Source: Betaproteobacteria bacterium RIFCSPLOWO2_02_FULL_67_26
Lineage (GTDB): Bacteria; Pseudomonadota; Gammaproteobacteria; Burkholderiales; SG8-41
Assembly (NCBI GenBank): GCA_001771935.1
Contig: MERD01000008.1
Span: 14,387 to 48,838 of the forward strand
Reading direction: 5' to 3'
DNA length: 34,452 nt
The position numbers were made by a program, and so were the translations under genes. A model generated the notes under the pieces. That model was not told where the DNA came from and made no database searches. It was given only the letters and a program-made list of their open reading frames with translations. Positions 1 to 34,452 of this stretch are shown one piece after another. Positions within the stretch are counted from its first letter, which is position 1. Each line of letters starts with the position of its first letter.

Positions 1-786
1 CGCGGGCTGGAGCCGCTGCTGGTCGGCCAGCGCGTCCGTGCCGCCGTGGTCCGCGACCGCCGGATGCGCCAGCCGGTGCCGCGGCGCCTGCCGCAACTCA
101 TCGCCGGCGCCACCATCCGCTCGGTCGCGCGGCGCGGCAAGTACCTGCTGGTGGATTGCGGCAGCGGCACGCTGATCCTGCACCTCGGCATGTCGGGACG
201 GCTGTGGGTGGTGCGGGACGGTGCGGCGCCGAATCCGCACGACCATTTCGATCTCGTGCTGGACAACGGGACGGTAGTGCGCCTGCGCGACCCGCGCCGT
301 TTCGGTCTCGTGCTCTGGCAACCGGGCGAGGCGCTGCGCCATCCCCTGCTGGCCGACATCGGCCCGGAGCCGTTGTCGGCGGCGTTCGACGGTGCGGCCC
401 TTCATGCGGCAACGCGCAACCGCAGCGCCGCGGTCAAGCACGTCCTGATGGACAGCCACGTGGTCGCGGGGGTTGGCAACATCTATGCCAACGAAGCTCT
501 CTTCCGCGCCGGCATATCGCCACGCATCGCCGCGCGGCGGCTCACTCGCGAGCGCTGCCAGCGGCTGGCGCTAGCGATCCGAGAAACGCTTGAACTCGCC
601 ATCGTCGCCGGCGGCAGCAGCTTGCGGGACTATGTGCGCAGCGACGGCCAGGCCGGAAACTTTCAGACTCAGTTCCAGGTCTACGACCGCTCAGGCGAGC
701 CGTGCCGGCGCTGCGGCACGGCGATCAGGGAGATCCGGCAGGGGCAGCGCTCGACCTACTACTGTCCCAAATGCCAGAAAGCGTGA
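1..786 (+). CDS. mutM: Formamidopyrimidine-DNA glycosylase, 5' partial
   Basis: This bifunctional base-excision repair enzyme removes oxidised purines such as 8-oxoguanine and nicks the abasic site. The frame is open to the left edge: the first visible residues are [12 protein letters not shown], which in this family follow an MPELPEVE-type N-terminus. About 11 residues, including the catalytic Pro2 and Glu3, therefore lie outside the window. Visible family features are the RGKYLL segment with the conserved lysine, [14 protein letters not shown], the helix-two-turns-helix stretch around [12 protein letters not shown], and a C-terminal zinc finger with CRRCG and CPKC pairs. The gene ends at TGA 784-786 and is followed by a toxin-antitoxin pair with its own promoter. 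The family call is firm; only the start is missing. Confidence 0.97.
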
Positions 787-793
787 GTATTCC

Positions 794-813
794 GTTCACT
801 GTTCACCGTTCAC
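794..813. repeat. Three GTTCAC heptamer units downstream of mutM
   Basis: GTTCAC occurs at 794-799, 801-806 and 808-813, giving an exact 7-bp period. It lies between the mutM stop and the promoter of the toxin-antitoxin pair. It is one of several 7/8-bp period arrays in the window. No function can be read from the sequence. Confidence 0.7.
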
Positions 814-824
814 GCCTTTTCCAC

Positions 825-851
825 TTGCGGCACAGACGCGGGTCGTATAAT
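825..851 (+). promoter_or_regulatory. Probable sigma-70 promoter of the toxin-antitoxin pair
   Basis: A consensus -10 hexamer TATAAT lies at 846-851 and a TTGCGG -35-like hexamer at 825-830, with a short 15-bp spacer. The -10 sits in a small AT-rich island with the imperfect dyad GTATAATATAC (845-855). The spacer is suboptimal, so the -35 assignment is less sure than the -10. Confidence 0.5.
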
Positions 852-862
852 ATACTTCAATC

Positions 863-882
863 AATCTGATTAAGACTGATTT
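863..882 (+). promoter_or_regulatory. Operator-like repeats before the antitoxin gene
   Basis: Two CTGATT direct repeats (866-871 and 876-881) are spaced 10 bp apart, one helical turn. The first is part of the dyad AATCTGATT (863-871). They sit between the -10 and the antitoxin start. Ribbon-helix-helix antitoxins commonly autorepress through repeated short half-sites in this position, so an autoregulatory role is inferred from place and spacing only. Confidence 0.4.
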
Positions 883-883
883 A

Positions 884-1147
884 ATGATGGATACCCGGGT
901 CATAACCGCCCATCTTCCGGCCGAACTCGCCGAGAAACTCGACGGTCTTTCCGAACGCCTGGACCGTCCCAGGGGCTGGATCGTCAAGGAAGCCCTCGCG
1001 TCCTACATCTCGCTCGAGGAGAAGCGGCACCGGCTCACGCTCGAGGCTCTGGAAGATGTCGATGCCGGGCGCACGGTCGAGCACGCCCAAGTGGAGGCGT
1101 GGGCGCAGGGCCTGTCCGGCGGCACGAAACGGCGCACCCACCGCTGA
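884..1147 (+). CDS. Ribbon-helix-helix (CopG/ParD-type) antitoxin
   Basis: This 87-residue protein begins with a beta strand and two helices typical of the ribbon-helix-helix fold (TRVITAHLPAELAEKLDGL, then RPRGWIVKEAL around residues 29-39). That layout is used for DNA binding by CopG/ParD/RelB-like antitoxins. The C-terminal half (EEKRHRLTLEALEDVDAGR) is the usual toxin-wrapping region. Two adjacent ATGs (884, 887) are possible; no clear Shine-Dalgarno sequence is visible. The stop is 2 bases before the probable start of the ParE/RelE-like toxin, so the two form an antitoxin-first operon. Predicted role: it neutralises the toxin and represses the shared promoter. Which named family it belongs to is not decidable here. 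Confidence 0.85.
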   Translation: MMDTRVITAHLPAELAEKLDGLSERLDRPRGWIVKEALASYISLEEKRHRLTLEALEDVDAGRTVEHAQVEAWAQGLSGGTKRRTHR

Positions 1148-1149
1148 TC

Positions 1150-1425
1150 GTGGCCCTCAGGTGGACCAGCAAGGCGCATGCCGACCTGGTGCGCCTGTAT
1201 GAGTTTCTGGCTCCCGTGAATACGGCAACTGCGGTCCGGACCGTGCGTCACCTCGTCGCGGGCGCGAAACGAATACCCGCGCACCCACGCCTCGGCATTC
1301 AGATGCCCGAGTTCGCGCCCCGCGAGGTGCGAAAGGTCCTGGTGGCAGACTACGAAATCCGCTACGAGCTGACCGCTAACGACGTCTTCATCCTCCGAAT
1401 CTTTCATACGCGCGAGGATCGGTAA
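1150..1425 (+). CDS. ParE/RelE-superfamily toxin
   Basis: Starting at GTG 1150, 2 bases after the antitoxin stop, this gives 91 residues, the usual ParE/RelE size. An in-frame upstream start at 1099 would add 17 residues overlapping the antitoxin and is less likely. The sequence has the superfamily pattern: LRWTSKAHADLVRLYEFL at the N-terminus, a middle GAKRIPAHPRLG segment, then KVLVADYEIRYEL and the ending FILRIFHTRED. The last part resembles ParE more than the ribosome-dependent RelE nucleases. ParE toxins inhibit DNA gyrase and RelE toxins cut mRNA; the target here is not decidable. It converges on the ferredoxin gene with a 22-base gap. Confidence 0.87.
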   Translation: MALRWTSKAHADLVRLYEFLAPVNTATAVRTVRHLVAGAKRIPAHPRLGIQMPEFAPREVRKVLVADYEIRYELTANDVFILRIFHTREDR

Positions 1426-1447
1426 GGCGGCATCGTCGGATCACAGA

Positions 1448-1726
<279 letters not shown>

Positions 1727-1754
1727 CTAATGGGCTTGCTTCCGCGGTTTCATT

Positions 1755-2791
<1,037 letters not shown>

Positions 2792-2885
2792 ACGGGAGAA
2801 GACGGGAAATCGGGAGAGCGGGAAATCGGGAGATGGGGGTTTTCGGTCGTTCGCCCTCCCGCACTCACGCTCTCACGCCCTCCCG
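2792..2885. repeat. Two facing arrays of 8-bp repeats between M16 and rsmD
   Basis: On the plus strand, 2793-2834 is built from variants of CGGGAAAT and CGGGAGAG. The block 2852-2885 is built from variants of CTCACGCC, CTCCCGCA and CTCACGCT, with about 8-bp periodicity. The first array is rich in CGGGAG and the second in CTCCCG, so the two could pair as an imperfect hairpin with a loop around 2835-2850. This fills the whole gap between the rsmD start and the stop of the upstream peptidase gene. Confidence 0.65.
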
Positions 2886-2888
2886 TGT

Positions 2889-4217
2889 TTAAGGTTTGGC
2901 TTCATCCCCGGCAACCACCACGGTCACCATGCGGCCGGGATGGACCCGGCGCCGGAACGCGTCCCGGATGTCGGCCACCGTGACGCGCTCCACGTTCTTC
3001 ACGAAGTCCTCGAGGTAGGTGAGCGGCAGGCGGTAGAAGCCGATCATGGCGAGGTTGTCGTGGATCTTGCGGTTGCTGTCGATACGCAGCGGAAAGCCGC
3101 CGATGATGTTCTGCTTGGCCGCCGTCAATTCATTCTCGGTCGGCCCGGCGCTCACGAACTCGGCGAGCGTTGCCCGCGCCACGGCGAGCGCCTCCCCGGC
3201 CTGGCCGCGCTGCGTCTGCATGCCGATCAGGAACGCGCCCTCGCGCTTCAACGGCGAAAAATAGCTGTAGGCCGAGTAGGCCAGGCCGCGCTTCTGCCGC
3301 ACTTCCTCGGTGATGCGCGACACGAAGCCGCCGCCGCCCAGCACGTAGTTGCCGACGAACAGCGGGAAATAATCGGGGTCGTCGCGGCGCATGCCCGGCG
3401 CGCCGATCATGATGTGCGCCTGCGTGGCGTGATGCGCGATCGTGCTGGTCGCGCCCGCCGCAAGCGCCGCGACCGGCGGCAGCGGCGGTTCCGCGCCATC
3501 GGCCCGCGGCAGGCCGCGCGTGACGTCCTCGGCGATCGCTTCCGCCTGGGCGCGCGTCAGGTCACCGATCAGCGCCACCACGGCGTAAGAGGCGGCGTAG
3601 TGACGCCGGTAGAACTCCAGCAGGTCCGCGCGGGTGATTTTCTCCACCGTCGCCACTTCGCCCAACGCGCGCAACCCGTACGGATGGTCGCCGAACACCA
3701 GGCGGTTGAACGCCACCGACGCGATAGTGCCGGGCTGGGTGTCGGATTCCTTGAGTGACCCGATCAGCCGCACCTTTTCCCGCTCGAGCGCGTCGCGCGG
3801 GAACTCCGGGCTGCGCAGGACGCGCGCGAAGAGTTCGAGGGCCTGGCGCCGCTCCCGGTCGCTGGAAAGCGTGCGCAGCGCCATTCCGCCGCGGTCGGTG
3901 TCGAAGCGCCCGCCCATTTGCGCGCCGACATCGGCCAGGCGCCGGGCGATTTCGTCCTCGCTCATGCCGTCCGCGCCCCGGTTCAGCATCCGGACGACCA
4001 TGCCTGCCAGCCCGGCATTGTCCGCCCGGTCGTACGCCGACCCGGCCGGAAACTCGACACTGAGATCCAGCATCGGCAGATCGTGGTTCTCGACGAAATA
4101 GACGCGCGCCCCGCCCGCGGTCTGCCAGTGCTGGATCGGGAGAATCGCCGACGCCGGCACCGCCGCCACGGCGAGCAGGGTCGCAGCGAGCCAGAGGATC
4201 GCGTGCTTATTCGGCAT
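2889..4217 (-). CDS. M16-family peptidase-like protein, non-catalytic subunit
   Basis: This 442-residue protein has an N-terminal signal-like segment (LWLAATLLAVAAVPASA) and two M16-type halves. It lacks the inverted zinc motif HxxEH: where the active paralogue has HVLEH, this one reads MVVRML (around residues 73-78). It keeps the C-terminal FPLRIDSNRK and IGFYRLPLTYL segments, the region where non-catalytic M16B partners usually carry conserved Arg and Tyr. Two-subunit M16B peptidases pair a zinc-binding with a non-zinc-binding subunit, which matches the adjacent gene. The genes overlap by 11 bp (4207-4217), suggesting coupled synthesis. The likely site is the periplasm or outer face of the inner membrane; the substrate is unknown. 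Confidence 0.9.
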   Translation of the reverse strand: MPNKHAILWLAATLLAVAAVPASAILPIQHWQTAGGARVYFVENHDLPMLDLSVEFPAGSAYDRADNAGLAGMVVRMLNRGADGMSEDEIARRLADVGAQMGGRFDTDRGGMALRTLSSDRERRQALELFARVLRSPEFPRDALEREKVRLIGSLKESDTQPGTIASVAFNRLVFGDHPYGLRALGEVATVEKITRADLLEFYRRHYAASYAVVALIGDLTRAQAEAIAEDVTRGLPRADGAEPPLPPVAALAAGATSTIAHHATQAHIMIGAPGMRRDDPDYFPLFVGNYVLGGGGFVSRITEEVRQKRGLAYSAYSYFSPLKREGAFLIGMQTQRGQAGEALAVARATLAEFVSAGPTENELTAAKQNIIGGFPLRIDSNRKIHDNLAMIGFYRLPLTYLEDFVKNVERVTVADIRDAFRRRVHPGRMVTVVVAGDEAKP

Positions 4218-5586
4218 GGCGCAAGCCCACCGGTCGCGTCGCCGGCCGCCGGCCGCTCATCGGCTGCGGGTCGAGCGTGGCGATGGTCAGGGCATCGTCC
4301 TGGAAATACTTGCGGGCGACCTCGCGCACCTGCTCCGGCGTCACCTCGCGCAGCTTCGCAAGCTGCAGATCGATCGTCCCATGGGGAATGCCGCTCAATT
4401 CCATCACCCCGATCTGGCGCGCCTGGAAGAACATCGAGTCGCGCTGATAGACGTGCGACGCAACCGCCTGGGCCCTCACCCGCTCGAGCTCGTCCGCGGT
4501 CACGCCGTCGTCGATGATCTTCTTCATCTCGCGCCGCAGCGCCTGCTCCACCTCGGCAACCCCTCGGCCCGGGGTCGGCGTCGCCTCGAGGTAAAAAAAG
4601 CCGGGGCCGCGGGCGATGCCGTCGTAGCCCGCGCCCGCCGAGCTCGCCACCCGTTCCTCGCGCACCAGGGTGCGGGGCAACCGCGCCGCCTGGCCGCCGT
4701 CGAGCACCGCGGCCAGCATCTCCAGCGCGTACGGCTCCCAGTCGGCCCCGGCATCGCGCAACGGCGGCACCCGGAACGTCATCACCATGTACGGCAGCTC
4801 CGCCGGCGCCTTGACGGTGACGCGCCGCACGCCCAGTTGCGGGGGCTCGTCCTGGGGCTTGCGCGGCGGCAGCTCCCGGGCCGGGATCGCCCCGAAATGC
4901 TTCTCGACCAGGGCAAACACATCTTCCGGCACCACGTCGCCCACTACCACCGCGACCGCGTTGTTTGGCGCGTACCAGCGCCGGTAGAAATCGCGCGCAT
5001 CCTCGACCCGCATGTTCTCCAGGTCGTTCATCCAGCCGATGACCGGATTGCGGTAGGGGTGGGCGGTCAATGCGCTGGCCATGAGCTGCTCGTAGGTGAG
5101 CGAGCGCGGCCGGTCCTCGGTGCGCAGCCGCCGCTCCTCCATCACCACTTTGATCTCTTTCGCGAATTCCGCGGGCAAGAGCGTGAGGTTCACCATGCGG
5201 TCGGCTTCGAGCCTCAGGGCGAGCTCGAGCTGCGACTTGTGGAGCGTGGCAAAGTAGGCCGTGTAATCGTGGCCGGTAAATGCGTTCTCGCGCCCGCCGG
5301 CGGCGGCGATTAGCCGCGAGTACTCGCCGGGCTGCTGAGAGGACGTGCCCTTGAACATCATGTGCTCGAGCACGTGCGCCACGCCGGTGGTGCCATTCAC
5401 TTCGTCGATGGCGCCCACCTTGTACCACACCAGCGCGACCGTCACCGGCGCGCGCCGGTCCGGCTTGACGATGACGCGCATCCCGTTGGCGAGCAAGCGT
5501 TCGGCGGTATCGCTCGCCGCGAGGCACGGCGGCACGGCGAGCGTCAGCGCGAGCAGCGCGCCGGCAAGTGGCTTGAGTGAGATCAT
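4207..5586 (-). CDS. M16-family zinc peptidase, catalytic subunit
   Basis: This 459-residue protein has a signal-like N-terminus (LAGALLALTLAVPPCLA). The M16 motif HVLEH is at residues 71-75, followed by FKGTSSQQPGEYSRLI and AAGGRENAFTGHDYTAYF, then the distal acidic ligand region EIKVVMEERR (about 144-153). It is thus a zinc-binding member of the processing-peptidase/pitrilysin clan. It is transcribed divergently from ftsY, and its 3' end overlaps the non-catalytic paralogue. The tandem pair beside ftsY is a recurrent arrangement in proteobacteria; its physiological substrate is not known to me. Confidence 0.93.
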   Translation of the reverse strand: MISLKPLAGALLALTLAVPPCLAASDTAERLLANGMRVIVKPDRRAPVTVALVWYKVGAIDEVNGTTGVAHVLEHMMFKGTSSQQPGEYSRLIAAAGGRENAFTGHDYTAYFATLHKSQLELALRLEADRMVNLTLLPAEFAKEIKVVMEERRLRTEDRPRSLTYEQLMASALTAHPYRNPVIGWMNDLENMRVEDARDFYRRWYAPNNAVAVVVGDVVPEDVFALVEKHFGAIPARELPPRKPQDEPPQLGVRRVTVKAPAELPYMVMTFRVPPLRDAGADWEPYALEMLAAVLDGGQAARLPRTLVREERVASSAGAGYDGIARGPGFFYLEATPTPGRGVAEVEQALRREMKKIIDDGVTADELERVRAQAVASHVYQRDSMFFQARQIGVMELSGIPHGTIDLQLAKLREVTPEQVREVARKYFQDDALTIATLDPQPMSGRRPATRPVGLRHAE

Positions 5587-5596
5587 GGTTTTCCGC

Positions 5597-5625
5597 TTCG
5601 GCTGCAGTGGATTTCGGGCTAGAAT
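5597..5625 (+). promoter_or_regulatory. Possible ftsY promoter
   Basis: A good -10 hexamer TAGAAT lies at 5620-5625, with a poor -35 (TTCGGC, 5597-5602) at a 17-bp spacer. It is in the divergent region between the M16 peptidase and ftsY, about 78 bp before the ftsY start. Only the -10 is convincing. Confidence 0.35.
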
Positions 5626-5702
5626 TGGTGCAAATCAGCGGGCAGGATACCCGATTTCTCCCGCACGTTCCCTTGCCTACCCGCTTCTAGACTGCGCAGC
5701 CC

Positions 5703-6668
5703 TTGTTAAGTTTCATCAAATCCTCGACGACCGGGAGCGGTGGCTGGTTCGCCCGCCTGCGGGATGGGCTTTCCCGGACGCGCGAGCAGTTCGGCGGCCG
5801 CCTGGCCGGGCTGTTCGGCGCGGCGCGCCCGCTCGACGCGGCGTTCTACGAGGAGCTGGAAGCCGCGTTGATCACCGCGGACGTCGGGGTGGCGGCGAGC
5901 GCGCACCTGATCGGCGACCTGCGCGCCCGCGCCCGGCGCGACGGCATCGCCGATTCCGCCGGCCTCAAGCAGGCGCTGCAGGCGGCCCTGCGCGATCTGC
6001 TGGCGCCGATCGCCATCCCGCTCGAAGTGGATGCGCACCGGCCGTTCGTCATCATGCTCGCCGGCGTGAACGGCAGCGGCAAGACGACATCGATCGGCAA
6101 GCTCGCGCATTACTACCAGTCCCGCGGCAAGTCGGTCCTGCTTGCCGCCGGCGACACGTTCCGCGCGGCGGCGCGCGAGCAGTTGATCGCGTGGGGCGAG
6201 CGCAACAACGTGGCCGTGATCACGCAGCAGTCCGGGGACGCCGCGGCGGTGATCTTCGACGCGGTCAACGCCGCGGTCGCCCGCGGGATAGACGTGGTGC
6301 TGGCGGACACCGCCGGACGGCTGCCCACGCAACTGCACCTCATGGAGGAGATCAAGAAGGTAAAGCGCGTGATCGCGAAGGCGCTGCCGGGCGCGCCGCA
6401 CGAGGTGCTGCTGGTGCTCGACGCCAATACCGGCCAGAACGCGCTCGCGCAGGTGCGCGCGTTCGACGACGCGCTCGGGGTCACCGGGCTGGTGCTGACC
6501 AAGCTCGACGGCACGGCCAGGGGTGGCGTGGTTGCCGCCATCGCGCACGCGCGATCCGATTCCTCCCGCGAACGGCCCATCCCGGTGCGCTTTGTGGGTG
6601 TCGGCGAGGGGCTGGACGACCTGCGTCCGTTCCACGCCGAGGAGTTCGTCGCCGCGCTCTTCGAATGA
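5703..6668 (+). CDS. ftsY: Signal recognition particle receptor FtsY
   Basis: FtsY is the membrane-associated SRP receptor GTPase that docks ribosome-nascent chain complexes at the Sec translocon. The 321-residue protein contains the NG domain: an N-domain helix bundle (about 15-95, with EELEAALITADVGV), P-loop GVNGSGKTTSIGKLA, GDTFRAAAREQL, DTAGRLPTQ and TKLDGTARGG. It lacks the long acidic N-terminal A domain of E. coli FtsY. The start is TTG 5703: an in-frame TAG at 5688-5690 leaves no other candidate start. No clear Shine-Dalgarno sequence is seen. It overlaps ftsE by ATGA (6665-6668). Confidence 0.96.
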   Translation: MLSFIKSSTTGSGGWFARLRDGLSRTREQFGGRLAGLFGAARPLDAAFYEELEAALITADVGVAASAHLIGDLRARARRDGIADSAGLKQALQAALRDLLAPIAIPLEVDAHRPFVIMLAGVNGSGKTTSIGKLAHYYQSRGKSVLLAAGDTFRAAAREQLIAWGERNNVAVITQQSGDAAAVIFDAVNAAVARGIDVVLADTAGRLPTQLHLMEEIKKVKRVIAKALPGAPHEVLLVLDANTGQNALAQVRAFDDALGVTGLVLTKLDGTARGGVVAAIAHARSDSSRERPIPVRFVGVGEGLDDLRPFHAEEFVAALFE

Positions 6669-7318
6669 TTTCATTCAGCCAGGTCACCAAGCGCTATGCC
6701 GGAGGGCTGGAGGCGTTGCGCGGCATCACGCTCACGATCGAGAACGGCGAAATGGTATTCATCACCGGCCACTCCGGAGCCGGCAAGAGCACGCTGCTCA
6801 AGATCGCGGCGGCGATCGAGCGCCCCTCCAGCGGCAGCGTGATCGTCAATGGACAGAACATCGCGGCGCTGCGGCCACGCGCGGTGCCTTTCCTGCGCCG
6901 TAAATTCGGCCTCGTGTTCCAGGACCAGAAGCTGCTCTTCGACCGCACCGCGTTCGACAATGTGATGCTGCCGCTCGCGATCACCGGCTTCGAGCGGCGC
7001 GAGGCGGCGCGCCGCGTGCGGGCGGCGCTGGACAAGGTCGGCCTGCTCGCCAAGGAACAGTCCTTTCCGGTGACCCTTTCCGGCGGCGAGCAGCAGCGGC
7101 TCGCGATCGCGCGCGCCATCGTGCACCGCCCCGCCATCCTGGTCGCCGACGAGCCGACCGGCAACCTCGATACGGCCCATGCCTTGGAGCTGGGCGAGCT
7201 GTTCCGGTCCTTCAACCAGGTCGGCGTCACCGTGATCATCGCCACCCACGACGAAGCGTTCGCGGCGCGGTTGAAGCCGCGCCTCGTCCTGCTCAGGGAA
7301 GGAAAACTGGCCGCATGA
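6665..7318 (+). CDS. ftsE: Cell division ATP-binding protein FtsE
   Basis: FtsE is the ABC ATPase that works with FtsX at the septum, controlling periplasmic murein hydrolase activation and divisome function. The 217-residue protein has Walker A GHSGAGKST (35-43), a Q-loop at VFQDQKLL, the signature LSGGEQQRLAIARA, Walker B ILVADEPTGNLD, and the switch histidine in IIATHDEAF. Length is typical. It is coupled at both ends: ATG overlaps the ftsY TGA (ATGA 6665-6668) and its own stop overlaps the ftsX start (7315-7318). Confidence 0.97.
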   Translation: MISFSQVTKRYAGGLEALRGITLTIENGEMVFITGHSGAGKSTLLKIAAAIERPSSGSVIVNGQNIAALRPRAVPFLRRKFGLVFQDQKLLFDRTAFDNVMLPLAITGFERREAARRVRAALDKVGLLAKEQSFPVTLSGGEQQRLAIARAIVHRPAILVADEPTGNLDTAHALELGELFRSFNQVGVTVIIATHDEAFAARLKPRLVLLREGKLAA

Positions 7319-8247
7319 GAGCGTGGCTATGGCATCACCTCGATGCCTTGCGCATGACGGCCGCGCGGTTCGCGCGAACGCCGGTGGCGACGCTCCTCAA
7401 CGTCGGGGTCATCGGCATCGCACTGGCGCTGCCGACCGGGCTCTACGTCGCGCTCGTCAACCTGCAGGGTTTCGCGCACTCGCTCGTATCCGACCCGCAG
7501 CTCTCGGTGTTCCTTGCGCTCGACGCCAGCCGTGCCGAGGCGGGCCGGATCGGGGCCCGCCTGCGGCAGCATCCGGGGGTGCGCGAGGCGCGCTACGTCC
7601 CGCGTGACCAGGCGTTGAAGGAACTCAAGGCGAGCACCGGCCTCGCCGACGTGGTGGAGAGCCTGCCCCAGAACCCGCTGCCGGACGCATTTGTCGTGCT
7701 GCCGCGGGACGCTCAGCCGCAGGCGCTCGAGGCACTGCGCGACGAAGTGAGCCGCTGGCCCAAGGTCACTCACGTGCAGCTCGACGCGGCGTGGGCGCGG
7801 CGCCTGGAGGCGGGATTGCGGCTGGCCCGGCTGGCCGCGGGGCTGCTGGCAACCTTGTTTGCCTTCGCGCTGGTGGCGGTGACCTTCAACACCATCCGCC
7901 TGCAGATCCTGACCCGCCGCGAGGAAATCGAGGTGTCGAAGCTGATCGGCGCGACCGATCCCTTCATCCGCCGGCCCTTTCTTTACTACGGCGCGCTCCA
8001 GGGCCTGGCCGGTGGTGTCGCGGCCTGGGCCATCGTCTGGGCCGGAGTGAAGCTCCTGAACGGGGCCTTGTCCGAGCTCACCCAACTCTACGCGACGCGC
8101 ATCGAGCTGCAGCACCTGGGTCCCGAGGACAGCCTGAGCCTGCTCGCGTTTTCGGCCGGGCTCGGCTGGTTCGGGTCGTGGCTTTCGGTCAGCCAGCATC
8201 TGGCCCGGATCGAGCTCGGACGGGAGCTGCCCAACCCCCTGATTTGA
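7315..8247 (+). CDS. ftsX: Cell division protein FtsX (permease subunit)
   Basis: FtsX is the membrane partner of FtsE. The 310-residue sequence shows the expected four membrane segments: about 24-44 (LLNVGVIGIALALPTGLYVA), 170-195 (AAGLLATLFAFALVAV), 220-245 (YYGALQGLAGGVAAWAIVW) and near the C-terminus (LSLLAFSAGLGWFGSWL). A large extracytoplasmic loop containing SVFLALDASRAEAG lies between segments 1 and 2. The segment NTIRLQILTRREEIEVSKLIGAT is the conserved cytoplasmic region after TM2. The order ftsY-ftsE-ftsX-rpoH is the same as in E. coli. Confidence 0.96.
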   Translation: MRAWLWHHLDALRMTAARFARTPVATLLNVGVIGIALALPTGLYVALVNLQGFAHSLVSDPQLSVFLALDASRAEAGRIGARLRQHPGVREARYVPRDQALKELKASTGLADVVESLPQNPLPDAFVVLPRDAQPQALEALRDEVSRWPKVTHVQLDAAWARRLEAGLRLARLAAGLLATLFAFALVAVTFNTIRLQILTRREEIEVSKLIGATDPFIRRPFLYYGALQGLAGGVAAWAIVWAGVKLLNGALSELTQLYATRIELQHLGPEDSLSLLAFSAGLGWFGSWLSVSQHLARIELGRELPNPLI

Positions 8248-8308
8248 GGCTGATTTTGGCCCTGGAATCGCGCCTTAACACCCTGAATCAAAGGAACTTT
8301 ACCGGGTT

Positions 8309-8335
8309 CTGGCACTCCTACATTGAGAGTGCTAG
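8309..8335. promoter_or_regulatory. CIRCE-like HrcA operator upstream of rpoH
   Basis: The inverted repeat CTGGCACTC (8309-8317), a 9-base spacer (8318-8326) and GAGTGCTAG (8327-8335) match the CIRCE consensus TTAGCACTC-N9-GAGTGCTAA. The left arm matches at 7 of 9 and the right arm at 8 of 9 positions, and the spacer is exactly 9. It spans the -35 to -10 region of the presumed rpoH promoter, so a bound HrcA repressor would block polymerase. The motif is seen directly; regulation by HrcA is inferred. Confidence 0.75.
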
Positions 8336-8338
8336 AAT
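8310..8338 (+). promoter_or_regulatory. Probable rpoH promoter overlapping the CIRCE-like element
   Basis: The -10 hexamer TAGAAT (8333-8338) lies 17 bp from a weak -35-like TGGCAC (8310-8315). A start site near 8345 would leave a leader of only about 15 bases before the rpoH ATG (8360), with Shine-Dalgarno GAGG at 8351-8354. Confidence 0.5.
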
Positions 8339-8359
8339 GTTTCTCTAAATGAGGCGCCT

Positions 8360-9214
8360 ATGACCAGTCTTGCTTTGCCAGTCCTATCGGCTACCGGCAG
8401 CCTGGAATCGTATATCCAGTCCGTCAACCGCTTCCCGATCCTGACCCAGGAGCGGGAGAGGGCGCTGGCCCGTCGCTACGCCCGCGAGGGTGACCTCGAT
8501 GCGGCACGGGAGCTCGTGGTGTCCCACCTGCGGGTCGTGGTCGCGATCGCCCGCGGCTACCTGGGCTATGGGCTGCCACAGGCCGATCTCATCCAGGAGG
8601 GCAACATCGGGCTGATGAAGGCCGTCAAGCGCTTCGATCCCGAGCGCGGCGTGCGGCTGGTGTCGTTCGCGGTGCACTGGATACGCGCCGAGATCCATGA
8701 ATACGTTCTGCGCAACTGGCGGATGGTGAAGATCGCGACCACCAAGGCGCAGCGCAAGCTGTTCTTCAACCTGAGGAGCCTCAAGCAGAGCCTCGCGAGC
8801 CTCGGGACCGAGGACGTCAAGGCAATCGCCAGGCAACTCGGCGTCAAGCCCGAGGAAGTGGTCGAGATGGAAACGCGGCTCGGCGGCAAGGACATCGCGC
8901 TCGAGCCGGCGGGCGAGGACGACGATGAGGGCTACGCCCCGATCGCCTACCTCGCGGCCGAGGACGCGGAACCCGGGCGCATCCTGGAGCACGAGGAAAC
9001 CGCGCGGCTGCGGAGCCGCGGCCTGGAGCAGGCGCTGGCCGGTCTGGACGCCCGCAGCCGGCGCATCATCGAGGCGCGCTGGCTCGCCGAGAAGGAAGCC
9101 GCGACCTTGCACGATCTCGCCGCGGAATTCGGCGTGTCCGCCGAGCGCATCCGCCAGATCGAGGCGAAAGCCCTTGCGAAGATGAAAGGTGTCGTCGCCC
9201 GGCACGCGGCGTAA
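8360..9214 (+). CDS. rpoH: RNA polymerase sigma-32 (heat-shock sigma factor)
   Basis: RpoH directs RNA polymerase to heat-shock genes. The 284-residue protein has region 1.2/2.1 (SYIQSVNRFPILTQERERAL), region 2.2-2.4 (DLIQEGNIGLMKAVKRFDP and VSFAVHWIRAEIHEYVLRNW), and the RpoH-specific box QRKLFFNLR after region 2.4. It also has region 3 (DVKAIARQLGVKPEEVVEME) and a C-terminal helix-turn-helix 4.2 (TLHDLAAEFGVSAERIRQIE). The start ATG 8360 has GAGG 5 bases upstream. A CIRCE-like operator overlaps its promoter, so HrcA-linked control is likely. Two hairpins follow the stop. It is the downstream neighbour of ftsX, but with its own promoter. Confidence 0.97.
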   Translation: MTSLALPVLSATGSLESYIQSVNRFPILTQERERALARRYAREGDLDAARELVVSHLRVVVAIARGYLGYGLPQADLIQEGNIGLMKAVKRFDPERGVRLVSFAVHWIRAEIHEYVLRNWRMVKIATTKAQRKLFFNLRSLKQSLASLGTEDVKAIARQLGVKPEEVVEMETRLGGKDIALEPAGEDDDEGYAPIAYLAAEDAEPGRILEHEETARLRSRGLEQALAGLDARSRRIIEARWLAEKEAATLHDLAAEFGVSAERIRQIEAKALAKMKGVVARHAA

Positions 9215-9261
9215 TTGCCGGCACGCCTCCCGGCAAGAGCCCCGGCCTGTCCGGGGCTTTT
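9215..9261 (+). terminator. rpoH terminator: two consecutive hairpins
   Basis: Immediately after the rpoH TAA, TTGCCGG (9215-9221) can pair with CCGGCAA (9230-9236). A second stem AGCCCCGG (9238-9245) / CCGGGGCT (9251-9258) with a 5-base loop is followed by TTTT (9258-9261). The second is a standard intrinsic terminator for the plus strand. It lies in the 52-base gap between the convergent rpoH and sco genes; no T-run follows it on the minus strand. Confidence 0.85.
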
Positions 9262-9266
9262 CATTT

Positions 9267-9860
9267 TCAGTTCGTCCCCAGCAAGATGCGGATGTCGTGC
9301 AGGAAGGCCGGCGCGCCTGCGCCGTACTGCGCGAACAGGCGCAACCGCCCCTCGCGGTCGAGGATGAAGGTGCCGGCGCCGTGGTCCACGCTGTAGCCCC
9401 CACCCTTCACCGGCTGTTTCTGGTAGTACACCTTGAATTCTTTCGCCGCGCGCGCGGTCGCCTCCGCGTTGCCGTAAAGACCGAGGAAGGCGGGGTTGAA
9501 TGACGGAACGTACTGCCTGAGCAGCTCCGGGGTGTCGCGCTCCGGGTCCACCGTCACGAACAGCACCTGCACCTTGTCGCCGTCGGCCCCGAGCGCCTTC
9601 ACCACCTGCGCCATGTCGGCGAGCGTCGTGGGGCAGACATCCGGACAGTGCGTGAAGCCGAAGAACACCGTCACCACCTTGCCGCGGAAGTCCGCGAGCG
9701 TGCGCGGCTTGCCGTTGTGGTCGGTGAGGTCGAGCGCCTTGCCGAAGCCCGCCCCCGACACGTCGGTGAGACTGAACTTCGGCGCGTCCCCGCCGCGACC
9801 GCAACCGGCGAGCGCGGCCGCGATCAGTACCGTGAAAATTGTTGCGGCCAGCCGCTTCAA
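9267..9860 (-). CDS. SCO1/SenC-family copper chaperone, lipoprotein
   Basis: SCO proteins deliver copper to, or reduce, the CuA site of cytochrome oxidase subunit II. The 197-residue protein has a lipoprotein signal (ALAGC, Cys at about 20), a thioredoxin-like fold, the copper-binding CPDVCP motif after FFGFTH, TVDPERDTPELL, and the conserved distal histidine in YSVDHGAGTF. The start is TTG 9860. The ctaB TGA (9885-9887) is in frame only eight codons upstream and no other start codon lies between. A GGGG run about 7 bases before it may serve as ribosome-binding site. It is the last gene of the SURF1-SCO-like-ctaA-ctaB-sco group. Confidence 0.94.
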   Translation of the reverse strand: MKRLAATIFTVLIAAALAGCGRGGDAPKFSLTDVSGAGFGKALDLTDHNGKPRTLADFRGKVVTVFFGFTHCPDVCPTTLADMAQVVKALGADGDKVQVLFVTVDPERDTPELLRQYVPSFNPAFLGLYGNAEATARAAKEFKVYYQKQPVKGGGYSVDHGAGTFILDREGRLRLFAQYGAGAPAFLHDIRILLGTN

Positions 9861-9884
9861 GCGGAAACCCCGCGCCGTCCGCCG

Positions 9885-10784
9885 TCAAAGCGGAATGCGG
9901 AAATAATGGTCGATGAGCAGCGCCGCGAACAGCGCCGTGAGGTAGACGATGGAATAGCGAAACGTGCGCTGCGCCAGACGATCGCTGTACGCGGCGTAAA
10001 TCCGCACCGCGTACCACAGGAATACGGCGTTCAGCAGCAGCGCGCAAGCGAGGTAGATCGCGCCGCTCATGCGGGTGACGAAGGGCATCAGCGTGACCGC
10101 GCTCAAGATCACCGTGTAGAGGAGGACGTGCAGGCGCGTGAACTTGTCGCCATGAGTGACCGGCAGCATCGGCACCCCGGCCCGGGCATACTCGTGCTTG
10201 CGGTAGAGGGCGAGCGCCCAGAAATGCGGCGGCGTCCAGGCGAAGATGATGAGGAACAGCAGCAGCGCGTCGGGCGCGATCTCGCCCGTCACCGCGGCCC
10301 AGCCCAGCACCGGCGGCATCGCGCCGGACGCGCCGCCGATCACGATGTTCTGCGGCGTCATCGGCTTCAGCAGCACGGTGTAGATGACGGCATAGCCGAC
10401 GAAAGTGGCCAGCGTCAGCCACATCGTGAGCGTGTTGACCCACTGGTAGAGGATGAAGAGCCCCGCGCCGCCGACGATACCCGCGAACGCGAGCGTCTCG
10501 CGCGAGGTCACCTGCCCGAGCGGCAGCGGCCGGCGGCTCGTGCGCGTCATCAGCGCGTCGATCTTCTGCTCGACCAGGCAGTTGAAGGCCGCCGCCGCGC
10601 CCGCGGTGAGCGCGATGCCGAGCGTCCCCGCCAGCAGCGCCTGCAGCGGCACCATGCCCGGGGTCGCGAGGAACATGCCGATCACCGCGGTGAAGACGAT
10701 GAGCGACACCACTCGCGGCTTGGTGAGCTGGTAGAACTGGCTGAACCGGGAGGCGAGCGCCGGGCTCGCGAGGCTGGTGGACAT
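9885..10784 (-). CDS. ctaB: Protoheme IX farnesyltransferase (heme O synthase)
   Basis: This UbiA-superfamily prenyltransferase converts protoheme to heme O by adding a farnesyl group, the first step to heme A. The 299-residue protein is multi-spanning. The UbiA aspartate-rich region appears as [22 protein letters not shown], and the second conserved region as [28 protein letters not shown]. The N-terminus begins [20 protein letters not shown], typical of CtaB/CyoE. It starts 13 bases after the ctaA stop and is followed by sco, so heme O/A synthesis and copper loading are encoded together. Confidence 0.97.
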
Positions 10785-10797
10785 TATCTACTGGCCG

Positions 10798-11790
10798 CTA
10801 TTTCGCTTCCGCGGGTGACTGCTTGAAGACGACGAAGTTTAGCACCACCAGCGCGGCCAGCAAAAGCGCCGCGCCGGCATTGTGCGCCGCCGCCAGAGAG
10901 AGCGGCAGATGCAGCAGCACGTTGGCGATACCCAGTCCTGCCTGGACGAGCAGCAGCGCGGCGATCGCCGCCCCCACGACGCGCAGCGCCGGCGTCCACA
11001 GCGCCCACAGCGCGAGCCCGCCGACGTAGACCAGCGTGACCAGCGCTCCGGTGCGATGGCTCCAGTGGATCGCGATGAGCGCCTCGTGGGAGAGCGGCGC
11101 GCCGGCGGCCGTCACCCCGAGCTCGCGCATCACGTGGAATGCATTCCTGAAATCCATGTCCGGAAGCCACTGTCCGTGACACGTCGGAAAGTCGGTGCAG
11201 GCCAGCGCCGCGTAGTTCGCGCTGACCCAGCCGCCGAGCGCGATCTGCGCGGCCAGCACGGCAATTCCGAGCGCGGCCCACGGGCGTATCCGCGACGCAT
11301 CGGGCGCCGCCGCCGCGGGCCCGAACTCGCGCAGGGCGAGCCAGGTAAGCAGGCTTAGCGTCGCCATGCCGCCCAGCAGGTGAAGGTTCACGATGGCGGG
11401 CTTCAGCAGCATCGTCACCGTCCACATGCCCAGCGTCGCCTGGAATGCGACCACCGCGACGAGCAGCGTGGCCAGCCACGGCGACCCGCCGGTCTCGCCG
11501 CGCTTTCTCCAGGCGATCACCGCGATCGCCAGGATCAGCAGGCCCAGCGTGCCCGCGAGATAGCGATGGAACATCTCTTTCCACGCCCGTCCCGCATCCA
11601 CCGTTTTCCCGGGGAACGCCTGCTCGGCGCGCGCGACTTCGTGCGGCTCGTCCGGCACGCCGAGGATTTTCCCGTAGCATCCCGGCCAGTCGGGGCAGCC
11701 CAACCCCGCATCCTCCAGTCGCACGGTCGCCCCCACCACGATTACCAGGAAAGTGAGGGCGACGGCGCACAGGACGAAGGCTCGGTACAT
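10798..11790 (-). CDS. ctaA: Heme A synthase (COX15/CtaA)
   Basis: CtaA oxidises the C8 methyl group of heme O to give heme A for the aa3 oxidase. The 330-residue membrane protein has about eight hydrophobic segments. Conserved histidine-bearing stretches include HLLGGMATLSLLTWL in the middle and HWSHRTGALVTLVYV further on, and HNAGAALLLAALV near the C-terminus. VVIVGATVRLEDAGLGCPDWPGC-like sequence (VVGATVRLEDAGLGCPDWPG) at the N-terminus is characteristic. It starts at ATG 11790, 2 bases after the SCO-like gene, so the genes are almost certainly cotranscribed. Confidence 0.96.
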   Translation of the reverse strand: MYRAFVLCAVALTFLVIVVGATVRLEDAGLGCPDWPGCYGKILGVPDEPHEVARAEQAFPGKTVDAGRAWKEMFHRYLAGTLGLLILAIAVIAWRKRGETGGSPWLATLLVAVVAFQATLGMWTVTMLLKPAIVNLHLLGGMATLSLLTWLALREFGPAAAAPDASRIRPWAALGIAVLAAQIALGGWVSANYAALACTDFPTCHGQWLPDMDFRNAFHVMRELGVTAAGAPLSHEALIAIHWSHRTGALVTLVYVGGLALWALWTPALRVVGAAIAALLLVQAGLGIANVLLHLPLSLAAAHNAGAALLLAALVVLNFVVFKQSPAEAK

Positions 11791-11792
11791 GC

Positions 11793-12371
11793 TCAGCCGA
11801 TCTGCGATGCCTTCAGCAGCCGCGCCAGGTCCTTCACCATGCGCCGCGGGTCCGGGTCGCGCGGAAAGCGCATCACCAGGTTGCCGAGGGGATCGATCAC
11901 GTAGATGTGGTCCGCCACCGATCCCGCGGCCGGAAACCGCTCGAGCACTTCGGCCCCGGCGGCGCGCACCCGCCAGGTTCCCTCGTAGGGCGCGATCGCG
12001 TCGGCGCGCGGCGCGGCATCGTCCGTGATGAGCCAGGCCCGCTCCACGCGCTCCATGTCCTTGCCCTGTGTCAGCCGCAGTTGGCGCATATAGACGAGCT
12101 TCCGGTCGCAGTAGGCATCACAGCGCCCCGAGTCCAGGGTCACCAGCACCCATTTTCCCCGGAGCTGCGAGAGCCGGAACGGCGCGCCGTCCGCGAGCGC
12201 CAGCTTCGCCTCCGGCAGCGGCCGCGGCTCGATCAGCTCGCCGTAATTCACCGTGCGGGCGGGAGGCCAGAAATAATAAAGCAGGTACGAGGCCGCCACC
12301 GGCGCGATCGCCAAGGCGACCATCAGCCACAGGCTCGCGAGGCTACGTTTTTTCGGCGGCGCGTCGGACAT
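11793..12371 (-). CDS. SCO-like membrane-anchored thioredoxin-fold protein
   Basis: This 192-residue protein has one N-terminal membrane segment (about 11-34) and a periplasmic thioredoxin-like domain. RLSQLRGKWVLVTLDSGRCD is followed by a CxxxC pair at C84 and C88 (GRCDAYCDRKL). That spacing resembles SCO proteins, but the flanking residues differ from the CPDVCP of the true Sco in the same cluster. DHIYVIDPLGNLVMRFP stands where SCO proteins have their last strand, and HIY may offer a histidine. The type occurs in betaproteobacterial cox clusters. It overlaps the SURF1 gene by 29 bp (12343-12371) and precedes ctaA by 2 bases. A role in oxidase copper or thiol handling is inferred from context. 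Confidence 0.82.
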   Translation of the reverse strand: MSDAPPKKRSLASLWLMVALAIAPVAASYLLYYFWPPARTVNYGELIEPRPLPEAKLALADGAPFRLSQLRGKWVLVTLDSGRCDAYCDRKLVYMRQLRLTQGKDMERVERAWLITDDAAPRADAIAPYEGTWRVRAAGAEVLERFPAAGSVADHIYVIDPLGNLVMRFPRDPDPRRMVKDLARLLKASQIG

Positions 12372-13083
12372 GCGTCACGAGGTAGAACACGAGTATCGTC
12401 AGGGCCAGCGCGAGCCACTGGAATGCATAGCCGTAGTGCTTGTCCACGCCGAGGTCCGGCGGGTCCCATTCGCGCGCGAGGCCGTCATCGAGCGGGCTCT
12501 CCTGCTGGATCACGACCGGCTGCAGCGCAATCGGCACCGCCTGCCGGTAGCGCTCAAGCGTCAGGTTCTGCCACACCTTGCCCTCCGCTGACTGACCGGA
12601 GAGCTCGAGGAACCGCCGGCTCGGTGTAATCGCGAGCCCGGTGATCTCGACCATTTCGTCCGGCGTCTTCACCTCGGGCAGCCGGGCGCGGTCCCGGGTT
12701 CCCGCGATCCAGCCGCGATTCACCAGCACGTAGCGTCCGCCGCCGCCGCTGGTGCCGCCGCCGGCGCTCCCTATCTCGAGCGGCATCACCACGTGATAGC
12801 CCGCGACGCCGCGCCGTATCCGGTTGTCGATGAACACTGCGTGCCTGGGCTCGAAGCGCCCGCGCACCGTCACGCGCCGCCACTCCAGGTCCTCGGCCTT
12901 CATCGCGTCGGCGGGCAGTGTCACCGCGGGGCCGCTGGCGAGCGCCTCGAGCCGTGCCGCCATTCCTTCCTTCTCGTGCGCGCGCCCGAGCTGCCAGTTG
13001 GCGAGCGCGAGCGTCGCGGCGATGCCGGCGGCGGCGGCAAGCGTGGTGATCGGGCGCGGCTCAAATCGGAATGGACGGGACAA
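12343..13083 (-). CDS. SURF1-family cytochrome oxidase assembly protein
   Basis: SURF1 (Shy1) proteins help insert heme A into subunit I of cytochrome c oxidase. The 246-residue protein has the family layout: an N-terminal membrane segment with ALANWQLGRAHEKEGM, a periplasmic domain with RRVTVRGRFEPRHAVFIDNR, YVLVNRGWIAGTRDR and SPLDDGLAREWDPPDLGVDKHYGYAFQW, and a C-terminal membrane segment. The start is TTG 13083: an in-frame TAG lies nine codons upstream and there is no ATG near the N-terminus. Its 3' end overlaps the SCO-like gene by 29 bp. It is divergent from the small DUF2909-type gene. Confidence 0.94.
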   Translation of the reverse strand: MSRPFRFEPRPITTLAAAAGIAATLALANWQLGRAHEKEGMAARLEALASGPAVTLPADAMKAEDLEWRRVTVRGRFEPRHAVFIDNRIRRGVAGYHVVMPLEIGSAGGGTSGGGGRYVLVNRGWIAGTRDRARLPEVKTPDEMVEITGLAITPSRRFLELSGQSAEGKVWQNLTLERYRQAVPIALQPVVIQQESPLDDGLAREWDPPDLGVDKHYGYAFQWLALALTILVFYLVTHVRRAAEKT

Positions 13084-13114
13084 AGTGGCGAGCGGCGGAC
13101 GCTTGGGCTACACT

Positions 13115-13127
13115 CGAATCGGATTCG
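13115..13127. promoter_or_regulatory. Perfect 13-bp dyad between SURF1 and the DUF2909 gene
   Basis: CGAATC-G-GATTCG (13115-13127) is a perfect inverted repeat in the 52-base divergent gap, ending 8 bases before the GTG start at 13136. It could be an operator for either gene or a short hairpin near the ribosome-binding region. There is no further evidence of function. Confidence 0.4.
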
Positions 13128-13135
13128 CCAACACC

Positions 13136-13330
13136 GTGAAATTCGTCGTCATCCTGTTCCTGGTCTTCATCGTCGCCAGCCTCGGCTCGGCGCTCTATTT
13201 CATGGTCAAGGACAAGGGCCAGGGCGAACGCACGGTGAGGGCGCTCACGGTGCGCATCACGCTGTCGGTGGTGCTGTTCGTGCTGCTGATGCTCGGATTC
13301 TACTTCGGCTTCATCACCGGCAAGCTGTAA
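13136..13330 (+). CDS. Twin-transmembrane small protein (DUF2909 type)
   Basis: This 64-residue protein consists of two membrane helices (about 2-22, FVVILFLVFIVASLGSALYF, and 40-60, LSVVLFVLLMLGFYFGFI) joined by a short charged loop (MVKDKGQGERTVRAL). That pattern is the twin-transmembrane DUF2909 family, often found beside cytochrome oxidase genes in beta- and gammaproteobacteria. The start is GTG 13136; a longer upstream open frame runs antisense through SURF1 and is not credible. It is the only plus-strand gene inside the oxidase island. Its stop codon is the start of the A-run that forms the T-tail of the opposite-strand cox terminator. Function unknown; a link to the oxidase is inferred from place. 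Confidence 0.83.
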   Translation: MKFVVILFLVFIVASLGSALYFMVKDKGQGERTVRALTVRITLSVVLFVLLMLGFYFGFITGKL

Positions 13331-13368
13331 AAAAACGCCGCGCCGATGTTGTGACATCGGGCGCGGCG
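13329..13368 (-). terminator. Intrinsic terminator of the cox operon
   Basis: On the minus strand, a GC-rich stem of 14 pairs (13336-13349 with 13354-13368, one bulged base and a 4-base loop) is followed by seven T residues (A-run 13329-13335 on the plus strand). It lies about 75 bases after the coxC stop. The A-run includes the last two bases of the opposing DUF2909-type stop codon, so the two transcription units meet here with no spare sequence. Confidence 0.9.
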
Positions 13369-13412
13369 CCTGCTCCCCTACTGACGGGTTCCCCCCTTGT
13401 TATTCGCGCGCC

Positions 13413-13439
13413 TTGTTGTGTATTGTTGTTGGTGTTGTG
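13413..13439 (-). other. Unstructured CAA-rich tract after coxC
   Basis: The 3' untranslated region of the cox transcript reads as an almost pure C/A run over 27 bases on the minus strand, with a single T and no G. It lies between the coxC stop and the terminator. Such sequence cannot fold and differs sharply from the GC-rich surroundings. Its role is unknown. Confidence 0.5.
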
Positions 13440-13443
13440 CGGC

Positions 13444-14292
13444 TTATATCCAGTAGACGAAGATGAAAAGCCCGAGCCACACCACGTCGACGAAGTGCCA
13501 GTACCACGCCACCCCTTCGAAGCCGAAGTGGTGATCCGGCTTGAAATGCCCGGCGACGCAGCGGAACAGGATCGAGGTCAGCATGATGCAGCCGATGGTG
13601 ACGTGGAAGCCGTGGAAGCCGGTCAGCATGAAGAAGGTCGACCCGTAGGCCCCGGTGGTGAGCTTGAGGTTGAGCTCGGAGTAGGCGTGCCCGTACTCGT
13701 AGATCTGGCAGGCGAGGAACAGCAGCCCCAGGCCGATGGTGGCGAACATCCAGGCGATGAGCTTGTTGCGGTCGTTGCGGATCAGGGCCCAGTGCGCGAG
13801 CGTCACGGTCACGCCGGAAGACAGCAGCAGCAGCGTGTTGAACGCGGGGATGCCCCATGCCCCCATCGGCGTGAACGGATCCTTGATGCCCGGGCCCGTC
13901 GCCGGCCAGGTGGCGTTGAAGTCCGGCCACAGCAACTTGTGCTCGAGGTCCCCCAGCCAGGGCACCGACAGCACCCGCATGTAGAACAGCGCCCCGAAGA
14001 AGGCGGCGAAGAACATGACCTCCGAGAAGATGAACCAGCTCATGCCCCAGCGGAACGAGACGTCCACCTGCTTGTTGTACTGGCCGCTCTCGCTCTCGTG
14101 CGCGACCGTGTGGAACCAGCCGACGATCATGTAGGCGAGGATCGCCACGCCGAGGAACAGGATGAACTTGCCGGGCGACCAGCCGTTGAACCAGGACGCC
14201 GCCCCGGAAGCCATGCACAACAGCGCGATGGAACCGGTAATCGGCCAGGTCGAAGGGTCTGGAATGAAATAGCGCGCCGATGGGTTCAACAT
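13444..14292 (-). CDS. coxC: Cytochrome c oxidase subunit III
   Basis: Subunit III of the aa3-type oxidase stabilises the catalytic core and the proton uptake path. The 282-residue sequence has about seven membrane helices and conserved stretches RWGMSWFIFSEVMFFAAFFG, PAFNTLLLLSSGVTVTLAHW, CQIYEYGHAYSELNLKL, FFMLTGFHGFHVTIGC and a C-terminal WYWHFVDVVWLGLFIFVYW. Length is normal for the long bacterial form. The start ATG 14292 follows the DUF2970 gene by 15 bases. It is the last gene before the terminator at 13329-13368. Confidence 0.97.
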   Translation of the reverse strand: MLNPSARYFIPDPSTWPITGSIALLCMASGAASWFNGWSPGKFILFLGVAILAYMIVGWFHTVAHESESGQYNKQVDVSFRWGMSWFIFSEVMFFAAFFGALFYMRVLSVPWLGDLEHKLLWPDFNATWPATGPGIKDPFTPMGAWGIPAFNTLLLLSSGVTVTLAHWALIRNDRNKLIAWMFATIGLGLLFLACQIYEYGHAYSELNLKLTTGAYGSTFFMLTGFHGFHVTIGCIMLTSILFRCVAGHFKPDHHFGFEGVAWYWHFVDVVWLGLFIFVYWI

Positions 14293-14307
14293 TCTGCAAT
14301 CTCCCTT

Positions 14308-14523
14308 TTAACTCGTGATGGTGCGAACCAGCATCACCAGGCTCAATACGAGTATCGCCGCGGCGATCACGCCCGCCACGATCACCTGCACCGGCGAGAG
14401 CGTCACCGCGTCGTGCTCGTGCGCCGCCCGCCTGCGAATGCCGATGAAGGCGGACAGCACGGCCTTCGCCACCTGCAGCGGCGTCGCCTTGCGCGGCGAT
14501 TCGGGTTCCAGCGTCGTCGCCAT
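14308..14523 (-). CDS. DUF2970-family single-span membrane protein
   Basis: This 71-residue protein has an N-terminal cytoplasmic part (ATPLQVAKAVLSAFIGIRRR) and one C-terminal membrane helix (VIVAGVIAAAILVLSLVMLV). The sequence pattern, with a GxRR motif and HD before the helix, is that of DUF2970, which in betaproteobacteria lies between ctaG and coxC. ATG 14523 overlaps the ctaG stop by one base (TGATG), indicating coupled translation. Function unknown; likely an accessory of oxidase assembly by context. Confidence 0.87.
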   Translation of the reverse strand: MATTLEPESPRKATPLQVAKAVLSAFIGIRRRAAHEHDAVTLSPVQVIVAGVIAAAILVLSLVMLVRTITS

Positions 14524-15065
14524 CAACTGTCCTTCCCGGCCTTGCCCTCGACCTCGAAGAACGTGTAGGACAGCGTCACGGTGTTCACGTCCTGCGGCAG
14601 GCCCGGCTCCACCACGAACACCACCGGCATGCGCCGCGCCTCGCCCGGCGCCAGCGTCTGCTGGGTGAAGCAGAAGCAGTCGAGCTTCTTGAAGTAGCGC
14701 CCCGCGAGCTGCGGCCCGAAGCTCGGGATCGCCTGCCCGGTGACGCGGCGGTCGGAGCGGTTGCGCACCTCGAACGTGACCTGCGTCAGCGCGCCGGGAT
14801 GGATGCGCACGCTCTTTTCGACCGGCGTGAAGGTCCACGGCAGGTTGCTGCGGAGGTTGGCGTCGAATTCGATGGTCAGGAAACGCCCGGTGTCCACCTG
14901 GGTGTTCACAGGGGGAAGATCGGGCTTCAACACGCTGTTCAGCCCCAGCGCGTCGCACAGCACGCGGTAGAACGGCACCATCGCGAAGCCGAAGCCGAAC
15001 ATCGCGCAAGCGACGACGAGGAGCTTGACCAGCGTCTGCTGGTTGGCCTGCGCGTGGCTCACCAT
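14523..15065 (-). CDS. ctaG: Cytochrome c oxidase assembly protein CtaG (Cox11)
   Basis: CtaG/Cox11 delivers copper to the CuB site of subunit I. The 180-residue protein has one N-terminal membrane helix (VKLLVVACAMFGFGFAMVPF), followed by YRVLCDALGLNS. A periplasmic immunoglobulin-like domain follows with the copper-binding KLDCFCFTQQTL segment and PVVFVVEPGLP near the end. The family-typical start MVSHAQANQQTL is ATG 15065, which overlaps the 29-residue assembly gene by 7 bp; a longer upstream frame is not credible. Its stop shares a base with the start of the DUF2970 gene. Confidence 0.95.
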   Translation of the reverse strand: MVSHAQANQQTLVKLLVVACAMFGFGFAMVPFYRVLCDALGLNSVLKPDLPPVNTQVDTGRFLTIEFDANLRSNLPWTFTPVEKSVRIHPGALTQVTFEVRNRSDRRVTGQAIPSFGPQLAGRYFKKLDCFCFTQQTLAPGEARRMPVVFVVEPGLPQDVNTVTLSYTFFEVEGKAGKDS

Positions 15066-15148
15066 ACCCAGTGCCTGATCACGACCCCGATGTAGAACGC
15101 GGCCGCGATGGAGGCGAGCACCAGCGCCGTCTTGAGTTTGCTGCTCAT
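15059..15148 (-). CDS. Cytochrome oxidase small assembly protein (29 aa)
   Basis: This very short gene encodes MSSKLKTALVLASIAAAFYI followed by GVVIRHWVW, a positively charged start and a single membrane helix ending in aromatic residues. Such small proteins lie just before ctaG in betaproteobacterial cox operons and are called cytochrome oxidase small assembly proteins. ATG 15148 is 34 bases after the coxA stop, and its TGA lies within the ctaG start region (7-bp overlap). The tight fit on both sides supports it as a real gene despite its size. Detailed function unknown. Confidence 0.78.
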   Translation of the reverse strand: MSSKLKTALVLASIAAAFYIGVVIRHWVW

Positions 15149-15182
15149 GCCCGTGCCCGCGTCCGCGTCCACTGCCCACCCC

Positions 15183-16766
15183 TTACTTGACCACCGGCGG
15201 CGTCTCGAAGGTGTGATAGGGCGGCGGCGACGGCAGCGTCCACTCCAGGCCGTGCGCGCCTTCCCACACCTTGTCACTCACTTTCTCGCCCGCGCCACGG
15301 ATGCACTTCACGACGACATAGACCAGGATCAGCTGCGACAGGCCGAAGCCGAACGAGCCGATCGAGGAAATGAAGTTGAAGTCCGCGAACTGCATATTGT
15401 AGTCCGGCACGCGGCGCGGCAGGCCGGCGAGTCCGGTGAAATGCATCGGGAAGAAGGTGATGTTGAAAAAGATCATCGACAGCCAGAAGTGCCACTTGCC
15501 GAGAAGCTCGTCGTACATGTGGCCGGTCCACTTCGGGATCCAGAAATAGACGCCGGCGAAGAGGGCGAAGAGCGATCCGGCTACCAGCACGTAGTGGAAA
15601 TGCGCCACCACATAGTAAGTGTCCTGCAACTGGATATCCACCGGTGTGATCGCCAGCACCAGCCCGGTGAAGCCGCCCATCGAGAACACGAAGATGAAGC
15701 CGCAGGCGAACAGCATCGGCGTCTCGAAGGTCAGCGAGCCCTTCCACATCGTCGCGATCCAGTTGAACACCTTCACGCCGGTCGGCACCGCGATCAGCAT
15801 GGTCGCGTACATGAAGAAGAGTTGCGCCACAGCGGGCATGCCCACCGTGAACATGTGGTGCGCCCACACGATGAACGACAGGATCGCGATCGAGGCGGTC
15901 GCGTAGACCATGGAGGAATAGCCGAACAGGGGCTTTCTCGAAAAGGTCGGCACCACCTGGGAGACGATGCCGAAGCCCGGCAGGATCATGATGTAGACCT
16001 CGGGGTGGCCGAAGAACCAGAACACGTGCTGGAACAGCACCGGGTCGCCGCCGCCGGCCGCGTTGAAGAAATTGGTGCCGAAGTGACGGTCGGTGAGGAG
16101 CATCGTGACCGCGCCCGCGAGCACTGGCATCACCGCGATCAGGAGGTAGGCGGTGATCAGCCACGTCCATACGAACAGCGGCATCTTCATCAGCGTCATC
16201 CCCGGCGCGCGCATGTTGAGGATGGTGGTGATGATGTTGATCGAGCCCATGATCGAGGACGCGCCCATGATGTGCAGCGCGAAAATCGCGAGGTCCATTC
16301 CCGGCCCCATCTGCGTCGAGAGCGGCGCGTAGATCGTCCAGCCCGCGGCGGTGGCGCCTCCCGGCACGAAGAACGAGGCGACCAGCAGGGTTGCCCCGAC
16401 CGGCAGCAGCCAGAAGCTCCAGTTGTTCATGCGCGCGAACGCCATGTCGGGGGCGCCGATCATCATCGGCACCTGCCAGTTGGCGAAGCCGACGAAGGCC
16501 GGCATGATCGCGCCGAACACCATGATCAGCCCGTGCATGCTGGTGAGCTGGTTGAAGAACTCGGGTCGCCAGAACTGCATGCCGGGCTCGAGCAGCTCGA
16601 GGCGGATGCCCATGGCGAGCAGCCCACCGATGAAGAACATGGTCAGGCTGAACACCAGGTAGAGCGTGCCGATGTCCTTGTGGTTGGTGGTGGTGATCCA
16701 GCGCATGATCCCATAGGGATGATGGGCGTGGTCGCCGTGACCGTGGTGCGCGTGGGCAGCTTCCAT
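15183..16766 (-). CDS. coxA: Cytochrome c oxidase subunit I (aa3-type)
   Basis: This is the catalytic subunit, holding heme a and the heme a3-CuB centre and reducing oxygen in the inner membrane. The 527-residue protein has the standard twelve helices. Visible hallmarks are [30 protein letters not shown], the CuB-region [20 protein letters not shown] (His-Tyr cross-link site), [11 protein letters not shown], and [16 protein letters not shown] (heme ligands). ATG 16766 is preceded by GGAG with 6-base spacing, confirming the start; the N-terminus is unusually His-rich ([13 protein letters not shown]). It follows coxB by 32 bases. Confidence 0.98.
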
Positions 16767-16798
16767 AGCGTTCTCCAGAATACCTTTCGTGTTCCCGT

Positions 16799-17926
16799 TT
16801 ACTTCCGCGCGGCCTTGACCTCGGCCGGCGTAACCATGTCTCCGGCCTTGTTGGCCCAGTTGTTGCGCGTGTAGGTGATGACGGCCGCGATTTCGACGTC
16901 GGACAACTGCTTGCCGAACGCCGCCATCGGCGTCGGCTTGCCGTCCTTCACCACACCGTTCAGGACGACGGCAACCTGCGCGTCCTTGGGACCCGTCACG
17001 ATCTTGGAGCCGGACAGCGCGGGGAAAGTCCCGGGCACACCCATGCCGGTCGGCTGGTGACAGGCCACGCAGTTGCCGGCGTAGATCTTCTCGCCCTGGA
17101 CCTTCAGCTCGTCCAGCGTCCACTGCTTGCCGGGATCCGGCGCTGCGGCGGCCATTTTCTTCTTCTGCTCGGCCACCCACGACGCGTACTGCTCGGGGCT
17201 CACCGCCTCGACTACGATCGGCATGAAACCGTGGTCCTTGCCGCACAGCTCGGCGCACTGCCCGCGATAAATGCCAGGGTTGTCGGCCTTGAACCAGGTG
17301 TCGCGCACGAAACCGGGGATCGCGTCCTGCTTGATGCCGAGCGCCGGCACCCACCAGGCGTGGATGACATCGTTCGCGGTGATGATGACGCGCACCTTCT
17401 TGCCCACCGGCACCACCACCGGGTTGTCCACCTCGACCAGGTAGTTTTCGCCCTTCGGCGCCTGGTTCTCGATCTGCTCGCGCGGTGTGGACAGCGTGCT
17501 GTAGAAGCTGATGCCCTCCTGCAGGTAGTCGTAGCCCCATTTCCACTGGTAGCCGGTCGCCTTGATCGTGATGTCGGGACTGGAGGTGTCCTTCATCGAG
17601 ATGATGGTCTTGGTCGCGGGCAAGGCCATCAGAACGAGAATGATAAAAGGAATAATGGTCCAAGCAATCTCGACGCCAACATGCTCGTGAAATTGCGACG
17701 CCTCGTGCCCGATCGACTTGCGATGCATGACGATGGCGTAAGTCATGAAACCGAACACCACTACGAAGATCCCAACGATGATCCACATGATCAGCGAGTG
17801 CAGATCGTAGATCTCGCGCGCGATGATGGATTGCGGCGGCTGCAGGTTGTACTGGTTGGCCAGCGCCGTCCCCGCCGCGAGCCACGCCGCCACGGCGGCC
17901 GAGGATCGTAACCCCTTGCTGATCAT
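16799..17926 (-). CDS. coxB: Cytochrome c oxidase subunit II with fused cytochrome c domain
   Basis: Subunit II accepts electrons through the binuclear CuA centre. The 375-residue protein has a signal peptide (ending ALA), two membrane helices (about 44-64 and 88-104), the aromatic [10 protein letters not shown] stretch, and CuA ligands H189, C224, C228, H232 and M235 ([14 protein letters not shown]). It then continues into a C-terminal mono-heme cytochrome c domain with CVACH at 296-300 and a likely Met ligand in PMAAFG. The fused heme domain marks a caa3-like architecture with an extra electron entry point. ATG 17926 is preceded by GAGG. It is the second gene of the operon after DUF2244. 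Confidence 0.97.
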
Positions 17927-17972
17927 GCTTCCCTCACCTGAGTATCGTTAGCGTTATGGTGCGGAGCCTGCG

Positions 17973-18440
17973 CTACCCCAAGCGGCGCTTCAGCGCGCGC
18001 GCCAGGTCGAGCCGCTGCGCGTCGTTCATATAGTGGCCGATCTCCAGCTCCCGGCCGTGGGAACGCAACGCGAGCCGGCCGCCGTCCCCGCTGGCGATCA
18101 CGCGCGCCCAGCACCGGTTGAACTCGAACCGCTGCGTGCGCCCCGCCTCGTGCCGCTCGACTTCCACCCGGTCGCCGTCGATCGCGACGCGCTCGTAGTC
18201 CGCGGCATGGCGATCCACGGTGCGGAACGCCAGGTACAGCACCAGCATCTCGAGCCCCGCGAACGGCAGGACCATCCACGCGCCGAGCGCCGCGAACGCA
18301 CTGGCAATGCCGACCGAAACCACGAAGAGAAAGGCAAAAACAAGAAACCTGCCGGTGGTGCTGAGCGAGTTATTGCGGCGGGCGACCAGCGAAAATTCAG
18401 CCGCGTGCGCTACCTCGCTGCAATCCATCCCTGCGGTCAT
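17973..18440 (-). CDS. DUF2244-family membrane protein
   Basis: This protein of about 155 residues contains FSLVARRNNSLSTTGRF near the N-terminus, two close membrane helices (FLVFAFLFVVSVGIASAF and VLPFAGLEMLVLYLAF), then a basic and acidic C-terminal domain with AIDGDRVEVERHEAGR and RALKRRLG. This is the DUF2244 layout, often found with oxidase genes. The start is uncertain: ATG 18440 is preferred, with GTG 18449 and ATG 18428 as alternatives and no clear ribosome-binding site. A sigma-70-like promoter lies at 18477-18505, so this gene probably leads the cox operon. Biochemical role unknown. Confidence 0.85.
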   Translation of the reverse strand: MTAGMDCSEVAHAAEFSLVARRNNSLSTTGRFLVFAFLFVVSVGIASAFAALGAWMVLPFAGLEMLVLYLAFRTVDRHAADYERVAIDGDRVEVERHEAGRTQRFEFNRCWARVIASGDGGRLALRSHGRELEIGHYMNDAQRLDLARALKRRLG

Positions 18441-18476
18441 TGTCTGCACGCGCCGATATCCGCATTGAGCGTGTGG

Positions 18477-18505
18477 AATTTATCACAGCCCCCTCGTCTA
18501 GGCAA
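18477..18505 (-). promoter_or_regulatory. Probable promoter of the DUF2244-coxBAC operon
   Basis: On the minus strand TTGCCT (18505-18500) and TAAATT (18482-18477) are separated by exactly 17 bases. Each hexamer matches the sigma-70 consensus at 4 of 6 positions. It lies about 37 bases upstream of the preferred DUF2244 start and is the only good candidate in the bioD-DUF2244 gap. Confidence 0.55.
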
Positions 18506-18534
18506 CCGATGGACAAGGCAAAAACTTCTGTATT

Positions 18535-18548
18535 CGCAACAAGTTGCG
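18535..18548. promoter_or_regulatory. Palindrome upstream of the cox operon promoter
   Basis: CGCAAC-AA-GTTGCG (18535-18548) is a perfect dyad with a 2-base centre, located 30 bases upstream of the -35 of the cox promoter and 10 bases after the bioD stop. It could be an operator site or a weak hairpin at the end of the bio transcript. The 2-base centre is tight for a terminator loop and the nearest T-run (TTTTT) on the minus strand is several bases away. Confidence 0.4.
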
Positions 18549-18557
18549 GCGCGCGGA

Positions 18558-19259
18558 TCACAGCGAATTGCCAGCGCCCAGCGCGGCCGCAATAGCGGCA
18601 GGATCAGGCGCGGAAGAGTGGGCAATGCGGGCGATCAACGGCGCCGTGATAAGCGCTTCCAGCGTTCGCACGTTGTCCTCGACCGCGGCCATCGCCGGAT
18701 CGATGTGATTGGCGACCCAGCCGGCGAGCCTCAAGCCGCGAGCGAGGATGGATTCGGCGGTCAACAGCGCGTGATTCAGGCAGCCGAGCCGCAAGCCGAC
18801 AACCAGCACTACCGGCAGCGCGAGCCGCGTGGCCATGTGCGCGCTATCGGTATCCGCGCCGAGCGGCACCCGAAAACCGCCCGCGCCCTCCACGACCACC
18901 ACTTCCGCCAGCGCAGCGAGGGCACGGAAGCTCCGCTCGATGCGATCAAGCGTGATCGTCACCCCGGCCTGCTGCGCGGCGATGTGCGGCGCGATGGGCG
19001 GCGCAAAGCAGTACGGATTGGCGTGCTCGCGCGGAACGGAAATGGTACTGGCCGCGATCAACCGCTCGACGTCGTCGTTGACGAGCCCGTCTGCGCCAGG
19101 CACGGCGCCGCTTGCGACCGGCTTCATTCCAACTGCCTTCACGCCACGGGCCGCAAAAGCCCGCAGCAGGCTGCACGCGACGAGGGTCTTGCCGACTCCG
19201 GTGTCGGTTCCCGTCACAAAAAAGCCGTGGATCGTGGATCGTGGGTCGTGGGTCGGCAA
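18558..19259 (-). CDS. bioD: Dethiobiotin synthetase
   Basis: BioD forms the ureido ring of dethiobiotin from 7,8-diaminopelargonic acid, CO2 and ATP. The 233-residue protein has the P-loop GTDTGVGKT (17-25), VGMKPVASGA, the catalytic EGAGGFRVPLGADTD segment, and VVLVVGLRLGCLNHALLTAE. The start is probably TTG 19259, preceded by AAGG about 8 bases upstream and 10 bases after the bioC stop. The first dozen codons are made of the 7-bp repeat at 19227-19254, giving the non-family residues THDPRSTIH before FFVTG. It is the last gene of bioB-F-H-C-D. Confidence 0.95.
   Translation of the reverse strand: MPTHDPRSTIHGFFVTGTDTGVGKTLVACSLLRAFAARGVKAVGMKPVASGAVPGADGLVNDDVERLIAASTISVPREHANPYCFAPPIAPHIAAQQAGVTITLDRIERSFRALAALAEVVVVEGAGGFRVPLGADTDSAHMATRLALPVVLVVGLRLGCLNHALLTAESILARGLRLAGWVANHIDPAMAAVEDNVRTLEALITAPLIARIAHSSAPDPAAIAAALGAGNSL
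19227..19254. repeat. Four heptamer repeats inside the 5' end of bioD
   Basis: Four tandem 7-bp units occur: GTGGATC twice (19227-19240) and GTGGGTC twice (19241-19254). They lie within codons 2-11 of bioD if TTG 19259 is the start. As 7 is not a multiple of 3, gain or loss of one unit would change the reading frame. Confidence 0.85.
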
Positions 19260-19269
19260 ATCAAGACCT

Positions 19270-20151
19270 TTATCCGTTGCGGGGCTTGATGTCGAAGACG
19301 GGGCGGCCGGCGGGGCTCACGCGCGGTTGCGATTTCCAGGCATGGCCGTAGACCACTTCAAAACTCGCCGGGAGCTTCCCGTCGCGGCGGAACGCCTCGT
19401 AATTCCGCGCCACCCGCGCGAGCAGCGACTTGCCGGCAAGGCCCGGGGGGCGGCCGCGCGTGACGTTGTGCGCGCCGATCGCCTTGAGGTCGCGCATCAG
19501 CCCTTTCACGTCGTCGTAGGTCAGGGTCACCACCTCCATGTCCATCACCGGATCGGCGAAGCCGGAGGCCACCAGCGTGTCGCCGATGTCGTGCATGTCG
19601 ACGAAGCGGTGCACATGGGTGTAGCGGTCCACGCCCTGGAAGGAGGCCCGCAGCTCCTTCAGCGTGTCGGGCCCGAAGGTGCTGAAGAGGAGCAAGCCCC
19701 CCGGCGCCAGCACGCGGTGCAACTCGGCAAAAGCGCGCTGCGGCTCGTTGACCCATTGCACCGCCAGGTTCGACCAGACCATGCCGGCGCAGCCGGTCGC
19801 GAGCGGCACCTGCTCGATGTCGCCGCAAACCGCGGCGAGCCGTGACCCATTGCGGTCGAGCAGTCGTCGCCACCATGGGCGCCGAGCCCGCGCGCGCCGA
19901 GCCATCGCGAGCGCGAGGTCGAGCGCGATCACGCGCGCGCGCGGCCGGCGCGAGAGCAGCCCCGCGACCGCATTGCCGGTGCCGCTGCCGGCGTCGAGGA
20001 TCAGCGCCGGGTCGAGCTTGATGTAATCGAGCCGCGCGAGCATGCGCCGGCAGACCTCGTTCTGCAGCACCGCCGCCGCGTCGTAAGTCGCCGCGGTTGC
20101 CTCGAAGGCGCGCCGCACCAGCCGCTTGTCCACCGTCAACGCGTCATTCAT
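19270..20151 (-). CDS. bioC: Malonyl-ACP O-methyltransferase
   Basis: BioC methylates the free carboxyl of malonyl-ACP to prime pimelate synthesis by the fatty acid machinery. The 293-residue protein has SAM-binding motif I ILDAGSGTGNAVAGLLSRRP, motif II-like DIEQVPL, and CAGMVWSNLAVQWVNEPQRA followed by LAPGGLLLFSTFGPDTLKEL, typical of BioC. The N-terminal DKRLVRRAFEATAATYDAAA segment also fits. ATG 20151 gives MNDALTVDKR and overlaps the bioH stop by 8 bp. The protein is cytoplasmic and pairs functionally with BioH, encoded just upstream. Confidence 0.95.
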   Translation of the reverse strand: MNDALTVDKRLVRRAFEATAATYDAAAVLQNEVCRRMLARLDYIKLDPALILDAGSGTGNAVAGLLSRRPRARVIALDLALAMARRARARRPWWRRLLDRNGSRLAAVCGDIEQVPLATGCAGMVWSNLAVQWVNEPQRAFAELHRVLAPGGLLLFSTFGPDTLKELRASFQGVDRYTHVHRFVDMHDIGDTLVASGFADPVMDMEVVTLTYDDVKGLMRDLKAIGAHNVTRGRPPGLAGKSLLARVARNYEAFRRDGKLPASFEVVYGHAWKSQPRVSPAGRPVFDIKPRNG

Positions 20152-20878
20152 CGAAAAAGTCCCGCAACGCCCGCGCCACCCGCGCCGGCTGCGACAGGAA
20201 CGGCGCATGCGCGCATGACCGCAGCAGGCGAAAACGCGCGTCGGGCAGCGCCGCGGCAAGCCGGCGTCCCGCCGCGGGCGGCACGATGCGATCGCGTGCG
20301 CCATGCAATACCAGCGCCGGCTGCCGCACCCGGGGCAGCTCGCGCCGCAAATCGGCGCTCGACAGCAGAGCGAGGCCCGCAGCCAGCACGGAGTGAGGCG
20401 GGCTTCGCTCGTACAACCGCTGCAGCACGCCGGCGACCCGCTGCCCGCGCGAGTCGCCCCTCGCCTGTACCGCGACAAATCGCGCCAGCGTGCCGGCGCG
20501 GTCATCAACGAGTGCCCGCTCGAATTCGCTCAGCACCGCGGGCGCCGTCGCGCACGGCCAGCCGGGCCGGCTCGTGAAGCACGGGGTCGTCGCAATCAAT
20601 GCCAGGCGCTGGACCTGGAGTGGCGCGCGCCGCGCCCAGGCCAGCGCGGCTTCGCCCCCGAGCGACCAGCCGACGACACCGCAGCGGCGTGGCGCAGCGC
20701 GGGCAATGGCGGCAACCATCGCCTCCAGCGAGTGTGCCGCGCGCGCCGTATCGGCGCCGTATCCGGGCAGCGGCTGGGCGTGGACGCGAAACCGCGGCTC
20801 CAGCCGCCACGCGAAATCGTCCCAAGCGCCGGCGCCGCTTCCCCAGCCGTGCAGCAGCACGACGTCGCGCACTTTCAT
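20144..20878 (-). CDS. bioH: Pimeloyl-ACP methyl ester esterase
   Basis: BioH removes the methyl group from pimeloyl-ACP methyl ester and so ends chain elongation. The 244-residue alpha/beta hydrolase has the oxyanion-hole region LLHGWGSGAGAWDD, nucleophile S72 in GWSLGG, acid D196 in LHGARDRIVPP, and H224 in CAHAPFLS, a complete catalytic triad. Start ATG 20878 overlaps the bioF stop as ATGA. Place between bioF and bioC removes most doubt among alpha/beta hydrolases. Confidence 0.93.
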   Translation of the reverse strand: MKVRDVVLLHGWGSGAGAWDDFAWRLEPRFRVHAQPLPGYGADTARAAHSLEAMVAAIARAAPRRCGVVGWSLGGEAALAWARRAPLQVQRLALIATTPCFTSRPGWPCATAPAVLSEFERALVDDRAGTLARFVAVQARGDSRGQRVAGVLQRLYERSPPHSVLAAGLALLSSADLRRELPRVRQPALVLHGARDRIVPPAAGRRLAAALPDARFRLLRSCAHAPFLSQPARVARALRDFFDE

Positions 20879-22029
20879 TGCAGCGCGTTGAGCGCGCCGG
20901 CGAGACGCTCGACTTCGGCAGGCTCGTGCGCGGCTGAAAGCGAGATGCGCAGCCGCGCGGTGCCCTGCGGCACGGTGGGCGGGCGGATCGCCGGCACCAG
21001 CAGGCCGTCTCGGGCGAGCCGCCCGGACACCGCGACGGCCTCGTCGTTGCCACCGATCACGAGCGGCTGGATCGCGGTCGTCGAAGGCGCGAGCCGCCAG
21101 CGCCGGGTTTGCAGGCGGTCCCGCAGCAGCGCGATCAGCTCCCGAAGCCGGGCCCGCCGCCAGTCTTCACGGCGGATGAGGTCGAGACTTTTCACGAGCG
21201 CCAGCGACAGCAGCGGCGGCGGCGCGGTCGTGTAGACGTAGGGCCGCGCGCGCTGGATGAGCGATTCGATGACCTCCGCCGCGCCCGCCACGAAAGCCCC
21301 GCACACGCCCGCCGCCTTCCCCAGCGTCGCCATGAGGATCACGCGCGGGGAACGCACGCCGAAATGCGCGAGGGTTCCCCGCCCCTCCGGCCCCAGCACC
21401 CCGAAGCCGTGCGCGTCATCGAGCAACAACCAGGCATCGTAGCGCTCCGCGAGGGAAACCAGCTCCGGCACGGGCGCGATGTCGCCGTCCATGCTGAACA
21501 CCGCGTCGGTGACGATCAGCCTGCGGCGCGCGCGCGAGGCGGCGAGCAGCCGTTCCAGCGCATCGAGGTCGAGGTGCGGATAGCGCTTGAGCGCCGCGCG
21601 CGAAAGCAGCGCGGCATCGTTGAGCGACGCGTGATTCAGGCGGTCGGCGAATACCGCGTCTTCCCGGCCCGTCAGCGCCGTCACGACGCCGATGTTCGCC
21701 AGGTAGCCGCTGGAAAACAGCAGCGCGCGCGGCAGGCCGGCAAAGGCGGCGAGCCGCTCCTCCAGCGCGTGGTGCGCGGCCGAATGGCCCAGTATGAGAT
21801 GGGAGGCGCCAGCGCCAACGCCGTAGCGCGCGGCGCCCTGCCGCGCCGCCTCGATCAGCTCCGGGTGAGCGGCGAGCCCGAGGTAATCGTTACTGCAGAA
21901 CGCGACATATTCCCGGCCGTCCACCGTGACCCGCGCGCCTTGCGGCGATTCCAGCACGCGCCGAGTGCGCCTCAGGCCCTGCTCGCTCAGTTCCGACAGT
22001 TCGTCGGCCAGCGCGGAGAAGATTGTCAC
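20875..22029 (-). CDS. bioF: 8-amino-7-oxononanoate synthase
   Basis: BioF condenses pimeloyl-ACP (or -CoA) with L-alanine in a PLP-dependent reaction. The 384-residue protein has [66 protein letters not shown] and the PLP lysine K238 in [11 protein letters not shown]. The start is GTG 22029 (overlapping the bioB TGA as GTGA); it gives [14 protein letters not shown]. The length is typical. Confidence 0.96.
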
Positions 22030-23024
22030 GACTCACCCGGCAGGCCCATGGGCCGCAGGCCGAGCTTGGCGAACAGCGCGCGGTCGGCGTCCACATCGGG
22101 ATTGCCGGTGGTGAGCAGCTTCTCGCCGTAGAAAATCGAGTTGGCGCCGGCGAAGAAGCACAGCGCCTGGACGGCTTCCGCCATTTCCTGGCGGCCGGCG
22201 GAGAGCCGCACCATGGCCTTCGGCATGGTGATGCGCGCGCAGGCGATGGTGCGCACAAATTCGAGAGGGTCGAGCGGCGGCGTCCCGTGCAGCGGCGTTC
22301 CCGGCACCTGCACCAGGTTGTTGATCGGCACCGATTCCGGGTACGGGTCCATGCTGGCGAGCTGGGCGATGAGGCCGGCGCGGGTGCGGCGCGACTCGCC
22401 CATGCCCACTATGCCGCCGCAGCAGACGTGGATGCCGGCGCGGCGCACGCGCCCGAGCGTCTCCAGCCGGTCGTCCTGGGTGCGCGTGGTGATGATCTCG
22501 CCGTAGAACTCGGGGGCGGTATCGACATTGTGGTTGTAGTAATCCAGGCCCGCGGCCTTGAGCTGCTCGGCCTGCCCCGCCTTCAGCATGCCCAGCGTCG
22601 CGCAGGTCTCGAGCCCCTCGGCGCGCACCGCCCGCACCATCTCCGCCACCTGGTCGAGGTCGCGCTGTTTCGGGCCGCGCCATGCGGCGCCCATGCAGAA
22701 GCGCGTCGCGCCGTTACGCTTCGCCAGCCGCGCCGCAGCCACTACCTGATCGAGCGGGAGCAACTTTTCGTCGGCGACGCCGGTGTGATAGCGCGCGGCC
22801 TGCGGGCAATAGGCGCAGTCCTCCGGGCAGCCGCCGGTCTTCACCGAAATCAGGGTGGAAAGCTGGACCGCGTGGGGGTCGAAATGGCTCCGGTGCACGC
22901 CGTGCGCGCGGTAGATCAGGTCGTTGAACGGCAGGTCGAACAGCGCTTCGACTTGTCGCGCGCTCCAGCGCCCGGCGATGTCAGCGGCAGCAGGCGGGAA
23001 CTCGTTAAGGTTAGGGGTATCCAT
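22026..23024 (-). CDS. bioB: Biotin synthase
   Basis: BioB inserts sulfur into dethiobiotin by radical SAM chemistry. The 332-residue protein has the [4Fe-4S]-binding CPEDCAYC with C66, C70 and C73, [50 protein letters not shown] and the second-cluster region with [10 protein letters not shown] (Arg ligand). It leads the bioB-F-H-C-D operon. The divergent comF gene lies close by, so promoter elements overlap comF coding sequence. No BirA-type operator was recognised. Confidence 0.97.
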
Positions 23025-23051
23025 GAGGCTCCGTCGATGGGACCGGGAAAA

Positions 23052-23798
23052 ATGTTGCGTTTTGAGACACTTGCATCTTCGGCCCGGTTTCGGGGCTTGT
23101 CAAATTCTGTTCCTCGATTATTAAACAACTGCTTCGTGCGTGCACGCCGCCTGCTGCCGCAATCGTGCCTGCTGTGCGGGGTGAACGGCGCCCACGGGCC
23201 GTTCTGCGAGGCGTGCCAGGCGGACCTGCCCTGGTTGCCACGCGGCCGCTGCCGCGTGTGCGCCCTTCCGCTCGCGAGCGGTTCCGTGTGCGGAGCGTGT
23301 CTCGAGCGGCCGCCACGCTTCGACGCGGTCGAAGCCGCATTCGCCTACCGCTTCCCGGTGAATGCGCTGATCCTCGCCTTCAAGTACGGCGGCCGGCTGG
23401 CGCTGGCGCGGGGGCTCGGCGAGGCGCTCGCGCGCGCGGCCACGCGAGACGTGGATGCCATCGTGCCGATGCCGCTCTCGCCGGCACGGCTCGCCGGGCG
23501 CGGCTTCAACCAGGCGCTCGAGATCGCACGGGTGGTCGCGGCGCTGACGGGAATTCCCCTGCTGCGCGATGCATGCCGCAAGGTGGCCGATACGCCGCCG
23601 CAGGCAGCGCTGCCATGGCGCGAGCGCGCGAACAACGTCCGCCGCGCCTTCGTCTGCGACGCCGATCTCGAGGGCAGGCGGGTCGCCGCGGTGGACGACG
23701 TGCTGACTACCGGTGCGACGTTGAACGAGCTGGCGCGCGTGCTGCGCAGGGCGGGCGCTGTCGAAGTGGTGGGATGGGTGGTGGCGCGAGCGCTGTGA
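23052..23798 (+). CDS. comF: ComF-family phosphoribosyltransferase-like protein
   Basis: The protein has the double zinc-finger N-terminus of ComF ([19 protein letters not shown] and CGACL). A phosphoribosyltransferase fold follows, with [21 protein letters not shown] and the PRPP-binding [20 protein letters not shown]. ComF proteins are needed for natural DNA uptake in some bacteria; their reaction is not established. From ATG 23052 the length is 248 residues, but starts at 23037 (ATG) or 23136 (GTG) are possible since the family usually begins shortly before the first cysteine pair. Its stop lies one base from the convergent mshN stop. It adjoins a biotin operon, as in many proteobacteria. 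Confidence 0.9.
23075..23103 (-). promoter_or_regulatory. Candidate bioB promoter
   Basis: A perfect -35 TTGACA (23103-23098 on the minus strand) and a weak -10 GAAGAT (23080-23075) are 17 bases apart. The -10 lies about 50 bases upstream of the bioB ATG. It would fall inside comF if that gene starts at 23052. The -35 is strong and the -10 poor. Confidence 0.38.
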
Positions 23799-23799
23799 G

Positions 23800-24981
23800 T
23801 TACTGCAGCTGGCGCATGCGCTGGTCGGCAAACGCGGCGAGGTCGGGATTGAGGCTGTTGGTGGCGCGCGCGCGGCGGTAGGCTTCCTGCGCGTCGGCCG
23901 ACCGGTTGGCGGTCTGCAGCGAGATGCCGAGTCCGAGCCACCATACGCCCATGGCGGGCCGCAGCCGCAGCGCGGCCTGGAACTGCTCGATCGCCTCCTC
24001 GTGCCGGTTCTGGCGCTGCAGGACCGTGGCGAGAAATGCATGGTAGTCCGCGTTGCCCTGTGCATGCTCGAGGCCTTTCTGCAGGGTCGCCGCGCCTTGC
24101 GCGTTGTCGCCGCGGTCCACCTGCAGGCGGGCGAGCGTCATCGTGAACCCGGTCTGCGCCGGGGCGAGCTTCACGCCCTCCTGGAGCACGCGCTCCGCCT
24201 CCGTGAATTTCTTGCCCGTCACCAGCATGCCCACCAGCCCCTGGCGCGCGCCGTGATGGCCGGGATACAGGTTCAGCGCCGCCTGGAAGCCCTCCTCGGC
24301 CTCGGCTGACCGGCCCTGATGCAGGGACGTCGTTGCCTTGCGGTATTCGTTGTCCGCGAGTTCGCGGGGCGTCGGCTGCCGCTCCTGTTTTTGTATCTGC
24401 GGCTTGCCAGCAGGCGCCCTGGCGGACGCCACCACCGCGGGCGGCGGGGCCGGTTCGGGGCGTGCAGCCGGCGCAGGCGCGGCTTCGCTCCGGGCGGAGG
24501 CGTCCGACCCGGCGCGCGAGATCACCCGTGATGTCGGTAGACGCTGCGTTGCGGACGGCTCCTGGGCCGGGACCGGCCTGGCGACTTGCCGCTGCGGCGG
24601 CGCGGGTGAGTTGGACAACTCCAGGCTCAGGCGTGAGGCCGGCCCTTCGGACTGCGCATCGCCGTCGCCTTCCGCGCGCGGCCGCGCATCCGTCGTCACC
24701 GCCGTCGGGGCGGCCGCGACTCGTGCGACGGCCGTCCCGGTGGCGCGCTGGGTTGCAAGCGGGGCGAGGGCGCGCTGGGGCGTCACGTCGAACCCGGAAA
24801 GGAGCGCCCACGATCCCGCGAGCGCACCCGCTACGGCCAGGCCGCCCGCGGCGATCCACCCCCAGTTGAGCGGGCGCTCGTCTTCCGGAAGCGCCCGCAC
24901 GTGGTCGGGCAGCGCGCCGCGTTCCACCGCGGAAGCACGCCGCTTTTCCAGCTCGAGCAGTACCTGGTTGATCACGCTCAT
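23800..24981 (-). CDS. mshN: MSHA biogenesis protein MshN-like (TPR)
   Basis: The protein of 393 residues begins MSVINQVLLELEKRR, the usual MshN N-terminus (a short cytoplasmic segment). One membrane helix follows (WIAAGGLAVAGALAGSWALL), then a long Ala/Pro/Arg-rich linker and a C-terminal tetratricopeptide region (from about residue 220 to the end). Repeat-like helices there include RSAEAEEGFQAALNLYPGHH and RHEEAIEQFQAALRLRPA. TPR proteins of this kind act in assembly of pilus and secretion machines. ATG 24981 overlaps the mshM stop as ATGA (24978-24981). It is the last gene of the locus and ends one base from comF. Confidence 0.88.
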   Translation of the reverse strand: MSVINQVLLELEKRRASAVERGALPDHVRALPEDERPLNWGWIAAGGLAVAGALAGSWALLSGFDVTPQRALAPLATQRATGTAVARVAAAPTAVTTDARPRAEGDGDAQSEGPASRLSLELSNSPAPPQRQVARPVPAQEPSATQRLPTSRVISRAGSDASARSEAAPAPAARPEPAPPPAVVASARAPAGKPQIQKQERQPTPRELADNEYRKATTSLHQGRSAEAEEGFQAALNLYPGHHGARQGLVGMLVTGKKFTEAERVLQEGVKLAPAQTGFTMTLARLQVDRGDNAQGAATLQKGLEHAQGNADYHAFLATVLQRQNRHEEAIEQFQAALRLRPAMGVWWLGLGISLQTANRSADAQEAYRRARATNSLNPDLAAFADQRMRQLQ

Positions 24982-25868
24982 ACGAGCAACATCCAGCCGA
25001 TTCCGCCCACCGAGAGCACCAGCATGGCGAACCCGAGCCACCACCAGGGCCGCCGCTCGTGCACCATCGGCGTGTCCGCGGCGGCCTTGCGCACGTGGAG
25101 CGGCAGCACGTGGTGCAACCCTTCGCCGTAGGCGAGCAGCATGGCCTTGTGCGACACGATGTTGATGAGCCGCGGCACGCCGCCGCTGAACCGGTGCACG
25201 AGGCGCGTCGCCGGCCGCGTGAAGAGCCGGTTGCCGCGAAAGCCCGCCACGCGCAGGCGGTGCGCGATGTAGTGATCGACTTCGCCGCGCTCCAGCGCCG
25301 TCAACCGGTACTGGAACGTGATGCGCTGCCGCAACTGCCGCACCGACTTGTGCTCGAGCTTGTGGTCGATTTCCGGCTGGCCGAAGAGCACCACCTGCAG
25401 CAGCTTGCGCTTCTCGGTTTCCAGGTTGGTGAGGAGCCGCAGCGCTTCCAGCGTCTCGATCGGCATCGCCTGCGCCTCGTCGAGAGCCAGCACCACGGTC
25501 TTGCCCTGGCGCGCGAAGTTGAGCAGGGCGCGCGTAAGCTCTTTCATCAGATGGTGCTGGTCCGCCTGCCTGGAGAGCGCGATGCCGAGCTCCTCCGCCA
25601 GCGCCAGCAGCAGCGTGCGCGGCTCGAGATAGGGATTCAGGATGTAGGCCGAGACGTGGTTCTGGTCGAGCGTCGCGAGGAAGCGGCGGCAGAGCAGCGT
25701 CTTGCCGGTGCCGACCTCGCCGGTGATCTTGATGAAGCCCTCGCCGTTCTTGACCGCCACCAGCAGCGTGTTGAGCGCCTCCTGGTGCGTGGTGCAGGCG
25801 TAGGCGAAGCTCGTGTCGGGCGTGATGCCGAACGGCATTTCGCGGAGTCCGAAGTGATTGCGGTACAT
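24978..25868 (-). CDS. mshM: MSHA biogenesis protein MshM (AAA ATPase, ExeA/GspA-like)
   Basis: The 296-residue protein begins MYRNHFGLREMPFGITPD, typical of the ExeA/MshM family. It carries Walker A GEVGTGKT, Walker B VVLALDEAQAMP, sensor-type GQPEIDHKL and RQLRQRITFQYRL, and a C-terminal membrane helix (WWWLGFAMLVLSVGGIGWML). Related GspA/ExeA proteins help place secretin rings in the envelope through ATP and peptidoglycan interactions; a large periplasmic peptidoglycan domain is absent here. It follows the secretin gene by 18 bases and overlaps mshN by 4 bp. Confidence 0.93.
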   Translation of the reverse strand: MYRNHFGLREMPFGITPDTSFAYACTTHQEALNTLLVAVKNGEGFIKITGEVGTGKTLLCRRFLATLDQNHVSAYILNPYLEPRTLLLALAEELGIALSRQADQHHLMKELTRALLNFARQGKTVVLALDEAQAMPIETLEALRLLTNLETEKRKLLQVVLFGQPEIDHKLEHKSVRQLRQRITFQYRLTALERGEVDHYIAHRLRVAGFRGNRLFTRPATRLVHRFSGGVPRLINIVSHKAMLLAYGEGLHHVLPLHVRKAAADTPMVHERRPWWWLGFAMLVLSVGGIGWMLLV

Positions 25869-25886
25869 GATGTCAGCTCCGTCGGG

Positions 25887-27617
25887 TCACTGCGTGAACG
25901 GCGACTTGACCGGAGGGGGCTCCAGCGCCCGCAGGCGGTCGCGCGTATCGGCCACGTCCTTCTGCCAGTTGCGGTCGCTGTGAACGATGGTGGGCTTCAA
26001 CAGGATCACCAGCTCGTTCTTCGTGTTTTCCATCGCGCGCTGCCGGAACAGCCCGCCGATGCCGGGCGCGTCGCCGAGGCCGGGGACCTGCGAGCCGCCG
26101 CTCTTCGTCTCCTGGCGCATCAGGCCGCCGATCGCCACGATATTGCCGTCCTGCACGCGCACGATGGTGTCGGTCTCGTTGATGTTGCTCGAGGCGAGCG
26201 GCAGCGTGACGGTGCCGAGGTTGCCGAGGTTCACGTCCTTGCGCTTCTCGATCACCGTGCTCACCTGCGGATGGATGTGCAGGATGATGTTGTTGTGCTC
26301 GTCGATCTGCGGCGTGACGTCGAGCGAGATGCCCGAGAAGAACGGCTGCACGGTGATGGTCGGCGTGACCGTCGTCTGGGTGCCGCTGGTGGTCGAGGTG
26401 GTCGAGACGTTGGTGACGAAGTAGTCGTCGGTGCCGACCTTGAGGACGGCCTTCTGGTTGTTGATGGTCGCCACGCGCGGGCTGGACAGCACGTTGACCG
26501 CGCCCTGCGTTTCAAGGAACGTCAACAGCGCCGCAAAATTGCTGGTCTGCAGCGCCAGCCCGAATACGCCGCCCTGCACCGCCGCATCGGCCGCCAGCGA
26601 AGCCGCCGCCCCGAGCGTGGCTGTTACGAATCCTATGTCGGTGCCATCGGGAGCGCGCCCGGTCGGTTGGGACAACGGGCCGGTATTGCCGATGCTGGTG
26701 TTCGGCCGAACGACGCCGCCGACCACGCTGGTGCCGCCGGAACGGAACGCCGCCCAGTTGATGCCCGCCCCGTAACTGTCCTTCAGCGAAACATCGATGA
26801 TTTTCGCCTCCAGCACCACCTGCCGCTCGACGATCAGTTGCATCGCCTTCAGGAACGACTCGACCGAACGCTGCTCCGCGGGAAGCGCGCGCACCACGAT
26901 CACGCCGGACTGGGAATTGACGATCACGCTTCGGCCGTCGGCGCTGCCGACGATGGCGGTGAGCGACTTCGCGATGTCGCCCCAGAAGTTGCTTTCCGAC
27001 GAGGTCGTGACGCGAACGCTTTCAGTGGCCCGCGACGTCGGGGCCGGGGCGCCTGCCGTGGGGGGCGCGCCAGACGACGCCCCGCCCGTGTCGGTGATCG
27101 AGCCGGAGCTCACCCGCACCTCGCTGCGGCCGGCGCGCTGCGCCTGCAGGTAGTTGACCTGGAAGACCCGGGTCTGCATCGTGACCGGCAGCACCGAGAT
27201 GCGGTTGCCCTGCACCCGGTATTCGTAGCCGTAGAGGTCGCGCAGCGTCTCGAGCGCCTCGAGCACGGTGACATCCTTGAGGTTCACCGAAATGCTGTCG
27301 CGAACTTCCGGATGCACGATCATGCTGTAGCGCGTGCCGGAGACGATCGCCATGAACACCTGCGCCGCCGGCGCGTTGTTGACGTTGAGATCGAAGCGCT
27401 GGTCGAGCGGCTTGCCGTCCGCCCGGGGCATCTCGACCACCAGCGGCGGCAGCAGCGCCTGGCTGACCGAGTCCGGCGCCACCGGCTTGGTGCGTTCCTT
27501 GACCGCCTTCTCGATCTCGGCCGAGATCCGTTCGTAAGTGGCGTCGCGGCGCGCCGGTTGCTCCGCGCACCCCGCGGCAGCGACCATCACCACAACCATG
27601 ACTATTCGTCGCTTCAT
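25887..27617 (-). CDS. mshL: MSHA secretin MshL, lipoprotein
   Basis: MshL forms the outer-membrane ring through which the pilus is extruded. The 576-residue protein has a lipoprotein signal (MVAAAGC, Cys17). Short N-domains follow: FDLNVNNAPAAQVFMAIVSG, a STN-like region, and SVNLKDVTVLEALETLRDLY, a second N-domain. It then has a Gly/Ala/Ser/Thr-rich linker (about 195-230) and a C-terminal secretin domain with VNVLSSPRVATINNQKAVLKVG, SLDVTPQID and VAIGGLMRQE. ATG 27617 is chosen because the lipobox follows it directly; a longer frame upstream is not credible. It is 13 bases after mshK and 18 bases before mshM. Confidence 0.94.
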   Translation of the reverse strand: MKRRIVMVVVMVAAAGCAEQPARRDATYERISAEIEKAVKERTKPVAPDSVSQALLPPLVVEMPRADGKPLDQRFDLNVNNAPAAQVFMAIVSGTRYSMIVHPEVRDSISVNLKDVTVLEALETLRDLYGYEYRVQGNRISVLPVTMQTRVFQVNYLQAQRAGRSEVRVSSGSITDTGGASSGAPPTAGAPAPTSRATESVRVTTSSESNFWGDIAKSLTAIVGSADGRSVIVNSQSGVIVVRALPAEQRSVESFLKAMQLIVERQVVLEAKIIDVSLKDSYGAGINWAAFRSGGTSVVGGVVRPNTSIGNTGPLSQPTGRAPDGTDIGFVTATLGAAASLAADAAVQGGVFGLALQTSNFAALLTFLETQGAVNVLSSPRVATINNQKAVLKVGTDDYFVTNVSTTSTTSGTQTTVTPTITVQPFFSGISLDVTPQIDEHNNIILHIHPQVSTVIEKRKDVNLGNLGTVTLPLASSNINETDTIVRVQDGNIVAIGGLMRQETKSGGSQVPGLGDAPGIGGLFRQRAMENTKNELVILLKPTIVHSDRNWQKDVADTRDRLRALEPPPVKSPFTQ

Positions 27618-27630
27618 GTCACGCCCTCCT

Positions 27631-28083
27631 CTACCGCGTCGCCGTGCTGCCCGGCGCCGCGGAATCCCTTCCACTGCGCCTGGCCTTGCTCTTGCGCGGA
27701 GCGGTCTTCGCGGCAACCGGCACGATGTCGCGTTTCTCCACGCCCGGATAGAGCTTCAGCACCTGGCTCCCATCGACGCTCTTCAACACCACTTCGCTCT
27801 CCGCCACCTTGATCAGCACGGCGTCGCCGTATTTCTCCCCGAGCTTGACCATCGCGCCGCTGATGATGGCCGCCTTCAGCGTCGGCGAAAGCATCACCGA
27901 CTGCAGCACCAGGCCGCCGCCCTCGGCGTCGCCCGCCACGTCGGGATCCGCCGTCGCCTGGCCCGAAGGCGGGCGCGTCGGGTCGTTCATCACCTGCGCC
28001 GCAGCGCTCGCGGTGAGCAGCGCGACTGCCAGCGCGAGCGGGGCGGCGAGTAACGAGTGACGAGTGACGAGTGACGGGTTCAT
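27631..28083 (-). CDS. mshK: MSHA biogenesis protein MshK-like
   Basis: This 150-residue protein starts with a signal peptide (LLAAPLALAVALLTASAAA) and has the NDPTRPP motif that marks MshK and related pilus/secretion proteins. It then has LQSVMLSPTLKAAIISGAMVKLGEKYGDAVLIKVAESEVVL as separate short strands of a small beta domain, and an Arg/Lys-rich tail. GspC and PilP homologues use similar domains to connect the inner-membrane complex to the secretin. Codons 4-13 are made of the heptamer repeat 28047-28074, which gives SLVTRHSLL just before the hydrophobic core. ATG 28083 overlaps the mshJ stop as ATGA. Confidence 0.85.
   Translation of the reverse strand: MNPSLVTRHSLLAAPLALAVALLTASAAAQVMNDPTRPPSGQATADPDVAGDAEGGGLVLQSVMLSPTLKAAIISGAMVKLGEKYGDAVLIKVAESEVVLKSVDGSQVLKLYPGVEKRDIVPVAAKTAPRKSKARRSGRDSAAPGSTATR
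28047..28074. repeat. Four heptamer repeats inside the 5' end of mshK
   Basis: On the plus strand, CGAGTAA (28047-28053) is followed by CGAGTGA three times (28054-28074). They encode residues 4-13 of MshK in the minus frame, at the front of its signal peptide. As 7 is not a multiple of 3, unit changes would shift the frame. Confidence 0.85.
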
Positions 28084-28778
28084 ACAATCAGCCAGGCCTT
28101 GTTCAGGCTTAGGGTCTGCACGATCAGCGTCACCCGCAATCTTGGATACTGCTCGGTATTCACGCTGATGCGGCTCCAGAACATCCGCCATTCCAGCTTC
28201 TCGAGCTGCGCGAGGTACTCGTGCAGGTCGGCATACGATCCCTGCAGCGTAAGCTCGAAACCGTGCTGGTAGATCACGCGCTCGGCCGCTTTGGGCGCCG
28301 GCTTCGCGGCCGTGCCTCCAGCCTTGGGAGCGGGCGCCGCGCCCGGCGCATTGAAGCGCTGCACCGGCAGCGTGCGCAGCGACGCGAGCTGCAGCGCGCG
28401 GCGGCCGCCGAGCATCTCCTCGAGCAGCTTCGCCATGCGCTCGGGCGGCACCAGCCCCCGCTGCAGCCCCTGCATGCTCTGGTCGATCTCGGCCAGCTGC
28501 TTGCGAAGCGCGTCGCGATGCGTGCGTTTGACCGCGTTCGGATCCACGACGGCTTCCTGCACCTTCATCAGGCCCTCGGCGGTCCTGATGTTCTGGCGCG
28601 ACTCGGCGACCTGCTGCGTGAGCCGCTTCTTTTGCGCCTCGAGCGGCTGGAGCGCCAGCGTATCGAATACGAGGGCGGTGCCGACGACTACCGCAGCGAG
28701 CACCAGCACGCGCTCGCGAATCATCAGGGCGTCGAACCGCGCGGCGAGCTTCTGCCATTGCTCCAGCACGGCCTTCAT
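28080..28778 (-). CDS. mshJ: MSHA biogenesis protein MshJ-like (PilO/GspM-like)
   Basis: The 232-residue protein begins MKAVLEQWQKLAARFDALMIR. A membrane helix (VLVLAAVVVGTALVFDTLAL) and a coiled-coil segment (about 45-125, EAQKKRLTQQVAESRQNIR, QLAEIDQSMQGLQRGL) follow. The C-terminal ferredoxin-like domain includes HGFELTLQGSYADLHEYLAQ and LRVTLIVQTLSL. This matches the MshJ/PilO class of inner-membrane platform proteins. ATG 28778 overlaps the preceding PilN-like gene as ATGA, and its stop overlaps the mshK start. Confidence 0.88.
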   Translation of the reverse strand: MKAVLEQWQKLAARFDALMIRERVLVLAAVVVGTALVFDTLALQPLEAQKKRLTQQVAESRQNIRTAEGLMKVQEAVVDPNAVKRTHRDALRKQLAEIDQSMQGLQRGLVPPERMAKLLEEMLGGRRALQLASLRTLPVQRFNAPGAAPAPKAGGTAAKPAPKAAERVIYQHGFELTLQGSYADLHEYLAQLEKLEWRMFWSRISVNTEQYPRLRVTLIVQTLSLNKAWLIV

Positions 28779-29434
28779 GGCGTCTTCTCCGTCCTGACGA
28801 CGTCGGAGGTGGCCAGGCTGAATTCCAGGAAGCGCGGCGCTCGCGGCGCTTTCCTGGCGTCCTTGCCCTTGTCGGCCGCGGCCTCGGGCGCGGGCCGGTT
28901 CATCTCCAGCCGGGCGAAGCTGCGTCCCGCCAGCACCTGCTCCCGGTTCAGGCGCTGGATGTAGCTCGGCACGAGGTCGGGGCTCAGGACGCGCCCCCGG
29001 ATTTCCAGCTCCCCGCCGCCGGTAATGGTGAAGCCGGTGAGCCACAGGCCGTTCACCGACTGCCGCGAGAAGGCGCGCAGGTATTCAGCGAATCCCTGCT
29101 GGTTGCCGAACCCCCCGCCCTTCAGCGCATCCATCGAGTCGCGCGCGAGCTTCAGCTCGGCCTCGAGCCGCGCGATGTCGCTTTCGAGCTGCGCGTCGGG
29201 CTTGGCCGTGGCGGACTTCCCTTTGAGCTTGTCCACGTAGCCGCGCTGCGCCTTGAGCAGGCCGTCCGCGCTGCGCAACTCCTCGGTCAGGCCGTTCACC
29301 TGTTGCCAGAGCGTGTAGTGATAGCCGGACAACGCGGCCAGCGTGATGCCCAGCAGCTGCACCACCGTGCCGAGCGTCAACACCCGCCGCTGCTTGCGGA
29401 AAGCGGGGTTGAAGAGGTTGATGTTCTGGCTCAT
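28775..29434 (-). CDS. PilN-like MSHA biogenesis protein (MshI2)
   Basis: This 219-residue protein begins MSQNINLFNPAFRKQRRVL; the INLF/NPAF segment is the cytoplasmic peptide by which PilN-type proteins bind PilM. A membrane helix (LGTVVQLLGITLAALSGYHY), a coiled-coil region (QLESDIARLEAELKLARDSM) and a C-terminal alpha/beta domain with GLWLTGFTITGGGELEIRGR follow. It lies between the MshI and MshJ genes with ATGA overlaps on both sides, as expected for the MshI2/PilN position. Predicted role: inner-membrane alignment subcomplex of the MSHA pilus machine. Confidence 0.87.
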   Translation of the reverse strand: MSQNINLFNPAFRKQRRVLTLGTVVQLLGITLAALSGYHYTLWQQVNGLTEELRSADGLLKAQRGYVDKLKGKSATAKPDAQLESDIARLEAELKLARDSMDALKGGGFGNQQGFAEYLRAFSRQSVNGLWLTGFTITGGGELEIRGRVLSPDLVPSYIQRLNREQVLAGRSFARLEMNRPAPEAAADKGKDARKAPRAPRFLEFSLATSDVVRTEKTP

Positions 29435-30372
29435 GCGCCCGCGTCCTCCCGCAGGGCGGCGCCGATCAGCTGCAGGCACTGCGCCTGGCGCGCCTCGTCG
29501 TGCAATTCCGGGATGTGCGGAAAATCGAACATCTCGGACAGGTGGACCAGCGCCACCGGCACGTCGAGATTGGCGGCGAGGTGCTCCCGCATGTCCTCTG
29601 CGCCGGGCACCGGCGTCACCATGACTTTCGCCACCGCGATATTGCGGAACTGGCGGTCGAAATGGTCGAGGGAGCGCTGCAGCTCGAGCACCAGGCGGTC
29701 GTACAGGCCGCTGCGGGCCTCGGGGCTGGCGCCGGCGAAGCTCGCCAACGAGATGTCGATGCGGCGATGCTGGTAGAGCTCACCGCCGCAGGTGAACGTC
29801 AGCAGCCCCCCGTGCTCGTCGAACGCGAGCAGCGCGAGGGCGCGTCCCGGCGGCTCGAGCCGCTGGGCAACGTTGCGCTGCGCCAGTTCCGGTATGTCGA
29901 TGACCTCGAGCGCGATGTCGGCATCGTTGAACGGCTTGACGCTGGCGGCGATGACTTCGTTTTTCGCGGCGACCGCCAGCATCTGCTGGGCGCGGCCCGC
30001 TGCGCCTTCCGCCGGCGGGATGAATACCGCGTCGATCGTGGCCGCTTCCACCGGGTAGTCGATGAGGTCCTTGAGGCTCCAGCGCACCGCGATCCTGGCT
30101 TCCTCGGCGGGAACGTTGGGCGCTTCGACTTGCACGATCTGGTAGGCGCCGCTCCGCAGCAGCGTCGTGCACCGGTGGCGGTCGAGGTTCAGCTCGCGGC
30201 GCAGCCGGCCGAGCGTTTCCACGTCGCCGCCCTCCTTGCGATAGGAGTCGCACAGGAGGATCTCAGGCCGCTCCTTTCCCGCCGCGAGGACGTGGCACAC
30301 ATCGACCCGGTCCGGCAGCAGGTTGACGCAAAACCAGCCCGGTTTTTGCCCTTTGGAACCGAAAAACCTCAT
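29431..30372 (-). CDS. mshI: MSHA biogenesis protein MshI (PilM-like)
   Basis: The 313-residue cytoplasmic protein has the actin/HSP70-like PilM fold pattern: an N-terminal GWFCVNLLPDRVDVCHVLA strand-turn-strand, RWSLKDLIDYPVEAATIDAV, LAVAAKNEVIAASVKPFNDA, IDIPELAQRN, and FDRQFRNIAVAKVMVTPVPG. PilM binds PilN at the inner membrane to build the pilus platform, and the next gene encodes a PilN-type protein. A promoter with consensus -35 precedes it by about 30 bases, so this may be the first gene of the mshI-N transcript. Confidence 0.88.
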   Translation of the reverse strand: MRFFGSKGQKPGWFCVNLLPDRVDVCHVLAAGKERPEILLCDSYRKEGGDVETLGRLRRELNLDRHRCTTLLRSGAYQIVQVEAPNVPAEEARIAVRWSLKDLIDYPVEAATIDAVFIPPAEGAAGRAQQMLAVAAKNEVIAASVKPFNDADIALEVIDIPELAQRNVAQRLEPPGRALALLAFDEHGGLLTFTCGGELYQHRRIDISLASFAGASPEARSGLYDRLVLELQRSLDHFDRQFRNIAVAKVMVTPVPGAEDMREHLAANLDVPVALVHLSEMFDFPHIPELHDEARQAQCLQLIGAALREDAGA

Positions 30373-30402
30373 TTTTTGGGGCCCATTTCGACCAGTTAGC
30401 CG

Positions 30403-30430
30403 AAACTACCACAAAAATCAATAATGTCAA
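30403..30430 (-). promoter_or_regulatory. Probable promoter of the mshI-N operon
   Basis: On the minus strand a consensus TTGACA (30430-30425) and TAGTTT (30408-30403, which keeps the key T, A and final T) have a 16-bp spacer. They lie in the AT-richest intergenic region of the window, between mshQ and mshI. The predicted start site is some 25 bases before the mshI ATG. Confidence 0.6.
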
Positions 30431-30490
30431 GGCTTTGGGGCGCTTTTTTGAATGATCTTACAAGAGGTGTTGTGTAACCAACTATTACGG

Positions 30491-33400
30491 CTAGAAATTC
30501 TCTCGGATATCTATGATTTCCTCGGTGCCCCGATACACCCCAAATGTGGCCCGGGCGGTGGGGTTCTGGGTGTAGGTGGAGGTCGTCCAGTTGCCCTGCA
30601 AGAACGCCTTGTCGGCACCCACTACCGCGGTGGAGGAACCCCCGATGCAGGTGGTCGGGCCGGAAACCGAGGATTCCAGGCGCGCGGTCAGTATCACGCT
30701 GCCGTTGTTGGTCGCGCCCGGCGCGCTCATCAAGAGCGTTGCGCGGCCGTTCGTGAAGGTTCCTGCAATCAGGCTGGTCTCGCACGCGTCGAGGTTGGGT
30801 GTGTACGTGCCGAGCTCGATGTTAGTGGCCAGGATCGAGGTGCACTGGTCGGCCGCGTTGGTGACGAAGGCGTTGGCCGGCGCGCCGCTGAAATACTGGG
30901 TTTCCATCGGCACGGCGAGCGACACCAGCTGGGAGCCGCTGGCGTTCGAGAGCCGCAGCCTGCCGAACACGAAGGTCTTGCCGCCGGTCAGGCCTGCACC
31001 CGTATTGAAGTCACCGCCATCAAATGCCACGGACGAAAAGGTGAAGGTGTTGCTTGCAACCCCGTCCGAGTCGGTGGCGCTGATCCCGATGTTGATCGCC
31101 GCCTGGAACGGGTCATCCGGGGTCGTCGTGCTGCGGCTGTAGTTGTAGCTGTCCGAGCCGCTCAAGGTCACCGTGCCGGTGCCCGTGTTGTCATCCAGCG
31201 CGGCAACCGACGGGCTACTCTGGGTGAAATTCAGGGTCTTGCCCGGATTGGTGGTGGCGGGCGTCGCCGTCACGCCGCCTGCGGTGAGCCTCCACAGGCA
31301 CTGCTGGTAGTTGGTCGTCGGGGTCGGTGAGCCGAGCCCGTTGCGCGCGGTGACTTTTACTTTCGGCTCCCGGGTGAGGACATAACCGAAATTCTGCCCG
31401 ACGTAAGTGAAGGAGCGCTTCGGAGTGGGCGCGGACGCAGTGCATAAACCGTCCGTGGTTCCGAAGGTCTGGAATAGCGGTGGCATGAGTGCGTCAAATA
31501 CCTCTATCAGGAAATCGTTCGGTATGAATCGGCCCGCGCTGAAGGCCGCGGTCTGCGGCACGGTGCGGGTCGCTTGCGAAGTGTCCGCCACGTCCACCGC
31601 CGCATAGGTCTTGTCCTCCAGCGTGAGGCCGAACACGCCCGCCTCGCTGTAGGTCGAGGTGGAATTGAGCTCGCTGCTGACGATCGAGAACGCTCCCAGC
31701 GCGAGAGTTCCGAAGTTGCAGGTGAGACAGGACGCCGATCCGCCGGGAACCGCGCAGGCGGCGGACTTCAGCGTGGGGCTGCCCGCGTGGGCCGTCACCT
31801 GGTAGTAATTGGTGGCGCCCGCCGGGACCGCCGCATTCACGCGGATCGAGAACGGCAGGCCGGCTTTGTGCACCGGCGTCCCATTGAACGCGGTCGCATT
31901 GAGGGTATTGGTATTGCCGGGTGTCGACGACGTGCCGTCCGAGGCCGTGAGGTCGAAGCTCTGGGGACGGATCGCGAAGGCGTCGCCCGCGCAGCCGGTC
32001 TCCGACGGCGGTGACGTGGTCACGGTCATCCGCACCCGGACGTTCTTCCAGGAATTGCTCACGTTGAAGTTCGCGGTCGCGGTCAATTGCGCCGCAGTGA
32101 AATTGACCGTGGTGGACGCGATCACCGTCGTCCAGCTCGACCAGCAGTTGTTGGCGAAGGCTCCGCTGCTGGTCGTGCCGTCGAGCAGCTCGACCAGGAC
32201 GGTCTCCGCGGTGCCGAAGGCTTGCACCGCGGTTACCCCGGCATCCAGGTGGGCGATGGTCAGCGTGAACGCGGTGCCCGCGATCTTGGTCCGGATCAGG
32301 CCGTGCACCGAATTCGCCGGGGTCACATTCGGCGGATCGTAGGCATTGAAGCGGTTGAGCGTAGCGCTGTAGCCGGTTCCGGTGACCTCCCCGATTGCGA
32401 ACGCGCCGAAATCGGCCTCGCCGGAAACCTCCATCGTCGGAGTCGCGGCGCTGTCCTGGTTGTCGGTGATGGTGGCGCCGTTCCACGCGCCGTCATAGCG
32501 CATGACGGCCAGCAATCCGGAGGTGAGCCCGCCGTCCCGGTCGGTGGTGTCGTACTGGAATAGCGCGTCGTAGGTGGTAAGCACGGTCCCGCTGTTCGCG
32601 AGCGTCCAGTAGCGGTTGACGCTCAACGATGCGTTCAAGGAGGATGTGCCGATCTGGGGGTGGTCTCCGGAGGTCGCGCTGACCGTAATGCCGCTGCCCG
32701 CCGGGCCGCTATCGCTGACGCTGGCGAAGGTCATGGTGGCGGGCGAGTAGATAGTCCCCGTGCCGACCGGAAACGTCCGCGAAAAAGTGGTGCCGGTGGG
32801 GATCAGCCATTTCAGGTTGCCCTCCACGAACCCGCTGGTGCGCGCGATGGCGCCGGTTGGGGTGCGGGAAACGTAGAGCACGTTGGCGCCGGTCACGACC
32901 GCGCCGGTGGTGAGTGTCAGCGTGTTCGTCACGGTAACGTTATGGGTGCCGGTCAGCGTGACGCCGTTCGCGTTGCTGACCGTCAGGTTGTAGAACGTCG
33001 TGAGGTTGGTCGGGGAGCCCGAAACCGTCGCCGTACCGGAAATGGCCTGGGGGCCGGAGCCGTTGAAGGTGACGGTATCGCTGCCGACTACGCCGTCGTA
33101 ATTGCCGTCGTTGGTGAAATTTCCCTGGATGGCGGTGTTGGCGTTCGTTCTGACCGGCCCGGTGGTATTGCTGATGACGAGGTGGTGGTAGGTCGTGTTT
33201 TCCATCGTCTGCGCGCCGGTGCCGTTGTACTCGACGATGTTGTCCGCCGCCGTCGCGGTCAGTGCAGAAATTGCGTTCGCGTTGCCGCCGATCTTGAGGG
33301 TCCGGTTCGCGGCGTTGATGAAGGTATTGGAGCCGGTCAGGTTGCCCTTGACCTCGACGGTCGTGTTGTTGGTGCGCTGGCCGTTGATGACCAGGTTGCC

Positions 33401-34452
33401 GTCGAAGGTGAGCCCGCCGCCGGTGCCGCCGAAGCTGCGGGTATTGGTGCAGGTGTAATTCCCGGTGCCCGATATGAAACTGCCGGCCGTGTTGTCGTTG
33501 TCGAGGTTTCCCGCCAGCGCCACGTTGACGTTGCCGGTGTTGTTCCACAACCCGCTGAGGGCACTGATCGTCACGTCGCCGGTGAAGGTCTTGCCGCCGC
33601 CCGTCGCGCTGATGCGCACCTCGCCGGTCGCGGTGGTGGTGCCGGTGATCGCCACGGTGCCGTTGGACGCAATATCGAACAGCGCTCCGGCCGCCACGAC
33701 GAGACTGACCGTCACCGAGACGTTATCGGCCGTGTCGGTCGTAAACGTTCCGTTCTGCACCGTGACGTTGCGCGCGGACAGGGTCCCGGTGGTGCCAGCG
33801 GTGGCGGAGCCGCCGGCCTTGTCGATCACGAGGTTGGCGTAGGACACGGCGGCGCCCGCCGCCACCGTGGCGGTGCTGCCGGTGTCGTAGGTGAAAGTGC
33901 TGGTCGTGCCGGGCGTCAGCGTGCCGAGATTGTTGGCGAGGATGAAGCTGCCCGACAGGTTGAGGCTGCCGGCGCCGCCGCTCATCGTGACCCGGGCGCG
34001 CGTGTTGTTGCCGACGTCCATAGTCAGATCACCGTTAATGTCGAGCGAGCCGGTGGTGATGGTGATGTTGGCAATGCGATTGTTGCTGGCGCTGTTCTGT
34101 TCCAGGCTGACGTTGCCGTTCACCTCGGCAATGCCGGCGTTGATATTCCAGGTGCGGGTGCCGTTGGTGTTGGTCGAGGTATTGATCGTGACTCCGCCCG
34201 CGCCGACCGTGAGCTTGATCCCGGCATTGTGCTGGAGGGTGGATCCCGCCCCCGCAATGTTGAAAAACACGGACAGCGCCTGCGCGTCCGCGGTGACGTT
34301 GACCGTCTTGCCGGCGCAGATGAAGACGTTGTCGGCTGCGCCCGGAAAGACGCCCGCGCCCAGGGCCGCGCCGTTGCAGTCGGAATCGGTGGTCCAGGTC
34401 GTGTTCTGGTTCCAGTTGGTGGTCACGCCGCCGCCGGCGGTGCGCGCGTAGT
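30491..34452 (-). CDS. MshQ-like giant surface protein with DUF6701-type C-terminus, 5' partial
   Basis: The frame is open to the right edge, so the N-terminus, including any signal peptide, is missing; about 1,319 residues are visible. The first half (to about residue 540) is Thr/Asn/Gly-rich with recurring NxT-type beta strands (for example VTNTLTLTTGAVVTGANVLY and TFNGSGPQAISGTATVSGSP), the look of a parallel beta-helix adhesin. A middle beta-sandwich-like region ends FGAFAIGEV. The C-terminal part (from CAGDAFAIRPQSFDL on) resembles DUF6701 of MshQ, with FGRLRLSNASGSQLVSLAVP and the typical end ATFGVYRGTEEIIDIRE. MshQ genes lie at the end of MSHA pilin operons; a surface or pilus-tip role is inferred. 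It stops 118 bases before mshI. Confidence 0.8.
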   Translation of the reverse strand, partial: YARTAGGGVTTNWNQNTTWTTDSDCNGAALGAGVFPGAADNVFICAGKTVNVTADAQALSVFFNIAGAGSTLQHNAGIKLTVGAGGVTINTSTNTNGTRTWNINAGIAEVNGNVSLEQNSASNNRIANITITTGSLDINGDLTMDVGNNTRARVTMSGGAGSLNLSGSFILANNLGTLTPGTTSTFTYDTGSTATVAAGAAVSYANLVIDKAGGSATAGTTGTLSARNVTVQNGTFTTDTADNVSVTVSLVVAAGALFDIASNGTVAITGTTTATGEVRISATGGGKTFTGDVTISALSGLWNNTGNVNVALAGNLDNDNTAGSFISGTGNYTCTNTRSFGGTGGGLTFDGNLVINGQRTNNTTVEVKGNLTGSNTFINAANRTLKIGGNANAISALTATAADNIVEYNGTGAQTMENTTYHHLVISNTTGPVRTNANTAIQGNFTNDGNYDGVVGSDTVTFNGSGPQAISGTATVSGSPTNLTTFYNLTVSNANGVTLTGTHNVTVTNTLTLTTGAVVTGANVLYVSRTPTGAIARTSGFVEGNLKWLIPTGTTFSRTFPVGTGTIYSPATMTFASVSDSGPAGSGITVSATSGDHPQIGTSSLNASLSVNRYWTLANSGTVLTTYDALFQYDTTDRDGGLTSGLLAVMRYDGAWNGATITDNQDSAATPTMEVSGEADFGAFAIGEVTGTGYSATLNRFNAYDPPNVTPANSVHGLIRTKIAGTAFTLTIAHLDAGVTAVQAFGTAETVLVELLDGTTSSGAFANNCWSSWTTVIASTTVNFTAAQLTATANFNVSNSWKNVRVRMTVTTSPPSETGCAGDAFAIRPQSFDLTASDGTSSTPGNTNTLNATAFNGTPVHKAGLPFSIRVNAAVPAGATNYYQVTAHAGSPTLKSAACAVPGGSASCLTCNFGTLALGAFSIVSSELNSTSTYSEAGVFGLTLEDKTYAAVDVADTSQATRTVPQTAAFSAGRFIPNDFLIEVFDALMPPLFQTFGTTDGLCTASAPTPKRSFTYVGQNFGYVLTREPKVKVTARNGLGSPTPTTNYQQCLWRLTAGGVTATPATTNPGKTLNFTQSSPSVAALDDNTGTGTVTLSGSDSYNYSRSTTTPDDPFQAAINIGISATDSDGVASNTFTFSSVAFDGGDFNTGAGLTGGKTFVFGRLRLSNASGSQLVSLAVPMETQYFSGAPANAFVTNAADQCTSILATNIELGTYTPNLDACETSLIAGTFTNGRATLLMSAPGATNNGSVILTARLESSVSGPTTCIGGSSTAVVGADKAFLQGNWTTSTYTQNPTARATFGVYRGTEEIIDIRENF

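Follow-up and report, generated by a model that had tools for sequence, protein, structure and literature searches.

The textbook account of sigma-32 control rests on E. coli, a bacterium that lacks HrcA. The rpoH gene described here raises the question of whether the repressor HrcA controls its transcription directly, as a sequence-only reading of the locus had proposed. We analyzed this gene in its genomic stretch of 34,452 nucleotides (the window), in the rest of the genome, and in related genomes. The features of the locus that carry the argument are as follows.

7315 to 8247, forward strand: ftsX, the upstream neighbor of rpoH; the order ftsE-ftsX-rpoH is conserved, as in E. coli.
8309 to 8335, forward strand: CIRCE element (putative HrcA operator), CTGGCACTC-CTACATTGA-GAGTGCTAG, 24 nt before the rpoH ATG.
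8309 to 8317, forward strand: CIRCE left arm CTGGCACTC; its first six bases, CTGGCA, form the sigma-70 -35 element, and its closing TC opens the sigma-E -10 element.
8327 to 8335, forward strand: CIRCE right arm GAGTGCTAG; its TGCTA gives the extended TG and the first bases of the sigma-70 -10 element.
8351 to 8354, forward strand: Shine-Dalgarno GAGG of rpoH, as seen in the sequence.
8360 to 9214, forward strand: rpoH, encoding sigma-32 of 284 aa (TIGR02392, 403 bits against a cut-off of 323).

The CIRCE consensus is TTAGCACTC-N9-GAGTGCTAA, with a 9-nt spacer and few mismatches allowed. The sequence-only reading had pointed to CIRCE-like arms with exactly 9 bases between them, and our analysis bears this out. 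The rpoH arms are separated by exactly 9 bases, match 15 of the 18 consensus positions, and are complementary in 8 of their 9 pairs. Scanning the window with the consensus at three mismatches or fewer, we obtained one match, where shuffling gave an expectation of 0.01. The whole genome (3.46 Mb) holds only two symmetric CIRCEs, one before rpoH and the other, TTAGCACTC-N9-GAGTGCCAA, about 54 nt 5′ of groES. Four further 3-mismatch matches in the genome are lopsided, and at such a loose setting the total is no commoner than that of a reversed control pattern. The rpoH element departs from the consensus at three positions (C at 1, G at 3, and G at 27), and these bases are the natural variants seen most often in relatives.

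A repressor for this operator is encoded in the same genome. The sequence-only reading had named a missing hrcA gene as a point that would speak against it, and we found hrcA on another contig as a 347-aa open frame (PF01628, 233 bits, 4e-69). The winged-helix DNA-binding domain of HrcA scored 20.8 bits, just below its cut-off of 21. The neighbors of hrcA, named by eye, are presumably hemH-like and nadK-like genes.

Loss of the dyad in relatives was the other point raised against HrcA control. We assembled 110 rpoH loci, one from the window genome, 29 from relatives, and 80 from named public records; the majority are Betaproteobacteria. At a threshold of at least 14 of 18 positions, 108 of the 110 loci carry a CIRCE upstream of rpoH, so the dyad is kept in relatives. 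Laboratory betaproteobacteria such as Cupriavidus necator or Aromatoleum are among the carriers (L056, L066, and L069). The information content reaches 1.0 to 2.0 bits across the CIRCE arms, and most columns on either side are close to zero. In most of 41 relatives, the genome contains exactly two CIRCEs, and hardly any match is obtained with the reversed control pattern. The two exceptions at rpoH are Nitrosovibrio (L047) and Nitrosospira (L072), both of which encode hrcA.

The suggestion that such control might be known in some betaproteobacteria proved too narrow, since the feature reaches further. In a gammaproteobacterial sample of about one genome per family plus eight, we took 420 nt before rpoH, required at least 15 of 18 positions, and looked for hrcA in each genome as well. 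Among the genomes that encode hrcA, 87 of 94 have a CIRCE before rpoH, versus 6 of 42 without it (Fisher p about 1e-19, kinship being ignored). The outliers are thus seven hrcA-bearing genomes without a scored rpoH CIRCE and six genomes with the CIRCE but no hrcA; some of these mismatches may be assembly gaps or recent losses. In five genomes where hrcA was not found (G131, G163, G139, G059, and G170), the rpoH CIRCE matches at 17 to 18 of 18 positions. These are either assembly gaps, cases of very recent hrcA loss, or signs of another CIRCE-binding protein. One hrcA-bearing gammaproteobacterium (L278) carries CTGGCGCTC-N8-GAGTGCTAA about 93 nt 5′ of rpoH, with an 8-nt instead of a 9-nt spacer and an intact sigma-E motif. 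Among 20 alphaproteobacteria (L249 to L268), none has a CIRCE at rpoH, though 16 carry hrcA. Thus, having hrcA does not generally entail HrcA control of rpoH. On these comparative grounds, the CIRCE at rpoH is a general, HrcA-linked feature, kept with the repressor and mostly lost without it.

The operator coincides with a sigma-70 promoter, the only sigma-70-like one within 8050 to 8400.

8309 to 8314, forward strand: sigma-70 -35 element CTGGCA, a 4/6 match, with a spacing of 18 to the -10 element.
8333 to 8338, forward strand: sigma-70 -10 hexamer TAGAAT, with the TG extension one base before it.
8344 to 8346, forward strand: probable sigma-70 transcription start, placed from the -10 position, giving a leader of about 15 nt to the ATG at 8360.

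The hexamer TAGAAT is present as the sequence-only reading had it, although the right arm does not simply touch it but overlaps it by three bases. The estimated leader of about 15 bases agrees with a start near 8345. Relatives mainly have TTAGCA or TTGGCA as the -35 element at rpoH and TAAAAT, TAATAT, TAAACT, or TAGAAT as the -10 element. The TGnTA of the extended -10 element is contained in the CIRCE right arm GAGTGCTA. The final T of the -10 element, CIRCE position +29, falls outside the CIRCE; it occurs at rpoH in 97% of the betaproteobacteria and 88% of the gammaproteobacteria versus 3 of 35 groES CIRCE sites. A sigma-54 reading of TGGCAC was ruled out by eye, as GC is absent at the -12 spacing. 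No terminator was found between ftsX and rpoH, and transcriptional read-through into rpoH from ftsEX is possible.

A second promoter, of the sigma-E type, overlaps the same operator.

8293 to 8299, forward strand: sigma-E (RpoE/ECF02) -35 element GGAACTT, 16 bases upstream of the CIRCE and absent at groE CIRCE sites.
8316 to 8320, forward strand: sigma-E -10 element TCCTA (TCnnA), 16 nt after the -35 element, its TC common to the CIRCE left arm.
8325 to 8328, forward strand: probable sigma-E transcription start, placed from the -10 position, giving a leader of about 33 nt.

We defined a sigma-E promoter as GGAACTT, 15 to 17 nt, and TCnnA, and the rpoH site shows this pattern with 16 nt. The genome also encodes RpoE (323 bits, above the cut-off) and its anti-sigma factor RseA, with rseA directly after rpoE. 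Because the CIRCE left arm ends in the TC of the sigma-E -10 element, selection on that element can be seen only in the A at CIRCE position +11. In the betaproteobacteria, this A is present in 72 of 77 loci with an in-register GAAC versus 8 of 30 without it (p 8e-12). The independent gammaproteobacterial sample gave 55 of 60 versus 14 of 33 (p 4e-7). Of the CIRCE sites at groES in these same genomes (n = 35), none has GAAC and one has the A at +11. In-register GAAC is missing in about 28% of the betaproteobacteria and 36% of the CIRCE-bearing gammaproteobacteria, and roughly a quarter of the betaproteobacteria have no sigma-E motif at this position. The Nitrosovibrio and Nitrosospira loci, about 63 nt 5′ of rpoH, have lost the CIRCE right arm but still have the GGAACTT and TCnnA motif along with hrcA, which makes them natural mutants for the model. 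The SigE protein of Bordetella bronchiseptica transcribes the rpoH homologue fam in vitro (PMC3490749). Thus, a sigma-E promoter appears to overlap the CIRCE, and rpoH is predicted to respond to envelope stress while HrcA acts as its gate. The earlier claim that HrcA repression governs rpoH is strongly supported by the presence of hrcA, the conservation of the dyad, and their co-occurrence, yet the conserved sigma-E promoter would add an input, so control is predicted not to be by HrcA alone.

We weighed three other explanations of the locus. The dyad could be a chance or non-HrcA palindrome, and its three departures from the consensus might be taken in that sense. However, 0.01 such matches are expected per window, the dyad is kept in nearly all relatives, it tracks hrcA, and the departures are common natural variants; we consider this explanation to have practically no chance of being right. 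The rpoH site also combines the consensus and spacer, hrcA in the genome, a heat-shock core-promoter position, and conservation, which are among the features that mark a CIRCE. The dyad is, so far as sequence comparison can tell, a genuine CIRCE, far beyond chance. A different possibility is that HrcA gates the sigma-70 promoter only, GGAACTT being incidental or the site of another factor, with no role for sigma-E. The loci that lack an in-register GAAC would fit it, as would the wider conservation of the sigma-70 elements, namely the T at +29. It is nevertheless unlikely, because both independent samples show the -35 element varying together with the distant A of TCnnA at the sigma-E spacing of 16 to 17, neither sigma-E signature is found at groE CIRCE sites, and Bordetella SigE transcribes rpoH in vitro (PMC3490749).

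The sequence-only reading had also argued that almost no leader is left for an RNA thermometer. Most of the E. coli rpoH thermometer lies within the coding region. Leader length alone is therefore not decisive, and the short leader by itself excludes no thermometer of that kind. Leader thermometers of the ROSE or fourU type would not fit into 15 nt. Folding at 30 and 42 °C was applied to the window mRNA and, separately, to rpoH of E. coli, each against 60 synonymous shuffles, and gave no thermometer sign in the window. For E. coli, the positive control, start-codon pairing and heat opening were extreme (3% and 2% of shuffles). In the window mRNA, both were ordinary in this in silico folding, with 20% of shuffles as paired and 12% opening as much, unlike the E. 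coli type. An Rfam search matched no RNA thermometer family and returned sub-threshold irrelevant matches only. Within the limits of such folding, these results back the view taken in the sequence-only reading more soundly than leader length does. Hence, an E. coli-like mRNA thermometer as the main control of rpoH, with the CIRCE minor, is very improbable, although a coding-sequence thermometer is compatible with a short leader and the N-terminal coding sequence (SLAL) resembles that of E. coli.

Longer leaders occur elsewhere in the sample. Eleven Oxalobacteraceae-/Burkholderiaceae-type loci (L093, L096, L097, L102, L103, L106, L110, L111, and L113 to L115) have the CIRCE at rpoH and lack the sigma-E motif. 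Their CIRCE lies 105 to 205 nt from the aligned start; given N-terminal extensions, the true starts may be 30 to 55 nt earlier. Extra leader-level control could exist at these loci. When the long leaders of the Oxalobacteraceae type were folded against column shuffles, z was large, but the shuffling destroys alignment structure and the predicted pairs sit mainly in the coding sequence, so we draw no conclusion from this value.

We are therefore highly confident that rpoH lies under a genuine HrcA operator overlying two overlapping promoters, one for sigma-E and one for sigma-70, with HrcA predicted to exclude both holoenzymes. In the unstressed cell, HrcA, held active by free GroEL, would occupy the CIRCE. 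From there it would extend over the entire sigma-70 core promoter and the -10 element of the sigma-E promoter, shutting out RNA polymerase carrying either of the two sigma factors. Both promoters would open once GroEL is tied up by unfolded protein or HrcA is inactivated by heat, and envelope stress would reach rpoH via sigma-E. The sigma-32 so made would drive groESL, which has a CIRCE of its own. Many relatives have a groES promoter that looks sigma-32-like (CTTGAAA ... CCCTAT) just 5′ of the CIRCE, so HrcA may repress groE also through rpoH. The result would be a coherent feed-forward loop with HrcA at its head, repressing groE directly and through sigma-32, and GroEL feedback would close the loop. 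The HrcA proteins of Bacillus subtilis, Chlamydia, and Helicobacter bind more strongly with GroEL, which unfolded protein draws off; in Helicobacter pylori, HrcA binds across core promoters and does so better in the presence of GroE (PMC6032397).

Should HrcA gate rpoH in all gammaproteobacteria that keep hrcA, the two heat-shock systems would form a hierarchy in which GroEL availability sets sigma-32 synthesis at the DNA level. The 46-bp stretch from 8293 to 8338 would integrate envelope stress through sigma-E, growth through sigma-70, and cytoplasmic folding through HrcA. Against this background, the E. coli mode of rpoH control looks like the exception. Tentatively, and with somewhat less than even confidence, we suggest that the nested CIRCE/sigma-E/sigma-70 promoter is the ancestral rpoH control of the Gammaproteobacteria, betaproteobacteria included. 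The E. coli type would then be derived, its P3 promoter a relic after hrcA loss, followed by translational thermometry and chaperone control of sigma-32. This would fit the presence of the composite promoter across hrcA-bearing gamma- and betaproteobacteria and the sigma-E motifs retained without a CIRCE, both in E. coli P3 and in 12 of the 43 genomes of the gammaproteobacterial sample that lack the rpoH CIRCE. Since the alphaproteobacterial absence and a case in Geobacter allow more than one placement of the root, the ancestral reading is offered as a hypothesis.

Among the papers we searched, none examines HrcA control of rpoH by experiment in beta- or gammaproteobacteria, and none describes a CIRCE overlapping a sigma-E promoter. 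Permina and Gelfand (2003) reportedly covered the same regulons and clades and may already include rpoH among the predicted CIRCE targets, possibly those of betaproteobacteria. The operator is a member of the known CIRCE family; the nested three-way arrangement and its breadth were found nowhere described, and priority is uncertain. In Geobacter sulfurreducens, a CIRCE was predicted from sequence at rpoH, position -51 (Rodionov et al. 2004, PMC545781). That case concerns a deltaproteobacterium and a single genome, and the available part of the paper does not describe an overlapping sigma-E promoter (PMC545781). The fam gene of B. bronchiseptica has a sigma-E-like promoter immediately upstream, as here; a role for HrcA is not mentioned in the available part of that study (PMC3490749). 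In E. coli, rpoH P3 reads GAACTT-N16-TCTGA, with a spacing equal to that of the window sigma-E promoter, whereas the CIRCE is absent (best 10/18) and so is hrcA, for which a search of the E. coli control genome found nothing. The closest parallel within the genome is the groESL CIRCE of the B. subtilis type, represented here by the groES site, which shares with the rpoH site the 9-9-9 inverted repeat, the same repressor gene, and a heat-shock target. The rpoH site differs from it in the A at +11, the T at +29, and the upstream GGAACTT. The groES CIRCE lies just downstream of its own promoter elements, whereas the rpoH CIRCE contains the -35 and -10 elements of one promoter and the -10 element of another.
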